From: Tyzzerella sp.
GTDB lineage: Bacteria > Bacillota > Clostridia > Lachnospirales > Lachnospiraceae
Length of the DNA: 64,000 bases
Reading direction: 5' to 3'
NCBI GenBank assembly: GCA_017416155.1
Contig: JAFQDE010000015.1
Location: forward strand, 86,004-150,003
Below the pieces are notes generated by a model, which was not told the DNA's origin, did not search any database, and saw only the letters and a list, made by a program, of their open reading frames with translations. This document shows, in pieces, positions 1-64,000 of this stretch (the stretch's first letter is position 1; every line of letters starts with the position of its first letter). A program made the position numbers and the translations under genes.

Positions 1-1
1 A

Positions 2-130
2 AAGATTTCCACGGGGGAATGGAAGAGGGTATTGTTTGTGCCGACAGGAGCTTTGATGTCTACGGTTAGTTTTAATGAAGGGCAGAGCGTTCCGGGTATT
101 GCACACGGAATTGTGCTGGAACACTGTTAG
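2..130 (+). CDS. spoVAD: Stage V sporulation protein AD, C-terminal end (partial)
   Basis: Only the last 42 codons are present; the gene enters from the left edge and stops with TAG at 128-130. The readable tail contains LFVPTGALMSTVSFNEGQ followed by PGIAHGIVLE, which matches the conserved end of SpoVAD, the thiolase-fold protein that binds dipicolinic acid during its uptake into the forespore. The next gene, spoVAE, begins 12 nt later with its own GGAGG site, the usual spoVA order. Identity rests on this short tail plus the neighbour. Confidence 0.85.
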   Translation, partial: KISTGEWKRVLFVPTGALMSTVSFNEGQSVPGIAHGIVLEHC

Positions 131-142
131 GAGGAAAAAGTC

Positions 143-499
143 ATGGATTATTTATATGCATTTTTAATTGGCGGTGCAATCTGTGCAGTGGTGCAGATTC
201 TATTGGACCGCACGAAAATGATGCCAGGGCGCGTCATGGTACTTTTGGTGTGCACGGGTGCCGTACTTGGCTTTTTAAATATTTACCAACCGTTTGCAAA
301 ATTTGCGGGAGCAGGGGCAAGTGTTCCTCTTCTTGGATTTGGCAATGTACTTTGGAAGGGCGTGAAGGAGGCTGTGGACAAAGAAGGCTTCTTAGGAACA
401 TTTCTAGGTGGATTTAAAGCCAGTGCGGCAGGAATCTCGGCAGCGCTTATCTTTGGGTACCTTGCATCATTAATATTTGAGCCGAAAATGAAGAAGTAA
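143..499 (+). CDS. spoVAE: Stage V sporulation protein AE (SpoVAEb type)
   Basis: A 118-residue integral membrane protein with three or four hydrophobic segments: residues about 3-20, 30-48, a Gly/Ala-rich stretch near 55-75, and 92-112. The start is supported by GGAGGAAAAAG just upstream. Members of this family are part of the inner-membrane SpoVA channel that moves Ca-dipicolinate into the spore and releases it on germination. It directly follows the spoVAD end and looks like the last gene of the operon, since the next gene has its own promoter-like sequence. A sigma-G promoter would lie upstream of the window. Length and composition are normal for the family. Confidence 0.9.
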   Translation: MDYLYAFLIGGAICAVVQILLDRTKMMPGRVMVLLVCTGAVLGFLNIYQPFAKFAGAGASVPLLGFGNVLWKGVKEAVDKEGFLGTFLGGFKASAAGISAALIFGYLASLIFEPKMKK

Positions 500-548
500 A
501 ATCTGTGTAAAATTTTAAAGCCGCCGTGTTAAATTTGAGGAAATTCAG

Positions 549-577
549 TTGACTAAGGATTTTTCTGTGGTAATAAT
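549..577 (+). promoter_or_regulatory. Probable sigma-A promoter of the Na/Pi cotransporter gene
   Basis: TTGACT at 549-554, a 17-nt spacer and AATAAT at 572-577 (or TAATAA one base earlier with a 16-nt spacer). It lies 36 nt before the start codon. The -35 is strong and the -10 is moderate. Confidence 0.45.
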
Positions 578-612
578 GTGAATTGTGAGAAAAACTTAGG
601 AGGAAAATTTGT

Positions 613-2259
613 ATGGGTTATGAACAATTGTTTTTGTTTGCCGGCGGACTTGGTATGTTTATCTATGGTATGCAGATTATGTCGCAGGGACTTGAAAATG
701 CAGCCGGAAACAAAATGAAATCTCTATTGGAAGTATTGACAAAAAATAAATTGATGGGTGTTGCACTTGGAGCATTGATTACTGCAGTTATTCAAAGTTC
801 CTCTGCAACAACTGTCATGGTAGTCGGTTTTGTGAATGCCGGCATCATGAATTTGACACAGGCAATGGGCGTCATTATGGGTGCTAATATCGGTACAACG
901 ATGACTGCATGGATTGTATCCATGGGAGAGTGGGCATCGTTTTTGAAGCCATCTACATTGGCACCGGTCGCAATTGCAATTGGTGTAGTAGTTATGATGG
1001 TAGGAAAGAGACGTGCAACGAAGGATGTGGCAAGCATTGTTGTCGGATTTGGTCTTTTGTTTGTGGGTATTGACAATATGTCAAGTGCAATGTCAGGACT
1101 CAAAGAAGTTCCTGCTTTCACACAGTTATTTGTTAGCCTCGGAAGCAATCCGATTCTGGGAATATTGGTGGGCGCAGGTGTTACTGCTGTTATCCAAAGT
1201 TCCTCTGCATCAGTTGGTATTTTGCAAAGTTTGGCAGTAGCGGGACTTATCCCATTTAACTCTGCTGTATACATTATCATGGGCCAGAATATCGGTACTT
1301 GCGTAACTGCAATGTTATCTAGTATGGGAGCAAAGAAAAATGCGAAGACAGCAGCACTTATGCATCTGCTCTTCAACATTATAGGTACGGTTATCTTCAG
1401 TGTGGCATCGATTGCATTCTTCCAGATTGTAAATCCGTCATGGGGCAGAGACATGATTACTGCAACGCAGATTAGTACGGTGCACACAGCGTTTAATATA
1501 GCTACAACCTTGTTATTGTTCCCTGCTTCTAATTTGATTATTAAATTGGCGAAGAAGATTGGCAGGGTCAATGAGGAGGAACAGGATGACAGAGTGGTTT
1601 CACTTGACGACCGTATGTTGCAGACACCTACAATTGCGCTTCAGGCAACTATGCGCGAAGTTGGTCGTATGGGAGATTTGGTAAAAGACACCTTAGATGT
1701 TGCAAGACGTGTTTTGTTTACAAAAACGAAAGAAGATATTCGTTTGCTTCGTGATGATGAAGATAAAGTAGACAAGATGTGTGCAGCAATCTCAGATTAT
1801 GTAATTAAACTTACAAGACTGCAGATTAGCGATAGAGAACATGAAAATGTGACACGTATGCTTCAGGTTGTTTCTGATATTGAACGCGTAGGTGATTACT
1901 GTGAAAACATTTCTGAGTTTGCGGAAGAGATGTCAGAGAAAAAATTGAGTTTCTCAGACATTGGTACGAACGAATTGAAAGAGATGATTGAGGTCTGTGC
2001 AGACTGTTACGAATATGCGATTCAGGCATTTATGGAAAATGACAAGGAGAAGGCATTAAAGGTTATTGAAAATGAAATCAGGGCCGATGAACTGGAAGTA
2101 CAGCTTCGTACGAAACATATCAAACGTCTGACAAATCAGGAATGCAATACAGAGGCGGGTATCGTATTCTTAGATACGGTCATTTGCTTGGAGCGTATTT
2201 CAGACCATGCAAGAAATATTGCGGAAGAGGTTCTTGGAACAGAAATGGATGATGAATAA
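613..2259 (+). CDS. Na/Pi cotransporter family protein with C-terminal PhoU-like domain
   Basis: A 548-residue membrane protein of the NptA/YjbB (SLC34-like) family, expected to import phosphate with sodium or to export it. The family signature occurs twice as inverted-repeat halves: QSSSATT at residues 61-67 and QSSSASV near 196-202. About eight membrane segments end near residue 315. From about 335 to 545 there is a soluble helical PhoU-like domain typical of the bacterial fusion form, which is thought to link transport to phosphate status. The start has a good GGAGGAAAAT site. It is probably monocistronic, as a hairpin terminator follows at 2266. A phosphate link to the two-component system at 3608 is only an inference from proximity. 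Confidence 0.88.
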   Translation: MGYEQLFLFAGGLGMFIYGMQIMSQGLENAAGNKMKSLLEVLTKNKLMGVALGALITAVIQSSSATTVMVVGFVNAGIMNLTQAMGVIMGANIGTTMTAWIVSMGEWASFLKPSTLAPVAIAIGVVVMMVGKRRATKDVASIVVGFGLLFVGIDNMSSAMSGLKEVPAFTQLFVSLGSNPILGILVGAGVTAVIQSSSASVGILQSLAVAGLIPFNSAVYIIMGQNIGTCVTAMLSSMGAKKNAKTAALMHLLFNIIGTVIFSVASIAFFQIVNPSWGRDMITATQISTVHTAFNIATTLLLFPASNLIIKLAKKIGRVNEEEQDDRVVSLDDRMLQTPTIALQATMREVGRMGDLVKDTLDVARRVLFTKTKEDIRLLRDDEDKVDKMCAAISDYVIKLTRLQISDREHENVTRMLQVVSDIERVGDYCENISEFAEEMSEKKLSFSDIGTNELKEMIEVCADCYEYAIQAFMENDKEKALKVIENEIRADELEVQLRTKHIKRLTNQECNTEAGIVFLDTVICLERISDHARNIAEEVLGTEMDDE

Positions 2260-2265
2260 AACGGA

Positions 2266-2297
2266 GAGCGGTGCAAGTTGCATCGCTCATGTTTTTT
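2266..2297 (+). terminator. Rho-independent terminator after the Na/Pi cotransporter
   Basis: A 10-bp stem (2266-2275 with 2279-2288, one G-U pair) around a 3-nt loop, followed by seven T at 2291-2297. Confidence 0.8.
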
Positions 2298-2385
2298 TAG
2301 AAAAAGGGTTGATTTCTAAAAAATGTTATGATAGACTACTCAAGTGACAAGACAGATGTAAATACAACAGAAGAGAGGCGAAAAT

Positions 2386-3450
2386 ATGAATGGTTTAAAG
2401 AAGTTAACAAATCGAATTTTTATAGAAGGGTTGTCCGGAATGGCGCATGGACTTTTTGCCACATTGATTATCGGAACCATTATTCAGCAGATTGGTACAC
2501 TGATTGGTGGCAATGTCGGCGATTTGATTTTTGTGGTGGGTAAGGTAGCAGCGGCACTTACCGGAGCAGGTATCGGTGTCGGAGTTGCCTATAAGTTTAA
2601 AGAGAGTTCTTTGGTAGTGTTATCAGCAGCAAGCGCAGGTATGGTAGGCGCATTTGCAAGTAAGATATTGGCAGGTGCCGTGTTGGTAGATGGTGCAATG
2701 GTGTTTGCCGGTCCGGGTGAACCACTTGGCGCATTCTTGGCAGCCTACATAGGTATTGAAGTTGGACGCTTGGTGACTGGAAAGACGAAGGTAGATATTA
2801 TCGTAACGCCACTTATGACAATCGGAGCGGGTTCTGTGGTTGGTATTATTCTTGGACCACCGATCTCAAAATTTATGACAATGCTTGGAGAGTTGATTAA
2901 CTGGGGAACAGAGCAACAGCCATTCCTTATGGGAATTATCGTATCTGTATTGATGGGTATGATTCTGACATTGCCAATCAGTTCAGCAGCGTTGGGTGTT
3001 ATTTTAAATCTTTCCGGATTGGCAGCAGGAGCAGCAACGGTTGGATGCTGTTGTAACATGGTAGGCTTTGCAGTGGCAAGTTACCGAGAGAATAAAGTGG
3101 GAGGACTGCTTGCCCAGGGAATCGGAACTTCTATGCTTCAAGTTCCGAACATTGTGAAGAAACCGATTATCTGGCTTCCGGCTATTTTGTCCAGCGCAAT
3201 TCTTGGTCCGGTTGGAACAATGGTATTCCAGATGACAAATAATGCAACCGGTTCCGGCATGGGAACGGCAGGACTTGTCGGACAGATTATGACATGGCAG
3301 ACTATGATTGGAACAGAGACTCCAGGAGTGCTGCTTGTGAAGATTCTACTTATTCAGGTGATTTTACCGGCAATTGTGACACTTCTCATCTCAGAATTTA
3401 TGAGAAAGAAAAAGTGGATTAAATATGGTGATATGAAATTAGATCTATAA
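2386..3450 (+). CDS. PTS-type EIIC-like membrane protein (PTS_EIIC_2 family)
   Basis: A 354-residue, Gly/Ala-rich polytopic protein with roughly ten membrane segments. Features such as the GIGVGVAYKFK and AGPGEPLGAFLAAYIG stretches, and the GTAGLVGQ region near residue 295, match the stand-alone PTS transporter subunit IIC family found in Firmicutes. No EIIA, EIIB or sugar-metabolism gene is nearby, so the substrate and even PTS dependence are unknown. The start at 2386 follows AGAGAGGCG; an overlapping frame beginning at 2328 is spurious. A strong terminator follows, so it is a single-gene unit. Confidence 0.75.
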   Translation: MNGLKKLTNRIFIEGLSGMAHGLFATLIIGTIIQQIGTLIGGNVGDLIFVVGKVAAALTGAGIGVGVAYKFKESSLVVLSAASAGMVGAFASKILAGAVLVDGAMVFAGPGEPLGAFLAAYIGIEVGRLVTGKTKVDIIVTPLMTIGAGSVVGIILGPPISKFMTMLGELINWGTEQQPFLMGIIVSVLMGMILTLPISSAALGVILNLSGLAAGAATVGCCCNMVGFAVASYRENKVGGLLAQGIGTSMLQVPNIVKKPIIWLPAILSSAILGPVGTMVFQMTNNATGSGMGTAGLVGQIMTWQTMIGTETPGVLLVKILLIQVILPAIVTLLISEFMRKKKWIKYGDMKLDL

Positions 3451-3458
3451 GAATATTG

Positions 3459-3500
3459 AACAGACTCGCGCTTACTGATACAAGTGTGAGTCTGTTTTTT
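3459..3500 (+). terminator. Rho-independent terminator
   Basis: A 15-bp stem (3459-3473 with 3482-3496, minor mismatch) and an 8-nt loop, running into a T tract ending at 3500. It separates the EIIC-like gene from the two-component system. Confidence 0.85.
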
Positions 3501-3539
3501 ACATATTTTTAACAAAGATATGATTTTACATTTTACATG

Positions 3540-3569
3540 TTGCGTCTATAGTGATATAGAGTTTATACT
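3540..3569 (+). promoter_or_regulatory. Probable sigma-A promoter of the two-component operon
   Basis: TTGCGT at 3540-3545, an 18-nt spacer and TATACT at 3564-3569, 38 nt before the response-regulator start. The spacer contains CTATAGTGATATAG, a small palindrome that might be an operator. Confidence 0.5.
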
Positions 3570-3607
3570 AATAGAGTAAGCATTAATATGCGAATGGAGA
3601 AATAAAG

Positions 3608-4288
3608 ATGATATATTGTGTAGAAGATGATGGTAACATTCGAGAATTAGTTGTATATACGCTGAACGCAACGGGAATGAACGCTCGTGGTTTTGGCGAT
3701 GGGAAAAGTTTTATGAAGGCTTTAGAAGAAGAGATGCCGGAGCTTGTGCTTCTGGACATCATGCTTCCGGGAGAGGATGGCCTTCACATTTTGAAAAGAT
3801 TGAAGGAATCTTCGAAGACAAAGCAAATTCCGGTGATTATGGTGACTGCAAAAGGAAATGAGTATGATAAAGTCATTGGACTTGATACAGGGGCAGATGA
3901 TTATGTGTCAAAGCCGTTTGGTATGATGGAGTTAGTCTCTCGTATCAAAGCAGTACTTCGTAGGACAAAACAGAATCAGGAAGCAGAAGAGTATGTGCTT
4001 GGCAATATCAGAATGGACTTAAAATGCCATGAAGTTTTTGTGGATGATCGGCCGCTTACACTGACTTATAAAGAGTTTGAGTTGCTTAGAAAGTTGATGA
4101 AATACAGAAAAACCGTGTTGACACGCGACAGGCTGCTGGAAGAAATCTGGGGATATGAGTTTACAGGGGAGACTAGAACTGTCGATGTGCATATACGGAC
4201 ACTTAGGCAAAAATTGGGGAACGCAGGGGACATGATTGAAACTGTTCGCGGCGTAGGATATCGTATGGGAGAAAATTATGGGGAATGA
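3608..4288 (+). CDS. OmpR/PhoB-family response regulator
   Basis: A 226-residue two-domain regulator. The receiver domain (about 1-120) has acidic residues EDD at 6-8, the phosphoacceptor Asp50 in LLDIMLPGEDG, the switch Thr in MVTAKG and the conserved Lys in VSKPFG. The C-terminal winged-helix DNA-binding domain (about 128-224) carries LTYKEFELLRKLM and the VDVHIRTLRQKLG recognition-helix region. It most resembles PhoP/PhoB-like regulators of Clostridia, but the regulon cannot be read here. It overlaps the following kinase by 11 nt, so the pair is translationally coupled. Confidence 0.92.
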   Translation: MIYCVEDDGNIRELVVYTLNATGMNARGFGDGKSFMKALEEEMPELVLLDIMLPGEDGLHILKRLKESSKTKQIPVIMVTAKGNEYDKVIGLDTGADDYVSKPFGMMELVSRIKAVLRRTKQNQEAEEYVLGNIRMDLKCHEVFVDDRPLTLTYKEFELLRKLMKYRKTVLTRDRLLEEIWGYEFTGETRTVDVHIRTLRQKLGNAGDMIETVRGVGYRMGENYGE

Positions 4289-4982
4289 TTTGGCGAATCG
4301 TGTAGAAGACGAAATTGTAAAAATGCGAAAAGAGTTCTCTGCGAATGTGTCGCATGAGCTAAAGACACCGCTTACTTCTATTTCGGGATATGCGGAGATT
4401 ATGAAAAGTGGTATGGTAAATCGCGAGGATATGATTGTGTTTTCTGAACGTATTTACAAAGAAGCAAGTCGTATGATTACATTGATTGATGATATTATTA
4501 AATTGTCAAGACTTGATGAAGATAGCGTGGAAGTGGAACGTGAGGAAGTTGACTTGTACGAGATGTGTCAGGATATTGTGGAACGCCTCGCTATGTCTGC
4601 AGAGAAGAGAAATGTTCATGTGCATCTGAATGGAGAGCCCACAGTATATTATGGTGTCAAGCAAATGCTGGATGAGATGATTTTTAACCTCTGTGAAAAT
4701 GCAATTAAGTATAATGTGCCGGATGGTAAGGTAATGATTAGGATTGAAAATGCGCTGGAGGGTATTAAGGTAATCATTGAAGATACCGGAATCGGGATTC
4801 CGAAGGACCAGCATGAGCGTGTGTTTGAACGTTTTTATCGCGTGGATAAGAGCCATTCAAAGGAAACAGGAGGAACAGGTCTGGGGCTTTCTATTGTAAA
4901 GCATGCTGCCATTTTTCATCATGCTCAGATTCGAATGGAAAGTGAGGTAGGAGCAGGAACAAAAATGGAGATTGTTTTCTAA
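4278..4982 (+). CDS. Sensor histidine kinase reduced to the catalytic core (no sensor or membrane region)
   Basis: A 234-residue kinase that begins about 26 residues before its phosphoacceptor His27 in the H box (SANVSHELKTPLTS). The N box (NLCENAIKYN), G1 (DTGIGIP), F box (FERFYRVD) and G2 (GGTGLGLSIV) follow in order, so the catalytic machinery looks complete. PhoR-type partners of such regulators normally have two membrane segments plus HAMP and PAS domains, several hundred residues before the H box. None is present in any frame, because the start codon overlaps the regulator stop. It is therefore predicted to be cytoplasmic. Either the sensor was deleted or the protein is a stand-alone kinase that receives its signal from another protein. 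Confidence 0.9.
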   Translation: MGNDLANRVEDEIVKMRKEFSANVSHELKTPLTSISGYAEIMKSGMVNREDMIVFSERIYKEASRMITLIDDIIKLSRLDEDSVEVEREEVDLYEMCQDIVERLAMSAEKRNVHVHLNGEPTVYYGVKQMLDEMIFNLCENAIKYNVPDGKVMIRIENALEGIKVIIEDTGIGIPKDQHERVFERFYRVDKSHSKETGGTGLGLSIVKHAAIFHHAQIRMESEVGAGTKMEIVF

Positions 4983-4998
4983 AAGTTTTATGAAATGT

Positions 4999-5027
4999 AT
5001 GACAGGGTTCTTCTGATATGATATAAT
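4999..5027 (+). promoter_or_regulatory. Probable sigma-A promoter of the alarmone synthetase gene
   Basis: ATGACA at 4999-5004, a 17-nt spacer and consensus TATAAT at 5022-5027, 41 nt before the start codon. No terminator is visible between the kinase and this promoter. Confidence 0.6.
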
Positions 5028-5068
5028 AATCTTCGGCAAATAGGTGGAAGAATAGAGGAGAAAACTGA

Positions 5069-5719
5069 ATGCATAATGCAATTAAGAACTATGAGGACGT
5101 GGATAGTTGGAAGACGATTATGTTTCTTTACAACGCAGCCCTCAAAGAAGTAGAGACAAAATTAGAGATTTTAAATGATGAATTTCAACATGTTCATCAA
5201 TATAATCCCATAGAGCACATTAAGACAAGAATCAAGACACCGGAAAGTATCGTTAAAAAACTGAAACGCTACGGATATGAAACGTCAGTGGAAAACATGG
5301 TGAAATACATTAATGACATCGCAGGTGTGAGACTGATTTGCTCTTTCACATCAGATATCTATCGTCTTGCCAGTATGATTGGTAATCAAAGTGACCTTAA
5401 AGTTATCTCTATCAAGGATTATATTAAAAATCCAAAGGATAGTGGATATAAGAGTTTTCATATGTTGGTATCTGTGCCGGTTTTTCTGTCAGATAGCGTT
5501 GTTGAGACAAAAGTAGAGATTCAGATTCGAACCATTGCGATGGATTTCTGGGCAAGTTTGGAGCACAAGATTTATTACAAATTCGAGGGGCATGCACCGG
5601 CGTACATTAGCGAAGATCTGAAATCCTGTGCAGAGATGGTTTCTCAGTTAGATGAGAGAATGTTGTTACTCAATGAAGCAATTCAAAAATGTTTGGAAAC
5701 GTCGGAAGAAAAGGATTGA
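5069..5719 (+). CDS. Small alarmone synthetase (RelA/SpoT synthetase domain only, RelQ-like)
   Basis: A 216-residue protein consisting of one (p)ppGpp synthetase domain. It makes pppGpp/ppGpp from ATP and GTP or GDP in the cytoplasm. Visible signatures are RIKTPESIVKKLKRYG near residue 50, INDIAGVRLICSF near 80, KDSGYKSFHMLV near 125 and VEIQIRTIAMDFWASLEHK near 150. There is no HD hydrolase, TGS or ACT domain, so it is a monofunctional SAS; length and C-terminal helix fit RelQ (YjbM) better than RelP. The start follows GAGGAGAAAACTGA. It is a single-gene unit closed by a terminator at 5743. Confidence 0.88.
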   Translation: MHNAIKNYEDVDSWKTIMFLYNAALKEVETKLEILNDEFQHVHQYNPIEHIKTRIKTPESIVKKLKRYGYETSVENMVKYINDIAGVRLICSFTSDIYRLASMIGNQSDLKVISIKDYIKNPKDSGYKSFHMLVSVPVFLSDSVVETKVEIQIRTIAMDFWASLEHKIYYKFEGHAPAYISEDLKSCAEMVSQLDERMLLLNEAIQKCLETSEEKD

Positions 5720-5742
5720 TTTTGTCTATTAAAAGAGTAAAA

Positions 5743-5778
5743 TATACCTATAAGCAGAAATGTTTATAGGTATTTTTT
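5743..5778 (+). terminator. Rho-independent terminator
   Basis: A 10-bp perfect stem (5743-5752 with 5764-5773), an 11-nt loop and a T tract to 5778. Confidence 0.8.
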
Positions 5779-5814
5779 ATGAGTGCATTTTAGCTGCGCG
5801 AGGGGGATAAGCGT

Positions 5815-6693
5815 ATGAAGAAGTACTTAAATAAGCAGTTCGGTATGGAGATGTTGCTTGCGGTTGTTGGTGGAACGCTGTTTTCATGTGGTGTAAATAT
5901 CTTAATTACTCCATTGGGACTATATAATGGTGGTTTCATGGGTATGGCGCAATTGATTCGTACTGGGTTGGTTCAAGGATTAAAGTTATCATTTTTGAGT
6001 AAGTACGACATTGCCGGCATTATTTATTATATTATCAATATTCCACTGTTCTATTGGGCGTGGAAGGAAATGGGAAAGATGTTTTTGTTCAAGTCTCTTG
6101 TGACAGTTACCATTCAAACGTTGTGGATGACATTTTTACCAATTCCAACGGAACCGATTTTCTCAGATTATTTGACATCTTGTATTATTGGAGGTCTTGT
6201 TGTCGGAACAGGTGTCGGAACCATTTTGCGTGGTAGAAGTTCGGGCGGGGGACAGGATATTGTCGGTGTTATCTGTGCGAAGAAGTTTCCGAATTTCAGC
6301 GTTGGCAAGATTACCATTATGATGAATGTAGTGATCTATGCAATCTGTCTGTGGATGTTTGATATTGAGATTGTGGTTTACTCACTTATTTACACAACCG
6401 TACTTGCAATGGCGTGTGACCGAGTTCATGTGCAGAATATCAATATGAGTGCCATGATTTTCACGAAGAAGGATGGTATTTCTGATGCGGTTCTAAAGGA
6501 AATGAGACGCGGTGTAACTGCATGGGATGGTGTTGGAGCATACACGAAGGAAGACACACACATTTACTATATTATGATTTCAAAATATGAGGTTGAAAAA
6601 CTGAAAGAGATTGTACATAGAATTGATCCACAGGCGTTTGTGGTGCTGAACGAAGGCAGTAGAGTCGTGGGGAATTTTGAAAAGAGATTGTAA
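5815..6693 (+). CDS. YitT family membrane protein (first of two in the window)
   Basis: A 292-residue protein with five or six membrane segments in the first about 215 residues (DUF161-type region with SSGGGQDIVG) and a cytoplasmic C-terminal DUF2179 domain (about 225-290) containing RRGVTAWDGVGAYTKE and IDPQAFVVLNEG. The family is widespread in Firmicutes; its transport substrate is not established. The start is preceded by GAGGGGGAT. A paralogue with the same domain order lies at 40215-41054. Only a weak GC-rich hairpin (6703-6724) separates it from the convergent gene at 6727. Confidence 0.88.
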   Translation: MKKYLNKQFGMEMLLAVVGGTLFSCGVNILITPLGLYNGGFMGMAQLIRTGLVQGLKLSFLSKYDIAGIIYYIINIPLFYWAWKEMGKMFLFKSLVTVTIQTLWMTFLPIPTEPIFSDYLTSCIIGGLVVGTGVGTILRGRSSGGGQDIVGVICAKKFPNFSVGKITIMMNVVIYAICLWMFDIEIVVYSLIYTTVLAMACDRVHVQNINMSAMIFTKKDGISDAVLKEMRRGVTAWDGVGAYTKEDTHIYYIMISKYEVEKLKEIVHRIDPQAFVVLNEGSRVVGNFEKRL

Positions 6694-6702
6694 GTATTAT
6701 GT

Positions 6703-6724
6703 AGGGGCACCCGAGGGTGCTCCT
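6703..6724 (+). terminator. Short hairpin between convergent genes (weak terminator)
   Basis: A 10-bp arm pair (6703-6712 with 6715-6724, one G-U) around a 2-nt gap, followed only by TTGTT. It could act for both strands, but the T tract is poor. Confidence 0.4.
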
Positions 6725-6726
6725 TG

Positions 6727-7137
6727 TTAGTTGCCACAACCTGCAAGACATTTTGCAAGGCAAGCAGTAGTTGTTATCAGAAGTGAGAAAAAGAAAAAGA
6801 GGGCACCAACCACGATCGCACCGATTACGCTTGTAGCAGCAAACGTAATGGCAAGGAGAATCACCGAGAACAGAATTGTACCCAAGATACCGATCAAGAC
6901 GGCATTCAGAGAAGTACAACATCCGTTGCATTCAGCAGTTTCTCTAGAAAGTGATGTGGCGAGGAGTGTTACTGCGAGGTAAACAATGGCGATACCTAAT
7001 GCAACGATATAGAATATCGGTGTCAAAGTAATCACAGCTGTGATTTGCAAAAAAGCAGCGATGATACCGATAATTAAACTTGCAACAAGGGCAATGCCAG
7101 AGCAGTCTCGTCTTTTTCCACAGTTAACGATAGACAT
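6727..7137 (-). CDS. Small cysteine-rich membrane protein of unknown function
   Basis: A 136-residue protein with four strongly hydrophobic segments. Cysteines lie in the N-terminal stretch (MSIVNCGKRRDCSG), in a central loop (CNGCC near residue 72) and at the C terminus (CLAKCLAGCGN). I chose the start at 7137 because a perfect AAAGGAGGTG lies 7 nt upstream; a longer frame starting at 7221 would put that site inside the gene. I recognise the general type as an uncharacterised family common in spore-forming Clostridia but cannot assign a function. The upstream sequence carries a possible sporulation sigma-factor promoter (7159-7186). Confidence 0.7.
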   Translation of the reverse strand: MSIVNCGKRRDCSGIALVASLIIGIIAAFLQITAVITLTPIFYIVALGIAIVYLAVTLLATSLSRETAECNGCCTSLNAVLIGILGTILFSVILLAITFAATSVIGAIVVGALFFFFSLLITTTACLAKCLAGCGN

Positions 7138-7158
7138 AGAATTCACCTCCTTTACAAA

Positions 7159-7186
7159 TAATGTATGCAGAAAGGTTTTGGCGGGT
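7159..7186 (-). promoter_or_regulatory. Possible sigma-K/sigma-E-type sporulation promoter
   Basis: Read on the minus strand: AC at 7186-7185, a 17-nt gap, then CATACATTA at 7167-7159. This fits the published sigma-K pattern (AC, 16-17 nt, CATANNNTA), and its -10 also resembles the sigma-E -10. The predicted transcript start would fall at the edge of the ribosome-binding site, leaving almost no leader, which weakens the call. Confidence 0.3.
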
Positions 7187-7192
7187 GAAGCC

Positions 7193-7222
7193 TTGACAAT
7201 CTCAATCGCACTTTTATACAAT
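7193..7222 (+). promoter_or_regulatory. Sigma-A promoter of the purine-nucleoside phosphorylase gene
   Basis: Consensus TTGACA at 7193-7198, an 18-nt spacer and TACAAT at 7217-7222, 35 nt before the start codon. Confidence 0.65.
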
Positions 7223-7257
7223 GATAATAACTATAAAGAAATGATGTAGGTGATATT

Positions 7258-8091
7258 ATGAATCCAGTTTATGAAAAACTACAAAAGTGTTATGAAAGCG
7301 TAAAACAAAAGGTTGACTTCCAACCGGAGATTGCCTTGGTGCTTGGCTCTGGTCTAGGTGACTACGGTGAATCGATAGATGTCGTTGCGACAGTTAATTA
7401 CAACGACATTGAAGGATTCCCAGTATCAACAGTGGAGGGTCACAAAGGACGTTTTATCTTTGGATATATCGAGGGTGTCCCGGTTGTGTGTATGCAAGGC
7501 CGTGTGCATTATTATGAAGGATATCCGATGACAGACGTGGTTTTGCCGACGCGCCTTATGAAAATGATGGGGGCAAAGGTACTCTTTTTAACAAATGCAG
7601 CAGGAGGGTTAAATTATGATTTTCAAGCCGGTGATTTTATGATGATTACCGACCATATTATGAATTTTGTTCCGTCACCACTGATTGGACCGAATATCAA
7701 TGAACTTGGTGCACGATTCCCGGATATGAGTGATATCTACAAAAAAGACCTTCAGAAGATTTTGAGAGATACAGCGAAGGAACTTGGAATTAAGCTTCAG
7801 GAAGGTGTGTATATCCAGTTGAGTGGACCAAATTATGAGACGCCGACAGAAGTAAAAATGTGTAGAATACTTGGGGCAGATGCGGCAGGTATGAGTACAG
7901 CAGCAGAGGCAGTGGCTGCAAACCATATGGGTATGAAGGTGTGCGGAATCTCATGCATTACAAACTTGGGATGCGGTATGCTAGATGTACCATTGTCACA
8001 TACAGAAGTACAGGAGACTGCTGACCGAGTAGCAGTAGATTTTAAGAAATTAGTTACACAAGCTATCATCAACATTTATAAATATATGTAA
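7258..8091 (+). CDS. punA: Purine-nucleoside phosphorylase (trimeric, guanosine/inosine type)
   Basis: A 277-residue enzyme that splits purine (deoxy)ribonucleosides with phosphate to the free base and (deoxy)ribose 1-phosphate. Signatures are LVLGSGLGDYGE for phosphate binding near residue 28, the QGRVHYYEGY stretch, LTNAAGGLN, the base-site region GPNYETPTEV and GISCITN with the Asn that favours 6-oxopurines. These place it in class I (PunA/DeoD2-like), not the hexameric DeoD family. The start follows AGGTGAT. It precedes a nucleoside-type ABC transporter, so its likely role is salvage of imported purine nucleosides. Confidence 0.93.
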   Translation: MNPVYEKLQKCYESVKQKVDFQPEIALVLGSGLGDYGESIDVVATVNYNDIEGFPVSTVEGHKGRFIFGYIEGVPVVCMQGRVHYYEGYPMTDVVLPTRLMKMMGAKVLFLTNAAGGLNYDFQAGDFMMITDHIMNFVPSPLIGPNINELGARFPDMSDIYKKDLQKILRDTAKELGIKLQEGVYIQLSGPNYETPTEVKMCRILGADAAGMSTAAEAVAANHMGMKVCGISCITNLGCGMLDVPLSHTEVQETADRVAVDFKKLVTQAIINIYKYM

Positions 8092-8094
8092 ATT

Positions 8095-8128
8095 TATGGC
8101 TCTGCTCCAATTTTGGAGTAGAGCCATA
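8095..8128 (+). terminator. Strong hairpin after the phosphorylase (terminator or processing site)
   Basis: An approximately 16-bp stem (8095-8110 with 8113-8128, one G-U) with a 2-nt loop, but followed by only a short T run. It may give partial termination, allowing read-through into the transporter genes. I see no convincing separate promoter in 8129-8228. Confidence 0.55.
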
Positions 8129-8228
8129 TTTGGTGATTCGAGGTATATACGTCGATGTCAGATGTATGAAATAAGCATTTCTGTGAAAAAATAGATAGAT
8201 ACAAGTCTATTTTAAAGGAGAAACGATT

Positions 8229-9317
8229 ATGAAACGAGTATTGACAACGGTGATGTGCTTTTTTTTGGCTGCGACGTTGCTCGCAGGTTGCAGAGCAAGA
8301 CAAAATAATACAGAAGCGGGGATGAAGATTGCGATTGTAAGTTCTCCTTCCGGAGTAGATGATGGGAGTTTCAACGAGAACATTTACAATGGCATTCTTT
8401 CATTTGTGAAAGAGAATCCGGAGGCAAGTGTCATCCCAATCAGAGAGGAAACTGGTAATGCATCTGCTGCAGTTCAAACTGTTGCTGATATTGTAGCTGA
8501 CTATGATGTCATTGTTTGCTGTGGATATCAGTTTACAGGCATCGGAGCCTTGGCGAGAGAAAACCCTAACGTAAAGTTTATCCTTGTAGACTCAAATCCA
8601 TCAGATGAGAGTGGGAAAGAGATTACAAATGGAGTGGACAATATCTATGCAATGACGTTTCGTGAGGAGGAGGCGGGTTTCCTTGCAGGTTTAACAGCGG
8701 CGTTGGAGACAAAAACAGGGAAGGTTGCTGTGGTAAATGGAATTGCATTTCCGTCAAATGTGAATTATCAACAGGGGTTTGAAACCGGCGTAAACTATGC
8801 GAATCATCAGTACAGCACGAAGACACAACTCATAGAATTGGCGTCGTATGCAGGAATAGACAGTGCGGGTAAAAACGTGGGTGGAAACTATATTGGTAAC
8901 TTTTCGGATGAGGCAACCGGGAAAGTAGTAGGAAAGGCACTGATTGACAAAGGTGTGGACATTCTATTTGTGGCAGCCGGTGCTTCGGGCAATGGTGTAC
9001 TTACAGCGGCAAAGGAAGCAAAAAATGTGTTTTGCATCGGAAGTGATGTTGATCAGTATGATAATGGTGCAAATGGAAGCCAAAATGTGATGCTGACCTC
9101 TGTGTTGAAGGTGATGGACATGAATGTAAAGAAGCAGTTGGATGCAATCAAAGAGGGGAGTTTCCAAGGAGGAAATTATCTGCTTGGCGTAGAGACGGAT
9201 TCTGCAGGATTTGTAAGCGAAGAGAATAGACAGCAATTATCTGACAGCACAATTGCAAAGCTGAATGACGCATTGGAGCAAATGAAATCCGGTGATATTG
9301 TTCCGTCAGGGAGATGA
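8229..9317 (+). CDS. BMP/PnrA-family nucleoside-binding lipoprotein of an ABC transporter
   Basis: A 362-residue substrate-binding lipoprotein. The signal peptide (residues 1-20) ends in the lipobox LLAGC with lipidated Cys21. The mature part has the BMP fold signatures GSFNENIYNGI near residue 48, the VDSNPSDES stretch and FVAAGASGNGVL near 245. BMP/PnrA proteins bind purine nucleosides at the outer face of the membrane. The start is supported by AAAGGAGAAACG. It is followed after 3 nt by its ATPase and then two permeases, the complete NupNOPQ-like layout, just downstream of the nucleoside phosphorylase. Confidence 0.9.
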   Translation: MKRVLTTVMCFFLAATLLAGCRARQNNTEAGMKIAIVSSPSGVDDGSFNENIYNGILSFVKENPEASVIPIREETGNASAAVQTVADIVADYDVIVCCGYQFTGIGALARENPNVKFILVDSNPSDESGKEITNGVDNIYAMTFREEEAGFLAGLTAALETKTGKVAVVNGIAFPSNVNYQQGFETGVNYANHQYSTKTQLIELASYAGIDSAGKNVGGNYIGNFSDEATGKVVGKALIDKGVDILFVAAGASGNGVLTAAKEAKNVFCIGSDVDQYDNGANGSQNVMLTSVLKVMDMNVKKQLDAIKEGSFQGGNYLLGVETDSAGFVSEENRQQLSDSTIAKLNDALEQMKSGDIVPSGR

Positions 9318-9320
9318 AAT

Positions 9321-10853
9321 ATGTCAGAATATATTGTCGAGATGAGAAATATAACAAAACGTTTTCCGGGAATTGTTGCAAACGATGATGTGACCATTCA
9401 GATAAAAAAGGGAGAGGTCTATGCACTCCTCGGTGAAAATGGTGCAGGGAAATCCACGCTTATGAGTATGCTGTTTGGGATGTATGAACCTGATGTGGGA
9501 GAAATTTATGTGAGAGGAAATCGAGAAATCATTTCCTCTCCAAGTTATGCAACGAGTCTCTACATTGGAATGGTGCATCAGCATTTTAAATTAGTGTCTA
9601 ATTACACGATTGCAGAAAATATTATTATGGGAATAGAGCCGATGAAGCGATTTCTCGGTTTACTTCCATATGTAGATATTAAGTCGGCAAATGAAGAGAT
9701 AGCAAGGTTGTCCTCGGAGTACGGGTTAGAAGTAGATCCAACAAAGCGCATTTGTGATGTTCCCGTTTCTGTACAGCAGCGTGTCGAAATTTTAAAAATG
9801 CTCTATCGCGATGCGGACATCCTAATATTCGATGAGCCTACAGCAGTTCTGACACCGCAGGAAATTGAGTTTCTTCTCAAAATTATCGAAGGGTTAAAGA
9901 AGGCGGGGAAAACAGTGATTCTAATCACGCATAAGTTAGAAGAGATAAAAAAAGTGGCAGACCGCTGCGCAATTTTAAATAGAGGAAAAGTTATCGATGT
10001 GATGGATGTGAGAAACACCAGTACCGCAGAGATGGCGAGCAAGATGGTCGGACGGGAAATTTCATCAGAGAGAAAAAAAGCAGGTGCAAGGTATGGAGAG
10101 GAAGTTCTTGTTGTACAACATTTGACGGTGAAGGATGATAATGGATTCGATATTGTAAAAAATGTGTCATTATGTGTGCGACAGGGCGAGATTGTTGCAG
10201 TGGCAGGTGTTGCGGGAAACGGCCAAGTGGAGCTTGCAGATGCAATCGCAGGATTTAAGAAAGTATCATCTGGGAAAATTGTGTTAAATGGAAAGGAGAT
10301 TGCGAACAAAACGATACGAGGACGTATTCAGTCAGGAATTTCCTATATACCGGAGGATAGACAGAGTTATGGGCTTGTACTAGATTTTTCACTGGCTGAA
10401 AATCTAGTGTTGAAAAAATATAATCAAGAACCTTATGCAAGAAAAGGGATTCGCAATCAACAGGAAGTGGAACTGTTTTCTGAGCGTTTGCAAAAGAATT
10501 ACGATATTCGAAGTGCAAGGGGGAATCAGACAATCGTTCGTTCCATGAGTGGCGGTAATCAGCAGAAAGCGATTATCGCGCGTGAAGTGGAGCAGGATTC
10601 GTCCCTTATCATATTTGTGCAACCAACTCGTGGACTGGATGTTGGTGCCATTCACAACATCCATAATCAAATACTTGCGGAACGGGATAAGGGTAAGGCA
10701 ATTTTACTTGTTTCTTTGGAACTAGATGAAGTTATGGCACTTGCAGATACCATTGCTGTGATGTATAACGGACAGATTCTGACATGTGAAGATGCGACAT
10801 CCTTGTCAATAGATGAAGTGGGACAGTATATGATGGGGGTAGTAAATATATGA
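9321..10853 (+). CDS. ABC transporter ATPase, duplicated cassette (NupO/RbsA-like)
   Basis: A 510-residue protein with two fused ATP-binding cassettes. The N-terminal cassette has Walker A GENGAGKST near residue 37, signature VPVSVQQRVEILK and Walker B LIFDEPTAVLTPQE. The C-terminal cassette has a degenerate Walker A (GVAGNGQVEL) but a good signature RSMSGGNQQKAIIARE and the QPTRGLDVGA Walker B region. This asymmetry is typical of RbsA/NupO ATPases, in which only one site hydrolyses well. It energises uptake through the two permeases that follow, with ATGA overlap to the first. Confidence 0.92.
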   Translation: MSEYIVEMRNITKRFPGIVANDDVTIQIKKGEVYALLGENGAGKSTLMSMLFGMYEPDVGEIYVRGNREIISSPSYATSLYIGMVHQHFKLVSNYTIAENIIMGIEPMKRFLGLLPYVDIKSANEEIARLSSEYGLEVDPTKRICDVPVSVQQRVEILKMLYRDADILIFDEPTAVLTPQEIEFLLKIIEGLKKAGKTVILITHKLEEIKKVADRCAILNRGKVIDVMDVRNTSTAEMASKMVGREISSERKKAGARYGEEVLVVQHLTVKDDNGFDIVKNVSLCVRQGEIVAVAGVAGNGQVELADAIAGFKKVSSGKIVLNGKEIANKTIRGRIQSGISYIPEDRQSYGLVLDFSLAENLVLKKYNQEPYARKGIRNQQEVELFSERLQKNYDIRSARGNQTIVRSMSGGNQQKAIIAREVEQDSSLIIFVQPTRGLDVGAIHNIHNQILAERDKGKAILLVSLELDEVMALADTIAVMYNGQILTCEDATSLSIDEVGQYMMGVVNI

Positions 10854-11947
10854 AATGGGTAAAACAGTACGAAGAAACTATCATTCCGGTTATTGCACTA
10901 CTTCTCAGTTTAACAGTGGCCGGGATTGTCATCGCACTTTTAGGAAATAATCCGTTTGCAGTTTTTGCAAATTTGTTGCGAGGTTCCGGTATCTTGCCAA
11001 AACTTCGCTATGCCGGTGGAAAGAGTATGCTCACAGACTTATGCAGTTTCCTAAATTATTGGACTCCGATGATATTTGCGGCACTGGGGGTGGCTGTTGC
11101 GCTAAAGGCAGGACTGTTTAATATCGCCATCTCAGGACAAATGTTGGTCGCGGGCTTTACATCTTCCGTCATTGTCGGATACAGTTCAATTCAAAGTGTG
11201 ATTGCAAAACCACTTGTCCTCCTCATTTCTATCGTAGCAGGCGGGGCCGTGGGTGCCTTGATTGGCTGGCTGAAATATCGATTCAATATCAACGAGGTCG
11301 TATCTTCTATTATGCTAAACTACATTCTTCAGTATATTGTCGCATTTTTCATCAGCATGTATTATGTAGATCCAATATCCAGACAGTCACGGGCAGTCAG
11401 TGACGAATCACGGCTGACTCTTGCAAATGTAGAGTTTGGTGGATACAGATACGATATTCCGCTCGGCATGATAGTGGCACTTTTTGCTATCGCGGGGGTT
11501 CAATTTGTTTGCAAAAAGACTACCTTAGGATATGAACTCGGGGCGGTTGGCCTCAATCGAAAGGCTGCACGTTACGCAGGAATAAATGTTGGGAGGACGA
11601 TGCTCTTGGCAATGTTTATTTCCGGTGCATTAGCAGGTCTTGCAGGAGCAACCTACTATCTCGGTTACTTCGCATCTATACAGCCAAAGGTACTTGCTGC
11701 AATGGGGTACGATTCCATTGCGGTGGCACTTCTTGGAAACTCCAATCCAATTGGAATTCTATTTGCATCATTTTTAATCTCTGTCATTGGGAAGGGAAGT
11801 ACCTACATGAGTTCAACCTCTGGGTTGGATGCGGAGTTATCTTCTGTAATTATCAGTCTAATTTTGCTTTTTAGTGCATGCAAAGTATATATCAGACATA
11901 GTATCAATAAGGCAACAGATAAACGGAAAGCGAGGGTAGAGAAATGA
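10850..11947 (+). CDS. Nucleoside ABC transporter permease 1 (NupP-like)
   Basis: A 365-residue permease of the branched-chain/simple-sugar superfamily with about nine membrane segments. Family features include LFNIAISGQM near residue 87, NINEVVSSIMLNYI near 145 and the ISGALAGLAGATYYLG stretch near 255. It starts within the stop of the ATPase gene (ATGA overlap) and its own stop overlaps the next permease start the same way, so all four transporter genes are coupled. Confidence 0.9.
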   Translation: MKWVKQYEETIIPVIALLLSLTVAGIVIALLGNNPFAVFANLLRGSGILPKLRYAGGKSMLTDLCSFLNYWTPMIFAALGVAVALKAGLFNIAISGQMLVAGFTSSVIVGYSSIQSVIAKPLVLLISIVAGGAVGALIGWLKYRFNINEVVSSIMLNYILQYIVAFFISMYYVDPISRQSRAVSDESRLTLANVEFGGYRYDIPLGMIVALFAIAGVQFVCKKTTLGYELGAVGLNRKAARYAGINVGRTMLLAMFISGALAGLAGATYYLGYFASIQPKVLAAMGYDSIAVALLGNSNPIGILFASFLISVIGKGSTYMSSTSGLDAELSSVIISLILLFSACKVYIRHSINKATDKRKARVEK

Positions 11948-12873
11948 TTGAAAATATAATCGGTGAAGGGATGACATTTGCTCTGCCACTTTTTGTGATG
12001 GCAATCGGGGGAATCTATAGCGAGCGAAGTGGAATTACCAACCTTGCATTAGAAGGGTTGCAGGGTGTAGGTGCCTTTGTAGGTGCTCTCGCAGCAGTAC
12101 TTTTAGCACGAGTTTTTGGGGCTCAGTCGCAATTACCGTATTATGCGGCACTTCTGTTTGCCATGCTGGGAGGGACGCTTTATGCCTCGCTACATGCCCT
12201 CCTGTGCGTATATTTCAAGGCAAATCAAGTAATCAACGGTGTGGTTGTCAATATTCTTGCGATGGCACTCACTGCAGTGTTTACAAAAGGAATCAATCGT
12301 CGATTGTTTGGCACACCTTCGGATAAGTTTGTACTAGGGGTGTCTGAGAGGTGGTCCATATTGGAAAAAAGTGTCTATCCATTTGAGGTGATTATCGTTG
12401 TAGTGGCCATGATTTCATGGTATGTTTTATATCGGACAAAATATGGTCTTCGGCTTCGTGCCTGTGGTGATAATCCGCATGCGGTGGATGCGGCAGGGAT
12501 TGACGTGGCAAAAATACGCTTTACGGCAGTTCTTGTGTCCGGAGCACTATCAGGCCTTGCGGGTATCAGTTTTGCCTATTCCGTTTCTGCAAGCTTTTCT
12601 TCAGGAATCTATGTGGGATATGGATATCTTTCCATAGCAGCATTGATATTTGGGAACTGGAAAATTGTTCCGACACTGGTAGCATGTTTGGTTTTTGGAT
12701 TTGCCAAGTCAGGAGGCTATCAGCTCGTACAGGCAGCTGGTTTGCCGAGTAGTTATTCAGATCTTATTATGATACTTCCTTATGTTCTGACATTGCTACT
12801 TTTGGTGTTTTTCTCAAAACACAATCATGCACCGCGAGCCTTGGGGGAAATCTATGACAAAGGGAAAAGATAA
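11944..12873 (+). CDS. Nucleoside ABC transporter permease 2 (NupQ-like)
   Basis: A 309-residue permease with about eight membrane segments, shorter than its partner as in other BMP-family systems. Visible family features are GIYSERSGITNLALEG near the N terminus, KANQVINGVVVNILAM near residue 95 and VSGALSGLAGISFAY near 200. It pairs with the preceding permease to form the membrane channel. The downstream gene glmS starts only 24 nt later with no terminator or promoter between, so the transporter and glmS are probably co-transcribed. Confidence 0.9.
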   Translation: MIENIIGEGMTFALPLFVMAIGGIYSERSGITNLALEGLQGVGAFVGALAAVLLARVFGAQSQLPYYAALLFAMLGGTLYASLHALLCVYFKANQVINGVVVNILAMALTAVFTKGINRRLFGTPSDKFVLGVSERWSILEKSVYPFEVIIVVVAMISWYVLYRTKYGLRLRACGDNPHAVDAAGIDVAKIRFTAVLVSGALSGLAGISFAYSVSASFSSGIYVGYGYLSIAALIFGNWKIVPTLVACLVFGFAKSGGYQLVQAAGLPSSYSDLIMILPYVLTLLLLVFFSKHNHAPRALGEIYDKGKR

Positions 12874-12897
12874 ATAAATGAAAGTTGAGGAATTCAT

Positions 12898-14718
12898 ATG
12901 TGTGGAATTGTAGGTTATACAGGGGCAAAAGCAGCGGGTGAACTTTTGCTTGGTTCATTGGAATTATTAGAACATAGAGGTTACGACAGTGTTGGTATCG
13001 CTTGCAGAGACAGCGAGACTGATGAGATTTGTATCCAAAAATGTGTGGGAAGAGTGCGCGATTTAAAAATGGTGTGCGAGGCGAATCCGGTACATTCTAC
13101 TTGCGGTATCGGGCACACCAGATGGGCGACTCATGGGGGCGTATACGAGAAAAATGCCCATCCTCATCAATGCGGGAAAGTGACAATAGTTCATAATGGT
13201 ATTGTGGAAAACTATCGCGAACTAATCGAGGATTACAATTTACAGGGCGTACTTCGCTCAGAGACGGACACGGAGGTCGTTGCTGCTCTCATGGACGTGT
13301 ATTATGAAGGAGATGCAGAAACAACTATCAAGAAGGTGGTCCGCAAACTAAGGGGAACCTTTGCGCTTGTTATGATGTTTGAAGATAAGCCTGGGGTTAT
13401 CTATGCCATTCGTAACGTCAGTCCAATTGTTGTTGCAAAATGTGAAGATGGTATGATGCTTGCATCGGATTTGACTGCTCTCGGAAATTTTACAAAAGAA
13501 TATTTTGTTATGCCGGAATACTCCATCTTAAAGTTGGAACCAAATACAATGAGTATAAAGGATATGGACGGCAACGAAGTGGAACCTGAGATGTTGAAAT
13601 TAGATTGGAAAGTAAGTGAACTCGGAAAGAACGGATATCCATTCTACATGGAAAAAGAGATTATGGAGCAGCCAAATGCATTCTACGAGACAATCAAAAC
13701 CAGAATTGATAAAGGACTGCCGAACCTTTTGGGCGATGGTGTTCCGGACAGTCTTTTGACAGATTGTAAGAGAATCTGCATTGTCGCATGTGGAACGGCA
13801 ATGCATGTAGGACTTGTTACGCAGGCATTGGTAAAATCCGTTCTTCAGATGCATATTGATGTAGAACTGGCATCAGAGTATATGTATTCTGATCCGGTTA
13901 TTGACCAAGATACGTTGGTAATTGCGGTATCACAATCTGGCGAGACAGTAGATACCTTGGAAGCTGTTAAATATGCCAAAGCACGTGGGGCAAAATGTAT
14001 GGCCGTTTTAAATGTGCGTGGTTCTTCTATCTCGAGAGTGTGCGATTATGTACTTTATACGGAGGCAGGACCTGAGATTGCAGTTGCCAGTACAAAGGCA
14101 TATACGACTCAATTGGCTGTCATGTTTATGTTAATTGCAAAGATGGCACAGCTTCGCGGAGTTATGACAGAAGAGGAAGTAAAGACATATATTGCGGAGC
14201 TCCAAAAAGTTCCGGAAAAAATGAAAGCTATTCTTGACAGAAGAAGTGAAATCCATGTGATTGCCAAAGAAGTATTAGAATCCAAAGACTTGTTCATGAT
14301 TGGTAGAGGTATGGATTATTCCATTTTGTTGGAAGGTTCTTTAAAACTGAAAGAAGTTTCTTATATTCATTCTGAGGCATATGCTTCCGGTGAGTTAAAA
14401 CACGGTCCGATTGCACTTATTACAGAGGGGATTCCTGTAGTGGCACTTGTGACACAGAGAAAAATCATGTCAAAAGAATTGTCTAACATCAAGGAAGTAA
14501 AAGCGCGTGGTGCAAATGTTGTCCTCTTCATTAAAGAAGAGTTAGGAGCACAGCTCAAAGAAGACTATAACGTAGTGATGCTTCCAAATTTGGAAGATAA
14601 ATTTATGGTATTTCCTGCGGTTGTAGCATTGCAATTGTTGGCGTACTATGTGTCTTCAGATAAAGGATTTGACGTGGATAAGCCAAGAAATCTCGCGAAA
14701 GTAGTAACGGTGGAATAA
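12898..14718 (+). CDS. glmS: Glutamine--fructose-6-phosphate aminotransferase (isomerizing)
   Basis: A 606-residue enzyme that makes glucosamine 6-phosphate from fructose 6-phosphate and glutamine, the first step toward UDP-GlcNAc and peptidoglycan. The N-terminal glutaminase domain begins with the catalytic Cys2 (MCGIVGYTG); ELLEHRGYDS and GIGHTRWATHG follow. Two SIS sugar-binding domains lie at about 285-600, with ISQSGET-type AVSQSGETVDT near 340 and ending KPRNLAKVVTVE. Many Firmicutes control glmS with a self-cleaving ribozyme in the leader; here only 24 nt separate it from the transporter gene, so that ribozyme is absent. GAGGAATTC supplies the ribosome-binding site. Confidence 0.96.
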   Translation: MCGIVGYTGAKAAGELLLGSLELLEHRGYDSVGIACRDSETDEICIQKCVGRVRDLKMVCEANPVHSTCGIGHTRWATHGGVYEKNAHPHQCGKVTIVHNGIVENYRELIEDYNLQGVLRSETDTEVVAALMDVYYEGDAETTIKKVVRKLRGTFALVMMFEDKPGVIYAIRNVSPIVVAKCEDGMMLASDLTALGNFTKEYFVMPEYSILKLEPNTMSIKDMDGNEVEPEMLKLDWKVSELGKNGYPFYMEKEIMEQPNAFYETIKTRIDKGLPNLLGDGVPDSLLTDCKRICIVACGTAMHVGLVTQALVKSVLQMHIDVELASEYMYSDPVIDQDTLVIAVSQSGETVDTLEAVKYAKARGAKCMAVLNVRGSSISRVCDYVLYTEAGPEIAVASTKAYTTQLAVMFMLIAKMAQLRGVMTEEEVKTYIAELQKVPEKMKAILDRRSEIHVIAKEVLESKDLFMIGRGMDYSILLEGSLKLKEVSYIHSEAYASGELKHGPIALITEGIPVVALVTQRKIMSKELSNIKEVKARGANVVLFIKEELGAQLKEDYNVVMLPNLEDKFMVFPAVVALQLLAYYVSSDKGFDVDKPRNLAKVVTVE

Positions 14719-14755
14719 AAAGTCAGAAAATTTAAAAATATTTTTAAAAAATGTA

Positions 14756-14783
14756 TTGACAAATGAAAATATAGTGTTATAAT
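14756..14783 (+). promoter_or_regulatory. Strong sigma-A promoter of a short transcription unit
   Basis: Perfect consensus TTGACA (14756-14761) and TATAAT (14778-14783) with a 16-nt spacer, in an A/T-rich context with A-tracts just upstream. It is among the best promoters in the window, yet no normal gene follows. Confidence 0.75.
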
Positions 14784-14789
14784 GACAGT

Positions 14790-14962
14790 AAGAAAAGAAC
14801 AAAAGAGAAAAGAAAACAGAAAAAATAAATATAAGGAGGACGGACCACCAAAAGCGTAAATGAAAAATCAAAAGTCTAGTTATAAAAGGAGATACGAAAA
14901 ATGATTGAACCAACAAATTAAAAAGGAGTATCAATTGTAAAGAAAATTGATACTCCTTTTTT
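14790..14962 (+). ncRNA. Candidate small transcript with minute ORFs (unknown)
   Basis: A unit of about 170 nt bounded by the strong promoter at 14756 and the terminator at 14920-14962. The 5' part is nearly pure A/G. AAGGAGG lies at 14833-14839. A 14-codon frame starts with ATG at 14860, 20 nt downstream of that site, and its TGA overlaps a second ATG at 14901. The second start is preceded at ideal distance by AGGAGA and encodes MIEPTN. A third AAAAGGAG lies in the terminator stem. It could be a regulatory RNA, a leader-peptide unit or the relic of a lost gene. I do not recognise it as a known RNA family. Confidence 0.4.
14920..14962 (+). terminator. Rho-independent terminator of the short transcript
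   Basis: A perfect 17-bp stem (14920-14936 with 14945-14961), an 8-nt loop and a T run. It ends 3 nt before the 3' end of the oppositely oriented tRNA-Leu gene. Confidence 0.85.
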
Positions 14963-14965
14963 AAT

Positions 14966-15048
14966 GCGGATAACAGGACTTGAACCTGCACCGAGAAACC
15001 CCGACTAGAACCTGAATCTAGCGCGTCTGCCTATTCCGCCATATCCGC
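14966..15048 (-). tRNA. tRNA-Leu (anticodon CAG)
   Basis: An 83-nt cloverleaf on the minus strand: acceptor GCGGATA paired with TATCCGC, anticodon arm CTAGA-TTCAGGT-TCTAG giving CAG, a long class II variable arm and a T arm with GGTTCAAGTCC. CCA is not encoded. Confidence 0.95.
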
Positions 15049-15059
15049 TGACAAAACGT

Positions 15060-15088
15060 ATTCTATCATAAAAAAGTGTGTATCGCAA
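15060..15088 (-). promoter_or_regulatory. Promoter of tRNA-Leu
   Basis: On the minus strand, TTGCGA at 15088-15083, a 17-nt spacer and TAGAAT at 15065-15060, 11 nt upstream of the tRNA. Confidence 0.6.
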
Positions 15089-15154
15089 GTAGAAAATATG
15101 TTAATATAATAAAGGACAACATTTTTAAAGGGAGCTTTTTATTATAAAAAATTT

Positions 15155-16186
15155 ATGAATGAGAAGTTAAAATACAAATTAGGAAATACAATCTTATTAT
15201 CGGCGAAAATAGGTATTGGTGCGAGTGTTGCAATCTACATCGCAGAGCTCTTGGACCTTCAGTACGCAACGTCAGCAGGAATTATAACATTACTTACGCT
15301 TATAACAACAAGGTGGGGAACATTCCGGTTATCAGTTCAACGCCTTCTTACTTATATAGCCAGTGTAATTATCTGCTGGCTGGTGTTTAGTATTGTTCCG
15401 AGTATGTGGATTGAGTATGGTATATTTTTATTTTTAGTTGTACTGATGACAGAGTGGCTTGGATGGAAAAGTACGCTCTCAGTCAATGCAGTCATTGGGA
15501 CTCATTTTTTGACAACACAAGATTTTTCAATGAAGTTTGCGATCAACGAATTATTGCTCGTTGTTATAGGTATATCAATAGCGATTATTTTAAATTTGTT
15601 CCATATTAACAGTACGCATGAAAATGGAATTATTCACAGCATGCGACATGTGGAGCATGAAATGAAGAAAATTCTCGAAGAAGTGGCCGGATATTTGCTG
15701 CAGCAATCTGCCGGAGTACGCGCATGGGATGATGTGATTAAATTGGAAAAGGAATTAGAGGAATATGTGGAGCTTGCCTCGGAATATCATCATAATACAT
15801 TCCAAACGCATCAAGATTACTATGTGGCATATTTTGAGATGCGCATGAGACAGTGTGGTGCACTCCACAATCTACATTCTGAAATGAGGCGTATGCAACA
15901 GATGCCAAAGCAGGCGCACATTGTTGCTGATTTTATCATGGATATTACGCAGTATGTGACAGAGATGAATGATCCGAAGAAACAGATTGAACAATTGGAA
16001 AGGATATTGGAACATTTAAGAAATGAACCATTGCCAGAGACACATGAGGAATTTGAAGCGAGAGCAGAACTTTATCATGTGCTTATGGATTTGGAAGAGT
16101 TTCTTTTATATAAGAAGCGATTTGTGGAAGAGATTGATGAGACACAGTTTCGTGTATATTGGAAGCGGGAGATAGAGGGGAAATAA
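15155..16186 (+). CDS. Aromatic acid exporter family (DUF939-type) membrane protein
   Basis: A 343-residue protein. The N-terminal half (about 10-150) has four to five membrane segments including ATSAGIITLLTLITTRWGT, typical of the ArAE/FusC-like family. The C-terminal half is soluble, strongly helical and charged. The substrate is unknown. The ATG at 15155 has no close Shine-Dalgarno (GGGAG lies about 22 nt upstream) and no alternative start exists in frame before it. Its end is convergent with sdaAA, only 6 nt apart, and one hairpin covers both stops. Confidence 0.75.
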   Translation: MNEKLKYKLGNTILLSAKIGIGASVAIYIAELLDLQYATSAGIITLLTLITTRWGTFRLSVQRLLTYIASVIICWLVFSIVPSMWIEYGIFLFLVVLMTEWLGWKSTLSVNAVIGTHFLTTQDFSMKFAINELLLVVIGISIAIILNLFHINSTHENGIIHSMRHVEHEMKKILEEVAGYLLQQSAGVRAWDDVIKLEKELEEYVELASEYHHNTFQTHQDYYVAYFEMRMRQCGALHNLHSEMRRMQQMPKQAHIVADFIMDITQYVTEMNDPKKQIEQLERILEHLRNEPLPETHEEFEARAELYHVLMDLEEFLLYKKRFVEEIDETQFRVYWKREIEGK

Positions 16187-16196
16187 GCCCCTCTAT
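16172..16196. terminator. Bidirectional hairpin spanning both convergent stop codons
   Basis: A perfect 9-bp GC-rich stem (16172-16180 with 16188-16196) with a 7-nt loop. It contains the TAA of the exporter-like gene and the TAG of sdaAA. The T tract is short in both directions. Confidence 0.5.
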
Positions 16197-17065
16197 TTAC
16201 ATATATTACATCCCAGATTACATCCGGTCGGAGTTCCGGCACATCCTCCCATCGCTGTTTCACGTAATTCAAAAGGGAGACTTCTTCCGACGCGAAGCAT
16301 GGCATCGGCTATCTCGTCAAATGGGATATGATGTTTGACACCGCTTAGCACGAGTTCGGCTGAGGTAATGGCATTAGCTACACCGATGGCATTTCTGCTT
16401 TGGCATGGTGATTCCACAAGTCCTGCAATCGGATCACATACTAAACCGAGAAGGTTAGATAGTGCGAAGCTTGCAGCATCCAGACACATTTCCGGAGTAC
16501 CACCCATAATCTCTACAATGGCACTTGCAGCCATAGCACTTGCAGAACCAACTTCTGCCTGACATCCGGCTTCGGCACCAGATACAGAAGCATTTTTCAT
16601 CAGAAGGTAGCCGATGGCACTTGCATTTACAAGTCCTTTGCATAGCGATTCATCATTTATATTGTGTTCGTCTGCGAGAGCAAGAAGCACACCCGGAACA
16701 ACACCGGAAGAACCGGCAGTCGGGGCTGCTACGATAAGTCCCATGGACGCGTTGACTTCTAATACCGCCATACTGTACGCGATTGCTTTGGATAGCATAG
16801 TTCCTGTCACACACTCTGCAGTTTTTCCGTGATCGGAGACCTGTTTTGCCTCGCCGCCAATCAGTCCTCCGATAGATTTCCCGGGATTTTCGAGTGGCTT
16901 TGTTGCAGACTGTTTCATAATAGACAGAACTTTCTTTAATTTCTCATCAACTTTTTCTATCGTAAGGGAGCCTGTAGTAGTCTCTCTCAGTTTCATAATG
17001 TCAGAGATAGGAGCGTTCATTTCCTGACATTTCTTTAATAAATCTTTTCCATTATAAAAATCCAT
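16193..17065 (-). CDS. sdaAA: L-serine dehydratase, iron-sulfur-dependent, alpha subunit
   Basis: A 290-residue subunit of the [4Fe-4S] enzyme that deaminates L-serine to pyruvate and ammonia, an oxygen-sensitive reaction typical of anaerobes. Cluster cysteines are visible in GLVCDPIAGLVESPCQSR near residue 185-200 and in the C-terminal MGGCAGTPTGCNLGCNICK. The Gly/Ser-rich substrate loop is APTAGSSGVVPG near 115. It lies 12 nt downstream of the beta subunit gene in the same orientation, so the two-chain Clostridium/Bacillus arrangement is complete. Confidence 0.95.
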   Translation of the reverse strand: MDFYNGKDLLKKCQEMNAPISDIMKLRETTTGSLTIEKVDEKLKKVLSIMKQSATKPLENPGKSIGGLIGGEAKQVSDHGKTAECVTGTMLSKAIAYSMAVLEVNASMGLIVAAPTAGSSGVVPGVLLALADEHNINDESLCKGLVNASAIGYLLMKNASVSGAEAGCQAEVGSASAMAASAIVEIMGGTPEMCLDAASFALSNLLGLVCDPIAGLVESPCQSRNAIGVANAITSAELVLSGVKHHIPFDEIADAMLRVGRSLPFELRETAMGGCAGTPTGCNLGCNICK

Positions 17066-17077
17066 ATAGGTATCCTC

Positions 17078-17746
17078 CTATAGTTGAATTAACATCAGAT
17101 TATCGACATTCGGATTCATGCGAATCTTATCCAATACTTCTTCCGGAATGTTGTGGTCAGACTCTACGACAGTATAAGCGTTAGCCCCCTTGTTTTCACG
17201 GAAGAGACGCATAAATGCAATGTTAACTTCTTGTTCGCTGAGCGCCTGTGTAATATGAGCTACCACACCAGGCTTGTCCTGTTGATGTACAATCAGAGTA
17301 CTGTATTCGCCGGTAAACTCTACGTCTATATTATCAATACGCACTATTTTCATTTTACCACCACCGATGGATTCGCCGCGAACGGAGAGAGTGTGGCCGT
17401 TCTTACCAATGATGTCTATATCTGCGGTGTTCGGATGGTTGGTAGTTGTTGTTTCATCTATTATATAGTCGAATTCCACACCCATTTCTTTGGCATGTGC
17501 AAAGGCATCACGAATACGCTCATCATCAGTTGCAAAGCCAAGCATACCACCGAGCAATGCACGATCCGTACCATGTCCGCGATAGGTTTTTGCAAAGGAA
17601 CCATATAAGGTGAAAGTCACCTTCTGTATTGGTTCCGGAAACATTTTGCGCGCCATAAGGGCAATGGAAACTGCACCTGCTGTATGGGAACTGGATGGAC
17701 CAATCATGTTTGGACCAATTACGTCAAAAATACTTAAAAAGTTCAT
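17078..17746 (-). CDS. sdaAB: L-serine dehydratase, iron-sulfur-dependent, beta subunit
   Basis: A 222-residue partner of SdaAA. The N-terminal catalytic-support domain has the GPSSSHTAGAVSIALMAR signature near residue 14. The C-terminal ACT domain (about 145-220) contains the HQQDKPGVVAHITQAL stretch and may sense serine. The start at 17746 has AAGGAGATCAAC upstream. It is the first gene of the sdaAB-sdaAA operon, divergent from nrdG across a 154-nt region that holds a long inverted repeat. Confidence 0.95.
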   Translation of the reverse strand: MNFLSIFDVIGPNMIGPSSSHTAGAVSIALMARKMFPEPIQKVTFTLYGSFAKTYRGHGTDRALLGGMLGFATDDERIRDAFAHAKEMGVEFDYIIDETTTTNHPNTADIDIIGKNGHTLSVRGESIGGGKMKIVRIDNIDVEFTGEYSTLIVHQQDKPGVVAHITQALSEQEVNIAFMRLFRENKGANAYTVVESDHNIPEEVLDKIRMNPNVDNLMLIQL

Positions 17747-17779
17747 AATGTTGATCTCCTTGAAAATCTTCTATGAATT

Positions 17780-17785
17780 AGTATA
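17780..17785 (-). promoter_or_regulatory. Probable extended -10 promoter of sdaAB
   Basis: On the minus strand TGTTATACT forms an extended -10 (TATACT at 17785-17780). No good -35 stands 17 nt upstream. It lies 34 nt from the sdaAB start and 28 nt from the nearest inverted-repeat arm. Confidence 0.4.
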
Positions 17786-17813
17786 ACAGAAAAAACATTT
17801 CACAGTGATTATT

Positions 17814-17853
17814 TTTCAAGAAAAAGTTATTTTCAAATGACTTTTTCTTGAAA
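17814..17853. repeat. Long inverted repeat between divergent sdaAB and nrdG
   Basis: Two perfect 14-bp arms, TTTCAAGAAAAAGT at 17814-17827 and its reverse complement at 17840-17853, separated by 12 nt. The right arm contains the TTGAAA -35 of the nrdG promoter. It could be an operator or a hairpin; neither arm is followed by a T run in the sense needed for a terminator. Confidence 0.8.
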
Positions 17854-17876
17854 TGGAGAGTTTATAAGCGTATATT
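17848..17876 (+). promoter_or_regulatory. Probable sigma-A promoter of nrdG
   Basis: TTGAAA at 17848-17853, a 17-nt spacer and TATATT at 17871-17876, 24 nt before the start codon. The -35 is embedded in the right arm of the inverted repeat. Confidence 0.6.
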
Positions 17877-17900
17877 CTTCTTATATAGGAGAAAAACATT

Positions 17901-18593
17901 ATGAGAATACAAGGTTTACAAAAACTAACACTTTTAGATTATCCAGAGCACACTGCATGCACGGTATTTACAGCAGGCTGCAATTTCCGTTGTCCGTTCT
18001 GTCACAATGCGTCTTTGGTGGTAGATATTCCCAAAGAGGTTTCTGTTAGCGAAGAGGAGTTCTTCACGTTTTTGGGAAAACGAATTGGAATATTGGACGG
18101 AGTATGTGTGAGTGGGGGAGAGCCGCTTCTGCAACCGGATATTGAATTGTTTATTAAGAAGATAAAGGATATGGGATTCGCGGTGAAGTTGGATACTAAC
18201 GGCAGTTTTCCGGACAAGCTGATTCGTTTAGTGGAACAGGGGCTTGTGGACTATGTTGCAATGGATATTAAGAATAGTCCGGAAAGTTATGCAATTACAA
18301 CAGGTCTGGAAGTGCTGGATGTTGAGGTTATTAGGAAAAGTGTTTCTTATTTAAAAGAGGGGCATGTACCTTATGAATTTCGTACAACCGTGGTGAAGCA
18401 TTACCATTCAAAAGAAAGTTTTAAAGAGATTGGTAAGTGGCTTCAGGGAACAGAAAAGTATTTCTTGCAGAAATTTGTGGATTCCGGTGATTTGATTGGA
18501 AAACATACTAGGGGTTGTGACGAAAAAGAAATGAAAGAGTTCTTGCAGGTGGTTCAAGCATATATACCTAATGCGAAATTGCGGGGAATGTAA
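17901..18593 (+). CDS. nrdG: Anaerobic ribonucleoside-triphosphate reductase activating protein (radical SAM)
   Basis: A 230-residue radical-SAM activase with the cluster motif C27-x3-C31-x2-C34 (CNFRCPFC), SAM-binding VSGGEPLLQPD near residue 75 and LDTNG near 101. It installs the glycyl radical on NrdD under anaerobic conditions. It is longer than E. coli NrdG and belongs to the longer Clostridia-type NrdG-like activases, whose substrate is inferred from the adjacent nrdD. It has its own terminator, and nrdD has its own NrdR-type promoter, so the two are not one simple operon. Confidence 0.88.
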   Translation: MRIQGLQKLTLLDYPEHTACTVFTAGCNFRCPFCHNASLVVDIPKEVSVSEEEFFTFLGKRIGILDGVCVSGGEPLLQPDIELFIKKIKDMGFAVKLDTNGSFPDKLIRLVEQGLVDYVAMDIKNSPESYAITTGLEVLDVEVIRKSVSYLKEGHVPYEFRTTVVKHYHSKESFKEIGKWLQGTEKYFLQKFVDSGDLIGKHTRGCDEKEMKEFLQVVQAYIPNAKLRGM

Positions 18594-18597
18594 GTTT

Positions 18598-18655
18598 AAC
18601 AACAAGATATTATGTTTTAGAAATACATAAAAAACACAATATCTTGTTGTTTTTT
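18598..18655 (+). terminator. Rho-independent terminator after nrdG
   Basis: A 14-bp outer stem (18598-18611 with 18638-18651) and a run of T to 18655, with an AT-rich 26-nt loop. Confidence 0.85.
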
Positions 18656-18658
18656 GTA

Positions 18659-18687
18659 TTGACGAACACTATTTATAGTGCTAAAAT
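18659..18687 (+). promoter_or_regulatory. nrdD promoter
   Basis: TTGACG at 18659-18664, a 17-nt spacer and TAAAAT at 18682-18687. The spacer is almost entirely the NrdR box. The start codon follows 36 nt later. Confidence 0.75.
18666..18681. promoter_or_regulatory. NrdR box (ribonucleotide reductase repressor site)
   Basis: ACACTATTTATAGTGC at 18666-18681 matches the published NrdR palindrome (ACACwATATATwGTGT type) in both half-sites. It sits between the -35 and -10 of nrdD, so bound NrdR-dATP would block polymerase. NrdR sites usually come in pairs; I see only one clear copy here. Confidence 0.8.
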
Positions 18688-18723
18688 AGTCAAACAGGGG
18701 ATTGAGTACGGAGGAAGAAAGAA

Positions 18724-21084
18724 ATGTACCAGGTAAAGAAAAGAGACGGAAAGATTGCAGAGTTTAACCTGCAAAAGATTGCGACTGCGATTACAAAAGC
18801 ATTCGAAGCCAAAGAAATCGAGACTCATTCGGACATCATTGACATGCTGGCACTTAAAGTAACAGCAGATTTTACTAGCAAGATTAAGGACGGATATGTT
18901 CGTGTGGAAGACATTCAGGACAGTGTGGAATCTGTTCTGATTCAGGCAGGATATGGCGAAGTTGCGAAGGGCTATATCTTGTATCGTAAGCAAAGAGAAA
19001 GAATTCGTAACATGAAGTCTACAGTTCTCGACTACAAAGAGATTGTGGATAACTATGTTAATGTCAACGACTGGCGTGTAAAAGAGAACTCTACAGTTAC
19101 ATATTCTGTAGGTGGTTTGATTCTTAGCAACTCAGGAGCGATTACAGCTAACTATTGGTTGTCTGAGATTTATGATGAAGAGATTAGCAACGCACACAGA
19201 AACGCAGACATTCACATTCATGACTTGTCAATGTTGACAGGTTACTGTGCGGGATGGTCCTTAAAACAACTAATTCAGGAAGGATTAGGGGGAGTTGTTG
19301 GAAAGATTACATCTGCACCTGCAAAACATTTATCAACGCTTTGTAACCAGATGGTTAACTTCTTAGGTATCATGCAGAATGAATGGGCAGGAGCACAAGC
19401 TTTCTCATCATTCGATACATACCTTGCACCATTTGTAAAAGTGGACAACTTAAGCTATGATCAAGTGAAAAAATGTGTGGAATCATTTGTATATGGTGTG
19501 AATACACCTAGCCGTTGGGGAACACAGTCACCATTTACAAACATTACATTGGACTGGACTGTTCCGAATGACCTTGCTGAGCTTCCTGCAATCGTTGGCG
19601 GCAAAGAGATGGATTTCAAATACAAAGATTGTAAGAAAGAAATGGATATGGTTAACAAGGCATTCCTTGAAATCATGATTGAAGGTGATGCGAACGGCCG
19701 TGGATTCCAATATCCGATTCCTACATATTCTATTACAAGAGACTTTGATTGGTCTGATACAGAGAACAACCGTCTGTTATTTGAAATGACAGCAAAATAC
19801 GGAACACCATATTTCTCTAATTATATCAACAGTGATATGGAACCAAGTGATGTAAGAAGTATGTGCTGCCGCCTGAGATTAGACCTTCGTGAACTTCGCA
19901 AGAAATCCGGTGGTTTCTTCGGTAGTGGTGAAAGTACAGGTTCGGTAGGTGTTGTTACAATTAATATGCCGAGAATCGCATATCTTTCAAATGATGAGAG
20001 TGAATTCTACAGAAGATTGGACCGCTTGATGGATATTTCGGCACGTTCACTCAGCGTAAAACGTTCGATTATTACCAAACTTTTGGATGAGGGGCTGTAT
20101 CCATATACAAAGAAATATCTAGGAACATTTGCAAATCACTTCTCAACAATCGGTCTTGTCGGTATGAACGAGGCAGGACTTAATGCGAAGTGGTTACAGG
20201 CAGACATGACTCATGAAAAGACTCAGGAATTCTCAAAACAGGTACTTAACCACATGAGAGAGAGACTTTCAGATTATCAGGAAATGTATGGCGACCTTTA
20301 CAACTTGGAAGCTACACCTGCAGAGTCAACAACTTATCGTCTTGCAAAACATGACGTAGCAAGATACCCGGATATTATCACAGCAGCAGAAGAAGGCGGA
20401 GCACCATACTATACAAATAGCTCACACCTTCCGGTTGGATATACATCTGATATTTTCGAAGCCCTTGATATTCAAGATGAACTTCAGACATTGTACACAT
20501 CAGGAACTGTATTCCATGCATTCCTTGGTGAGAAGCTTCCTGATTGGAGAGCAGCAGCAGACCTCGTTCGTAAGATTGCTGAGAACTACAAGCTTCCATA
20601 CTATACAATGTCACCTACATATTCCATCTGTAAGGATCATGGTTATTTAACTGGTGAGCAGTACAGTTGTCCATATTGTGATGCAGTGACGGAAGTCTAC
20701 AGCCGTATCACAGGATACTATCGTCCGGTTCAGAACTGGAATGATGGTAAGGCTCAAGAGTACAAAGAGCGTAAGGTTTACGACATTGCTAATTCAAAGT
20801 TAGTAGAGAAAGAAGCAGTAGCTACGAAGGAAGCACCGGTAGTTGCAGATGTGGCAGACAGAACCATGTTATTTACAACAAAGACTTGTCCAAACTGCAG
20901 AATCGTATGTGGTATGCTCGAAGATGCGAACATTGCATACGAGAAAATCGATGCAGAAGAAGCACCGGAATTGGTAGAACAATTCGGAATCAGACAAGCT
21001 CCTACATTGGTAGTAGTGAAGAACGGTGAGGCAAGCATCTATGCAAATGCATCTAATATCATCGGATATATCAGTGAAAACTAA
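18724..21084 (+). CDS. nrdD: Anaerobic (class III) ribonucleoside-triphosphate reductase with fused C-terminal glutaredoxin-like domain
   Basis: A 786-residue enzyme that reduces NTPs to dNTPs without oxygen. Residues 1-95 form the ATP-cone allosteric domain (VKKRDGKIAEFN). The catalytic barrel carries SMCCRLRL at 379-386 (Cys381/Cys382). The zinc site uses Cys636, Cys649 and Cys652 plus a further ligand. The glycyl radical is Gly664 in RITGYYRP. Beyond the usual end, residues about 710-786 form a thioredoxin/glutaredoxin-like fold with CPNC at 722-725 and a cis-Pro loop (QAPTL). This suggests that a tethered redoxin, not formate, supplies electrons. No terminator separates it from the thrS leader promoter 3 nt downstream. 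Confidence 0.95.
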   Translation: MYQVKKRDGKIAEFNLQKIATAITKAFEAKEIETHSDIIDMLALKVTADFTSKIKDGYVRVEDIQDSVESVLIQAGYGEVAKGYILYRKQRERIRNMKSTVLDYKEIVDNYVNVNDWRVKENSTVTYSVGGLILSNSGAITANYWLSEIYDEEISNAHRNADIHIHDLSMLTGYCAGWSLKQLIQEGLGGVVGKITSAPAKHLSTLCNQMVNFLGIMQNEWAGAQAFSSFDTYLAPFVKVDNLSYDQVKKCVESFVYGVNTPSRWGTQSPFTNITLDWTVPNDLAELPAIVGGKEMDFKYKDCKKEMDMVNKAFLEIMIEGDANGRGFQYPIPTYSITRDFDWSDTENNRLLFEMTAKYGTPYFSNYINSDMEPSDVRSMCCRLRLDLRELRKKSGGFFGSGESTGSVGVVTINMPRIAYLSNDESEFYRRLDRLMDISARSLSVKRSIITKLLDEGLYPYTKKYLGTFANHFSTIGLVGMNEAGLNAKWLQADMTHEKTQEFSKQVLNHMRERLSDYQEMYGDLYNLEATPAESTTYRLAKHDVARYPDIITAAEEGGAPYYTNSSHLPVGYTSDIFEALDIQDELQTLYTSGTVFHAFLGEKLPDWRAAADLVRKIAENYKLPYYTMSPTYSICKDHGYLTGEQYSCPYCDAVTEVYSRITGYYRPVQNWNDGKAQEYKERKVYDIANSKLVEKEAVATKEAPVVADVADRTMLFTTKTCPNCRIVCGMLEDANIAYEKIDAEEAPELVEQFGIRQAPTLVVVKNGEASIYANASNIIGYISEN

Positions 21085-21087
21085 GGA

Positions 21088-21116
21088 TTGACGAATGGGG
21101 AAACAAGTAATATAAT
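21088..21116 (+). promoter_or_regulatory. Promoter of the thrS T-box leader
   Basis: TTGACG at 21088-21093, a 17-nt spacer and TATAAT at 21111-21116, beginning 3 nt after the nrdD stop. Confidence 0.75.
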
Positions 21117-21122
21117 ATTAAC

Positions 21123-21358
21123 ATATGTGAAAGGCGATGACGGAACGAGTAACTATTCGGAACCATCCAGAGAGAGAAGCGTATGCTGAGAGCTTCTTAT
21201 GCGGAAGGGTAGTGAAGACCACTCCTGAGCTGTGCGCGATAAGCGTTGCCGTGATTCCGCGTTAAGGAAACCAGAGTGAAATATTAAGGTGGAACCGTGT
21301 GTTAATTAAAACGACGCACCCTTAAGCAATAATCAATTATTGCCTAAGGGTGTTTTTT
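21123..21358 (+). promoter_or_regulatory. T-box riboswitch, threonine-specific
   Basis: The leader holds the AAGGTGGAACCGTG T-box core at 21286-21299 and an intrinsic terminator (arms about 21317-21333 and 21336-21352, T run 21353-21358). Upstream stem I includes AGTA on the 5' side at 21152-21155. The specifier codon ACC (Thr) lies at 21218-21220, next to the GGGTAGT arm. Uncharged tRNA-Thr should stabilise the antiterminator and let transcription enter thrS. The specifier placement comes from hand-folding and agrees with the downstream gene. Confidence 0.9.
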
Positions 21359-21413
21359 ATTTTCATAATAAAAAACATCCGAAGGCTCCAAAAAAAATCA
21401 AGGAGGATGCAAA

Positions 21414-23381
21414 ATGAAAGTAATGCTAAAAGACGGCTCTAGTATGGAATTCGAAAATGGCATTTCCGTATTAGATGTTGCAAAATCAATCAGCGAGGGC
21501 CTCGGAAGAGCAGCCTGCGCAGCAAAGGTAAATGGTGAAGTAGTGGACATCAGAACAGAACTCGACGGAGACTGTGAACTTGAGATTCTGACATTCCGTG
21601 ATGACGAAGGAAAGAAAGCATTCAGACATACAGCATCTCATGTGATGGCTCAGGCTGTTAAGAGATTGTATCCGGATGTTAAATTAGCAATCGGACCTGC
21701 AATTGAAGATGGATTCTACTACGATTTTGACAAAGCCACTGCATTTTCAGCAGACGAGCTTGCCGAAATTGAAAAAGAGATGAAGAAGATTGTAAAAGAA
21801 AATATCAGATTAGAAAGGTTCACACTTCCTAGAGAAGAAGCAATCAAATTTATGGAAGAAAAAGAGGAGCCATATAAAGTGGAATTGATTAAGGACCTTC
21901 CGGAAGGCTCCGTGATTTCCTTCTACAAACAGGGAGATTTTGTAGACCTCTGTGCAGGGCCTCATCTTATGAGTACGAAAGCAATCAAAGCATTCAAACT
22001 CATTTCATCATCAATGGCTTACTGGAGAGGTGATTCTAACAAGGCACAACTTCAGCGTATCTATGCGACAGCATATGACAACAAAGAGGATTTAGCGGCT
22101 CACATGGAACATTTGGAAGATATCAAGAAACGTGACCATAATAAACTTGGTCGTGAGATGGAACTCTTTGCAACGGTTGATGTAATCGGTCAAGGCCTTC
22201 CTCTTATGCTTCCAAAGGGAACAAAGATGATTATGAAACTCCAGAGATGGATTGAAGATTTGGAAGATAAAGAATGGGGATATGTTCGTACGAAGACTCC
22301 GCTTATGGCAAAATCTGACCTTTATAAGATTTCAGGACACTGGGATCACTACAAAGATGGCATGTTTGTGTTAGGTGATGAAGAAGTGGACAAAGAAGTA
22401 TTTGCACTTCGTCCGATGACATGTCCATTCCAATACTATGTATATAAGAATTCACAGAAATCATACCGTGATCTTCCATATAGAATGGGTGAGACATCTA
22501 CATTATTCCGTAATGAAGATTCCGGTGAAATGCATGGACTTACACGTGTACGCCAATTTACAATCAGTGAAGGTCACAATGTAATTCGTCCGGATCAGGC
22601 AGAAGAAGAACTTCAGAACTGCTTGAACCTTGCAATTCACATTTTAACAACTTTGGGATTGCAGGATGAAGTAACTTACCGCTTGTCAAAATGGGATCCG
22701 GAAAACAAAACAAAATATCTTGGCGACGAAGCATACTGGGAGAGCACACAGGATGCGCTTCGTCAAATCTTGATTGAAAAAGGAATTAGCTTTACAGAGG
22801 CTGACGGAGAAGCTGCATTCTACGGACCGAAGATTGATATCCAGGCAAAGAACGTATATGGTAAAGAAGATACCATGATTACGATTCAGTTAGACTGTGC
22901 GATTGCAGAGAAATTCGATATGTACTATATCGATCAGAATGGAGAAAAGGTTCGTCCTTACATCATTCATAGAACATCACTTGGATGTTACGAGAGAACA
23001 CTTGCTTGGCTCATTGAAAAATATGCAGGTAAGTTCCCGACATGGCTCTGTCCGGAACAGGTACGTATCCTTCCTATTTCTGAGAAATATGCAGACTATG
23101 CAGAGAAGGTTCGCAAGGAGCTTGCAAGAAATGATGTGGATGTTACAGTTGACAATCGTTCTGAAAAGATTGGTTACAAGATTCGTGATGCAAGACTTTC
23201 AAGACTTCCATACATGCTCATCGTAGGTGAGAAGGAAGAGGCAGAAGGACTTGTTTCCGTAAGAAGCCGTTTTGCAGGTGATGAAGGTCAGAAGAGCATC
23301 GAAGCATTTGTAGAACAGATTTGCAAAGAAATCCGTACGAAAGAGATTCGTAAGGAAGAAGTACAAGAAGAGAATAAGTAA
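21414..23381 (+). CDS. thrS: Threonine--tRNA ligase
   Basis: A 655-residue class II synthetase. It begins with a TGS domain (about 1-62); the editing domain follows, with HTASHVMAQAVKRL near residue 77 and CAGPHLMSTK near 180 for hydrolysing Ser-tRNA-Thr. The catalytic core has motif 2 (TLFRNEDSGEMHGLTRVRQF near 365) and motif 3 (HRTSLGCYERTLAWLIE near 520), and a C-terminal anticodon-binding domain ends the chain. GGAGGATGCAAA precedes the start. Expression is controlled by the T-box upstream. The C terminus is a few residues longer and charged (KEIRKEEVQEENK), a harmless variation. Confidence 0.96.
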   Translation: MKVMLKDGSSMEFENGISVLDVAKSISEGLGRAACAAKVNGEVVDIRTELDGDCELEILTFRDDEGKKAFRHTASHVMAQAVKRLYPDVKLAIGPAIEDGFYYDFDKATAFSADELAEIEKEMKKIVKENIRLERFTLPREEAIKFMEEKEEPYKVELIKDLPEGSVISFYKQGDFVDLCAGPHLMSTKAIKAFKLISSSMAYWRGDSNKAQLQRIYATAYDNKEDLAAHMEHLEDIKKRDHNKLGREMELFATVDVIGQGLPLMLPKGTKMIMKLQRWIEDLEDKEWGYVRTKTPLMAKSDLYKISGHWDHYKDGMFVLGDEEVDKEVFALRPMTCPFQYYVYKNSQKSYRDLPYRMGETSTLFRNEDSGEMHGLTRVRQFTISEGHNVIRPDQAEEELQNCLNLAIHILTTLGLQDEVTYRLSKWDPENKTKYLGDEAYWESTQDALRQILIEKGISFTEADGEAAFYGPKIDIQAKNVYGKEDTMITIQLDCAIAEKFDMYYIDQNGEKVRPYIIHRTSLGCYERTLAWLIEKYAGKFPTWLCPEQVRILPISEKYADYAEKVRKELARNDVDVTVDNRSEKIGYKIRDARLSRLPYMLIVGEKEEAEGLVSVRSRFAGDEGQKSIEAFVEQICKEIRTKEIRKEEVQEENK

Positions 23382-23437
23382 TAAAAAAGGAGGGGAGGAA
23401 GGTATCTTTCTCGCTTTTTGTTAGAGGAGGTGTTGTT

Positions 23438-24232
23438 ATGAAACTCGGATTTATCGGTTGTGGGAATATGGCAACAGCTATTATCAGGGGTATTATTTCA
23501 AATGGCATTCTGGATGCTGATGAGATTATAGCATCGTGTAAAACTGCGGAAAGCAGAGAAAAGGCAAAAGCAAGTCTTGGGATTGTGATAGCAGAAAGCA
23601 ACAGAGAAGTTGTAGAGAAGGCAGAAGTAATTGTGCTTGCTGTGAAACCACAATTTTTTGAAGTAGTAATTGCAGAGATTAAGGATGTTGTTCGTAATGA
23701 CCAGATGGTGATTACGTTGGCACCCGGAAAGGCACTTGCATGGCTCGAGGCACAGTTTGGTAAACAGCTTAAAATCATTCGTACAATGCCGAACACACCT
23801 GCGATGGTGCAGGAGGGTATGACTGCCGTTTGTCCAAATCCATATGTAACAGAGGATGATTTGGCATATGTGACACGAATTTTGGAAGGCTGTGGTGCTG
23901 TAGAAGTAGTTCCGGAACGACTGATTGACGCAGTGGTTGCTGTCAGCGGAAGCTCACCGGCATATATTTATATACTTATTGAAGCAATGGCAGATGCGGC
24001 TGTAGCGGAGGGAATGCCAAGAAAACAGGCGTATGCATTTGCAGCAAAGGCTGTTATGGGTAGTGCCAAGATGGTTCTTGAGACAGGAAAACATCCGGGA
24101 GAACTCAAAGATATGGTGTGTTCACCGGGAGGAACAACGATTGAGGCCGTAAAGGTCTTGGAAGAGACAGGATTTCGAGGTTCTGTGATGCAGGCAATGG
24201 AGGTCTGTGCGGAGAAATCAAGAAATATGTAA
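23438..24232 (+). CDS. proC: Pyrroline-5-carboxylate reductase
   Basis: A 264-residue NAD(P)H-dependent enzyme for the last step of proline synthesis. It opens with the Rossmann motif GFIGCGNMATAI (residues 4-15), then AVKPQFFEVV near 69 and RTMPNTPAMVQEG near 113. The C-terminal signature lies near 215-240 (CSPGGTTIEAVKVLEE). The length is normal. AGAGGAGGTGTTGTT precedes the start. It lies 56 nt after thrS without a visible terminator, so read-through from the T-box unit is possible. Confidence 0.95.
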   Translation: MKLGFIGCGNMATAIIRGIISNGILDADEIIASCKTAESREKAKASLGIVIAESNREVVEKAEVIVLAVKPQFFEVVIAEIKDVVRNDQMVITLAPGKALAWLEAQFGKQLKIIRTMPNTPAMVQEGMTAVCPNPYVTEDDLAYVTRILEGCGAVEVVPERLIDAVVAVSGSSPAYIYILIEAMADAAVAEGMPRKQAYAFAAKAVMGSAKMVLETGKHPGELKDMVCSPGGTTIEAVKVLEETGFRGSVMQAMEVCAEKSRNM

Positions 24233-24244
24233 GAGGACAATATT

Positions 24245-25258
24245 ATGAAGAAGAAACAGATTATAGGAATTATTGTTACCGGACTTGTCATTATTGCAGT
24301 AGGGGTGACAGGTGTTCTTGGAAATGTAATTAAAGCAAAATTCACAGAGACAGAAGAGACAATGGGATTTTGGGAAAGTATTATGAGTGCAGATATATCT
24401 GAGGAAATTATTCTTCCGGAAGAAGATTTTATTGGTCTTATCAATGTTGAAGGAGAGATTGGTCCAAGCACGGAGAGTCTATGGAGTTACACGGAAAGCA
24501 CTTATAATCATGATCTCTATATGGACTATGTTGATTCACTGATTCATGCAGATAATAACAAAGGAATTATGTTATACATAGACAGTCCTGGAGGAACAGT
24601 CTATGAAAGCGATGAGCTTTATTTAAAACTGATGGAGTATAAAAAGGTTACAGGAAGACCGATTTATGCGTACTTCGCTTCGCAGGCATGCTCCGGAGGC
24701 TATTATATCGCAATGGCGGCAGATTATATTGTGGCCAATCGAAATTGTTGGACGGGTTCTATTGGTGTTATCGTTTCTCTTTTAAATTGTAAAGACTTGT
24801 ATGATAAACTTGGCATTGAAGAAATCGATATCACAAGCGGTGCCAATAAGGCAATGGGTTCAGCGGCATTGGATTTGACCGAGGAGCAATATGCTATATT
24901 ACAAAGTCTTGTAGATGAAGCGTATGACCAATTCGTAGAGATTGTTTGCGATGGGCGTAAGATGGATGATGCTACGGTCCGCTCGTTGGCAGATGGCAGA
25001 ATCTATTCGGCAAAACAGGCGGCAGAACATAAACTTGTAGATCTAGTTGGAACAATGGATGAGGCAAAGGCGGCTTTAGAAAAGAAGGCAAAGGTTTCAG
25101 GAGATATTACATATTATGCTCCGGAAAACGGGGCATCCGGAATGTTCTCAGTGTTGTATGGCATGGTGAACCAATGGAAACCGAAGTCCGATACAGAATT
25201 AGCAACAGATATTATCGAGAATAAAGGAAACGGGGTGCTGAAATACTATGCAAAATAA
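24245..25258 (+). CDS. sppA: Signal peptide peptidase SppA (S49 family)
   Basis: A 337-residue membrane-anchored serine protease with one N-terminal membrane segment (about 5-25). The catalytic dyad is Ser150 (QACSGGYYIA) and Lys202 (SGANKAMGS), the Ser/Lys arrangement of short Gram-positive SppA. IDSPGGTVYESDEL near residue 117 is the oligomer/substrate signature. It degrades leftover signal peptides and, in Bacilli, helps with lantibiotic resistance. It overlaps the next gene by 11 nt, and the three genes sppA, RDD protein and esterase are translationally coupled. Confidence 0.92.
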   Translation: MKKKQIIGIIVTGLVIIAVGVTGVLGNVIKAKFTETEETMGFWESIMSADISEEIILPEEDFIGLINVEGEIGPSTESLWSYTESTYNHDLYMDYVDSLIHADNNKGIMLYIDSPGGTVYESDELYLKLMEYKKVTGRPIYAYFASQACSGGYYIAMAADYIVANRNCWTGSIGVIVSLLNCKDLYDKLGIEEIDITSGANKAMGSAALDLTEEQYAILQSLVDEAYDQFVEIVCDGRKMDDATVRSLADGRIYSAKQAAEHKLVDLVGTMDEAKAALEKKAKVSGDITYYAPENGASGMFSVLYGMVNQWKPKSDTELATDIIENKGNGVLKYYAK

Positions 25259-25880
25259 TATGGATCATGTAGTGGATGCAGGCTTCTTTGTACGTCTGGC
25301 AGCATACCTGATTGATCGTGTAATAGTTGGCGTCGCGCTTTGTGTTGTTGTTCGTTTTCCTTTTTGGATATCAACTTTATTCAGTCCAAACAATTTCTTG
25401 GTAAGAGAAGTGATATTTGATTATTCCATAAAAGATATGGTGATATATGTACTGGGTGTATTGTATTTTATCCTACTCACCTATAAAACAGGAATGACAT
25501 TAGGAAAGAAAATGTTACATATCAAAGTAGTGAGCGTGGAAGAAAGAAAAATGACTTTGTTTGAGGTCATTTACAGAGAGACGATAGGAAGATTTTTGTC
25601 AGGTCTTATCTTATACGCAGGTTATCTTTTAATCGGAATTCAAAAAGAGAAAAGAGGACTGCATGATATGATGGCAGATACGAGAGTAGTGTACTGTCAC
25701 CGAAAGAGTGTGGAAGTGAAGACTCCGATTGAGTATCAACAGGTTTCACAAACATATACGGTAACTTCTTATATACCGTTACAGCAGGAAGACACCGCAG
25801 AAGAAGTAGACACTGCAGAAGAAGTAGAAACCGCGGAAGAAGTAGAAACCGTGGACAACATAGAGGAGGAATTATCATGA
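25248..25880 (+). CDS. RDD family membrane protein with repetitive acidic tail
   Basis: A 210-residue protein with an RDD domain (about 8-150) starting FFVRLAAYLIDR. It has three membrane segments (about 20-38, 62-80, 120-138) and the family-typical GMTLGKKMLHIKVV and RGLHDMMADTRVV stretches. RDD proteins are small, mostly uncharacterised membrane proteins, some linked to ion transport. The C-terminal 30 residues are a cytoplasmic acidic tail with three tandem [D/E]TAEEV hexapeptides and a diverged fourth, encoded by 18-bp repeats. It sits between sppA (11-nt overlap) and the esterase (ATGA overlap). Confidence 0.82.
   Translation: MQNNMDHVVDAGFFVRLAAYLIDRVIVGVALCVVVRFPFWISTLFSPNNFLVREVIFDYSIKDMVIYVLGVLYFILLTYKTGMTLGKKMLHIKVVSVEERKMTLFEVIYRETIGRFLSGLILYAGYLLIGIQKEKRGLHDMMADTRVVYCHRKSVEVKTPIEYQQVSQTYTVTSYIPLQQEDTAEEVDTAEEVETAEEVETVDNIEEELS
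25791..25862 (+). repeat. Four tandem 18-bp repeats in the RDD gene
   Basis: Units start at 25791, 25809, 25827 and 25845. The first three are nearly identical (GA[CA]AC[CT]GC[AG]GAAGAAGTA) and encode [D/E]TAEEV; the fourth is diverged. Such units can change copy number by slippage without breaking the frame. Confidence 0.85.
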
Positions 25881-26716
25881 TTACGAAGAGATTTTACTTT
25901 AAAGAACATTTCCCAAAATTGGGTGAAAACGGATGTAATGCTTATATGGATTGTTATATCCCGTCAGCATTTCAAGATGCAGGAGAAGCATTTGCAAAGA
26001 AGAAATATCCTTGTATGATAGTGTGTCCGGGCGGAGGTTATGGGTTTACCAGTGATCGTGAGGCAGAAGGTGTTGCTCTGCAATTTGTGGCAGAGGGATA
26101 TCGAGCAGTTGTTGTTCGCTATTCTGTTGCACCGCACGTATTCCCACAGCATTTGAGAGAAATAGCAGGGGCAATGGAACTGATTTATCAGAATGCAAAA
26201 GAGTGGAATATTGATGTTAATAGAACTGCAATCATGGGATTTTCAGCCGGTGCACATTTGGCGGCTCAATATAGCAATCGTTATGACTGTCCGGAGGTTC
26301 GTGAAATTTTCCCTGAAAGCAAGCCGGTTCAGGCAAGTATTTTAAGCTATCCGGTTATTACAGATGACCCGCAATACAAGCATGCAGGATCTATTCAGAA
26401 TTATCTTGGATATGAACCGACCGAACAAAATGAAAAAGGATGTGCAAATGAGTGCGTGGTTTCAGAAAAAACTCCGCCGACATTCATCTGGCATACGGCT
26501 GAGGATAAAGCTGTTCCGGTACAGAACAGCCTTCTGTATGCTAAGGCACTCAGCGATTGTAAGGTGCCATTCGAAATGCATATCTATCCATTCGGTGAAC
26601 ATGGACTTTCTACAGTGGACGGTGTTGCTTATGTAGAAGAAAAACCACCTCATGTTGCAAGAGTGCGCAAATGGTTGGAAGATGTAAAAACATGGCTTAA
26701 GATGATAGGTGTATAG
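25877..26716 (+). CDS. Alpha/beta hydrolase, acetyl-esterase-like
   Basis: A 279-residue cytoplasmic hydrolase with no signal peptide. The predicted triad is Ser123 in the nucleophile elbow GFSAG, Asp210 (TAEDKAVP) and His242 (FGEHGLS). CPGGGYGFTSDREAEG near residue 52 is the oxyanion-hole region of the BD-FAE/acetyl-xylan-esterase-like group. It may remove acetyl groups from sugars or oligosaccharides, but no carbohydrate cluster is nearby, so the substrate is open. It shares a bidirectional terminator with the convergent TetR gene. Confidence 0.85.
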   Translation: MITKRFYFKEHFPKLGENGCNAYMDCYIPSAFQDAGEAFAKKKYPCMIVCPGGGYGFTSDREAEGVALQFVAEGYRAVVVRYSVAPHVFPQHLREIAGAMELIYQNAKEWNIDVNRTAIMGFSAGAHLAAQYSNRYDCPEVREIFPESKPVQASILSYPVITDDPQYKHAGSIQNYLGYEPTEQNEKGCANECVVSEKTPPTFIWHTAEDKAVPVQNSLLYAKALSDCKVPFEMHIYPFGEHGLSTVDGVAYVEEKPPHVARVRKWLEDVKTWLKMIGV

Positions 26717-26727
26717 ATAATATAGAA

Positions 26728-26758
26728 GAACCCTGCGAGTTTTCGCAGGGTTCAATTT
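26728..26758. terminator. Bidirectional terminator between esterase and TetR genes
   Basis: A perfect 11-bp GC-rich stem (26728-26738 with 26743-26753) and 4-nt loop, followed on the + strand by AATTTTA. The minus-strand side is followed by TTCTATATT. Confidence 0.75.
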
Positions 26759-27360
26759 TATATCAACACACCATCTAAATAATGAGAAATAGAACGTCTG
26801 ATATTTTTTTTCATATCTACTTTTCCATTCCGTAGTGCCCATTCAAAGGCATTTCCGATTACCAGCATACGAATATCCGTAACTACTTCCTCAATGGAAA
26901 GTTTCAGTTGAATTGCATTGGCAGCTACAGCCTTTTCCAAATATTGTTGCACGGTGACAATTGGATAAGGACGTTCTGTACGAATGTCGGGATTGAGGGC
27001 CTGGTTTCTTGTGTGATAATATCCGGCAATGAAGTCTACGCCGAGTACATCGCAATAGGATGCATAATTGAGATATACTTCTACAATCGCTTCTTTGGCA
27101 CTTTCTTTGTCAGCCGGGATTTCTAAAACTCCGGGGTCAATAGACGGTTGTTCTTCTAAATGATAAGAGAGCAAGTCATCTTTGGACTGAAAGTGGTGGT
27201 AAAAACTTCCGTTTGATACGCCTGCCACTTCACATATATTTTTTATAGAAAGATTTTCATATCCGTTTTTTTGTAAAATCTCTTTCGCGGCTTGGAAGAT
27301 TCGTTCTTTCGTTTCTTTTGATTTTTGTTGTTGTCTGGACAGTTTTATATCTGATTGCAT
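26758..27360 (-). CDS. TetR/AcrR family transcriptional regulator
   Basis: A 200-residue regulator. The N-terminal helix-turn-helix (about 15-62) has ERIFQAAKEILQKNGYENLS and VAGVSNGSFYHHFQSKDDLL. The C-terminal ligand domain is not assignable. It is transcribed divergently from the MoxR operon. A 16-bp palindrome, ACAGAG-N4-CTCTGT, lies between the two promoters and is the natural candidate for its operator. The effector and targets are unknown; autoregulation is likely from this layout. Confidence 0.9.
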   Translation of the reverse strand: MQSDIKLSRQQQKSKETKERIFQAAKEILQKNGYENLSIKNICEVAGVSNGSFYHHFQSKDDLLSYHLEEQPSIDPGVLEIPADKESAKEAIVEVYLNYASYCDVLGVDFIAGYYHTRNQALNPDIRTERPYPIVTVQQYLEKAVAANAIQLKLSIEEVVTDIRMLVIGNAFEWALRNGKVDMKKNIRRSISHYLDGVLI

Positions 27361-27392
27361 ATTCCCACATCCTTATAACATGTATTTTTTTT

Positions 27393-27421
27393 ATCATAGC
27401 ACAATGAAAAGAATAAAACAA
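27393..27421 (-). promoter_or_regulatory. Probable promoter of the TetR gene
   Basis: On the minus strand TTGTTT (27421-27416), a 17-nt spacer and TATGAT (27398-27393), 32 nt before the start. Confidence 0.5.
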
Positions 27422-27427
27422 GAAAAA

Positions 27428-27443
27428 ACAGAGCGCACTCTGT
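27428..27443. promoter_or_regulatory. Candidate TetR operator palindrome
   Basis: ACAGAG-CGCA-CTCTGT at 27428-27443: perfect 6-bp half-sites placed 6 bp upstream of the TetR -35 and 11 bp upstream of the MoxR-operon -35. The position is suited to regulate both. Confidence 0.55.
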
Positions 27444-27454
27444 AATGTCTGTTA

Positions 27455-27483
27455 TTGACTTTGCTATATGGGGACTATATAAT
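27455..27483 (+). promoter_or_regulatory. Promoter of the MoxR operon
   Basis: TTGACT (27455-27460), a 17-nt spacer and TATAAT (27478-27483), 39 nt before the start codon. Confidence 0.7.
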
Positions 27484-27522
27484 TCTATTATGACTTTTTA
27501 AAGAGGTTGGGAGGAGCAGAGA

Positions 27523-28467
27523 ATGCGACAGAAATTAAAAGAGAATATAGAAAAAGTAATTATCGGAAAGAGTGAAGTTATTGACTTAGTTTTAACTGCA
27601 TTTATTGCAGGAGGACATGTGCTTTTAGAGGACATGCCGGGAAGTGGAAAGACCATGCTTGCAAAGTCATTGGCGCGCTCACTTGATATGCCATATTCAC
27701 GAGTCCAGATGACACCGGATTTATTGCCGTCAGACGTAACGGGACTCAGTATTTATAATATGAAAACAGGAGAGTTTGAATTCCATGAGGGACCTGTATT
27801 TACCAAGATTTTGTTGGCAGATGAAATTAATCGTGCCACTCCAAGAGCACAGGCTAGTCTTCTTGAGTGTATGGAAGAAAAGCAGGTCACAGTAGATGGT
27901 GTAACAAGAAAATTGGAGGAGCCATTCTTTGTTATTGCAACACAGAACCCAATCGAGACATCAGGTACTTTTCCATTGCCGGAAGCACAGTTGGACCGTT
28001 TTATGATGCTGCTTAGCATGGGACCAATGGAAGCAGAACAAGAACGTATGATTTTGGAGCAGTATAGATTAAAAAATCCAATCGATGAACTCAAAGCTGT
28101 GGCGAGTGCAGAAGATATCATAGCGATGCAGAAGTCTTATCGTGAGGTATACATACATCCGGAACTGGTGGATTATTTACAAAAAATCTGTATGGCTACC
28201 CGCAAGCGCAAGGAAGTTAAGGTGGGCGTAAGTGTTCGTGGTACGTTGGCGTTTATGCGTGCTGTTCAAGCATATGCTTGCTTGCAAGGTAGGACATATG
28301 TGACACCTGAAGATATTAAAAAGCTTGCAGTTCCTGTATTGGCGCATCGTCTTGTATTAGAAGGAAACTATTATCTCAGAGATGCAGCGACGACACAAAT
28401 TGAAATGATTTTGAAAGAAACACCTGTACCTACGGAAGAGTGGGGCGACGTGAAAGGAACATTATGA
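27523..28467 (+). CDS. MoxR family AAA ATPase
   Basis: A 314-residue AAA+ ATPase with Walker A EDMPGSGKTMLAKSL near residue 36, Walker B LLADEINRATPRAQ near 103 and the sensor/arginine-finger region FPLPEAQLDRFM near 150. MoxR ATPases act as chaperone-like activators of partner proteins, usually encoded next door as DUF58/vWA proteins, which is the case here. The stop overlaps the true start of the DUF58 gene (ATGA at 28464-28467). Confidence 0.93.
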   Translation: MRQKLKENIEKVIIGKSEVIDLVLTAFIAGGHVLLEDMPGSGKTMLAKSLARSLDMPYSRVQMTPDLLPSDVTGLSIYNMKTGEFEFHEGPVFTKILLADEINRATPRAQASLLECMEEKQVTVDGVTRKLEEPFFVIATQNPIETSGTFPLPEAQLDRFMMLLSMGPMEAEQERMILEQYRLKNPIDELKAVASAEDIIAMQKSYREVYIHPELVDYLQKICMATRKRKEVKVGVSVRGTLAFMRAVQAYACLQGRTYVTPEDIKKLAVPVLAHRLVLEGNYYLRDAATTQIEMILKETPVPTEEWGDVKGTL

Positions 28468-29639
28468 CACTTATTTATTTAGGAATCGTGGCTTTGGTCT
28501 GCATCTATGTTACGACATTACTTTATCGCAGATTTTGGGATTACGGATTGACAGCGGAGGTTTTATTTTCTCAACATGAGGTTGAGGAGGGACAACGACT
28601 GTTTTTGAGAGAGAAAGTGGAAAATCGTAAATGGTTGCCACTACCTGTACTTATGGTTAAATTTGAGATGGACCGAAATATTAGGTGCGTGGATGGAATG
28701 AGTACAAGTATCACGGATAAGCAGTATCGTAGTGACTGGGTGGCTATGATGCCATATAAAAGGGTGACGCGTTCCATAGAAGTAGAGGGAACTCAAAGAG
28801 GTTACTATAGTATTGAGGAGGTTCGTCTCGCGTCAACAGACATCTTGTTTCGTGGTCGATTAAACCAACTGCTTTCCAATCGCACGAGGCTGTATGTGTA
28901 CCCATCCAGGTCTAAATTTTTTCGGTTACCTGAGATTTTCTGCCGAATGTACGGAGAATACCTGTTGAATCGACAGATACAAGAGGATTCCATGGAATTC
29001 ATGGGGATTCGCGATTATGTTCAGACTGATTCAATGCGTAAGATTAATTGGAAGGCATCGGCACGTACAGGAAGTCTTAAGGTGAATCAATATCATGACA
29101 GCACCAGTCAGAGACTTACTATTTTTCTGAATGTATCTCAGACGGGAATACTGCGTTATTATGATTTGATAGAAGAATCCATCAGAATTTGTCGTAATTT
29201 TCTCGAAGAGTTCGTGCATAAAGGAATTCCGGTGCGTATTGTAAGCAATGGTGTAGACAAATTGACAGGGCAAGAGATATTTATTCGAGAGGGAGCAGGA
29301 CTTTCGCATATTGACGCGTGTCTGAAGGAGTTGGCAAGAATGGACATTCATGCACCATCTCGTAATATGGCAGAACTGATCCGGGAGCAGAGTTTGCAGA
29401 AATCAAATCACGCTTCTCGCGGGGAAGTATCGCTTCTCATTTCCGCGGAGCAAGGTGCGGAATTGGGAGATGCATATATGGATTTCGTCGGAGAAGATGG
29501 TAGCGCCAATTGGCTGATACCGATTCACGAGTCCATGAAGGGATATTTGACAGAGCATGTCAGTGATACGACGTTGCGCGGAAATAGTGGTAATTATATA
29601 CATACGGAGTATCTTGTGATGGAGGAATTGGGACAATGA
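28464..29639 (+). CDS. DUF58 domain-containing protein
   Basis: A 391-residue protein starting MTLIYLGIVALVC. I prefer ATG 28464 to a frame-extending codon at 28440 because it has GAAAGGAAC upstream and the ATGA coupling with the MoxR stop. One N-terminal membrane segment (about 4-22) is followed by a beta-rich region and the DUF58 core near residue 190 (FMGIRDYVQTDSMRKINWKA). DUF58 proteins are usual clients of MoxR ATPases in putative envelope or peptide-processing assemblies. It overlaps the next gene by 4 nt. Confidence 0.85.
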   Translation: MTLIYLGIVALVCIYVTTLLYRRFWDYGLTAEVLFSQHEVEEGQRLFLREKVENRKWLPLPVLMVKFEMDRNIRCVDGMSTSITDKQYRSDWVAMMPYKRVTRSIEVEGTQRGYYSIEEVRLASTDILFRGRLNQLLSNRTRLYVYPSRSKFFRLPEIFCRMYGEYLLNRQIQEDSMEFMGIRDYVQTDSMRKINWKASARTGSLKVNQYHDSTSQRLTIFLNVSQTGILRYYDLIEESIRICRNFLEEFVHKGIPVRIVSNGVDKLTGQEIFIREGAGLSHIDACLKELARMDIHAPSRNMAELIREQSLQKSNHASRGEVSLLISAEQGAELGDAYMDFVGEDGSANWLIPIHESMKGYLTEHVSDTTLRGNSGNYIHTEYLVMEELGQ

Positions 29640-30850
29640 AGCATTTCATTAAAATTTTAACATATATGATTGTCAGCGCCACCATCATGTTACTTTTTTT
29701 AAAAACATTTGATTCGCCATGGGAATTTGCAGGATATATCGTAATAACAATGTTACTTTCCATGTTGCTTTATTTTCTTCGCAACAAAACAGAATCATTT
29801 TGGCTATTCTTAGGAAGTCATTTGGTCTTGCTTTTGGGAGGAATTTTTCTGATAGCAATTGTCAGCGATTATAAATGGTATATTGCAATATGGAGTTTTT
29901 GGGTTTTATATTCTGCAATTTTAAGACTTGTTCCGGCAGCTGAGAACTTAGATGAGCCATGCCTTGCATATGTGTTAGTAAGTGCAATCGTGTATTTTGG
30001 TACTGGCGCTTTCGAAGTGGGAAGTGTTGCAGAACTTTTGAGCTTGATAGGTACCGTGCTTCTGCTATTGCTACACTTATTGTATGGAAATCTAGAGGCT
30101 ATGGATGAATTCATTTATATCGGTAGTTTTTCAAACAAGGTGGATGAACAGGGTGTCAGCGCATTAAATAGACGAATTTCACTTTGCTATACGGGGGCGT
30201 TGGGAGTACTTTTGGCGATAGCCGGTTTGTTTCGTATAGATGGTTTGTGGCGAACTGTTTCAGGATGGATTCGTATTTTTATCCGTTTTTTGGCAAGTCT
30301 TATTCCGTTAGGAGAACAGATGCCACCGGAAGAGGAAGCCGAGGCAGAAAAGGAGATGTCTGAAATACTTCAACAGACGATGCCGGAGCATGAGATACCG
30401 GCATGGAGACAGTTGTTGCAAGAAATCTTTCGAGGTATCATAACATTCGTGATTGTAGCAATTATCATAGCCATCATTATCTACGCGATGATTTATGTGT
30501 ATCGTCATTTCTACAATAAAAAGAATCGCGAAGAAGGAGATAAAGTGATAGAATCACTCTCTTTTGGTAAGGAGATTACAGAGGAAAAGAAAACTAGATT
30601 TTTTGAGAGAACCGAGAAACATGCTGCAAAACGTATTCGCAGAATATACAAAAAAAGATTAAAACGGGCAGGTGCAAAGAATATATCTTCTTTTTGGTAT
30701 ATGGCACCGGATGAACAGGTAAAGATTTTACGCAAGCAGGGAGTTCCGGAAGAAACCATAGACGAAATGAAGGATTTGTATGAAAAAGCACGATATGGTG
30801 CGGATTTGGTAACAGATGTGGAAGTAGAGCGTATGCGAACAATCACATAA
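29636..30850 (+). CDS. Multi-pass membrane protein with DUF4129-like C terminus
   Basis: A 404-residue protein with about seven membrane segments in residues 5-220 and another near 265-290. A basic C-terminal cytoplasmic region (about 300-404) contains AAKRIRRIYKKRLKRAGAK, resembling DUF4129. In related genomes the MoxR-DUF58-DUF4129 set is often followed by a large membrane transglutaminase; here the next gene is tex, so that partner is missing or fused elsewhere. The function is unknown; co-operation with MoxR/DUF58 is inferred from coupling. Confidence 0.7.
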   Translation: MKHFIKILTYMIVSATIMLLFLKTFDSPWEFAGYIVITMLLSMLLYFLRNKTESFWLFLGSHLVLLLGGIFLIAIVSDYKWYIAIWSFWVLYSAILRLVPAAENLDEPCLAYVLVSAIVYFGTGAFEVGSVAELLSLIGTVLLLLLHLLYGNLEAMDEFIYIGSFSNKVDEQGVSALNRRISLCYTGALGVLLAIAGLFRIDGLWRTVSGWIRIFIRFLASLIPLGEQMPPEEEAEAEKEMSEILQQTMPEHEIPAWRQLLQEIFRGIITFVIVAIIIAIIIYAMIYVYRHFYNKKNREEGDKVIESLSFGKEITEEKKTRFFERTEKHAAKRIRRIYKKRLKRAGAKNISSFWYMAPDEQVKILRKQGVPEETIDEMKDLYEKARYGADLVTDVEVERMRTIT

Positions 30851-30877
30851 CAAAGAAACAAGATTGAGGAAATTAGT

Positions 30878-33028
30878 ATGGACATTATTCAGAAATTGAC
30901 AGAAGAATTAGAAGTGAAGAAATGGCAGGTGGAAGCTGCCGTAGGACTGATCGACGAGGGGAATACGATACCGTTTATTTCCCGTTATCGTAAAGAAGTG
31001 ACGGGTTCTTTAAACGATGAACAGCTCCGTAAATTACATGAGAGATTACAGTATCTGCGTAACCTGGAGGAAAAGAAGGATCAGGTGCTTGCAACGATAG
31101 AAGAACAGGGGAATCTCACAGAAGAATTAAAAGCCCAGATTCTTGCCGCGGAGACATTGGTGATGGTAGAAGACTTATATCGTCCTTATCGTCCGAAGAG
31201 AAGAACGAGAGCGACAATTGCGAAAGAAAAAGGATTAGAACCACTAGCAGCGCTCATTATGCTTCAGCGATTGGAGATACCATTGGAACAAGCAGCAGCA
31301 GAATATATTTCAGAGGAAAAAGAAGTAGCTTCCGCAGAAGAGGCAATAGAGGGTGCAAAGGATATTATTGCAGAATCCATTTCCGATGAAGCGGACTATC
31401 GTATCTACATTCGTGAACTGACAACAAAACAGGGTAAAATTACTTCTGTTGCAAAGGATGAAGAGCAGCAGTCTGTATATGAGATGTACTACAACTTTGA
31501 AGAGCCGATTACGAAGTTGGCAGGCCATCGAGTGCTTGCGCTTAACCGTGGTGAGAAAGAGAAATTCTTGACTGTGAAGGTGGAGGCACCGGAAGAGAAA
31601 GTACTTCAATATCTCGAAAAACAGGTGCTTGTTTCAGATAACCAATATACGAAGCCGGTCCTTCAAGAAGTTATCGCAGATAGTTACAAGCGTCTTATTG
31701 CACCTGCAATTGAACGTGAGATTCGAAATGCCTTAACTGAAAAGGCAGAGGATGGAGCAATCGAAGTGTTTGGCAAGAACCTCGAGCAACTCCTGATGCA
31801 GCCGCCAATCGCGGGACAGACCGTGCTTGGCTGGGATCCGGCGTTCCGTACCGGTTGTAAGCTGGCAGTTGTAGATGCGACAGGAAAGGTGCTTGATACG
31901 ACAGTCATCTATCCGACAGCTCCGACGACAGAGCAGAAGATTGTAGCGGCAAAAGAGACATTGAAGAAATTGATTCGCAAATACAATATTACGCTGTTCT
32001 CAGTCGGCAATGGAACTGCATCCCGTGAATCAGAGCAGATTATCGTAGAACTTTTCAAGGAGATTCCGGAGAAAGTACAATATATTATCACGAATGAGGC
32101 AGGGGCTTCGGTATACTCTGCAAGTAAGCTTGCAACGGAAGAATTCCCGAACTTTGATGTTGGACAGAGAAGTGCAGCGTCTATCGCAAGAAGACTCCAG
32201 GACCCACTTGCAGAACTTGTTAAGATTGATCCGAAATCCATCGGTGTCGGTCAGTATCAGCACGATATGAATCAGAAGAAACTGAGCGAGGCTCTTTCTG
32301 GAGTAGTAGAGGATTGTGTAAATAAGGTTGGCGTGGATCTTAACACAGCATCGGCACCACTCCTTGCATACATTTCCGGTATTTCCGGAACCTTAGCGAA
32401 GAACATCGTGGCATACCGCGAGGAGAATGGTACATTTACAGACCGCAAGGAACTTTTGAAGGTTGCAAAACTTGGACCAAAAGCTTACGAGCAGTGTGCA
32501 GGTTTCATGCGTATTCAAGGTGGCAAAAATCCATTGGATGGAACGAGTGTGCATCCGGAAAGCTATGAAGCAGCAGAAAAGTTGTTGATGAAATTGGGTT
32601 ATACAACAGAAGATATCGCAGGCGGCAACTTGAGCGGATTATCTAAATCTGTGAAAGATTACAAGAAACTTGCCGAGGAGCTGGAAATCGGTGAGATTAC
32701 ACTTCGCGATATAGTAAAAGAGTTGGAAAAACCGGCGCGTGACCCACGTGATGAGATGCCAAAGCCAATCCTTAGAACAGATGTCTTGGAGATGAAGGAT
32801 TTGACGGAGGGCATGATTCTTAAAGGTACTGTCCGCAATGTCATTGACTTTGGTGTATTCGTGGATATTGGTGTACATCAGGATGGTCTCGTACACATTT
32901 CACAGATTACAGACAAGAAATTTATCAAGCATCCATTGGAAGTGGTAAGCGTCGGTGATATTGTGGAAGTGAAAGTTATGAGTGTGGATTTGCAGAAGAA
33001 GCGAATTCAGTTGACGATGAAACTCTAA
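30878..33028 (+). CDS. tex: Tex-family RNA-binding transcription accessory protein
   Basis: A 716-residue protein with the full Tex order: N-terminal helical region (ISRYRKEVTGSLNDEQLR near residue 28), YqgF/RNase H-like domain (LGWDPAFRTGCKLAVVD near 320), helix-hairpin-helix domains (LNTASAPLLAYISGISGTLA near 490) and a C-terminal S1 domain (about 645-716, GVFVDIGVHQDGLVHISQ). Tex interacts with nucleic acid and the transcription machinery and influences toxin or stress gene expression in several bacteria. It is 27 nt downstream of the DUF4129 gene and followed by the FMN riboswitch. Confidence 0.94.
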   Translation: MDIIQKLTEELEVKKWQVEAAVGLIDEGNTIPFISRYRKEVTGSLNDEQLRKLHERLQYLRNLEEKKDQVLATIEEQGNLTEELKAQILAAETLVMVEDLYRPYRPKRRTRATIAKEKGLEPLAALIMLQRLEIPLEQAAAEYISEEKEVASAEEAIEGAKDIIAESISDEADYRIYIRELTTKQGKITSVAKDEEQQSVYEMYYNFEEPITKLAGHRVLALNRGEKEKFLTVKVEAPEEKVLQYLEKQVLVSDNQYTKPVLQEVIADSYKRLIAPAIEREIRNALTEKAEDGAIEVFGKNLEQLLMQPPIAGQTVLGWDPAFRTGCKLAVVDATGKVLDTTVIYPTAPTTEQKIVAAKETLKKLIRKYNITLFSVGNGTASRESEQIIVELFKEIPEKVQYIITNEAGASVYSASKLATEEFPNFDVGQRSAASIARRLQDPLAELVKIDPKSIGVGQYQHDMNQKKLSEALSGVVEDCVNKVGVDLNTASAPLLAYISGISGTLAKNIVAYREENGTFTDRKELLKVAKLGPKAYEQCAGFMRIQGGKNPLDGTSVHPESYEAAEKLLMKLGYTTEDIAGGNLSGLSKSVKDYKKLAEELEIGEITLRDIVKELEKPARDPRDEMPKPILRTDVLEMKDLTEGMILKGTVRNVIDFGVFVDIGVHQDGLVHISQITDKKFIKHPLEVVSVGDIVEVKVMSVDLQKKRIQLTMKL

Positions 33029-33053
33029 AACTATATAATATATAAGATAAAAT

Positions 33054-33166
33054 AAAATCTTCGGGGCGGGGCGTGATTCCCCACCGGCGGTAAAGTCCGC
33101 GACCCGCGAAAGCGGTTGAACCGGTGTGATTCCGGTACCGACAGTTAAAGTCTGGATGGGAGGAGA
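33054..33166 (+). promoter_or_regulatory. FMN riboswitch (RFN element) controlling ribU
   Basis: The conserved RFN order is present: a GGGGCGGGGCGTGATTCC 5' block at 33063-33080, CCACCGGCGGTAAAGTC, CCGCGAAAGCGG, the TGATTCCGGTACCGACAGT block at 33127-33145, and the closing GGATGGGAGGAGA at 33154-33166. The closing strand contains the ribosome-binding site of ribU, with ATG at 33172. This suggests control of translation initiation by FMN, since no separate terminator hairpin fits in the gap. Confidence 0.95.
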
Positions 33167-33171
33167 AAGAT

Positions 33172-33768
33172 ATGAAGACAAAATTAGGAACAAGAGAAAT
33201 TGTAACAATAGGAATGTTAGGCGCAATCGCAGTGGTACTCATGTTATTTGAGATACCGTTGCCATTTGCGCCACCGTTTTATGAGATTGATTTCAGCGAA
33301 GTGCCGGTTCTTGTCGGCTGCTTTGCATTGGGACCGGTTGCGGGAATTCTCATTGAATTTGTGAAGATTCTGCTCAATCTTGTAATTAACGGAACTGCAA
33401 CAGCCGGAGTCGGAGAGCTTGCCAACTTCTGCATCGGATGCTCTTTCTGTATTCCGGCAGGAATCATTTATAAAAGAAAGAAAACAAAGAAGGGTGCAAT
33501 GATTGGCCTTATATCGGGAACACTGATTATGACGTTTCTGGGATGTTTTATCAATGCGTACATCATGCTTCCTACTTATGCGAAAGCTTTCAAGATTCCA
33601 ATTGAAGGATTAATTGAAATGGGTACTAAGGTGAATGCCTCAATTACGGATTTATTTACGTTTGTTATGTTTGCGGTTGTTCCATTTAATTTATTAAAAG
33701 GTGTACTGGTGTCTATTATTGTGATTTTGATTTACAAGAAAATCAGTCCGATTATCAAAAGACATTAG
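33172..33768 (+). CDS. ribU: Riboflavin ECF transporter S component
   Basis: A 198-residue membrane protein with about six membrane segments, the substrate-binding (S) subunit of an energy-coupling-factor transporter. Family features include AIAVVLMLFEIPLPF near residue 15 and the FSEVPVLVGCFALGPVAG region near 43. The FMN riboswitch directly upstream makes riboflavin the substrate with high confidence. The shared ECF ATPase and T subunits are not in this window, as expected for group II ECF systems. Confidence 0.93.
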   Translation: MKTKLGTREIVTIGMLGAIAVVLMLFEIPLPFAPPFYEIDFSEVPVLVGCFALGPVAGILIEFVKILLNLVINGTATAGVGELANFCIGCSFCIPAGIIYKRKKTKKGAMIGLISGTLIMTFLGCFINAYIMLPTYAKAFKIPIEGLIEMGTKVNASITDLFTFVMFAVVPFNLLKGVLVSIIVILIYKKISPIIKRH

Positions 33769-33781
33769 TTAGGAGATTGCT

Positions 33782-34288
33782 ATGTCAGTAAAGTTTCAAG
33801 TACAAATGACAGATAAATATATGTATGATTTTATGCTGTATCACAACTACACGCACGCGAGTGGGCTTATGAGTGCTATTGCCGGCGTACTTTGTTTCGC
33901 AGTGTTTTTAACCAAAATCAGTAATGGAGATATGCAGTCATCTATATTGTGGTTGATGTGTGCAATCTTAATGTTGGTTATCAATCCGCAGAACATGAAG
34001 GCTAGAGCGAAGACGCAAGTGAAGAACACACCAATGTTTCAAAAGCCTTTGGAATATGAGATTCATGAAGAGGGTATTACGGTCAGACAGGATGACCAGG
34101 AAGTGAAGAATACTTGGGAAGAATTCACGAAGGCAGTCAGCACTGGGAAAAGCATACTTTTATATATGGGACGAATTCGTGCAATTATTCTTCCGAAGGA
34201 GTGCATGGGTGAACAGTATGAGGAAGTGATGAAGATGATTCACACACATATGTCGCCGAAAAAGGTGAAGATTCGTCATATTCATTAG
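33782..34288 (+). CDS. YcxB-like membrane protein
   Basis: A 168-residue protein with two membrane segments (about 27-43 and 50-66) and a C-terminal cytoplasmic beta-rich domain (about 88-165). The pattern YEIHEEGITVRQDDQEVKNTWEEF matches the YcxB-type C-terminal domain. The function is unknown. It lies 13 nt after ribU and 12 nt before tsaE in one run of genes. Confidence 0.65.
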   Translation: MSVKFQVQMTDKYMYDFMLYHNYTHASGLMSAIAGVLCFAVFLTKISNGDMQSSILWLMCAILMLVINPQNMKARAKTQVKNTPMFQKPLEYEIHEEGITVRQDDQEVKNTWEEFTKAVSTGKSILLYMGRIRAIILPKECMGEQYEEVMKMIHTHMSPKKVKIRHIH

Positions 34289-34300
34289 AAGAGGTTAGAG

Positions 34301-34729
34301 ATGATTATTGAGACAAGAAGTGCAGAAGAGACTTACCAATTGGGAATAGAGATTGGCCGAAAGGCAACAAAAGGACAAGTCTACACGCTAGTGGGCGACC
34401 TGGGTGTTGGCAAAACGGTTTTCACGCAGGGGTTGGCGAAAGGACTTGAGATTGAAGAGCCAATCAGCAGTCCGACATTTACAATCGTACAGGTGTATGA
34501 TGAGGGACGTCTTCCGTTCTATCATTTTGATGTATATCGTATTGGTGACATCAGTGAGATGGATGAGATTGGATTTGAGGATTACGTGTATGGCGAAGGT
34601 GTATCATTGATTGAGTGGGCAAATATGATTGAAGATATATTGCCGGAAGAACGCATTGCCATCACGATTGAAAAAGATTTGGAGCAAGGATTTGACTACC
34701 GAAAGATTACGATAGAAGAGGAGGCATAA
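34301..34729 (+). CDS. tsaE: tRNA threonylcarbamoyladenosine biosynthesis ATPase TsaE
   Basis: A 142-residue P-loop protein with Walker A GDLGVGKTVFTQGLA near residue 33, ISSPTFTIVQVY near 56 and the FHFDVYRI-like HFDVYRIGD. TsaE drives the TsaB-TsaD complex that adds the threonylcarbamoyl group to A37 of ANN-decoding tRNAs. It is 2 nt from tsaB, and tsaD lies 2.4 kb downstream, so three of the four t6A genes are clustered (tsaC is outside). Confidence 0.95.
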   Translation: MIIETRSAEETYQLGIEIGRKATKGQVYTLVGDLGVGKTVFTQGLAKGLEIEEPISSPTFTIVQVYDEGRLPFYHFDVYRIGDISEMDEIGFEDYVYGEGVSLIEWANMIEDILPEERIAITIEKDLEQGFDYRKITIEEEA

Positions 34730-34731
34730 GA

Positions 34732-35439
34732 ATGCGCATACTTGCATTAGACAGTTCGGGATTGGTTGCTACGGTTGCGATTGTGGAGGATGACCAGACC
34801 ATCGCAGAATATACAGTGAATTATAAGAAGACGCATTCTCAGACATTGCTTCCGATGTTGGATGAGATTGTAAAAATGACAGAGTTTGATTTGAGTACCA
34901 TTGATGCAATTGCAGTTGCAGGAGGTCCAGGGTCTTTTACAGGTCTTCGAATCGGTTCAGCAACGGCTAAAGGCTTGGGACTTGCGCTTAACAAGCCACT
35001 GATCCATGTGCCGACTGTAGACGGAATGGCGTACAACCTGTTTGGGTGTAGGGGACTTATCTGTCCGATGATGGATGCAAGAAGAAATCAGGTCTATACC
35101 GGTATCTATCGTTTTGAGCGTGAGTTTGAGATAGTAGAAGAGCAGATGGCAATTGCAGTTCAGGAACTAATAGAGAAACTCAATGCTTACGGGCAGAAAG
35201 TGACTTTCCTAGGAGACGGTGTTCCGGTCTACGCAAAACAGTTGGAAGAAGGTCTTACTGTTCCGTATAGTTTTGCACCGGCTCATGTCAACAGACAGCG
35301 TGCGGCAGCAGTCGGGACCCTGGGTATGAAATATGCTTTAGAGGGCAAGCTGGAGACGGCAACCGAACATCAGCCGAATTATCTCCGTGTGTCACAAGCA
35401 GAACGGGAGCGTGCAGAGAAGAATGCCAATCTTTCGTAA
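34732..35439 (+). CDS. tsaB: tRNA threonylcarbamoyladenosine biosynthesis protein TsaB
   Basis: A 235-residue ASKHA-fold protein, a catalytically inactive partner of TsaD. It begins MRILALDSSGLVATVAI and has the typical IAVAGGPGSFTGLRIG near residue 60. The length is normal for Firmicutes. Its 3' end overlaps rimI by 17 nt. Confidence 0.95.
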   Translation: MRILALDSSGLVATVAIVEDDQTIAEYTVNYKKTHSQTLLPMLDEIVKMTEFDLSTIDAIAVAGGPGSFTGLRIGSATAKGLGLALNKPLIHVPTVDGMAYNLFGCRGLICPMMDARRNQVYTGIYRFEREFEIVEEQMAIAVQELIEKLNAYGQKVTFLGDGVPVYAKQLEEGLTVPYSFAPAHVNRQRAAAVGTLGMKYALEGKLETATEHQPNYLRVSQAERERAEKNANLS

Positions 35440-35863
35440 AGGAACAGAAATAGATATTAAATATATTGCTGAATTAGAGGAGAAGATCTTCTCGGATGCT
35501 TGGACAGAAAAGAGCGTTCAAGATACATTTGAGCAGAAACAGGCGTTTATCACAGTTGCAGAAGATGAAGGTGAAATTGTCGGCTACTGTATTATTTACT
35601 ATGTGATGGACGAAGCGGAAATTGCCCGTGTCGCAACATGTGAAACTGTGAGAAGGAAAGGTATTGGAAAAGGTCTGTTGCAATACACCTGTGATTGTTG
35701 CAGAGAAAAGCAGATAGAGCGACTTATGCTGGATGTGAGAGAAAGCAATGAAGGTGCGATTGCATTTTACAAAAAACATGGCTTTCAAACGGATGGAATA
35801 CGCAAGCATTTTTATGAGATGCCAAAGGAAAATGCGGTGCTGATGAGCATGCCGTTGGTGTAG
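35423..35863 (+). CDS. rimI: Ribosomal protein S18-alanine N-acetyltransferase (GNAT)
   Basis: A 146-residue GNAT acetyltransferase with the acetyl-CoA loop VRRKGIGKGLLQ near residue 74 and the C-terminal NEGAIAFYKKHGFQTDGIRKHFY signature. I chose ATG 35423 (MPIFRKGTEIDIKY); an upstream in-frame codon at 35387 lies well inside tsaB and adds residues unlike the family. The tsaE-tsaB-rimI order is classical, which supports the RimI assignment over a generic acetyltransferase. Confidence 0.88.
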   Translation: MPIFRKGTEIDIKYIAELEEKIFSDAWTEKSVQDTFEQKQAFITVAEDEGEIVGYCIIYYVMDEAEIARVATCETVRRKGIGKGLLQYTCDCCREKQIERLMLDVRESNEGAIAFYKKHGFQTDGIRKHFYEMPKENAVLMSMPLV

Positions 35864-35957
35864 CATTGGCAACTGATACAACGTTTTCCACTAGGAACAA
35901 AAGTAGGAAAATATTATAATTAGACGTAGCAACTTCAAATTCAAAGGAGGAAATTGT

Positions 35958-36188
35958 ATGCGTCACTATAAGATAGAAGAGATTAAGACGATAAGAAAAA
36001 TTATTTGTAATAAATGCGGAAAAGAAATTCCTATGAAAGGCGAGATTGCACAGGAGGATGTGCTTGATGTAGTGAAGAGATGGGGATACTTTTCGAAGAG
36101 GGACAACGAAGTGCATAAGTTTGATCTGTGCGAACAATGCTATGACGAACTGATTGCAACATTTCAGATTCCGATAGAGATAGAATAG
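35958..36188 (+). CDS. Small zinc-ribbon-like protein of unknown function
   Basis: A 76-residue soluble protein with two Cys pairs, CNKCG at 17-21 and CEQC at 58-61, spaced as in a treble-clef or zinc-ribbon fold. It has an excellent AAAGGAGGAAATTGT site. It lies 12 nt before rnz and could be co-translated. I do not recognise a named family; metal binding and a nucleic-acid or scaffolding role are only guesses. Confidence 0.65.
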   Translation: MRHYKIEEIKTIRKIICNKCGKEIPMKGEIAQEDVLDVVKRWGYFSKRDNEVHKFDLCEQCYDELIATFQIPIEIE

Positions 36189-36200
36189 GCAGGGGAAAAT

Positions 36201-37112
36201 ATGTTAGATGTTTGTTTACTTGGTTGTGGCGGAATGATGCCGCTACCATATCGCTGGCTGACGGCCCTTATGACACGATTTAACGGCAGCAGTTTGCTCA
36301 TTGACTGCGGCGAGGGGACTCAGGTGGCAATAAAAGAAAAAGGATGGAGTTTCAAACCAATCGATGTGATATGTTTCACACATTATCACGGAGATCACAT
36401 CAGCGGACTTCCGGGACTTTTGCTCACCATGGGAAATGCAGACCGTACGGACCCGTTGACGTTGATTGGACCAAAAGGATTGGAGCGTGTGGTGAATGCA
36501 CTTCGCGTCATTGCGCCGGAGCTTCCGTTTGAAATTAAGTTCATAGAGATTACACAGCCGGAAGAAACTTTTGAAATGAACGGATATCGCTTGAAAGCGT
36601 TTCGTGTGAATCACAATGTAGTTTGCTATGGTTATACTCTTGAGATAGACAGGGCAGGCAAGTTTGATTTGGAGAGAGCGATGGAGCAGGAGATTCCAAA
36701 GCAGTACTGGAAACACCTCCAAAAGGGTGAAACCATCGAGGATAACGGCAAAGTTTATACGCCGGATATGGTGCTCGGACCGACGCGCAAAGGAATCAAG
36801 TTGACATACACTACAGATACTAGACCGACAAACTCTATTCGTGAGAATGCGAAGGGTTCAGACCTTTTCGTTTGTGAAGGAATGTACGGGGAAGAAGAGA
36901 AGGATGCAAAAGCAGCGGAGTATAAACACATGACCATGTATGAGGCGGCTGAATTGGCAAAAGCTGCTGAAGTAGAAGAAATGTGGCTGACGCATTATAG
37001 TCCGTCGCTGAACAGACCGGAGGAATATATGGACAAAGTTCGCGAAATCTTCCCGAATGCGAAGGCAGGGAAGGATGCTATGACAGTGGAACTTGTGTTT
37101 CCTGAAGAGTAG
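36201..37112 (+). CDS. rnz: Ribonuclease Z
   Basis: A 303-residue metallo-beta-lactamase-fold nuclease that trims the 3' end of tRNA precursors lacking CCA. The zinc motif THYHGDHISGLPG lies near residue 60, with further ligands expected in VNHNVVCYGYTL and near the C terminus (LTHYSPSLNRPEEY). The flexible-arm region (about 150-200) is present, giving full length. All three tRNA genes in the window lack encoded CCA, the substrate class for this enzyme. Confidence 0.93.
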   Translation: MLDVCLLGCGGMMPLPYRWLTALMTRFNGSSLLIDCGEGTQVAIKEKGWSFKPIDVICFTHYHGDHISGLPGLLLTMGNADRTDPLTLIGPKGLERVVNALRVIAPELPFEIKFIEITQPEETFEMNGYRLKAFRVNHNVVCYGYTLEIDRAGKFDLERAMEQEIPKQYWKHLQKGETIEDNGKVYTPDMVLGPTRKGIKLTYTTDTRPTNSIRENAKGSDLFVCEGMYGEEEKDAKAAEYKHMTMYEAAELAKAAEVEEMWLTHYSPSLNRPEEYMDKVREIFPNAKAGKDAMTVELVFPEE

Positions 37113-37142
37113 GGACACGTATTTAGATAAGAGGAAGAGCAA

Positions 37143-38171
37143 ATGACAGAGCAGAAAGACATATTGATATTGGCAATCGAGAGTTCCTGTGATGAGACAG
37201 CGGCATCGGTTGTGAAGAATGGACGCGAGGTGTTATCGAATGTCATCTCGTCTCAGATTGAGCTCCACAAATTATATGGTGGGGTGGTGCCTGAGATTGC
37301 GTCTCGCAAACATATTGAGAAAATCAATCAAGTAATCGAAGAGGCATTGGAAGTAGCAGGTGTGACTTTAGATGATCTTGATGCAATTGGGGTGACTTAT
37401 GGACCGGGATTGGTTGGAGCACTCCTTGTTGGCGTCGCTGAGGCGAAGGCAATTGCTTATGCTAAGAACCTTCCGCTTGTAGGTGTACATCACATTGAAG
37501 GACACATTTCTGCAAACTATATAGAGAACTTAGAACTGGAACCGCCGTTTATCTGTCTGGTGGTTTCCGGCGGACATACCCATCTCGTATGCGTGAAGGA
37601 TTATGGACAATATGAGATTATCGGAAGAACCAGAGACGATGCGGCAGGTGAAGCATTTGACAAGGTTGCGCGTGCAATTGGACTCGGATATCCGGGTGGC
37701 CCAAAGATTGACAAGTTATCCAAAGAAGGAAATGCGGATGCGATTGTATTTCCAAAGGCACATATTACAGATTCTCCGTATGACTTCAGCTTCAGTGGTG
37801 TAAAGTCGGCAGTGCTCAACTACATCAATGGTTGCAAGATGAAAGGCGAAGAGTACAACAATGCGGATATTGCGGCATCCTTTCAAAAAGCAGTTACAGA
37901 TGTACTTGTTGAAAATGCCATGCGTGCGGTGAAGGAGTATGGACTTAACAAGTTTGCAATCGCAGGCGGTGTTGCGTCTAACGGCACACTGCGTGTTGCC
38001 ATGCAGGAAGCATGCGAGGGAAACGGCGTGGAATTCTATCATCCATCACCGATTTACTGTACAGACAATGCAGCTATGATTGGCGTGGCTGCCTACTATG
38101 AATATATCAATGGAACAAGACATGGATGGGACCTCAATGCGGTTCCGAATCTCAAGTTGGGAGAGCGTTAG
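37143..38171 (+). CDS. tsaD: tRNA N6-adenosine threonylcarbamoyltransferase TsaD
   Basis: A 342-residue ASKHA-family enzyme that transfers threonylcarbamoyl from TC-AMP to A37 of tRNA. Visible are the N-terminal [14 protein letters not shown], the metal-binding [11 protein letters not shown] near residue 115, VSGGHTHLV near 140, [11 protein letters not shown] near 183 and [10 protein letters not shown] near 278. The length is typical. ispD starts 2 nt after its stop. Confidence 0.96.
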
Positions 38172-38172
38172 G

Positions 38173-38877
38173 ATGCAAAAGAAGAAATGTACAGCGATTG
38201 TTCTTGCAGCAGGACAGGGCAGGCGCATGGGTACAAAGGTTCAAAAGCAATATTTGGAAATTGATGGCAAGCCGGTTTTATATTACTCGCTTCATACATT
38301 TGAACAGTCGGAAATCATCGATGAGATTATCTTGGTAGTCGGTGACAATCAGGCAGAGTATTGTCAGAATGAGATTGTTTCCAAGTACGGATTTTCTAAA
38401 GTCCGAAGGATTGTGCAGGGTGGTGCAGAGCGATACATTTCTGTATGGAATGGATTGCAGGAAGTGGATGATGGCGGCTATGTTTTTATTCATGACGGGG
38501 CAAGACCATTTATCAATGAAGAAATTTTAAATCGTGCGTATAATGATGTGCAATTATGTAAATCCTGTGTGGTAGGGATGCCGGTAAAGGATACCATTAA
38601 ACTGGCTGACAGCGAAGGATTTGTAAATGAGACGCCAGACAGAAGTCTGGTGTGGATGATTCAGACACCACAAGTATTTGAAAGCAGTCTTGTGAAGCAA
38701 GCATATGCGCTACTTATGGAGCAGGAACATATACAAGTGACAGATGATGCAATGGTGGTAGAGCAGATGTTGGGACATAAAGTGAAGCTAACCATGGGCT
38801 CTTATGAGAATATCAAAATTACAACCCCAGAGGATTTGGAAATCGCAGAAATCTTCGTGAAAAATCTTGAAAAATAA
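38173..38877 (+). CDS. ispD: 2-C-methyl-D-erythritol 4-phosphate cytidylyltransferase
   Basis: A 234-residue nucleotidyltransferase of the MEP isoprenoid pathway. The CTP-binding loop AIVLAAGQGRRMG is at residues 8-20, VFIHDGARPF near 101 and TPQVF near 165. I chose ATG 38173, directly after the tsaD stop and preceded by GGGAGAG; an upstream ATG at 38080 would lie inside tsaD. A TarI-type cytidylyltransferase is the main alternative, but no teichoic acid gene is adjacent. Confidence 0.88.
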   Translation: MQKKKCTAIVLAAGQGRRMGTKVQKQYLEIDGKPVLYYSLHTFEQSEIIDEIILVVGDNQAEYCQNEIVSKYGFSKVRRIVQGGAERYISVWNGLQEVDDGGYVFIHDGARPFINEEILNRAYNDVQLCKSCVVGMPVKDTIKLADSEGFVNETPDRSLVWMIQTPQVFESSLVKQAYALLMEQEHIQVTDDAMVVEQMLGHKVKLTMGSYENIKITTPEDLEIAEIFVKNLEK

Positions 38878-38889
38878 TTTGAAAAAGTG

Positions 38890-38918
38890 TTGACAGTGTC
38901 CGCCTGGCATGGTATTAT
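38890..38918 (+). promoter_or_regulatory. Promoter of tRNA-Ser(TGA)
   Basis: TTGACA (38890-38895), a 17-nt spacer and TATTAT (38913-38918), 41 nt before the mature tRNA. Confidence 0.7.
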
Positions 38919-38959
38919 TAGATTCGTCGCTGAGCGGATGCGACAACAATAGAATATAT

Positions 38960-39045
38960 GCAGAGGTATCGAAGTGGTCATAACGAGGCGGTCTTGAAAA
39001 CCGTTTGTCCGAGAGGGCGCGTGGGTTCGAATCCCACCCTCTGCG
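38960..39045 (+). tRNA. tRNA-Ser (anticodon TGA)
   Basis: An 86-nt class II tRNA: acceptor GCAGAGG/CCTCTGC with discriminator G, anticodon loop CTTGAAA in a CGGT/ACCG-type stem, long variable arm TTTGTCCGAGAGGGCGC and T arm GTGGGTTCGAATCCCAC. CCA is not encoded. Confidence 0.96.
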
Positions 39046-39049
39046 TTAG

Positions 39050-39090
39050 AAAGCCTGTAATTCCAAATGGAATTGCAGGCTTTTGATTTT
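39050..39090 (+). terminator. Terminator after tRNA-Ser(TGA)
   Basis: An approximately 15-bp stem with one U-G pair (39050-39064 with about 39068-39083), then TTTTGATTTTTT. Confidence 0.85.
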
Positions 39091-39132
39091 TTGATAGAGA
39101 TTAGGGTGCTGCGCCTCTTGGTATAGATATTT

Positions 39133-39376
39133 TACGGTGCATAGTGGGATTTGGCGATTTTGCACCGTAGAGGATTTTAGTGTGTTTATGAATTTACGGC
39201 GCATTTTAAAGAAATCAAATTTCACACCGTGAATTTCAGGTAAAAATCACATATTTTCGAATAGAAATGATTAGGTTTACGGTGAACATTGAGACTTTTG
39301 TATAAGGCACCGTAATCCCAAATATTTTTGTCTAATATATACGGTGTATATATTTAAAATGAGCATTTAAACCGTA
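39133..39376. repeat. Array of four 37-bp inverted-repeat units (TACGGTG-N23-CACCGTA)
   Basis: This fills most of the gene-free stretch 39046-39488. Units lie at 39133-39169, 39195-39231, 39278-39314 and 39340-39376. Each has TACGGTG on the left and CACCGTA on the right with exactly 23 nt between. Units 1 and 3 are perfect; unit 2 has one change per half-site (TACGGCG, CACCGTG); unit 4 has AACCGTA on the right. The 23-nt interiors show no similarity. Unit starts are 62, 83 and 62 bp apart, so half-sites alternate in orientation at intervals of 30, 32, 30, 53, 30, 32 and 30 bp, close to 3 or 5 helical turns. This points to a DNA-binding array rather than RNA hairpins. Confidence 0.85.
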
Positions 39377-39426
39377 AACATGCAAAAAGACTCTCGATCA
39401 TTGACTATAGCCTTATACGTAATTCG

Positions 39427-39455
39427 TTGAAAGATAATGAGTTTTATAGTACAAT
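39427..39455 (+). promoter_or_regulatory. Promoter of the orphan membrane-protein gene
   Basis: TTGAAA (39427-39432), a 17-nt spacer and TACAAT (39450-39455), 34 nt before the start codon and 50 nt beyond the last repeat half-site. Confidence 0.6.
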
Positions 39456-39488
39456 GATGAAAAGAAAATAGTTAGAGGTGAAAAGAAT

Positions 39489-40013
39489 ATGTTTGATTGG
39501 AAAAACAAAAAATCAAGATTTCACTTTTGGGGAATGGTAATCAGTTTGGCTATATTGTTAATCGTATTCTATGCTACAGATGGATGGACTGGAGATAAAG
39601 AATTTTCGGAATATACTCGCTATGATTGGTCGATTGCCATATTACCGCTGTCAATTATGGCTGTTTCAGGTATTTCTACTTTGGTTTTTTCTTTAATTAT
39701 AATAATTCCAATAATAAGAATATATCCAGCGTTAATGAATTATGTAATAAACAAGAAATTTTCTGATATAGATCCGGGAACAGAATTTTTTGTTTTTGAC
39801 CATAATGAATTAAAACGTGCTTGTTGTCGCACAGAAAAGCAAAACGGGATCTGGATTTCCATCAAAGAATATAGTTTAAAGACAAAAAGTTGGACAATTA
39901 TTGAAGAAGGTCGCCATATTGAAAAAAAGGATGACTTGATTTGTACATTACAAGAAGAATATAAGTATGATAAGGTGAAGTTTTACAGTAGGAAAAACTT
40001 CCATAGTAATTAA
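39489..40013 (+). CDS. Orphan two-TM membrane protein of unknown function
   Basis: A 174-residue protein with two membrane segments (about 12-29 and 51-75) and a C-terminal cytoplasmic domain (about 95-170) rich in aromatic and charged residues. The start has TTAGAGGTGAAAAG upstream. I recognise no family. Its codons are visibly more A/T-rich than those of neighbouring housekeeping genes, and it sits between two tRNA-Ser genes directly after the 37-bp repeat array, so it may be acquired DNA. No partner gene is nearby on either strand. Confidence 0.6.
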   Translation: MFDWKNKKSRFHFWGMVISLAILLIVFYATDGWTGDKEFSEYTRYDWSIAILPLSIMAVSGISTLVFSLIIIIPIIRIYPALMNYVINKKFSDIDPGTEFFVFDHNELKRACCRTEKQNGIWISIKEYSLKTKSWTIIEEGRHIEKKDDLICTLQEEYKYDKVKFYSRKNFHSN

Positions 40014-40084
40014 TTATATGCTCTAATTGACTGCTCTTTTTTTGTTGCTTTATCACAAAGTTTGTGTTAAGGTGTAAGTGGTTT

Positions 40085-40173
40085 GGAGAAGTACCCAAGA
40101 GGCTGAAGGGGCTCCCCTGGAAAGGGAGTAGGTCGTTAATAGCGGTGCGCGGGTTCAAATCCCGCCTTCTCCG
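40085..40173 (+). tRNA. tRNA-Ser (anticodon GGA)
   Basis: An 89-nt class II tRNA: acceptor GGAGAAG/CTTCTCC, anticodon arm CTCCC-CTGGAAA-GGGAG giving GGA, a long variable arm and T arm GCGGGTTCAAATCCCGC. A T run at 40175-40181 directly after it may end the transcript. Confidence 0.96.
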
Positions 40174-40214
40174 CTTTTTTTATGCAAAAACGCGAGTGCG
40201 AGGTTGAAATCTTT

Positions 40215-41054
40215 ATGAAAAAACTGAAACAATTTTTCGTTATGACAATGGGTTGTGTGTTCCTTGCAATCGGAGTCTATTTCTTTAAGATTCCGAATGG
40301 TTTTGCAACCGGAGGCGTTACCGGTATTGGTACAATCCTTGCAAAACTGACCCCAATCAGTGCAGGTATATGGATTTGGGTGTTAAACGTTGCACTATTA
40401 GTCTTGGGATTCATTTTCCTGGGAAGAGGCAATGGGATTAAGACGGTTTATTGTAGCATGCTGTATTCGGCACTGACTTATATTCTGGAGATAGTGGTTC
40501 CTTTGACAGAACCATTATCGAATCAACCGTTGTTGGAGCTTGTGTATGCAATGCTGCTTACCTCCATTGGGTCTGCATTTATCTTCAATGCAGAGGCATC
40601 ATCCGGAGGAACTGATATTACGGCGTTGATTCTGAAAAAATATACAAGTCTGGATGTGGGAAAGGCTTTACTTGCAGTTGACTTTGTAGTGGCGGCAAGT
40701 TCCTTCATCGTGTTTGATATTCAGACAGGTCTATTTTCTTTGCTCGGTTTGTTTGCGAAAGCATTTATTGTAGATGCAGTGATTGATAATCTCAACACCT
40801 GCAAATATTTTGTTGTTATCACAGATAAGAGAGAAGAAATATCGACATTTATCATGGATACATTGAAGCATGGCGTGACGGTGGCTTCTGTTGTGGGAGA
40901 GTACACCAAGCAGGATAAAGCGATGATTCATACAGTGTGTAAACGTGTAGAGGCAATTAAGCTTCGCAGCAAGATAAAGGAAATTGACCCGAAGGCGTTT
41001 GTTATCATTACGACAAGCAGTGAGATTATCGGACGTGGGTTTAGAGGGGTGTAG
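40215..41054 (+). CDS. YitT family membrane protein (second copy)
   Basis: A 279-residue protein with the same build as the gene at 5815: six membrane segments in the first about 195 residues with EASSGGTDITALIL, then a C-terminal DUF2179 domain containing KHGVTVASVVGEYTKQ and IDPKAFVIITTSSEIIGRGF. I chose ATG 40215 (MKKLKQFFVMTMG) because a frame-extending ATG at 40182 lies in the T run after the tRNA and has no ribosome-binding site. The function is unknown. The sequences are clearly diverged, so the two copies are not a recent duplication. Confidence 0.85.
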   Translation: MKKLKQFFVMTMGCVFLAIGVYFFKIPNGFATGGVTGIGTILAKLTPISAGIWIWVLNVALLVLGFIFLGRGNGIKTVYCSMLYSALTYILEIVVPLTEPLSNQPLLELVYAMLLTSIGSAFIFNAEASSGGTDITALILKKYTSLDVGKALLAVDFVVAASSFIVFDIQTGLFSLLGLFAKAFIVDAVIDNLNTCKYFVVITDKREEISTFIMDTLKHGVTVASVVGEYTKQDKAMIHTVCKRVEAIKLRSKIKEIDPKAFVIITTSSEIIGRGFRGV

Positions 41055-41283
41055 TAGCTAAGTGTTCAGAGAGCATCCTTACAGGATTAGACATGTGGGG
41101 GTGCTCGAAATTATTTATAGACGCAACACATGAAGGATGTTATAATTCTATTCAAGCATTATATTTCTATTTATTCTTTATGGTCTTACCATATTTAAAT
41201 ATTTTGTTCATGTCGAAGGAAATTTCAGTGCTTTACAATTCAAAGTTCAAATTAAAAAGAAAAGGAGGAGGGTTCAATTAATC
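41055..41283. other. Gene-free stretch before the toxin-antitoxin pair
   Basis: AT-rich DNA with one imperfect hairpin (GAGCATCC at 41071-41078 with GGGGTGCTC at 41098-41106) lacking a T run, possibly a weak terminator of the YitT gene. A 62-codon open frame at 41093 has no ribosome-binding site and looks non-coding. An AAAGGAGGAGG at 41263 has no good start at proper distance and may be a relic of a lost gene. Confidence 0.4.
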
Positions 41284-41312
41284 TTGACAATATGCCGTAT
41301 AAGACATATTAT
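41284..41312 (+). promoter_or_regulatory. Probable promoter of the toxin-antitoxin operon
   Basis: Consensus TTGACA (41284-41289), a 17-nt spacer and TATTAT (41307-41312); a TATAAT also overlaps at 41312-41317. Transcription would begin near 41320, downstream of the ATG at 41292, so the toxin should start at 41331. Confidence 0.5.
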
Positions 41313-41330
41313 ATAATTGAACAACATACA

Positions 41331-41687
41331 ATGCAAAATTATATTATTGAATTTTATGCAAAGAATAATGGTGAAGAACCTGTGCGTGAATTTATTTTGG
41401 GGCTTGAGCCTAAAATGCAGGCAAAGATGTTGAAGATTCTTGATTTGCTACAAGTTAACGGACCATATATGAGATTACCATATTCGGAACATATTGGTGA
41501 TGGCATTTTTGAGATTCGTGTCAAGCAAAGTACAAATATATCAAGAGTATTATATTTCTTTGCGACAGGTCAAAAAATAGTATTAACAAATGGGTTTGTA
41601 AAAAAGACACAAAAAACACCTAAAAATGAAATAGAGTTAGCAAAAAAATATCGTAAAGATTATGAAGGGAGACTTCGCGATGAGTAG
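41331..41687 (+). CDS. RelE/HigB-type toxin (phage-derived Gp49-like family)
   Basis: A 118-residue basic protein starting MQNYIIEFYAK. The pattern (PVREFILGL, GIFEIRVKQSTNISRVLYFF, IVLTNGFVKKTQKTP, ELAKKYRKDYEGR) is that of the HigB/Gp49-like mRNA interferases, which cut mRNA on the ribosome. I prefer ATG 41331 over 41292, which lies within the promoter; transcription would then be almost leaderless. The antitoxin gene overlaps its end by 8 nt. The toxin-first order is typical of HigBA. Confidence 0.82.
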   Translation: MQNYIIEFYAKNNGEEPVREFILGLEPKMQAKMLKILDLLQVNGPYMRLPYSEHIGDGIFEIRVKQSTNISRVLYFFATGQKIVLTNGFVKKTQKTPKNEIELAKKYRKDYEGRLRDE

Positions 41688-41970
41688 TTATAATGAATTC
41701 AAAAAAGAGTTATTAAAGAATCCGGAGGTTAAAGCAGAGTACGATGCATTAGAACCAGAGTTTAATATTATACAGGCAATGATTGATGCAAGAAAACAGC
41801 AGAATCTCACACAGGAAGAACTGTCAAGAAGAACAGGAATAACTCAGGCTGATATTAGTAGAATTGAAAATGGTACTCGAAACCCTAGTCTAGAAATGTT
41901 GAAAAGGCTTGCGAAAGGATTGGGGATGCAATTGAAATTAGAACTTGTACCTCAAGTGAAAAAGAGGTAA
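41680..41970 (+). CDS. XRE-family antitoxin (HigA-like)
   Basis: A 96-residue helix-turn-helix protein. The Xre domain (about 38-90) has RKQQNLTQEELSRRTGITQ and ADISRIENGTRNPSLEML. I chose ATG 41680 with GAAGGGAGA upstream rather than 41662. It should neutralise the preceding toxin and repress the shared promoter at 41284. No clear palindromic operator was found there by eye. Confidence 0.85.
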   Translation: MSSYNEFKKELLKNPEVKAEYDALEPEFNIIQAMIDARKQQNLTQEELSRRTGITQADISRIENGTRNPSLEMLKRLAKGLGMQLKLELVPQVKKR

Positions 41971-42011
41971 CATAATAATACAAAATAAACCAAATTCTGG
42001 GAGGATTTCTT

Positions 42012-42659
42012 ATGATTAACAAAAATGCATTTCGTGACATGTCATACGGAGTTTATATTGTTTCAACTCTAGACGGTGCAAGACCAACAGGTTGTGTGGC
42101 AAACAGTGTCATGCAGATTACATCAGAGCCTGCAACGATTGCGGTTAGCATCAACCATGGCAACTATACGAACAGTTGTATTGAGAAGACAGGCAAATTT
42201 GCCATTTCTATTCTGAGTGAGGAGTCTGATTCGGGACTCATCGGAACATTCGGTTTCCAGTCAGGAAAAGAAGTCAACAAATTTGACGGAGTGGAAGCAG
42301 TAGTGAAAGAAGATGTTTCTGTCATTGCGGATGCCTGCGGCTATGTTATCTGCAAGGTGATTGATAAAATGGAGACATTTACACACACTGTGTTTTTAGG
42401 AGAGGTCATCGACGCGGATGTTTTAAAAAAAGAAGATGCAATGACTTATGCCTATTATCATAAAGTAGTCAAAGGTAAGAGTCCGAAGAATGCACCGACT
42501 TACATAGCAGAGGAAGCAGAAGAGGTAAAGACGGCAAAATGGGTTTGCGGTATCTGCGGTTATGAGTACGATGGAAAAGTTCCGTTTGAAGAACTTCCGG
42601 AAGATTTTACGTGTCCTCTTTGTAAACAACCGAAATCTGTGTTCAAAAAAGTAGACTAG
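42012..42659 (+). CDS. Flavin reductase-like protein fused to rubredoxin
   Basis: A 215-residue fusion. Residues 1-165 form an FMN-binding split-barrel flavin reductase domain (TLDGARPTGCVANSVMQIT, KFAISILSEESD). Residues about 175-213 are a rubredoxin with iron ligands Cys179, Cys182, Cys201 and Cys204 (CGICG and CPLC). The architecture equals the high-molecular-weight rubredoxins of anaerobes, such as Moorella Hrb, which pass electrons from NAD(P)H to oxygen- or NO-reducing flavodiiron proteins. Its partner is not in this window. The start follows GGGAGGATTTCTT. Confidence 0.9.
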   Translation: MINKNAFRDMSYGVYIVSTLDGARPTGCVANSVMQITSEPATIAVSINHGNYTNSCIEKTGKFAISILSEESDSGLIGTFGFQSGKEVNKFDGVEAVVKEDVSVIADACGYVICKVIDKMETFTHTVFLGEVIDADVLKKEDAMTYAYYHKVVKGKSPKNAPTYIAEEAEEVKTAKWVCGICGYEYDGKVPFEELPEDFTCPLCKQPKSVFKKVD

Positions 42660-42688
42660 CTGTTGATGAAACGGAGTAGAGAAGACAG

Positions 42689-43813
42689 ATGAGAAAGTTA
42701 TTAGACTGGTGTAAAAAAGAAGTGGTCTTAACCATAGCCATATTGCTTGCTATCATATCGGCTTTCCTGATACACCCTGACAAAGAATATATTACATACA
42801 TTGATTTTCGCACGCTAGCCATTTTATTTTGCCTGATGGCAGTGATGGCCGGACTTCAGAAGATTGGGCTGTTTCGTTTTGTGGCAGAGAAGTTACTTGA
42901 GAAGGTAAACCATATTCGTGGATTGATTTTCATATTGATTATGCTGTGCTTTTTCTCCAGCATGCTGATTACAAATGATGTGGCGCTGATTACCTTTGTG
43001 CCGTTTAATTTCATCGTTTTGAAGATGATATTGGGTGAAGAATCCGAAAAACTGATTGTGCCTGTGGTGGTGATGCAGACAATTGCAGCTAATCTGGGAA
43101 GCATGCTGACTCCGATTGGAAATCCGCAGAATCTGTATCTGTATGGAAAAACGACGATGAATTTCGTTAAATTTATCGTATTTATGTTGCCGTACACAGT
43201 GATAGCATTCGTATTGCTGGCGGGATGGTGCCTTATATTTCGATACAAAGGGGAAAAGAAGGTTGAACTAACAATAGATCAGAATGCGGAAATCACACAG
43301 TACAAAAAGCAGCAGCTTATCTATGGTATCTTGTTTGTACTATGCATTTTGACGGTTGCGCATATCGTACCATACCTGATAACGCTCGGAGTGGTATTGA
43401 TTGTTGTATTTTTTTTAGACCGACATGTTCTGAAGGAAGTGGACTATGCTCTGCTTCTGACGTTCATCGGATTCTTTGTATTCATAGGAAATATGGGGCG
43501 AGTTCCGGTATTCAATGCATTTATTCAAAATATTATTGAGGAAAATGAAGTGCTTACAAGTGTAGTTGCCAGTCAGTTTATGAGCAATGTACCTGCAGCG
43601 CTCCTCTTATCTGGATTCACCAATCAGTATGAACTCTTAATTGTCGGAACGAATCTGGGAGGACTCGGTACTTTGATTGCTTCCATGGCGAGCCTCATTT
43701 CTTTTAAGTATATCGGCAAAGAGTATGGACATCTAAAAGGAAGATACATGTTGTATTTCACAGTTGCAAATATTCTGTTTTTAATTGTTCTTTTTGGATA
43801 TACTCTTATATAG
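42689..43813 (+). CDS. SLC13/CitMHS-type anion permease
   Basis: A 374-residue membrane protein with about ten segments of the ArsB/NhaD ion-transporter superfamily. Two conserved re-entrant motifs are visible: ITNDVALITFVPF near residue 95 with the following SMLTPIGNPQNLYLYG near 138, and SQFMSNVPAALLLSGF near 297. The substrate may be a dicarboxylate, citrate or another anion and cannot be told from sequence. It is 29 nt downstream of the rubredoxin fusion and upstream of the heat-shock promoter. Confidence 0.8.
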   Translation: MRKLLDWCKKEVVLTIAILLAIISAFLIHPDKEYITYIDFRTLAILFCLMAVMAGLQKIGLFRFVAEKLLEKVNHIRGLIFILIMLCFFSSMLITNDVALITFVPFNFIVLKMILGEESEKLIVPVVVMQTIAANLGSMLTPIGNPQNLYLYGKTTMNFVKFIVFMLPYTVIAFVLLAGWCLIFRYKGEKKVELTIDQNAEITQYKKQQLIYGILFVLCILTVAHIVPYLITLGVVLIVVFFLDRHVLKEVDYALLLTFIGFFVFIGNMGRVPVFNAFIQNIIEENEVLTSVVASQFMSNVPAALLLSGFTNQYELLIVGTNLGGLGTLIASMASLISFKYIGKEYGHLKGRYMLYFTVANILFLIVLFGYTLI

Positions 43814-43846
43814 AAGAAACAAGTTTATAAAGATTTTATACAATTA

Positions 43847-43873
43847 TTAGCACTCTCTCTTGACGAGTGCTAA
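43847..43873. promoter_or_regulatory. CIRCE element (HrcA operator)
   Basis: The classical TTAGCACTC-N9-GAGTGCTAA at 43847-43873 is a perfect match to CIRCE. It overlaps the clpB promoter, so HrcA should repress clpB until heat shock. Confidence 0.97.
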
Positions 43874-43888
43874 TTTTTATGTTATACC
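43860..43888 (+). promoter_or_regulatory. clpB promoter
   Basis: TTGACG (43860-43865), a 17-nt spacer and TATACC (43883-43888). The -35 lies inside CIRCE. Confidence 0.65.
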
Positions 43889-43936
43889 AAACCTAGAACA
43901 TGATAATTGTTTTAAGAATAAGACGGAGGTAGTGTT

Positions 43937-46522
43937 ATGAATATCAACAAATTTACACAGAACTCATTACAAGCAGTACAAACATGTGAAAAAGTTGCTT
44001 ATGAATACGGCAACCAGCAGATAGAACAAGAACATTTACTATATGCATTGATTACGCAGGACAACAGTCTGATTCTGAAGTTACTTGAGAAGATGAATAT
44101 TCAAAAAGAACTTTTTATAAATCGTGTAGAGGAAGCGCTTCAAAGAAGACCAAAGGTACAAGGTGGCCAGGTATATATTGGGCAAGACCTTAACAAAGTC
44201 TTGATTCACGCAGAGGACGAAGCAAAGCAAATGGGAGACGAATATGTCTCCGTAGAGCATTTATTCTTATCCTTAATCAAGTACGCAAGCAAAGAACTGA
44301 AAGGTCTGTTTAAAGAAATGGGCATTTCAAGAGAAACATTTTTACAAGTGCTTGCAAGTGTCAGAGGCAACCAGCGAGTGACGAGTGATAACCCGGAGGC
44401 AACTTATGATACGCTGAATAAGTACGGACAGGACCTCGTGGAGCGTGCACGCGAGCAAAAGCTTGACCCTGTAATTGGGCGCGATGCGGAGATTCGAAAT
44501 GTGATTCGCATTCTTTCGAGAAAGACAAAGAATAATCCGGTGTTAATCGGTGAGCCGGGTGTCGGTAAGACGGCAGCAGTGGAAGGCTTGGCGCAGCGTA
44601 TTGTGCGAGGGGATGTACCGGAAGCATTGAAAGATAAGAAAATATTTGCATTGGACATGGGTGCATTGGTTGCAGGAGCCAAATACCGCGGTGAATTCGA
44701 AGAACGTCTGAAGGCCGTTTTGGAAGAGGTAAAAAACAGTGATGGAAATATCATTTTATTTATCGATGAACTTCATACGATTGTCGGAGCAGGCAAGACA
44801 GACGGTGCAATGGATGCAGGGAATATGTTAAAACCGATGCTGGCTCGCGGCGAACTTCACTGTATCGGCGCAACAACGCTTGCCGAGTACCGCCAGTATA
44901 TCGAGAAAGATGCAGCATTAGAACGACGTTTTCAACCGGTTATGGTGGATGAACCGACGGTTGAGGATGCGATTTCTATCCTTCGCGGCCTGAAGGAACG
45001 CTACGAAGTGTTTCATGGAGTTAAGATTACAGACGGTGCCTTGGTTGCAGCAGCAACACTTTCTAACCGCTATATTTCTGACCGTTTTCTTCCGGATAAG
45101 GCAATCGACCTCGTGGATGAGGCGTGTGCACTGATTAAGACAGAGTTAGATTCTATGCCGACAGAGCTGGATGAACTTCAGAGACGTATTATGCAACTTG
45201 AGATTGAGGAAGCCGCATTGAAAAAGGAAGAAGATAGATTAAGCAAAGAACGTTTAGGAAATCTGCAACAAGAGCTTGCAGAACTACGTGAAGAGTTCTC
45301 GGGCCAGAAAGCTCAATGGGATAATGAAAAGAATTCTGTTGAACGCCTGCAAAAGATTCGTGAAGAGATTGAACAGGTGAATCAGGAGATTCAGAAAGCA
45401 AAACAGTCCTATAATCTGGAGCGTGCGGCGGAACTTCAGTATGGCAAACTCCCACAGCTGACAAAGCAGCTTCAAGAGGAAGAAGAGAAGGTCAAAGAAC
45501 GCGAAATGTTTTTGGTTCATGAAAGTGTGACAGACGAGGAGATTGCACGAATTGTATCTCGCTGGACGGGTATTCCTGTTTCTAAGTTGAATGAAAGTGA
45601 GAGAAATAAGACGCTGCATTTGGATGAGGAACTCCACAAACGTGTTATCGGACAAGACGAGGGTGTTACAAAAGTCACAGAAGCGATTATACGTTCCAAA
45701 GCAGGAATTAAAGATCCAAGCAAACCGATTGGCTCCTTCTTGTTCCTTGGACCAACGGGTGTGGGAAAGACAGAGCTGGCAAAAGCGCTTGCAGAGAGCC
45801 TCTTTGATGACGAGACAAATATGGTACGTATCGATATGAGTGAATATATGGAGAAATACTCTGTATCCAGACTGATTGGAGCACCTCCGGGATATGTGGG
45901 ATATGATGAAGGGGGACAGCTTACGGAGGCAGTCAGAAGAAAACCATATTCGGTTGTTCTATTTGATGAGGTGGAAAAGGCACATCCGGATGTATTCAAT
46001 GTGTTACTTCAGGTGCTGGATGATGGCCGCATTACGGACTCGCAAGGACGAACGGTAGACTTCAAGAACACGATTTTGATTATGACATCTAACATTGGTT
46101 CTTCTTACCTTTTGGATGGTATTGATGAAAATGGAGATATACAGCCGGAGAGTGAGAAAATGGTAATGAATGAGCTTCGCGCACATTTCAGACCGGAGTT
46201 CTTAAACCGTCTGGACGAGACAATTATGTTTAAACCACTCACCAAGAACGATGTAGGGCAGATTATTGATTTGCTTGTAAAAGATGTCAATAAGCGTTTA
46301 GTAGAGCGAGAAGTTTCGATAGAGCTGACGGATGTTGCGAAGGATTTTGTGGTAGAAGGCGGTTATGAACCGATGTATGGCGCAAGACCGCTGAAGAGAT
46401 ATTTGCAAAAACATGTGGAGACCTTGGCGGCGAAATTGATTTTGGAAGGTAATGTTGGCCGAGGAGATGTGATAGTCATTGACGTTACGGATGGAGATTT
46501 AAGGGCAGGAGTCAAGGCATAG
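43937..46522 (+). CDS. clpB: ATP-dependent disaggregase ClpB
   Basis: An 861-residue Hsp100 chaperone. It has the N-terminal repeat domain (1-145), nucleotide-binding domain 1 (Walker [16 protein letters not shown] near 205), the long coiled-coil middle domain (about 400-525, Glu/Lys/Gln-rich) that distinguishes ClpB from ClpC/ClpA, and domain 2 ([16 protein letters not shown] near 603). It rescues aggregated proteins with DnaK. GGAGGTAGTGTT precedes the start. CIRCE control of clpB is well known in Clostridia and Actinobacteria relatives but differs from CtsR control in Bacilli. Confidence 0.96.
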
Positions 46523-46539
46523 TTAATGTTATAAAAAAG

Positions 46540-46571
46540 AATGGCAATCTCAGGAATGAGGTTGCCATTTT
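46540..46571. terminator. Bidirectional terminator between clpB and the acetyltransferase
   Basis: A 13-bp stem with one G-U (46540-46552 with 46557-46569) and loop GGAA. TTTTG follows on the + strand and TTCTTTTTTA on the minus strand. Confidence 0.8.
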
Positions 46572-46573
46572 GA

Positions 46574-47179
46574 CTAATCCAATTCAATTTTTCTGTCTTT
46601 GTAATAGTATTCTTTGTCATGTTCATTGATTTCACGAAGCACCTTGCATGGATTGCCTACAGCTACAACGTTGGAAGGAATATCTTTTGTTACGATACTA
46701 CCTGCACCAATTACAGTGTTGTCCCCAATTGTAACACCGGGAAGGACAATAACGCCTGCACCTAGCCAACAATTTTTCCCTATATGTACAGGAATGTTGT
46801 ATTGATAATTTTTCTCACGCAATTCCGGAAGAATCGGATGACCGGCACTTGCAATGGTTACGTTTGGACCTATCATGGTATAGTCTCCAATGTAGATATG
46901 TGAGTCGTCCACCAGAGTTAAATTAAAGTTGGCATATACACGTTTCCCAAAGTGAACGTGATGACCACCCCAATTTGCATGAAGCGGTGGTTCAATATAA
47001 CAATCTTCTCCGATTTCAGCAAACATTTCCTTTAACAATTGCGTTCTTTTTTTACCTTCTAAAGGGCGGGTTGCATTATAATCATACAGTTTTTCCATAC
47101 AAAGTAACTGCTCGCTCATCACTTCATCGCCATCCGGGAGATACAAGTCTCCGGTTAGCATTTTTTCTCTATTGTTCAT
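46574..47179 (-). CDS. maa: Sugar O-acetyltransferase (maltose/galactoside acetyltransferase type)
   Basis: A 201-residue left-handed beta-helix acetyltransferase (LacA/Maa/NodL group). The N-terminal Mac domain starts MNNREKMLTGDLYLPDG. The catalytic region HANWGGHHVHFGKRVYANFN lies near residue 83, with IGPNVTIASAGHPI near 123 and hexapeptide repeats (IGKNCWLGAGVIVLPGVTIG) near 150. It transfers acetyl from acetyl-CoA to a sugar, perhaps to detoxify excess sugar. It diverges from dinB, and their promoters interlock at 47215-47250. Confidence 0.88.
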   Translation of the reverse strand: MNNREKMLTGDLYLPDGDEVMSEQLLCMEKLYDYNATRPLEGKKRTQLLKEMFAEIGEDCYIEPPLHANWGGHHVHFGKRVYANFNLTLVDDSHIYIGDYTMIGPNVTIASAGHPILPELREKNYQYNIPVHIGKNCWLGAGVIVLPGVTIGDNTVIGAGSIVTKDIPSNVVAVGNPCKVLREINEHDKEYYYKDRKIELD

Positions 47180-47214
47180 GTCCGTAACGCTCCTTGAATA
47201 TTTGTAATATCATG

Positions 47215-47250
47215 TTTCATTATTATAGCAGAAATGGTACAATAATGAAA
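47215..47250. promoter_or_regulatory. Interlocked divergent promoters of maa and dinB in a palindrome
   Basis: Perfect 10-bp inverted arms TTTCATTATT (47215-47224) and AATAATGAAA (47241-47250) are 16 nt apart. For dinB: -35 TTTCAT 47215-47220, 17-nt spacer, -10 TACAAT 47238-47243. For maa on the minus strand: -35 TTTCAT 47250-47245, 17-nt spacer, -10 TATAAT 47227-47222. Each -35 abuts or overlaps the other promoter's -10 zone, so both cannot be occupied at once. Confidence 0.65.
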
Positions 47251-47272
47251 GAGTAATGTGAAGGAGACAAGT

Positions 47273-48481
47273 ATGAGCCCAGTATTTTTTCATATTGATG
47301 TGAATTCGGCTTTCCTTAGCTGGACCGCAGTGGAACAACTGAAAAAGGGTTTTGCGTATGATATACGTGAGATTCCCGCAATTATCGGCGGCGACCAGGA
47401 GTCGCGTCACGGGATAGTGCTCGCAAAATCTGTCCCTGCGAAACGTTACGGGATTGTGACTGGCGAGCCTGTGGCTCACGCGATTCGGAAATGTCCGGAC
47501 ATCAAAATGTTTCCGCCGAATCACAGAATGTACCATGAGTACAGTGAGAGACTAATGGAATTTCTGCAGAGCTACACACCGGATATTGAGCAGGTGAGTG
47601 TCGATGAATGCTATATGGATTTTACGGGAATTGCATACAAATATCATTCGCCCGTGGAGGCGGCATTTGAAATTAAAGATGCTGTTTATGAAAAGTTCGG
47701 ATTCACAGTCAATGTCGGAATCTCAGTCAATCGTCTGCTTGCAAAGATGGCATCGGATTTTGAGAAACCGAATAAAGTTCACACACTGTTTCCAGAGGAG
47801 ATTCCCCTGAAAATGTGGCCACTGCCGGTTTCGGAATTATATATGGCAGGTCGCTCCAGCGTGGAGGTTCTGCACAAGTTAGAGATTCGCACAATTGGAG
47901 AACTCGCAAAGGCAGACCCGGAACTTTTGGAATTGCATCTCAAGAGTCACGGAAGAACACTTTGGGAATTTGCAAATGGTCGAGGCACCTCAAAGGTGAT
48001 TCGTGAACATGTGGAAAGTAAAGGAATCGGCAATTCCACTACACTATCTAAAGATGTCACTACAGAGGATGAAGCCCAAGAGGTCCTCTTAATGCTGGCA
48101 GAGACAGTGGGTGCTAGACTACGCAAGGAGCACCAGAAGGCCAGCATGGTCAGCGTTGAGATTAAATATAGTACATTTCAATCCGTTTCCCACCAAAAAC
48201 AGATTTCAAGGGCAACGAATGCGGACCAGGTCATTTACAAAAACGCCTGTGAGTTATTTCGGGAATTGTGGAACGGAGAGCCGATTCGTCTTCTTGGAAT
48301 TCGGACTTCTAAGCTTGTTTCAGATGAAGCTCCGGAGCAGATGAGTATTTTTGATTTCCAAGGAGGACAGATGCAGGGTAAAGTCAAAGATGAGAAGCAT
48401 CAGAAACTGGATAAAGCGCTGGATGATATTCGCAAGAGGTTTGGTGATGAAGCAATAAAGAGAGGGACTTTTTTGAAGTAA
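47273..48481 (+). CDS. dinB: DNA polymerase IV (Y family)
   Basis: A 402-residue translesion polymerase. The catalytic acidic residues lie in HIDVNSAFLSW (near residue 6) and SVDECYMDF (near 105). Helix-hairpin-helix and little-finger domains follow. I chose ATG 47273 (MSPVFFHIDV) with GAAGGAGACAAGT upstream over a GTG at 47258 inside that site. The C terminus EQMSIFDFQ near 365 resembles a clamp-binding QMSIF-type peptide. I see no LexA box near the promoter, so SOS control is not evident. Confidence 0.92.
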   Translation: MSPVFFHIDVNSAFLSWTAVEQLKKGFAYDIREIPAIIGGDQESRHGIVLAKSVPAKRYGIVTGEPVAHAIRKCPDIKMFPPNHRMYHEYSERLMEFLQSYTPDIEQVSVDECYMDFTGIAYKYHSPVEAAFEIKDAVYEKFGFTVNVGISVNRLLAKMASDFEKPNKVHTLFPEEIPLKMWPLPVSELYMAGRSSVEVLHKLEIRTIGELAKADPELLELHLKSHGRTLWEFANGRGTSKVIREHVESKGIGNSTTLSKDVTTEDEAQEVLLMLAETVGARLRKEHQKASMVSVEIKYSTFQSVSHQKQISRATNADQVIYKNACELFRELWNGEPIRLLGIRTSKLVSDEAPEQMSIFDFQGGQMQGKVKDEKHQKLDKALDDIRKRFGDEAIKRGTFLK

Positions 48482-48484
48482 ATG

Positions 48485-48537
48485 AAATCCCCTTAAGTAG
48501 ACAAGGTTTAAACCAAGTTTGCTTAAGGGGATTTTTT
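48485..48537 (+). terminator. Terminator after dinB
   Basis: A 13-bp outer stem (48485-48497 with 48522-48534) and a T run to 48537. Confidence 0.85.
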
Positions 48538-48550
48538 ATTACCATAAATT

Positions 48551-48579
48551 TTGCAAGAATATAGAAAGTATGGTACAAT
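48551..48579 (+). promoter_or_regulatory. Promoter of murE
   Basis: TTGCAA (48551-48556), a 17-nt spacer and TACAAT (48574-48579), 36 nt before the start. Confidence 0.65.
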
Positions 48580-48615
48580 ATAAATAACTATGTGGAATTT
48601 TAGGAGGCTTAGACA

Positions 48616-50097
48616 ATGAAACTGACAAAGCTTTTGGAAAGATTAGATTACAAGGTGCTGCAGGGCAGTGATGAGATAGAGATAACCGAGTTTACGAATG
48701 ATTCGAGAAAAGAGATGCATGAGGGTTCCACTTTCGTCTGTATCAAAGGTGCTGTGTTTGATGGGCATGACTACGTGGCTGACATGGCGGCGAAGGGTGC
48801 AAGTGCAGTGATTGTAGAGCGTGATGTGGAAGCACCGGAAGGTCTGACCGTTATTAAAGTGGCAGATACCAGATATGCACAGGCGCTTGCTTCAGCAGCT
48901 TACTTTGGGTATCCGGCAGATGAACTCAAGGTCATCGGTATCACCGGAACGAAAGGCAAGACCACAACGACATATATGGTCAAATCCATCTTAGAGGGTG
49001 TTGGTCACAAGGTGGGACTTATCGGAACCATAGAATCCATCATCGGAGATGAGGTGATCCCATCTAAGAACACAACGCCGGAATCCTTCACAATTCATGA
49101 ATATTTCAGAAAAATGGTCGATGCAGGATGTGACTGTGTTGTCATGGAAGTGTCTTCGCAGGGACTGATGCTTCACAGAACAGCAGGCATTCCGTTTGAG
49201 ATTGGAATCTTTACGAATCTCGGCGAGGACCATATAGGCCCGAACGAGCATGCAGATTTTGAAGATTATAAACGTTGTAAAGGTTTACTTTTTAAGCAGT
49301 GTAAGCTAGGTGTTGCAAATGTGGATGATGCACATTTTGCAGATGTATTCAAGGAGGCAACGTGTAGGATAGAGACATTTGGATTTTCTGAAAAAGCAGA
49401 CCTCCGTGCGACCGATGTGAAGCTGGTATCCACACCGGGACACCTGGGAGTAGCTTATAAGGCAAGCGGTCTTATGAATTTTGATGTGGAAATCGATATT
49501 CCAGGAACGTTTAGTGTATATAATTCATTGACAGCGATTGCGGTGTGCAGTCATTTTAATGTGCCGACAGAAAAGATTGCGGCGGCACTCAAGGTGGCAA
49601 AGGTAAAGGGAAGAATCGAGATGATTAAGGTGTCAGATTCTTTCACATTGATGATTGACTATGCGCACAATGCCATGAGTTTGGAAAGTTTACTCACGAC
49701 CTTGAAGGAGTACAATCCAAAACGTTTGGTATGTCTGTTTGGGTGCGGTGGCAATCGTTCCAAGGCAAGACGTTATGAGATGGGTGAGGTATCAGGGAAT
49801 CTTGCAGATTTAACCATTATTACGTCTGACAATCCGCGTTTCGAAGAGCCGCAGGATATTATCAATGATATTAAAATCGGTATCGGGAAGACCGAAGGGA
49901 AATATGTAGAGATGATTGACCGCAAGGAGGCTATCCGCTATGCGATTGATGAGGCTCAGGTTGGCGATGTAATCGTACTTGCAGGAAAAGGTCATGAAGA
50001 TTATCAGGAAATCAAAGGCGTGAAATATGATATGGATGAACGCGTATTGATTGCCGAGGTTGTAGGAGAAAGCAAACGAGAAGATTTGATTAGATAA
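48616..50097 (+). CDS. murE: UDP-N-acetylmuramoyl-tripeptide synthetase (meso-DAP-type)
   Basis: A 493-residue Mur ligase that adds the third amino acid of the peptidoglycan stem peptide. The ATP loop GITGTKGKTTTTYM lies near residue 112, HNAMSLES near 352 and CGGNRSKARR near 378. The DNPR motif at 405-408 predicts meso-diaminopimelate rather than lysine. AGGAGGCTTAGACA precedes the start. It lies apart from the usual mra/dcw cluster and is followed after 13 nt by priA. Confidence 0.93.
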   Translation: MKLTKLLERLDYKVLQGSDEIEITEFTNDSRKEMHEGSTFVCIKGAVFDGHDYVADMAAKGASAVIVERDVEAPEGLTVIKVADTRYAQALASAAYFGYPADELKVIGITGTKGKTTTTYMVKSILEGVGHKVGLIGTIESIIGDEVIPSKNTTPESFTIHEYFRKMVDAGCDCVVMEVSSQGLMLHRTAGIPFEIGIFTNLGEDHIGPNEHADFEDYKRCKGLLFKQCKLGVANVDDAHFADVFKEATCRIETFGFSEKADLRATDVKLVSTPGHLGVAYKASGLMNFDVEIDIPGTFSVYNSLTAIAVCSHFNVPTEKIAAALKVAKVKGRIEMIKVSDSFTLMIDYAHNAMSLESLLTTLKEYNPKRLVCLFGCGGNRSKARRYEMGEVSGNLADLTIITSDNPRFEEPQDIINDIKIGIGKTEGKYVEMIDRKEAIRYAIDEAQVGDVIVLAGKGHEDYQEIKGVKYDMDERVLIAEVVGESKREDLIR

Positions 50098-50110
50098 GGA
50101 GCAGTTATAC

Positions 50111-52336
50111 GTGTACGCGAAGGTTATCGTTGATATTACACATGAAAAACTGGATAAAGTATTCGAATACAGGATTCCTTCAGAATTAGAGGGCGTGCTA
50201 CAAGTCGGCATGGAAGTGATTGTTCCGTTTGGAAATGGGAATCGCGAAACGAATGGTTATGTCATCGGCATCTCAGAAACTTGCGAGTATGACGAAGGAA
50301 AAGTAAAAGAGATTCTACGTCTCGCAGAGAAACGTTTGGCAATTGAAGGGAAACTGGTTGCCCTCGCAGGTTGGATGAAAGAGAATTATGGCGGCACCAT
50401 GATTCAGTCCTTAAAGACAGTTCTTCCTATTAAAAGGGAAGAACAGCAAAAAATCAAGCGCTATGTAAGACTATGTCTATCTCAGGAGGAAGGCAGAGCA
50501 AAGCTGGAAGAATATTTAAAGAAAAATCAGCGGGCAAGAGTGCGTGCTCTGGCGGCTCTTCTTGACAACGGCGTTTTGGAATATGAATTTCTGATTAAGA
50601 AGTTAAATGTCAGCAGAGAGGTTCTTCGTGCTTTGGAAGACCAAGGCGTGGCACAGATAGAATCAGAGCATGTGTTTCGCAATCCAATCAAGGACAGAAA
50701 GCAAGATTGGAAGCCAGTGGATTATACGGAAGAACAGCAAAATGCCATTGACCGATTTCGAGAGGATTATTTAAAAGGTGAACAGAAAACGTATCTGTTA
50801 TATGGAGTAACCGGAAGTGGCAAGACGGAAGTCTATATGGAAATGATTGCCCGCGTAATTCGAGACGGCAAACAGGCCATTGTGCTGATTCCGGAAATTG
50901 CACTCACATATCAGACTGTAATGCGTTTTTATAAACGATTTGGCAATCGTATCTCTATCTTGAATTCACGAATGTCAAATGGGGAACGATACGATCAGAT
51001 GATGCGCGCCAAAGAGAGTGGCATTGATGTTATGATAGGACCGCGCTCGGCGCTGTTCACACCATTTCCGAATCTGGGACTAATTGTGATTGACGAGGAA
51101 CATGAGCCGACGTATAAAAGTGAGCAGATTCCGCGTTATCATGCGAGGGAAACCGCAATTGCAAGAGCGAAGCTGGAGGGCGCCAGTGTGGTGCTCGGCT
51201 CCGCAACTCCGTCACTGGAAGCATTCTATAGGGCGGAGCAGGGCGAGTATGAGATGTTGATACTTCGGGAACGCTCTAAGAAGCAGGCGCTTCCAGAGGT
51301 TCACACGATAGATTTGAGAGAAGAATTGAAGGCAGGGAATCGTTCGATTATCAGCAGGAAACTGCATGAACTGATTGAGGACCGCCTGGAGAAGAGACAG
51401 CAGACGATTCTGTTTATCAATCGAAGAGGATATGCGGGCTTCATTTCCTGCCGTTCCTGTGGTCACGTGGTGAAATGCCCGCATTGCGATGTGTCCATGA
51501 CCTCGCATAAGGGCGGCAAACTCGTTTGTCATTACTGTGGTTATGAAGAGCAGGAACATGCAGTTTGTCCGGAGTGTGGTTCGAAACATATCGGAGGTTT
51601 CCGGGCGGGAACGCAGCAGATTGAAGAGCTTATTAAGCAGGAATTTCCACAGGCGAGAGTGCTTCGCATGGATATGGATACGACCAAAGAAAAGGATGGG
51701 CATGAGAAGATATTAGAGACGTTTGCAAATGAAGAGGCTGATATTTTGATTGGTACGCAAATGATTGTGAAGGGGCATGACTTTCCGAATGTCACGCTGG
51801 TCGGAATCCTTGCGGCAGATTTATCTCTGTATGCAGACGATTACCGCGCAGGAGAGCGAACCTTCCAGCTTCTTACGCAGGCAGCAGGGCGTGCGGGCAG
51901 AGGCAGAGAGAAGGGTGAGGTTGTGATTCAGACCTACAGTCCGGAACACTATGCGATTCAGACGGCAGCTGCGCAAACTTACGAGGCGTTTTATGAGGAA
52001 GAGATAGCATATCGCAAGCTAATGGGTTACCCACCGGCAGAACAGCTTTTGGCATTGCTTGTTGCCGGAGAGGATGAGAAACTGGTGGAAACAGCCTGCG
52101 AATATTTGAAGAAATACGCGGAGCGAGTGAATTCGAATTGGGTAGGTGTAATCGGACCGGCAAGCCCTTATGTTGGCAAGGTCAATGATGTTTATCGAAA
52201 GGTCATCTATTTTAAGCATGCGAGATATGAGGTTCTCACGGACTTAAAAGATAAATTAGAGCAGTATATCGAAGTAAATTCCGGATTTACAAAGCTTCGA
52301 ATTCAGTTTGATTTTAATCCAATGAATATATTTTAA
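50111..52336 (+). CDS. priA: Primosomal protein N' (replication restart helicase PriA)
   Basis: A 741-residue superfamily 2 helicase starting at GTG 50111 after AAGGAGCAGTTATAC. It has the N-terminal 3'-end-binding domain (VIVDITHEKLDKVFEYRIP), Walker A GVTGSGKTEVYMEMI near residue 233, DEEH box VIDEEHEPTYK near 327, and the zinc-binding insertion with eight cysteines (SCRSCGHVVKCPHCD, CHYCGYEEQEHAVCPECGS, about 455-500). It reloads the replisome at stalled forks. It opens the long operon continuing with def and fmt, the usual Firmicute order. Confidence 0.95.
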   Translation: MYAKVIVDITHEKLDKVFEYRIPSELEGVLQVGMEVIVPFGNGNRETNGYVIGISETCEYDEGKVKEILRLAEKRLAIEGKLVALAGWMKENYGGTMIQSLKTVLPIKREEQQKIKRYVRLCLSQEEGRAKLEEYLKKNQRARVRALAALLDNGVLEYEFLIKKLNVSREVLRALEDQGVAQIESEHVFRNPIKDRKQDWKPVDYTEEQQNAIDRFREDYLKGEQKTYLLYGVTGSGKTEVYMEMIARVIRDGKQAIVLIPEIALTYQTVMRFYKRFGNRISILNSRMSNGERYDQMMRAKESGIDVMIGPRSALFTPFPNLGLIVIDEEHEPTYKSEQIPRYHARETAIARAKLEGASVVLGSATPSLEAFYRAEQGEYEMLILRERSKKQALPEVHTIDLREELKAGNRSIISRKLHELIEDRLEKRQQTILFINRRGYAGFISCRSCGHVVKCPHCDVSMTSHKGGKLVCHYCGYEEQEHAVCPECGSKHIGGFRAGTQQIEELIKQEFPQARVLRMDMDTTKEKDGHEKILETFANEEADILIGTQMIVKGHDFPNVTLVGILAADLSLYADDYRAGERTFQLLTQAAGRAGRGREKGEVVIQTYSPEHYAIQTAAAQTYEAFYEEEIAYRKLMGYPPAEQLLALLVAGEDEKLVETACEYLKKYAERVNSNWVGVIGPASPYVGKVNDVYRKVIYFKHARYEVLTDLKDKLEQYIEVNSGFTKLRIQFDFNPMNIF

Positions 52337-52350
52337 AGGAGAATAATAAA

Positions 52351-52836
52351 ATGGCAGTTAGAGAGATTCGTGTACAGGGAGATGCAGTTCTCGAAAAAGT
52401 ATGTAAAGAGGTAAAGGCGCTGACGCCGAGAAATTTAGTTTTAATTGAAGATATGCTTGACACCATGTATGAAGCGCAGGGGGTAGGACTTGCGGCGCCT
52501 CAGGTTGGTATTTTGAAAAGAATTGTAGTTATCGATGTGGGAGAAGGTCCAATCATACTGATTAATCCTGAGATTCTGGAAACTTCAGGTGAGCAGACCG
52601 GAGACGAAGGGTGCCTGAGTGTACCGGGACTTGCAGGTCAGGTGACACGTCCGAATTATGTCAAGGTAAAAGCATTAGATGAAAATATGGAAGAAGTAAT
52701 TTATGAAGGCGAAGGTCTTCTCGCAAGAGCGTTCTGCCACGAAATTGACCATCTGGATGGACATTTGTACGTCGAAAAAGTGGAGGGTGAACTTCACGAG
52801 CCTGTGTATGAAGAAGAGGAAGATGAGGAAGAATAA
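52351..52836 (+). CDS. def: Peptide deformylase
   Basis: A 161-residue metallohydrolase that removes the formyl group from nascent proteins. All three motifs are present: GVGLAAPQVG near residue 45, EGCLSVPG near 89 and HEIDHLDG near 130 with the two metal His. The C-terminal dozen residues are a run of acidic residues (VYEEEEDEEE), an unusual but harmless tail. It is 12 nt upstream of fmt, its functional counterpart. Confidence 0.95.
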   Translation: MAVREIRVQGDAVLEKVCKEVKALTPRNLVLIEDMLDTMYEAQGVGLAAPQVGILKRIVVIDVGEGPIILINPEILETSGEQTGDEGCLSVPGLAGQVTRPNYVKVKALDENMEEVIYEGEGLLARAFCHEIDHLDGHLYVEKVEGELHEPVYEEEEDEEE

Positions 52837-52848
52837 GGAGGAAGGCAA

Positions 52849-53778
52849 ATGAAAGTCATTTTTATGGGAACTCCTGACTTCTCAGTAGGAACTTTGGAGG
52901 CATTAGTTGCGGCAGGACATGAAGTGGTTCTTGCAGTCACCCAACCGGACAAACCAAAGGGCAGAGGTAAGGAGATGCAGTATACTCCTGTGAAGGAGTG
53001 TGCTTTGAAATACAATATCCCAGTGTATCAGCCGAGACGCGTTCGAGAGCCGGATTGCATTGAAGAGCTTCGCAAATATGAGGCAGACATTATGGTTGTT
53101 GTGGCGTTTGGACAGATTCTTCCAAAGGATATTTTGGAGATGACAGAGTATGGCTGCGTCAATGTACATGCATCGCTACTTCCGAAATATCGTGGTGCGG
53201 CACCGATTCAATGGTCCATCATAGACGGAGAGGAAGTAACAGGTGTTACAACGATGCAGATGAATGAGGGGTTGGATACCGGAGATATGCTTCTTAAGGT
53301 AGAGATTCCGATTGAGGAAAAAGAGACAGGAGGAAGTCTGCACGATAAATTGGCAGAAGCCGGTGCAAAACTCTGTGTGGAGACGTTGGAAGGCTTGCAG
53401 GCAGGAACAATCACACCGATTCCACAGGGTGAAACGACCACTTCTTATGCAAAAATGCTGGACAAACAGCTTGGTAATATCGACTGGAGTAAGAGTGGGG
53501 TAGAGATTGAGCGCTTGATTCGAGGCCTTAGTCCATGGCCGAGTGCTTATACCAACTGGAATGACAAAGTGATGAAAATCTGGGATGCGTCATGTGTATC
53601 GGTAGAAAGTGATGCAAGACCGGGAACAATTATTCAAGTGACAAAGGATTCTTTTTTGGTAAAGACCGGAGAAGGGCTACTCGAGGTGCGAGAACTTCAG
53701 ATTCCGGGCAAAAAGAGAATGGATGCAGGTGCCTTTCTTAGAGGATATCAGGTAAAAGAAGGAGAGGTGTTAGGATGA
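52849..53778 (+). CDS. fmt: Methionyl-tRNA formyltransferase
   Basis: A 309-residue enzyme that formylates initiator Met-tRNA with 10-formyl-THF. Motifs are IFMGTPDFSVGTLEAL at the start, VVVAFGQILP near residue 85, HASLLPKYRGAAPIQW near 107 and LDTGDMLL near 143. A C-terminal OB domain follows (about 205-309). Its stop overlaps the YugP start by 4 nt (GGATGATG). Confidence 0.95.
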   Translation: MKVIFMGTPDFSVGTLEALVAAGHEVVLAVTQPDKPKGRGKEMQYTPVKECALKYNIPVYQPRRVREPDCIEELRKYEADIMVVVAFGQILPKDILEMTEYGCVNVHASLLPKYRGAAPIQWSIIDGEEVTGVTTMQMNEGLDTGDMLLKVEIPIEEKETGGSLHDKLAEAGAKLCVETLEGLQAGTITPIPQGETTTSYAKMLDKQLGNIDWSKSGVEIERLIRGLSPWPSAYTNWNDKVMKIWDASCVSVESDARPGTIIQVTKDSFLVKTGEGLLEVRELQIPGKKRMDAGAFLRGYQVKEGEVLG

Positions 53779-54485
53779 TGTTTTACCCAATGTATTTTGA
53801 CCCAACATATTTTTTAGTGCTTATCGGAGTAGTACTTAGTCTACTTGCTTCGGGAAGGGTGAAGAGTACATTTTCGAGATACTCACAGGTGCGAAACAGT
53901 CGTGGACTGACCGGTGCACAGGCGGCAGAACAGGTGCTTCATACAGCAGGGATTTATGACGTTCGAATCGAGCATGTGCGAGGGAACCTTACGGACCATT
54001 ATGACCCGAGAAGCAAGGTGCTCCGTTTGTCCGATTCTGTCTACGGGCAGACATCAGTGGCAGCAGTAGGAGTTGCGGCACACGAGTGCGGACATGCGAT
54101 TCAGCATGCAAAAGGATATGGACCGTTGAAACTTCGCAGCACGCTCGTGCCAGTGGCGAACTTCGGTTCAAAGCTTGCATGGCCGTTGATTATTTTTGGA
54201 TTGTTTATTAGCGGAGAATCTTCAAGGATTCTCATCAACGCGGGAATTATTGCATTTTTGGGAGCAGTGTTATTCCAACTAATCACACTTCCTGTAGAAT
54301 TCAATGCGTCAAACCGTGCGATTCGCATGATTGCGGACAGCGGCATGATGTATGGGGAGGAAATCAAAGGTGCGAAAAAGGTGCTTGGTGCGGCGGCACT
54401 TACTTATGTGGCGAGTGCGGCGACTGCCATTCTGCAGCTTCTTCGTATTCTTATTTTAACCGGAGGAAGAAGACGAAATGACTAG
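53775..54485 (+). CDS. YugP-family zinc metallopeptidase (membrane)
   Basis: A 236-residue membrane protein with a zinc-protease motif HECGH at 103-107 between membrane segments (about 8-25, 130-147, 153-172 and 208-228). RGLTGAQAAEQVL near 40 and LPVEFNASNRAIRMI near 178 are family hallmarks. The physiological substrate is unknown. The location between fmt and rsmB is conserved in many Clostridia. It overlaps rsmB by 8 nt. Confidence 0.87.
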   Translation: MMFYPMYFDPTYFLVLIGVVLSLLASGRVKSTFSRYSQVRNSRGLTGAQAAEQVLHTAGIYDVRIEHVRGNLTDHYDPRSKVLRLSDSVYGQTSVAAVGVAAHECGHAIQHAKGYGPLKLRSTLVPVANFGSKLAWPLIIFGLFISGESSRILINAGIIAFLGAVLFQLITLPVEFNASNRAIRMIADSGMMYGEEIKGAKKVLGAAALTYVASAATAILQLLRILILTGGRRRND

Positions 54486-55824
54486 AGAGTTAGTGCTCGG
54501 AGTTCTTTTGGAGGTTACGAGAGACGGGGAATACAGCCATATTTCCCTTCGCAATGTGTTGACAAAATATCAGTACCTGGACAAACGTGACCGCGCATTT
54601 ATCACGAGAGTGGTAGAAGGAACTTTGGAACATATGATTGAGATAGATTATATTATCAATCAGTTTTCAAAAGTGAAAATAAGTAAGATGAAACCGGTGA
54701 TACGCTGCATTCTTCGAAGTGCAGTGTATCAGCTCAAATATATGGACAGTGTGCCGAATTCAGCGGCTTGTAACGAAGCGGTGAAGCTGGCTATCAAAAA
54801 GGGCTTTTCGAGTCTTAAGGGCTTTGTCAATGGTGTTCTTCGCAGTATCGAGAGAAATCTCGATGCGATTACATATCCGGATGAAGCGAATGTCATTGAA
54901 TATTTAAGCATCAAATATTCGATGCCGGAGTGGATTCTACAAAAATGGCTTTCTGAGTATGACAGGGAGACTGTGGAAACCATGCTTGCGGATTTCCAGA
55001 CTGAGAAACCGACGACAATTCGCGTGAACCGAAATGTGATGTCTAAGGAAGAGTTAACGGAGAGTTTGGAAAATCAAGGTGTTTATGCGGAAAGCCACCC
55101 GTATCTTAAGGACGCAATGTGGATAAGTTCCTATGATTATCTGGCAGATTTGGAATCTTTCCAAAAAGGCGCATTTCATGTACAGGATATCAGCTCCATG
55201 TTGGTAGCACATCTCGCAAATCCGAACGAAGGCGACAATGTGATTGATGTGTGTGCGGCACCGGGAGGAAAGTCGCTTCACATGGCAGAGCTCCTGTGCG
55301 GAACTGGGCATGTGGAAGCGAGAGACTTGACGGATTACAAGGTGAATCTGATATGGGACAACATTCAGCGTTCCGGCATGCAGAACATTCAGGCAGTTCG
55401 ATGGGATGCAACCATTCTGAATGAAGAATCCGTGGAGAAGGCAGATATTGTTGTGGCAGATTTGCCATGTTCCGGGCTTGGTGTGCTCGGCAAAAAGACG
55501 GATTTGAAATATAAAATGACAGAGCAGACACAGAGAGAGTTAGTGGGCCTTCAGAGAGACATTTTAACGAAGGTTAAATCTTATGTGAAGGCGGGTGGTA
55601 CATTGCTTTATAGTACATGTACCGTAAATGAAGCAGAAAATATGGGTAACGTAGAATGGTTTCTGAAAGAAAACGAAGAATTTGAACTGGTTTCAATCAA
55701 AGAGGATTTGTGTGAAGAATTAAGAAAGAGTGTGGTACAAGAAGGATGTCTCCAACTCTTGCCGGGTGTTCATAAGAGCGACGGTTTCTTTATTGCTAAA
55801 TTTAAGAGGGTGAAACATGAATAA
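54478..55824 (+). CDS. rsmB: 16S rRNA (cytosine-967-C5)-methyltransferase
   Basis: A 448-residue SAM-dependent methyltransferase. It has the N-terminal NusB-like RNA-binding domain (1-130, KRDRAFITRVVEGTLE), the SAM site CAAPGGKSLHMAELL near residue 259, DLPCSGLGVLGKKTDL near 330 with the first catalytic Cys, and YSTCTVNEAEN near 378 with the second. It overlaps the next gene, rlmN, by 8 nt. The rsmB-rlmN-PP2C-pknB-rsgA-rpe order is typical for Firmicutes. Confidence 0.95.
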   Translation: MTRELVLGVLLEVTRDGEYSHISLRNVLTKYQYLDKRDRAFITRVVEGTLEHMIEIDYIINQFSKVKISKMKPVIRCILRSAVYQLKYMDSVPNSAACNEAVKLAIKKGFSSLKGFVNGVLRSIERNLDAITYPDEANVIEYLSIKYSMPEWILQKWLSEYDRETVETMLADFQTEKPTTIRVNRNVMSKEELTESLENQGVYAESHPYLKDAMWISSYDYLADLESFQKGAFHVQDISSMLVAHLANPNEGDNVIDVCAAPGGKSLHMAELLCGTGHVEARDLTDYKVNLIWDNIQRSGMQNIQAVRWDATILNEESVEKADIVVADLPCSGLGVLGKKTDLKYKMTEQTQRELVGLQRDILTKVKSYVKAGGTLLYSTCTVNEAENMGNVEWFLKENEEFELVSIKEDLCEELRKSVVQEGCLQLLPGVHKSDGFFIAKFKRVKHE

Positions 55825-56851
55825 GAAAGATATCGTATCTTTATCATTTGATGAATTAAAAATAGAGATGGAGTCCATCGGGGAAAAGGCCTTCCGTGCA
55901 AAACAGATTTACGAATGGCTGCACGTCAAGTTGGCAGACTCTTTTGAGGAGATGACGAATCTCTCCAAGGCACTTCGTGAAAAACTGGACAGCGAGTACC
56001 GTATTCCGCTGGTGAAGATGGTGGATAGACAAATTTCTCGGATTGACGGAACGAATAAGTTCTTATTTCAGATGGAAGACGGACATGTGGTAGAAAGCGT
56101 GCTGATGCGCTATAAGCATGGCAATTCTGTGTGCATTTCTTCGCAGGTTGGGTGTCGCATGGGATGTAAATTCTGTGCATCTACCATCGGTGGTTTGGAG
56201 CGAAATCTGCTTCCGTCAGAGATGGTCAGGGAGATATATCAGATTCAAAAGATATCCGGTGAGCGCGTGGCAAATGTAGTTGTGATGGGTTCGGGAGAGC
56301 CACTTGATAACTATGACAATTTTGTGAGATTTGTGCAGCTTTTGAGTGATGAGCATGGCTTACATATCAGTCAGAGAAATATTACGGTATCTACTTGTGG
56401 AATAGTGCCGAATATGAAGCGACTTGCGGATGAACAGTTGCAGATTACATTGGCATTATCTCTACATGGCTCCACACAAGAAAAACGAAAGATGCTTATG
56501 CCGATTGCAAATAAGTATGAACTTCCGGAAGTACTTGAGGCATGCGACTATTATTTTGAGAAAACCGGGCGGAGGATTACATTTGAATACAGTCTCGTCC
56601 ATGGTGTTAATGACACGGATGAGGATGCAAAGGAGTTGATTGAACTTCTAAAAGTGCGCAATTGCCATTTAAATTTGATTCCGGTTAATCCAATTAAAGA
56701 ACGTAATTTCGAAAAACCAAGTAGAAAAAGTGCAGAGAATTTTAAAAATAAACTTGAAAAAAACGGAATAAATGTTACTATAAGAAGAGAAATGGGCTCT
56801 GATATTGACGGAGCTTGCGGACAGCTTAGGCGACGGTTCGTAGAGAAATAA
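55817..56851 (+). CDS. rlmN: Dual-specificity 23S/tRNA adenine-C2 methyltransferase (radical SAM)
   Basis: A 344-residue radical-SAM enzyme that methylates C2 of A2503 in 23S rRNA and A37 in some tRNAs. The cluster motif is C113-x3-C117-x2-C120 (CRMGCKFC). GSGEPLDNYDN near residue 158 binds SAM, and the catalytic Cys near the C terminus lies in DGACGQLR. A Cfr resistance methylase would be the close alternative, but the housekeeping position favours RlmN. Confidence 0.95.
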   Translation: MNKKDIVSLSFDELKIEMESIGEKAFRAKQIYEWLHVKLADSFEEMTNLSKALREKLDSEYRIPLVKMVDRQISRIDGTNKFLFQMEDGHVVESVLMRYKHGNSVCISSQVGCRMGCKFCASTIGGLERNLLPSEMVREIYQIQKISGERVANVVVMGSGEPLDNYDNFVRFVQLLSDEHGLHISQRNITVSTCGIVPNMKRLADEQLQITLALSLHGSTQEKRKMLMPIANKYELPEVLEACDYYFEKTGRRITFEYSLVHGVNDTDEDAKELIELLKVRNCHLNLIPVNPIKERNFEKPSRKSAENFKNKLEKNGINVTIRREMGSDIDGACGQLRRRFVEK

Positions 56852-56862
56852 AGGAGAACTAT

Positions 56863-57606
56863 ATGAAGACGTTTTCAAAGACGGATATCGGAATGGTTCG
56901 GGAGGTTAATCAAGACTATGTGTTTACAACGTCGTCTCCCATCGGCAAGTTTCCGAATCTATTAGTCGTTGCAGACGGAATGGGCGGACATAGAGCCGGT
57001 GAGTATGCTTCAAGATTAGCGGTAGAAGTGGTGAAGCAGGAACTTGGTGAAAGTGTAGAGGGTAATCCGGAAGCAATGATGAGAAATGCAATTACCCATG
57101 CGAATAAAAGGGTATTGGAAGAAGCAAGACAGGATGCAAAATTAAGTGGAATGGGTACAACCTTGGTGATGGCTTCAGTAATAGGCCGGACACTGTATTT
57201 TGCAAATGTGGGTGACAGCCGATTATATTTGCTCAATGATGATATTAAGCAGTTGTCAAAAGATCACTCGTTGGTACAGGAGATGGTTCGCCTCGGAGGT
57301 ATCAATGAGGAAGAGGCAAAATATCATCCGGATAAAAATATAATAACAAGAGCAATTGGTGCCAAGGATGAGGTAGAGATTGACTTCTATGAGTATCGCT
57401 TGAAAAAGGGAGATGTCATTCTGATGTGCACAGATGGACTTAGCAACATGGTGGAGGATGAAGAAATATTACATATTGTAAAATACTCCAGAGATGTTGT
57501 AGAAGCTGTAGAACAATTGATAGAGAGGGCGAAGAAAAATGGTGGTAACGACAATATCGGAGTAATCGTTGCTATGCCGTTCGCAGATGAGGTGAATGTA
57601 TGTTAA
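56863..57606 (+). CDS. Stp1/PrpC-type PP2C protein phosphatase
   Basis: A 247-residue metal-dependent Ser/Thr phosphatase. Motifs are VREVNQDYVF near residue 8, VADGMGGHRAGEYAS near 36, NVGDSRLYLL near 112, MCTDGLSNMV near 188 and NGGNDNIGVIV near 226; the Asp residues bind Mn/Mg. It opposes the kinase encoded next, with which it overlaps by 7 nt. The pair regulates growth, cell wall and translation in Firmicutes. Confidence 0.94.
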   Translation: MKTFSKTDIGMVREVNQDYVFTTSSPIGKFPNLLVVADGMGGHRAGEYASRLAVEVVKQELGESVEGNPEAMMRNAITHANKRVLEEARQDAKLSGMGTTLVMASVIGRTLYFANVGDSRLYLLNDDIKQLSKDHSLVQEMVRLGGINEEEAKYHPDKNIITRAIGAKDEVEIDFYEYRLKKGDVILMCTDGLSNMVEDEEILHIVKYSRDVVEAVEQLIERAKKNGGNDNIGVIVAMPFADEVNVC

Positions 57607-59612
57607 GAGAAGGCGTTATGCTTAGTGGCAGATATGAGATTATGAGTAGAATCGGAATAGGTGGAATGGCTGATGTTTATAAGGCTGTTGACCGTGTACT
57701 CAATCGATATGTAGCAATAAAAGTGTTGAAGAGAGAATTCCGTGAGGATGAAAATTTTGTAAAAAAATTTTGGACAGAAGCTCAATCAGCAGCCGTATTG
57801 CAACATCCAAATATTGTGAATGTGTATGATGTTGCAGAGGATAGAGGGCTCTATTTCATAGTGATGGAACTGGTGGAAGGAATTACATTAAAAGACTATA
57901 TCCAGAAAAAAGGAAAATTAACTTCCAAAGAAGTAATTGGAATTACATTACAGGTGTGTGCAGGAATTGAAACTGCACACAGCAAAAACATTATTCATCG
58001 TGATGTAAAGCCACAGAATATTATTATTTCAAAAGAAGGAAAAGTAAAAGTAACAGATTTTGGTATTGCCAAAGCAACATCTTCTAATACCATCAGTACA
58101 AATGTGATGGGTTCCGTACACTATACATCTCCGGAACAGGCAAGGGGTGGATTTAGTGATGCCAAGAGTGATATCTATTCGCTTGGTATTACGATGTACG
58201 AGATGATTACGGGGCAACTTCCGTTTGATGGTGATTCTACAGTGGCCATTGCACTGAAACATTTGCAAGAAGATATTATACCGCCATCAGAGTATGTAGA
58301 AGATATTCCAAATAGTTTGGAACAGATTATTTTGAAATGTACACAGAAAAGTGCAGATAGACGTTATGCAAATATATCTCAACTTATTCGCGATTTAAAG
58401 CACTCGTTACAGGACCCGGATGGAGATTTTGTGAGAATTTCCCCACTGCGAAGTGTAGCTGACACAGTAATGATTACTCCGGAGGATTTGGAACGTATTC
58501 AAGATGGTGTAGAGTATAAGTCAAACTATGGTGATGATTATGATGAATCATATGATGATGATGATGAATATGAGAGCAGAAGACGCCGCAAAGAAGGAAA
58601 GAAGAAAGAAATAGACCCTAAAATGGCAAAAATCATGAGGGTTATGACGGTTATTGCATCCGTTGTATTCATAGGTGTATTTGTGCTGATTATTGGTCAT
58701 GTGGCAGGACTTTTCCAAACTACACCGCAGATTAAACCGGGAGATGAAAAGTACAAGGTTCCAAACCTTGTCGGCATGACTCTCAAGCAGGCCGAAGATG
58801 CTTGTGAAGAAGCAGGATTGGTGTTGTCAATCGTTCGAGAGGAAGAGTCAGAGCAGTATGAAAAAGACTATATCTTTAAGCAATTGACGGCAGATGGTGT
58901 CAGATTACCGGAAGGAACCAAGGTTCAGGTATATCTCAGCACAGGTCTTAAGACAATTGAGATTCCGGATGTAGCAAACAAGTCAGAAAGCGAAGCCATT
59001 ACAGAATTAGTGAATGCTGGATTTGCAAAAAAGAATATTAAGATCAGAACAGAAAATCACGATACAGTCGCAGAGAAAAAAGTCACCAGAACCTCACCGG
59101 AAGCAGGTAAAGATGGAAATAAGAATTCAAAGATTACAGTCTATGTCAGCAAAGGTGTTGGACAGACAACGATGCCGAGCCTTGTGGGCAGGACAAAGTC
59201 AGAAGCAGAGAAAGCATTAAAAGATGCAGGTCTTAAGAGTCAGATTGAGGAAGTTAACAGTGAAGAACCGGCTGGACAGGTTATTGCACAGGACATCGAG
59301 GAAGGAACTGTTCTTGACAGAATGACCACTGTGAAGTATATGGTGAGTGCAGGTAAAGTAAAGGTTAAAATCCCTGAAAATGAAGAGTTTGCAGGGAAAA
59401 CATATAGAGAAGTTGTGGCACTCCTTGAAGAAATAAGTGGTGAATTTACATTTTTGGACCCGCCGAAACGAACAGTAAGTGCAAAATATAATAAGGACTT
59501 TGTTGTCAGAGTTGAACAAGCGGGAGAGACAGTAGATGAGGATGCTACAATTACGATTGTATTAAGCAACGGACCGGGACCTGGCACAGAGAATGGTGGA
59601 GCTACACAATAA
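57600..59612 (+). CDS. pknB: PASTA-domain serine/threonine protein kinase (PrkC/PknB)
   Basis: A 670-residue membrane kinase. The cytoplasmic Hanks-type kinase domain (about 11-275) has GIGGMADVYKAVD, the VAIKVLK lysine, HRDVKPQN with Asp135 and VTDFGIA. A charged linker (about 300-342) with a run of Asp/Glu/Tyr and then Arg/Lys follows. A single membrane segment lies at about 344-371. Outside are three clear PASTA repeats (about 380-450, 451-521, 522-585) and a fourth diverged one to about 662. These bind peptidoglycan fragments or lipid II and, in spore formers, trigger germination. A short Gly/Pro-rich tail ends the chain. Confidence 0.95.
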   Translation: MLREGVMLSGRYEIMSRIGIGGMADVYKAVDRVLNRYVAIKVLKREFREDENFVKKFWTEAQSAAVLQHPNIVNVYDVAEDRGLYFIVMELVEGITLKDYIQKKGKLTSKEVIGITLQVCAGIETAHSKNIIHRDVKPQNIIISKEGKVKVTDFGIAKATSSNTISTNVMGSVHYTSPEQARGGFSDAKSDIYSLGITMYEMITGQLPFDGDSTVAIALKHLQEDIIPPSEYVEDIPNSLEQIILKCTQKSADRRYANISQLIRDLKHSLQDPDGDFVRISPLRSVADTVMITPEDLERIQDGVEYKSNYGDDYDESYDDDDEYESRRRRKEGKKKEIDPKMAKIMRVMTVIASVVFIGVFVLIIGHVAGLFQTTPQIKPGDEKYKVPNLVGMTLKQAEDACEEAGLVLSIVREEESEQYEKDYIFKQLTADGVRLPEGTKVQVYLSTGLKTIEIPDVANKSESEAITELVNAGFAKKNIKIRTENHDTVAEKKVTRTSPEAGKDGNKNSKITVYVSKGVGQTTMPSLVGRTKSEAEKALKDAGLKSQIEEVNSEEPAGQVIAQDIEEGTVLDRMTTVKYMVSAGKVKVKIPENEEFAGKTYREVVALLEEISGEFTFLDPPKRTVSAKYNKDFVVRVEQAGETVDEDATITIVLSNGPGPGTENGGATQ

Positions 59613-59630
59613 TATAACAAGGATGCATTT

Positions 59631-60509
59631 ATGCAAGGAAAGATTATAAAAGGAATTGCCGGATTCTACTACGTTCATGTAGTAGAATCCGGTCTTTATG
59701 AGTGTAAGGCGAAAGGTGTCTTTCGAAAAGAGAAGATTAAACCTTTAGTAGGTGATATAGTCGAGATAGATGTGCTCGACGAAACAGAGAAAAAGGGTAA
59801 TATTGTAGATATCTTGGCACGTAAAAATGAGTTAATTCGCCCGGCAGTTGCGAATATTGACCAGGTCTTGGTTGTATTTGCAGTGACAAAACCGAAACCG
59901 CATTTTAATTTGCTTGACCGTTTTTTAATTATGATGGAGAGCAAAGGGATTCCGGTTGTTCTGTGTTTTAATAAAAAGGATATTGCCACAGAGCCGGAGA
60001 TTCAGGAATTGAAAGAAATTTATGAGTCATGCGGGTATCAAATGATTTTCACAAGTGCTGTTTTGGAAGAAAATATTGAACAGTTAAAGCTCCTTTTGAA
60101 GGGAAAGACCACTGTAATAGCGGGTCCTTCCGGAGTCGGAAAGTCGTCTCTTATCAATATTATCCAACCGGATGCGAGGATGGAGACGGGAAGTATCAGC
60201 GAGAAAATAGAACGCGGGAAACATACAACGCGTCATTCGGAGCTGATATGGATTGAAGATGACACATACATCATGGATACACCGGGATTTAGCTCCCTGT
60301 ATACCAATGATTTTGAAAAAGAGGAATTAAAGTTTTATTTCACGGAGTTTGCTCCTTTTGAGGGGCAGTGCAGATTCCAGGGCTGTGACCATGTACATGA
60401 GCCTGGTTGTGCAGTCAAAGAAGCTCTGCAGGAGGGCAAGATTCATCCAGTGAGATATGAGAACTATTTAGAAATGTACACCGAATTAAAAGAAAGAAGG
60501 AGATACTAG
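59631..60509 (+). CDS. rsgA: Ribosome small subunit-dependent GTPase A
   Basis: A 292-residue circularly permuted GTPase for late 30S assembly. It has an N-terminal OB fold (1-65), G4 CFNKKD near residue 113, the G1 loop GPSGVGKSSLIN near 165, and G3 DTPGF near 216. The zinc knuckle CRFQGCDHVHEPGCAVK lies near 247. The length and order are normal. It follows pknB by 18 nt and precedes rpe by 2 nt. Confidence 0.95.
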   Translation: MQGKIIKGIAGFYYVHVVESGLYECKAKGVFRKEKIKPLVGDIVEIDVLDETEKKGNIVDILARKNELIRPAVANIDQVLVVFAVTKPKPHFNLLDRFLIMMESKGIPVVLCFNKKDIATEPEIQELKEIYESCGYQMIFTSAVLEENIEQLKLLLKGKTTVIAGPSGVGKSSLINIIQPDARMETGSISEKIERGKHTTRHSELIWIEDDTYIMDTPGFSSLYTNDFEKEELKFYFTEFAPFEGQCRFQGCDHVHEPGCAVKEALQEGKIHPVRYENYLEMYTELKERRRY

Positions 60510-60511
60510 TT

Positions 60512-61171
60512 ATGATGATTTTAGCACCATCCATGCTCTCAGCAGATTTCAAAGTATTGGGAGAAGAACTTAAGACAACAGAAGAAAACGGAGCAAAGTA
60601 CATTCACTATGATGTAATGGACGGTATGTTTGTACCAAACCTTTCATTTGGACCTGGAATTTTGAAGTCTATCCGACCTGCTTCTATGCTTGTTCATGAT
60701 GTTCATCTTATGATTGAAGAACCAATTCGTTACATTGAGGCATTTGCGAAGGCAAGTGCAGATATTATCACAGTTCATATTGAGGCATGTGAGGATTTGG
60801 ATGCAACCATCGCTAAGATTCGCGAATGCGGATGCAAAGTGGGAGTTTCAGTCAAACCGGCAACTCCGGTCTCTGTGCTGGAGCCATACTTAGATAAAAT
60901 TGATATGATTCTGATTATGTCAGTAGAGCCGGGATTCGGCGGTCAGAAGTTCATGCCAATCGCATTAGAAAAGATTGCACAGGCAAAAGCAATGGTAGAA
61001 GCAAAAGGTCTCAATATCGATATCCAGGTAGACGGCGGTATCGATGCTCAAAATGTAGAAGATGTTATTAAAGCAGGAGCAAACATTATCGTAGCAGGTT
61101 CTGCAGTTTTCAATGGCGATACGAAACAGAACACAATCGATATGATGGAAATTTTAAATAAGTATGAGTAG
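60512..61171 (+). CDS. rpe: Ribulose-phosphate 3-epimerase
   Basis: A 219-residue TIM-barrel epimerase linking ribulose 5-phosphate and xylulose 5-phosphate. Signatures are LAPSMLSADF at 4-13, HYDVMDGMFVPN near 33 (metal ligands), SVEPGFGGQKF near 140 and VDGGID near 174. The start follows GAAGGAGATACTAGTT. It overlaps thiN by 8 nt. Confidence 0.95.
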   Translation: MMILAPSMLSADFKVLGEELKTTEENGAKYIHYDVMDGMFVPNLSFGPGILKSIRPASMLVHDVHLMIEEPIRYIEAFAKASADIITVHIEACEDLDATIAKIRECGCKVGVSVKPATPVSVLEPYLDKIDMILIMSVEPGFGGQKFMPIALEKIAQAKAMVEAKGLNIDIQVDGGIDAQNVEDVIKAGANIIVAGSAVFNGDTKQNTIDMMEILNKYE

Positions 61172-61823
61172 AACAGGTGTAATTATAAGTGGCGGTTCAA
61201 TCAATGATGCATTTACACTAGAAATGTTAAGAAAAGTAGAACCGGAGTATATCATCGGAGTGGATAGCGGTCTTTCTTTTCTTTACAGAAATCAAATGAT
61301 GCCGACACATATTGTCGGGGATTTCGACAGTGTGGACCCTCAGGTGATTGCGTATTATAAGGAAGAGACACAGGTGCCGATTCGTGAGTTCAATCCGGTG
61401 AAGGATGCTACCGATACGGAGATTGCACTTCGCATGGCGATTGAACTGGGAGTTCAAAAGTTATGGATTTTCGGCGCGACAGGAACTCGCCTTGACCATG
61501 TGCTTTCCAATATACACATCTTGAAAATTCCGCATGATGCGGGAGTGGAAGCTTATCTTGTGGATGAATGCAATCGAATTTCTGTGTGGAGGAATCAGAT
61601 TTGTATCCGCAAGGCAGAAAAATTTGGAAAATATTTTTCTATATTTCCATTCAGCGGACCGGTGGACAATGTGTCTATTATGGGAGCAAAGTATCCGCTC
61701 ACAAATTATCGTGTGAGTGCCGATGAAAGCAGATGTGTCAGTAATGAGGTTGTTGATGAAGAAGTGTTGATTACGTTTTCGGATGGATTGCTAATCTTGA
61801 TGGAAACGAGAGATAGAGAATAA
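61164..61823 (+). CDS. thiN: Thiamine diphosphokinase
   Basis: A 219-residue enzyme that pyrophosphorylates thiamine to the cofactor TPP. Motifs are IGVDSGLSFLYR near residue 31, HIVGDFDSVD near 49, EFNPVKDATDTEIAL near 75 and FGATGTRLDHVLSNI near 100. It sits after rpe as in many Firmicutes. No TPP riboswitch is nearby, so expression follows the operon. Confidence 0.92.
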   Translation: MSRTGVIISGGSINDAFTLEMLRKVEPEYIIGVDSGLSFLYRNQMMPTHIVGDFDSVDPQVIAYYKEETQVPIREFNPVKDATDTEIALRMAIELGVQKLWIFGATGTRLDHVLSNIHILKIPHDAGVEAYLVDECNRISVWRNQICIRKAEKFGKYFSIFPFSGPVDNVSIMGAKYPLTNYRVSADESRCVSNEVVDEEVLITFSDGLLILMETRDRE

Positions 61824-61843
61824 TAGATTGAGAGGAAACATAT

Positions 61844-62941
61844 ATGAAATTAGGAATCGTGGGATTACCAAATGTAGGAAAGAGTACATTATTCAACTCT
61901 CTTACGAAAGCAGGAGCAGAATCAGCAAACTATCCGTTCTGTACAATTGACCCAAATGTGGGCGTGGTAACTGTGCCGGATGAGAGGTTAGATGTACTTG
62001 GAAAGATGTATAATACGAAGAAAATTGTTCCGGCAGCGATTGAATTTGTAGATATAGCAGGACTTGTAAAAGGTGCTTCCAAAGGGGAAGGTCTCGGAAA
62101 CCAATTCCTTGCGAATATTCGTGAAGTAGATGCTATCGTACATGTCGTAAGATGTTTTGAGGACAGCAATATTGTACACGTGGATGGAAGTATTGCGCCT
62201 CTTCGTGATATTGAGACAATCAATCTAGAACTCATTTTCTCTGATATTGAGATTCTGGAAAGACGTATTGCAAAAGCCGTGAAGGTTGCACGTAACGATA
62301 AAGCGGTTGCGAAAGAGCTGGAACTTTTAGAAAAAATCAAAGAGCATCTTGAGAATGACAATATGGCGAGAAGCTTTGAAGTAAATGATGAAGATGAGTT
62401 GGCACTTTTGGAAAGCTATAATCTGCTTACTTACAAGCCTGTTATCTTTGCCGCAAACGTGGCAGAGGACGACCTTATGGACGATGGCGCTTCTAATGAG
62501 GGAGTGCAAGCTGTCAGAGAGTATGCCCAAAAAGAGAACTGTGAAGTGTTCGTAGTATGCGCACAGATTGAGCAGGAAATCGCTGAATTGGAAGAAGATG
62601 AGAAGAAAATGTTCTTAGAGGACCTTGGACTTAGTGAATCCGGACTTGAGAAATTGATTAAAGCAAGTTATAGCTTACTTGGCCTAATTAGTTATCTGAC
62701 TGCAGGGGAACCGGAAGTCCGCGCATGGACCATCAAAAAAGGTACAAAGGCACCGCAGGCGGCCGGAAAGATTCACTCAGATTTTGAACGCGGATTTATT
62801 CGCGCAGAGATTGTAAGTTATGATGATTTGATGGAGTGCGGTACTTACGGTGCAGCCAAGGACAAAGGACTTGTTCGTTTGGAAGGTAAAGAGTATGTAG
62901 TTCAAGACGGAGATATCATTCTCTTTAGATTTAATGTATAG
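61844..62941 (+). CDS. ychF: Redox-regulated ATPase YchF (Obg-like, OLA1 family)
   Basis: A 365-residue TRAFAC P-loop NTPase that prefers ATP. The P loop GLPNVGKSTLFNSLT is at residues 6-20, the switch region DIAGLVKGASKGEGLGNQF near 66, a coiled-coil insertion (about 125-165) and a C-terminal TGS domain (about 280-365, RAWTIKKGTKAPQAAGKIHS). It associates with ribosomes and stress responses. The start follows TTGAGAGGAAACATAT. Confidence 0.95.
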   Translation: MKLGIVGLPNVGKSTLFNSLTKAGAESANYPFCTIDPNVGVVTVPDERLDVLGKMYNTKKIVPAAIEFVDIAGLVKGASKGEGLGNQFLANIREVDAIVHVVRCFEDSNIVHVDGSIAPLRDIETINLELIFSDIEILERRIAKAVKVARNDKAVAKELELLEKIKEHLENDNMARSFEVNDEDELALLESYNLLTYKPVIFAANVAEDDLMDDGASNEGVQAVREYAQKENCEVFVVCAQIEQEIAELEEDEKKMFLEDLGLSESGLEKLIKASYSLLGLISYLTAGEPEVRAWTIKKGTKAPQAAGKIHSDFERGFIRAEIVSYDDLMECGTYGAAKDKGLVRLEGKEYVVQDGDIILFRFNV

Positions 62942-62960
62942 TTAAGAAAGGGGAAATGAT

Positions 62961-63827
62961 ATGACGATGAGTATTGATTTTCCGAATCTGGGAATCCATT
63001 TGGAACGTGTCGGAAAGAGCATTTCCGTGTTTGGATTCGAGATCGCATTCTATGGAATGGTGATTGGATTTAGTGTCGTTGCAGGTATTTTAATGGCAAC
63101 TCACCTTGCTAAGAAAAGCGGGCAAGATCCGGATATTTATTATGATATAGCAATCTATGAAGTGATTATATCAGTCATTGGTGCAAGACTTTACTATGTA
63201 ATCTTCTCGTGGGATTCATACAAGGATAATTTGCTTAGCATCTTTAATTTGCGAGAAGGGGGATTGGCCATCTATGGTGCTGTGATTGCCGCGGTAATTA
63301 CAGCTGTTGTCTATTGTAAGGTTAAGAAACTTTCTTTTGGCCTTCTGGCAGATACTGCAGCTCCAGGACTTATTCTGGGACAGATTATGGGACGTTGGGG
63401 TAATTTCTTTAACCGAGAAGCCTTTGGTGAGTACACAGACAGTCTGTTCGCGATGAGACTTCCCCTTGATGCAGTGAGAAGTTCTGATGTGACAGAGATG
63501 ATGCGCAGTAATATAGAAGTGATTGATGGAATCAGTTATATACAGGTACATCCGACATTTCTTTATGAATCACTTTGGAATGTGTGCATCCTCCTTGTCA
63601 TGTTGCTATGTTGGAAGAAATATAAGAAATTCGATGGTCAGATTCTATTGATTTATTTGTTTGGATATGGAGTAGGTAGATTCTGGATAGAAGGACTTCG
63701 TACCGATTCGCTTATGTTTTTTGGAACAGGACTTCGTGTATCGCAAGCGTTGGCATTGGCGTTGGTAGTGGTATCAGTTTTCTTAATATGGAAGATGTTG
63801 AAGAAGACAACGACTAATATGTTATAA
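62961..63827 (+). CDS. lgt: Prolipoprotein diacylglyceryl transferase
   Basis: A 288-residue membrane enzyme with about seven membrane segments that attaches diacylglycerol to the lipobox Cys of prelipoproteins, such as the BMP lipoprotein at 8229. Family motifs are GARLYYVIF near residue 74, GGLAIYGAVIAA near 100, the signature GQIMGRWGNFFNREAFGE near 140 and HPTFLYESLWN near 195. AAAGGGGAAATGAT precedes the start. It ends the long gene run, with two hairpins after it. Confidence 0.95.
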   Translation: MTMSIDFPNLGIHLERVGKSISVFGFEIAFYGMVIGFSVVAGILMATHLAKKSGQDPDIYYDIAIYEVIISVIGARLYYVIFSWDSYKDNLLSIFNLREGGLAIYGAVIAAVITAVVYCKVKKLSFGLLADTAAPGLILGQIMGRWGNFFNREAFGEYTDSLFAMRLPLDAVRSSDVTEMMRSNIEVIDGISYIQVHPTFLYESLWNVCILLVMLLCWKKYKKFDGQILLIYLFGYGVGRFWIEGLRTDSLMFFGTGLRVSQALALALVVVSVFLIWKMLKKTTTNML

Positions 63828-63861
63828 AAATACCCACGGTTTTACAAAAACGTGGGTATTT
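63828..63861 (+). terminator. Hairpin after lgt
   Basis: An 11-bp perfect stem (63828-63838 with 63851-63861) and 12-nt loop; only TTT follows the stem, so it may be a weak terminator or processing hairpin. Confidence 0.55.
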
Positions 63862-63878
63862 CAGAATGAAGACAAAGG

Positions 63879-63916
63879 CGGTACTAGAATGCGAATTCTA
63901 GTACCGATTTTCTTTT
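63879..63916 (+). terminator. Strong terminator downstream of lgt
   Basis: A 12-bp perfect stem (63879-63890 with 63895-63906) closed by a GCGA tetraloop, followed by ATTTTCTTTT. Confidence 0.75.
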
Positions 63917-63969
63917 CACATGAATTTTCGGCGCCCAAAATGAGTTTAACCAAGAAACAACACTGTTAA

Positions 63970-63995
63970 GAAGCTCCCTTTGGTGCTTCATTTTT
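63970..63995 (+). terminator. Third hairpin at the right edge
   Basis: GAAGC (63970-63974) pairs with GCTTC (63985-63989), extended inside by CC/GG, and is followed by ATTTTT. It could belong to a separate unit continuing beyond the window. No gene is visible from 63828 to the end. Confidence 0.4.
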
Positions 63996-64000
63996 GCTAG

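Follow-up and report, generated by a model that had tools for sequence, protein, structure and literature searches.

Two predicted tRNA-Ser genes in a 64,000-nt stretch of Tyzzerella sp. DNA (the window) enclose an array of four inverted half-site pairs, or dyads, and one orphan gene. The window comes from a 2.07-Mb draft genome that is 84% complete (G000). The features of the locus are as follows:

38959..39046, plus strand, tRNA-Ser (tga), tRNA prediction
39049..39084, plus strand, terminator-like hairpin between tRNA-Ser (tga) and the array, consensus match only
39085..40084, no strand assigned, segment with the array and the orphan gene, limits approximate, missing where the tRNA-Ser genes of congeners adjoin
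39133..39169, no strand assigned, dyad 1, TACGGTG-N23-CACCGTA without mismatch
39195..39231, no strand assigned, dyad 2, two mismatches, one per half-site
39278..39314, no strand assigned, dyad 3, no mismatch
39340..39376, no strand assigned, dyad 4, one mismatch, in the right half-site
39427..39455, plus strand, promoter-like sequence ahead of ORF 39489, identified by consensus match only (10 of 12 positions)
39489..40013, plus strand, ORF of 174 aa, an orphan and apparently a membrane protein
40085..40174, plus strand, tRNA-Ser (gga), tRNA prediction

The sequence-only reading of this DNA had described the array as four TACGGTG/CACCGTA pairs with unrelated interiors. The pairs are real, with a gap of 23 nt in all four, and shuffled versions of the window contained on average 0.04 and at most one N23 dyad as compared with the four found; only two of the four are perfect, however (mismatches 0, 2, 0 and 1). 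The steps of 62, 83 and 62 bp between unit starts (39133, 39195, 39278 and 39340) were read correctly, and the contrast between fixed spacing and free interiors extends to other loci, between which the spacing is retained while interior identity averages 8.29 of 23 positions. The region 39091-40084 has a G+C content of 31.5%, as against 41.7% across the window. ORF 39489 had no match among 60 other genomes searched. The orphan ORFs beside arrays matched no family above the cut-off in Pfam (five ORFs) or NCBIfam (four of these) and nothing in PADLOC (the five); ORF 39489 is among those searched in all three. An Rfam search at the window array returned the tRNAs, all other matches falling below the gathering score.

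The window array belongs to a dispersed, lineage-restricted family. Chance frequency of the motif was one outcome that the sequence-only reading had named as refuting it; an excess was found instead. With a reversed pattern as the control for genome scans, G000 contains 22 N23 dyads at up to two mismatches versus 4 for the control. At up to one mismatch the counts are 15 in G000, 61 in Tyzzerella sp. RGIG2081 (G008, a draft, 67% complete) and 3 in Tyzzerella sp. RGIG4687 (G009, a draft, 65% complete), as against zero or one control match in each of ten Tyzzerella genomes (one in G008). The seven other genomes of the genus (G001-G007) gave no N23 dyad at this threshold. Among 51 more distant relatives, 13 had a single dyad match and 15 a control match. 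An exact three-half-site pattern, scanned against the genome_contigs collection (84,980 species by its description), was found in 18 stretches, of which 15 belong to RGIG2081 and one each to RGIG4687, Lachnospiraceae RGIG7268 and a Bacteroidales record. The Bacteroidales stretch, from a genome in which a single dyad occurs when one mismatch is allowed, was taken for a chance match. Lachnospiraceae RGIG7268 (G394) represents another genus of the family, and its array (L056) consists of two dyads with a step of 73 bp adjoining asnS, the product of which shares 78.7% identity over 408 aa with its G000 counterpart. When 397 genomes of the family were drawn, with G008 and G009 lying outside the draw, the same exact pattern occurred in G000 and G394 only.

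Viral contigs contained neither the exact three-half-site pattern nor an exact extended single-dyad pattern, and plasmids and phages gave no match to window positions 39050-39480 in a distant blastn search. An unsupervised search of about 320 kb of G002, G003, G005 and G007 for other inverted arms at fixed steps returned no equivalent array. Two other repeats were seen in these relatives. In G005, direct repeats with GTCCCC arms recur every 38 bp (L121, about 8987-9404 of G005:C7), probably as a CRISPR array. Just downstream of rluD in G007 (L084), TAAGGTG and CACCTTA lie in inverted order round a hairpin with starts 77 bp apart; these arms resemble the array half-sites with one base changed, and their spacing is unlike that of the arrays. 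Gene names used here, other than those of family-search hits, were read from translations and not taken from annotation (rluD, potD, gltX, uvrD, dgt, relA, asnS and others). A search of the open-licence literature found no description of such arrays, which does not prove that none has been published.

The geometry of the family is strict and follows the DNA helix. In G008, 60 of the 61 dyads were read; they occupy 18 intergenic places with one to six dyads each. Spacing and covariation were counted on dyads with up to two mismatches from 24 sources, with L018, L019, L024 and L044 omitted. The 59 steps between neighbouring dyads fall into narrow classes, 26 at 61-63 bp, 21 at 71-74 bp, six at 82-84 bp and one at 94 bp, followed by single longer steps of 114, 125, 146, 156 and 178 bp. 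Their coherence peaks at a period of 10.5 bp (0.944; 59 steps, 24 sources), the steps being not independent because units duplicate inside arrays. Within a dyad, the step between perfect half-sites is 30 bp in 46 cases, 31 bp in seven and 29 bp in one; seven perfect half-site pairs thus carry N24 in place of N23. An N24 spacing was noted in a dyad at position 1711 of L021 (G000:C35). The nearest outward half-site steps are mostly 31-33 bp (17) or 41-43 bp (23), and the half-site itself extends to approximately TTACGGTGYR. A second array in G000, L022 (C35:36052), has the geometry 62-83-62, exactly that of the window array.

Whether the dyads act in DNA or RNA can be judged from their variation. 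The variable partner positions 7/29, 8/28 and 6/30 show no covariation (z of 1.1, -0.1 and -1.3; 86 dyads), whereas a hairpin would preserve pairing. A or T occupies the dyad centre in 60 of 63 cases, versus a shuffle mean of 46.2 that none of 2000 shuffles raised to this value, and the power of the symmetric AT profile at 10.5 bp exceeds that of all 2000 shuffles, although the strongest periods of the profile are about 7 and 10 bp and not exactly 10.5. Both AT tests were made on the 63 dyads with at most one mismatch from G008 (60) and G009 (3) only. Together, the whole-turn steps, the lack of stem covariation and the A/T centre favour protein binding to duplex DNA, and we regard the dyads as very probably protein sites on the double helix. 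The earlier proposal of a protein bound on one DNA face gains support from the same three observations. That the dyads are RNA stem-loops in a transcript, or a CRISPR-like array whose interiors are captured spacers, appears highly improbable. A dyad could in principle give a stem of at least seven pairs with a 23-nt loop, but the variable stem positions change without compensation, the 86 dyads show no excess pairing, the dyad steps track the DNA helix and no Rfam family other than tRNA scores above gathering at the array. As for CRISPR, the arrays lack a long conserved direct repeat with uniform spacers; the shared parts are inverted half-sites of 7-10 bp, separated by unequal gaps that alternate between 23 nt and 25 nt or more. 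The initial judgement that the array is no CRISPR, T-box or terminator is upheld.

Comparison of orthologous places shows that arrays are gained as whole blocks. The two tRNA-Ser genes lie 1,038 bp apart in the window and 45-60 bp apart in G001, G005, G006, G007, G008 and G009, a comparison that omits G002 (tga present twice), G003 (a single tRNA found) and G004 (where the contig ends). Since the pair is compact in these six congeners, the window array was inserted into such a compact pair, with or beside the orphan gene. In G002, a second tRNA-Ser (tga) replaces tRNA-Ser (gga) beside ispD (L167, 2299-2568), a local tRNA duplication. Outside the half-sites, the window array and L022 are alike in register at 98 of 188 positions (52%), as compared with a mean identity of 35.7% in 574 in-register array comparisons; some two-dyad comparisons reach 52-56%, over 71-82 positions only, and none with such identity approaches the window-L022 pair in length. 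The shared geometry and this identity suggest that one of the two was probably copied from the other.

Four array places are common to G000 and G008: both sides of rluD, gltX|uvrD and dgt|tRNA-Leu. The potD|rluD spacer has no dyad in G003, G005 and G006, where it measures from 0 to about 28 bp; it contains one dyad (N24) in G000 and six in G008, and the G000 dyad agrees with the first G008 dyad at 14 of 14 half-site positions and 21 of 25 aligned interior columns. In the orthologous dyads at gltX|uvrD, the half-sites again agree at 14 of 14 positions, with interiors alike in 12 of 26 and 15 of 25 columns. At the 14 other G008 places, the same gene side in other genomes, where the gene was found, has no dyad in 12 of 12 cases in G000, 8 of 8 in G009, 9 of 9 in G007, 7 of 7 in G002 and 4 of 4 in G005. 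Isolated matches with four mismatches at those gene sides were taken for chance, and in G009 a single perfect half-site stands by itself after relA. The gene beyond the array place was compared only for relA, prfA and clpB; the one beyond relA looks the same in G000, G005, G007 and G009 and different in G002. Units have also duplicated within arrays (L061, L064, L066 and L069). Eight interior pairs match at 14 or more of 19 positions, versus about 1.2 in shuffles; two of the eight are neighbours in one array, and we ascribe the rest to the shared AT pattern or chance.

The arrays lie between genes of every orientation. By longest-ORF calls and tRNA predictions, we classified the 18 G008 places as 12 co-directional, four convergent and two divergent, one of the co-directional places, beside rluD, hinging on an 82-aa ORF; at ten of the 18, a stop codon is no more than 60 bp away. 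No common functional theme unites the flanking genes. As a raw count, tRNA genes adjoin arrays at five distinct places (the window, L045, L065, L069, and dgt|tRNA-Leu in G000 and G008). When array-flanking genes were mapped onto G005, the region of about 300-800 kb on G005:C7 held orthologues of 10 of the 18 mapped; among control genes the figure was 4 of 14 mapped, three of the four being neighbours. We do not find this clustering convincing and treat it as a lead only. Mobile-element genes were noted in some of the stretches. A region resembling a mobilisable element (L173, G000:C2:12000-29589) adjoins the L016 array and encodes a tyrosine recombinase and a phage-repressor-like HTH protein and, as judged by eye, a MobA-type relaxase and a 2189-aa RHS-like protein. 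Genes for PD-(D/E)XK nuclease family transposases (PF12784) lie 0.5-2 kb from arrays in L045 (1070-1948, G009) and L020 (4912-5856, G000).

We propose that the window array is a member of a family of putative protein-binding arrays whose role is most likely architectural, as a boundary, a roadblock or a chromosome-organising site, a reading that we hold at about even confidence. In the proposed model, the candidate protein would bind as one dimer per 37-bp dyad, with one subunit on each approximately TTACGGTGYR half-site. The half-sites of a dyad lie roughly three helical turns apart, and the AT-rich centre would be the point at which the DNA bends towards the protein. Because the dyad-to-dyad step amounts to whole turns (6, 7, 8 or 9), neighbouring dimers would be aligned on one face, and hence could cooperate. 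Arrays may grow by unit duplication, and whole blocks may be gained or copied in intergenic DNA, after which interiors and linkers would drift and half-sites and phase would be retained. The outcome would be a stable nucleoprotein block that separates transcription units. No binding protein was found, which we count against the architectural reading, together with the poor conservation of array places, the lack of arrays in most relatives, the interdependence of the 59 steps, the AT periods near 7 and 10 bp and the seven N24 dyads.

Placement bears on whether the arrays are instead operators of a transcription regulator for the adjoining genes. The sequence-only reading had expected the array to act on its downstream promoter (39427) and orphan membrane gene (39489); the promoter-like match does follow the array directly, and many arrays lie upstream of some gene. 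This expectation was not supported: four of the 18 G008 places are, in our reading, between convergent genes, and gene 39489 stands alone among the genomes searched. Placement in all orientations and flanking genes that share no function speak against a set of operators belonging to one regulon and against any special standing of 39489 as a target, and they lead us to prefer an architectural role over a next-gene operator, which seems unlikely. The strongest rival to the architectural role is a selfish interspersed repeat of MITE or REP type, in which the half-sites are recognised in trans by a transposase or recombinase, the phasing is required for assembly of a synaptic complex and the host gains nothing. 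We consider it a possible but less favoured explanation. It would account for the patchy presence inside one genus, the gain of arrays where relatives have none, the probable whole-array copy in G000 and the single array in another genus; the poor conservation of places fits it too. Against it, neither a shared body nor terminal repeats or a target duplication were recognised, the bodies at different loci are on average unrelated, with interiors near background, and the homology between the window array and L022 stops near the array without an obvious target duplication. In addition, the copies are not recent, and no transposase gene with arrays on both sides was seen by eye in the stretches read. 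REP/BIME elements and MITEs have conserved bodies or hairpins, whereas in the arrays only half-sites, centre and phase are retained, and the dyads show no covariation of a hairpin. What the arrays do share with these elements, on which a review exists (PMC10969869), is a dispersed, intergenic, lineage-specific distribution.

Centromere-like partition sites dispersed on the chromosome are quite unlikely. Inverted-repeat arrays in helical phase would suit them, and the consulted passages on the plasmid centromeres sopC, OB and pSM19035 parS describe arrays of short inverted repeats bound by dimers, with the repeats set in longer iterons at one locus or scattered (PMC5016525). Those centromeres serve plasmid partition systems, however, whereas the arrays occupy about 18 chromosomal places in G008 with no partition genes seen adjoining. 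No par operon was recognised by eye beside arrays in the stretches read, plasmid records gave no match, and the G005 map shows no convincing clustering.

Several other systems resemble the arrays in part, as far as the consulted passages describe them. The operators of Lrp/AsnC proteins such as BarR have regular sites at whole turns round an octamer, with BarR DNA wrapped round the protein, but BarR uses 15-bp semipalindromic sites about two turns apart in one operator, whereas the arrays, found at many chromosomal places, consist of inverted pairs of asymmetric half-sites set about three turns apart (PMC10201364). RemA of Bacillus is a Firmicute protein whose ring is able to wrap DNA across repeated AT-rich sites; it protects 7-bp regions every 10 bp with modest conservation, in contrast to the strict half-sites and fixed 30-bp pairs of the arrays (PMC8481266). 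The stoperators of cluster A mycobacteriophages are asymmetric repeated sites in short intergenic spaces, for which a roadblock has been proposed, but each is a single site of 13 bp that follows the direction of transcription in a phage genome (PMC9283540). The arrays are phased inverted pairs on bacterial chromosomes, between genes of all orientations, and had no match in the viral collections scanned. The combination of inverted asymmetric half-sites 30 bp apart with dispersed chromosomal arrays at whole-turn steps appears in none of these accounts, as far as the passages of PMC10201364, PMC8481266, PMC9283540 and PMC5016525 tell.

More tentatively, the arrays may represent a previously undescribed bacterial chromosomal boundary element, in which a dimeric protein specific to the clade would build phased filaments or wraps along intergenic arrays. 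The arrays would spread through duplication of units and copying of blocks and serve as evolvable insulator-like or looping sites. The sites display unusually clearly the requirements of their protein, namely the half-site, the 30-bp half-site step, the central A/T and the whole-turn unit steps. With about 60 copies in a single draft genome, open to comparison across species, the DNA partner is almost completely specified, and one could fish for the protein directly. If the arrays are selfish repeats, their conserved parts would be only binding sites and helical phase; if the protein is a chromosome-architecture factor, the family would illustrate the origin and spread of sequence-specific architectural sites among bacteria.
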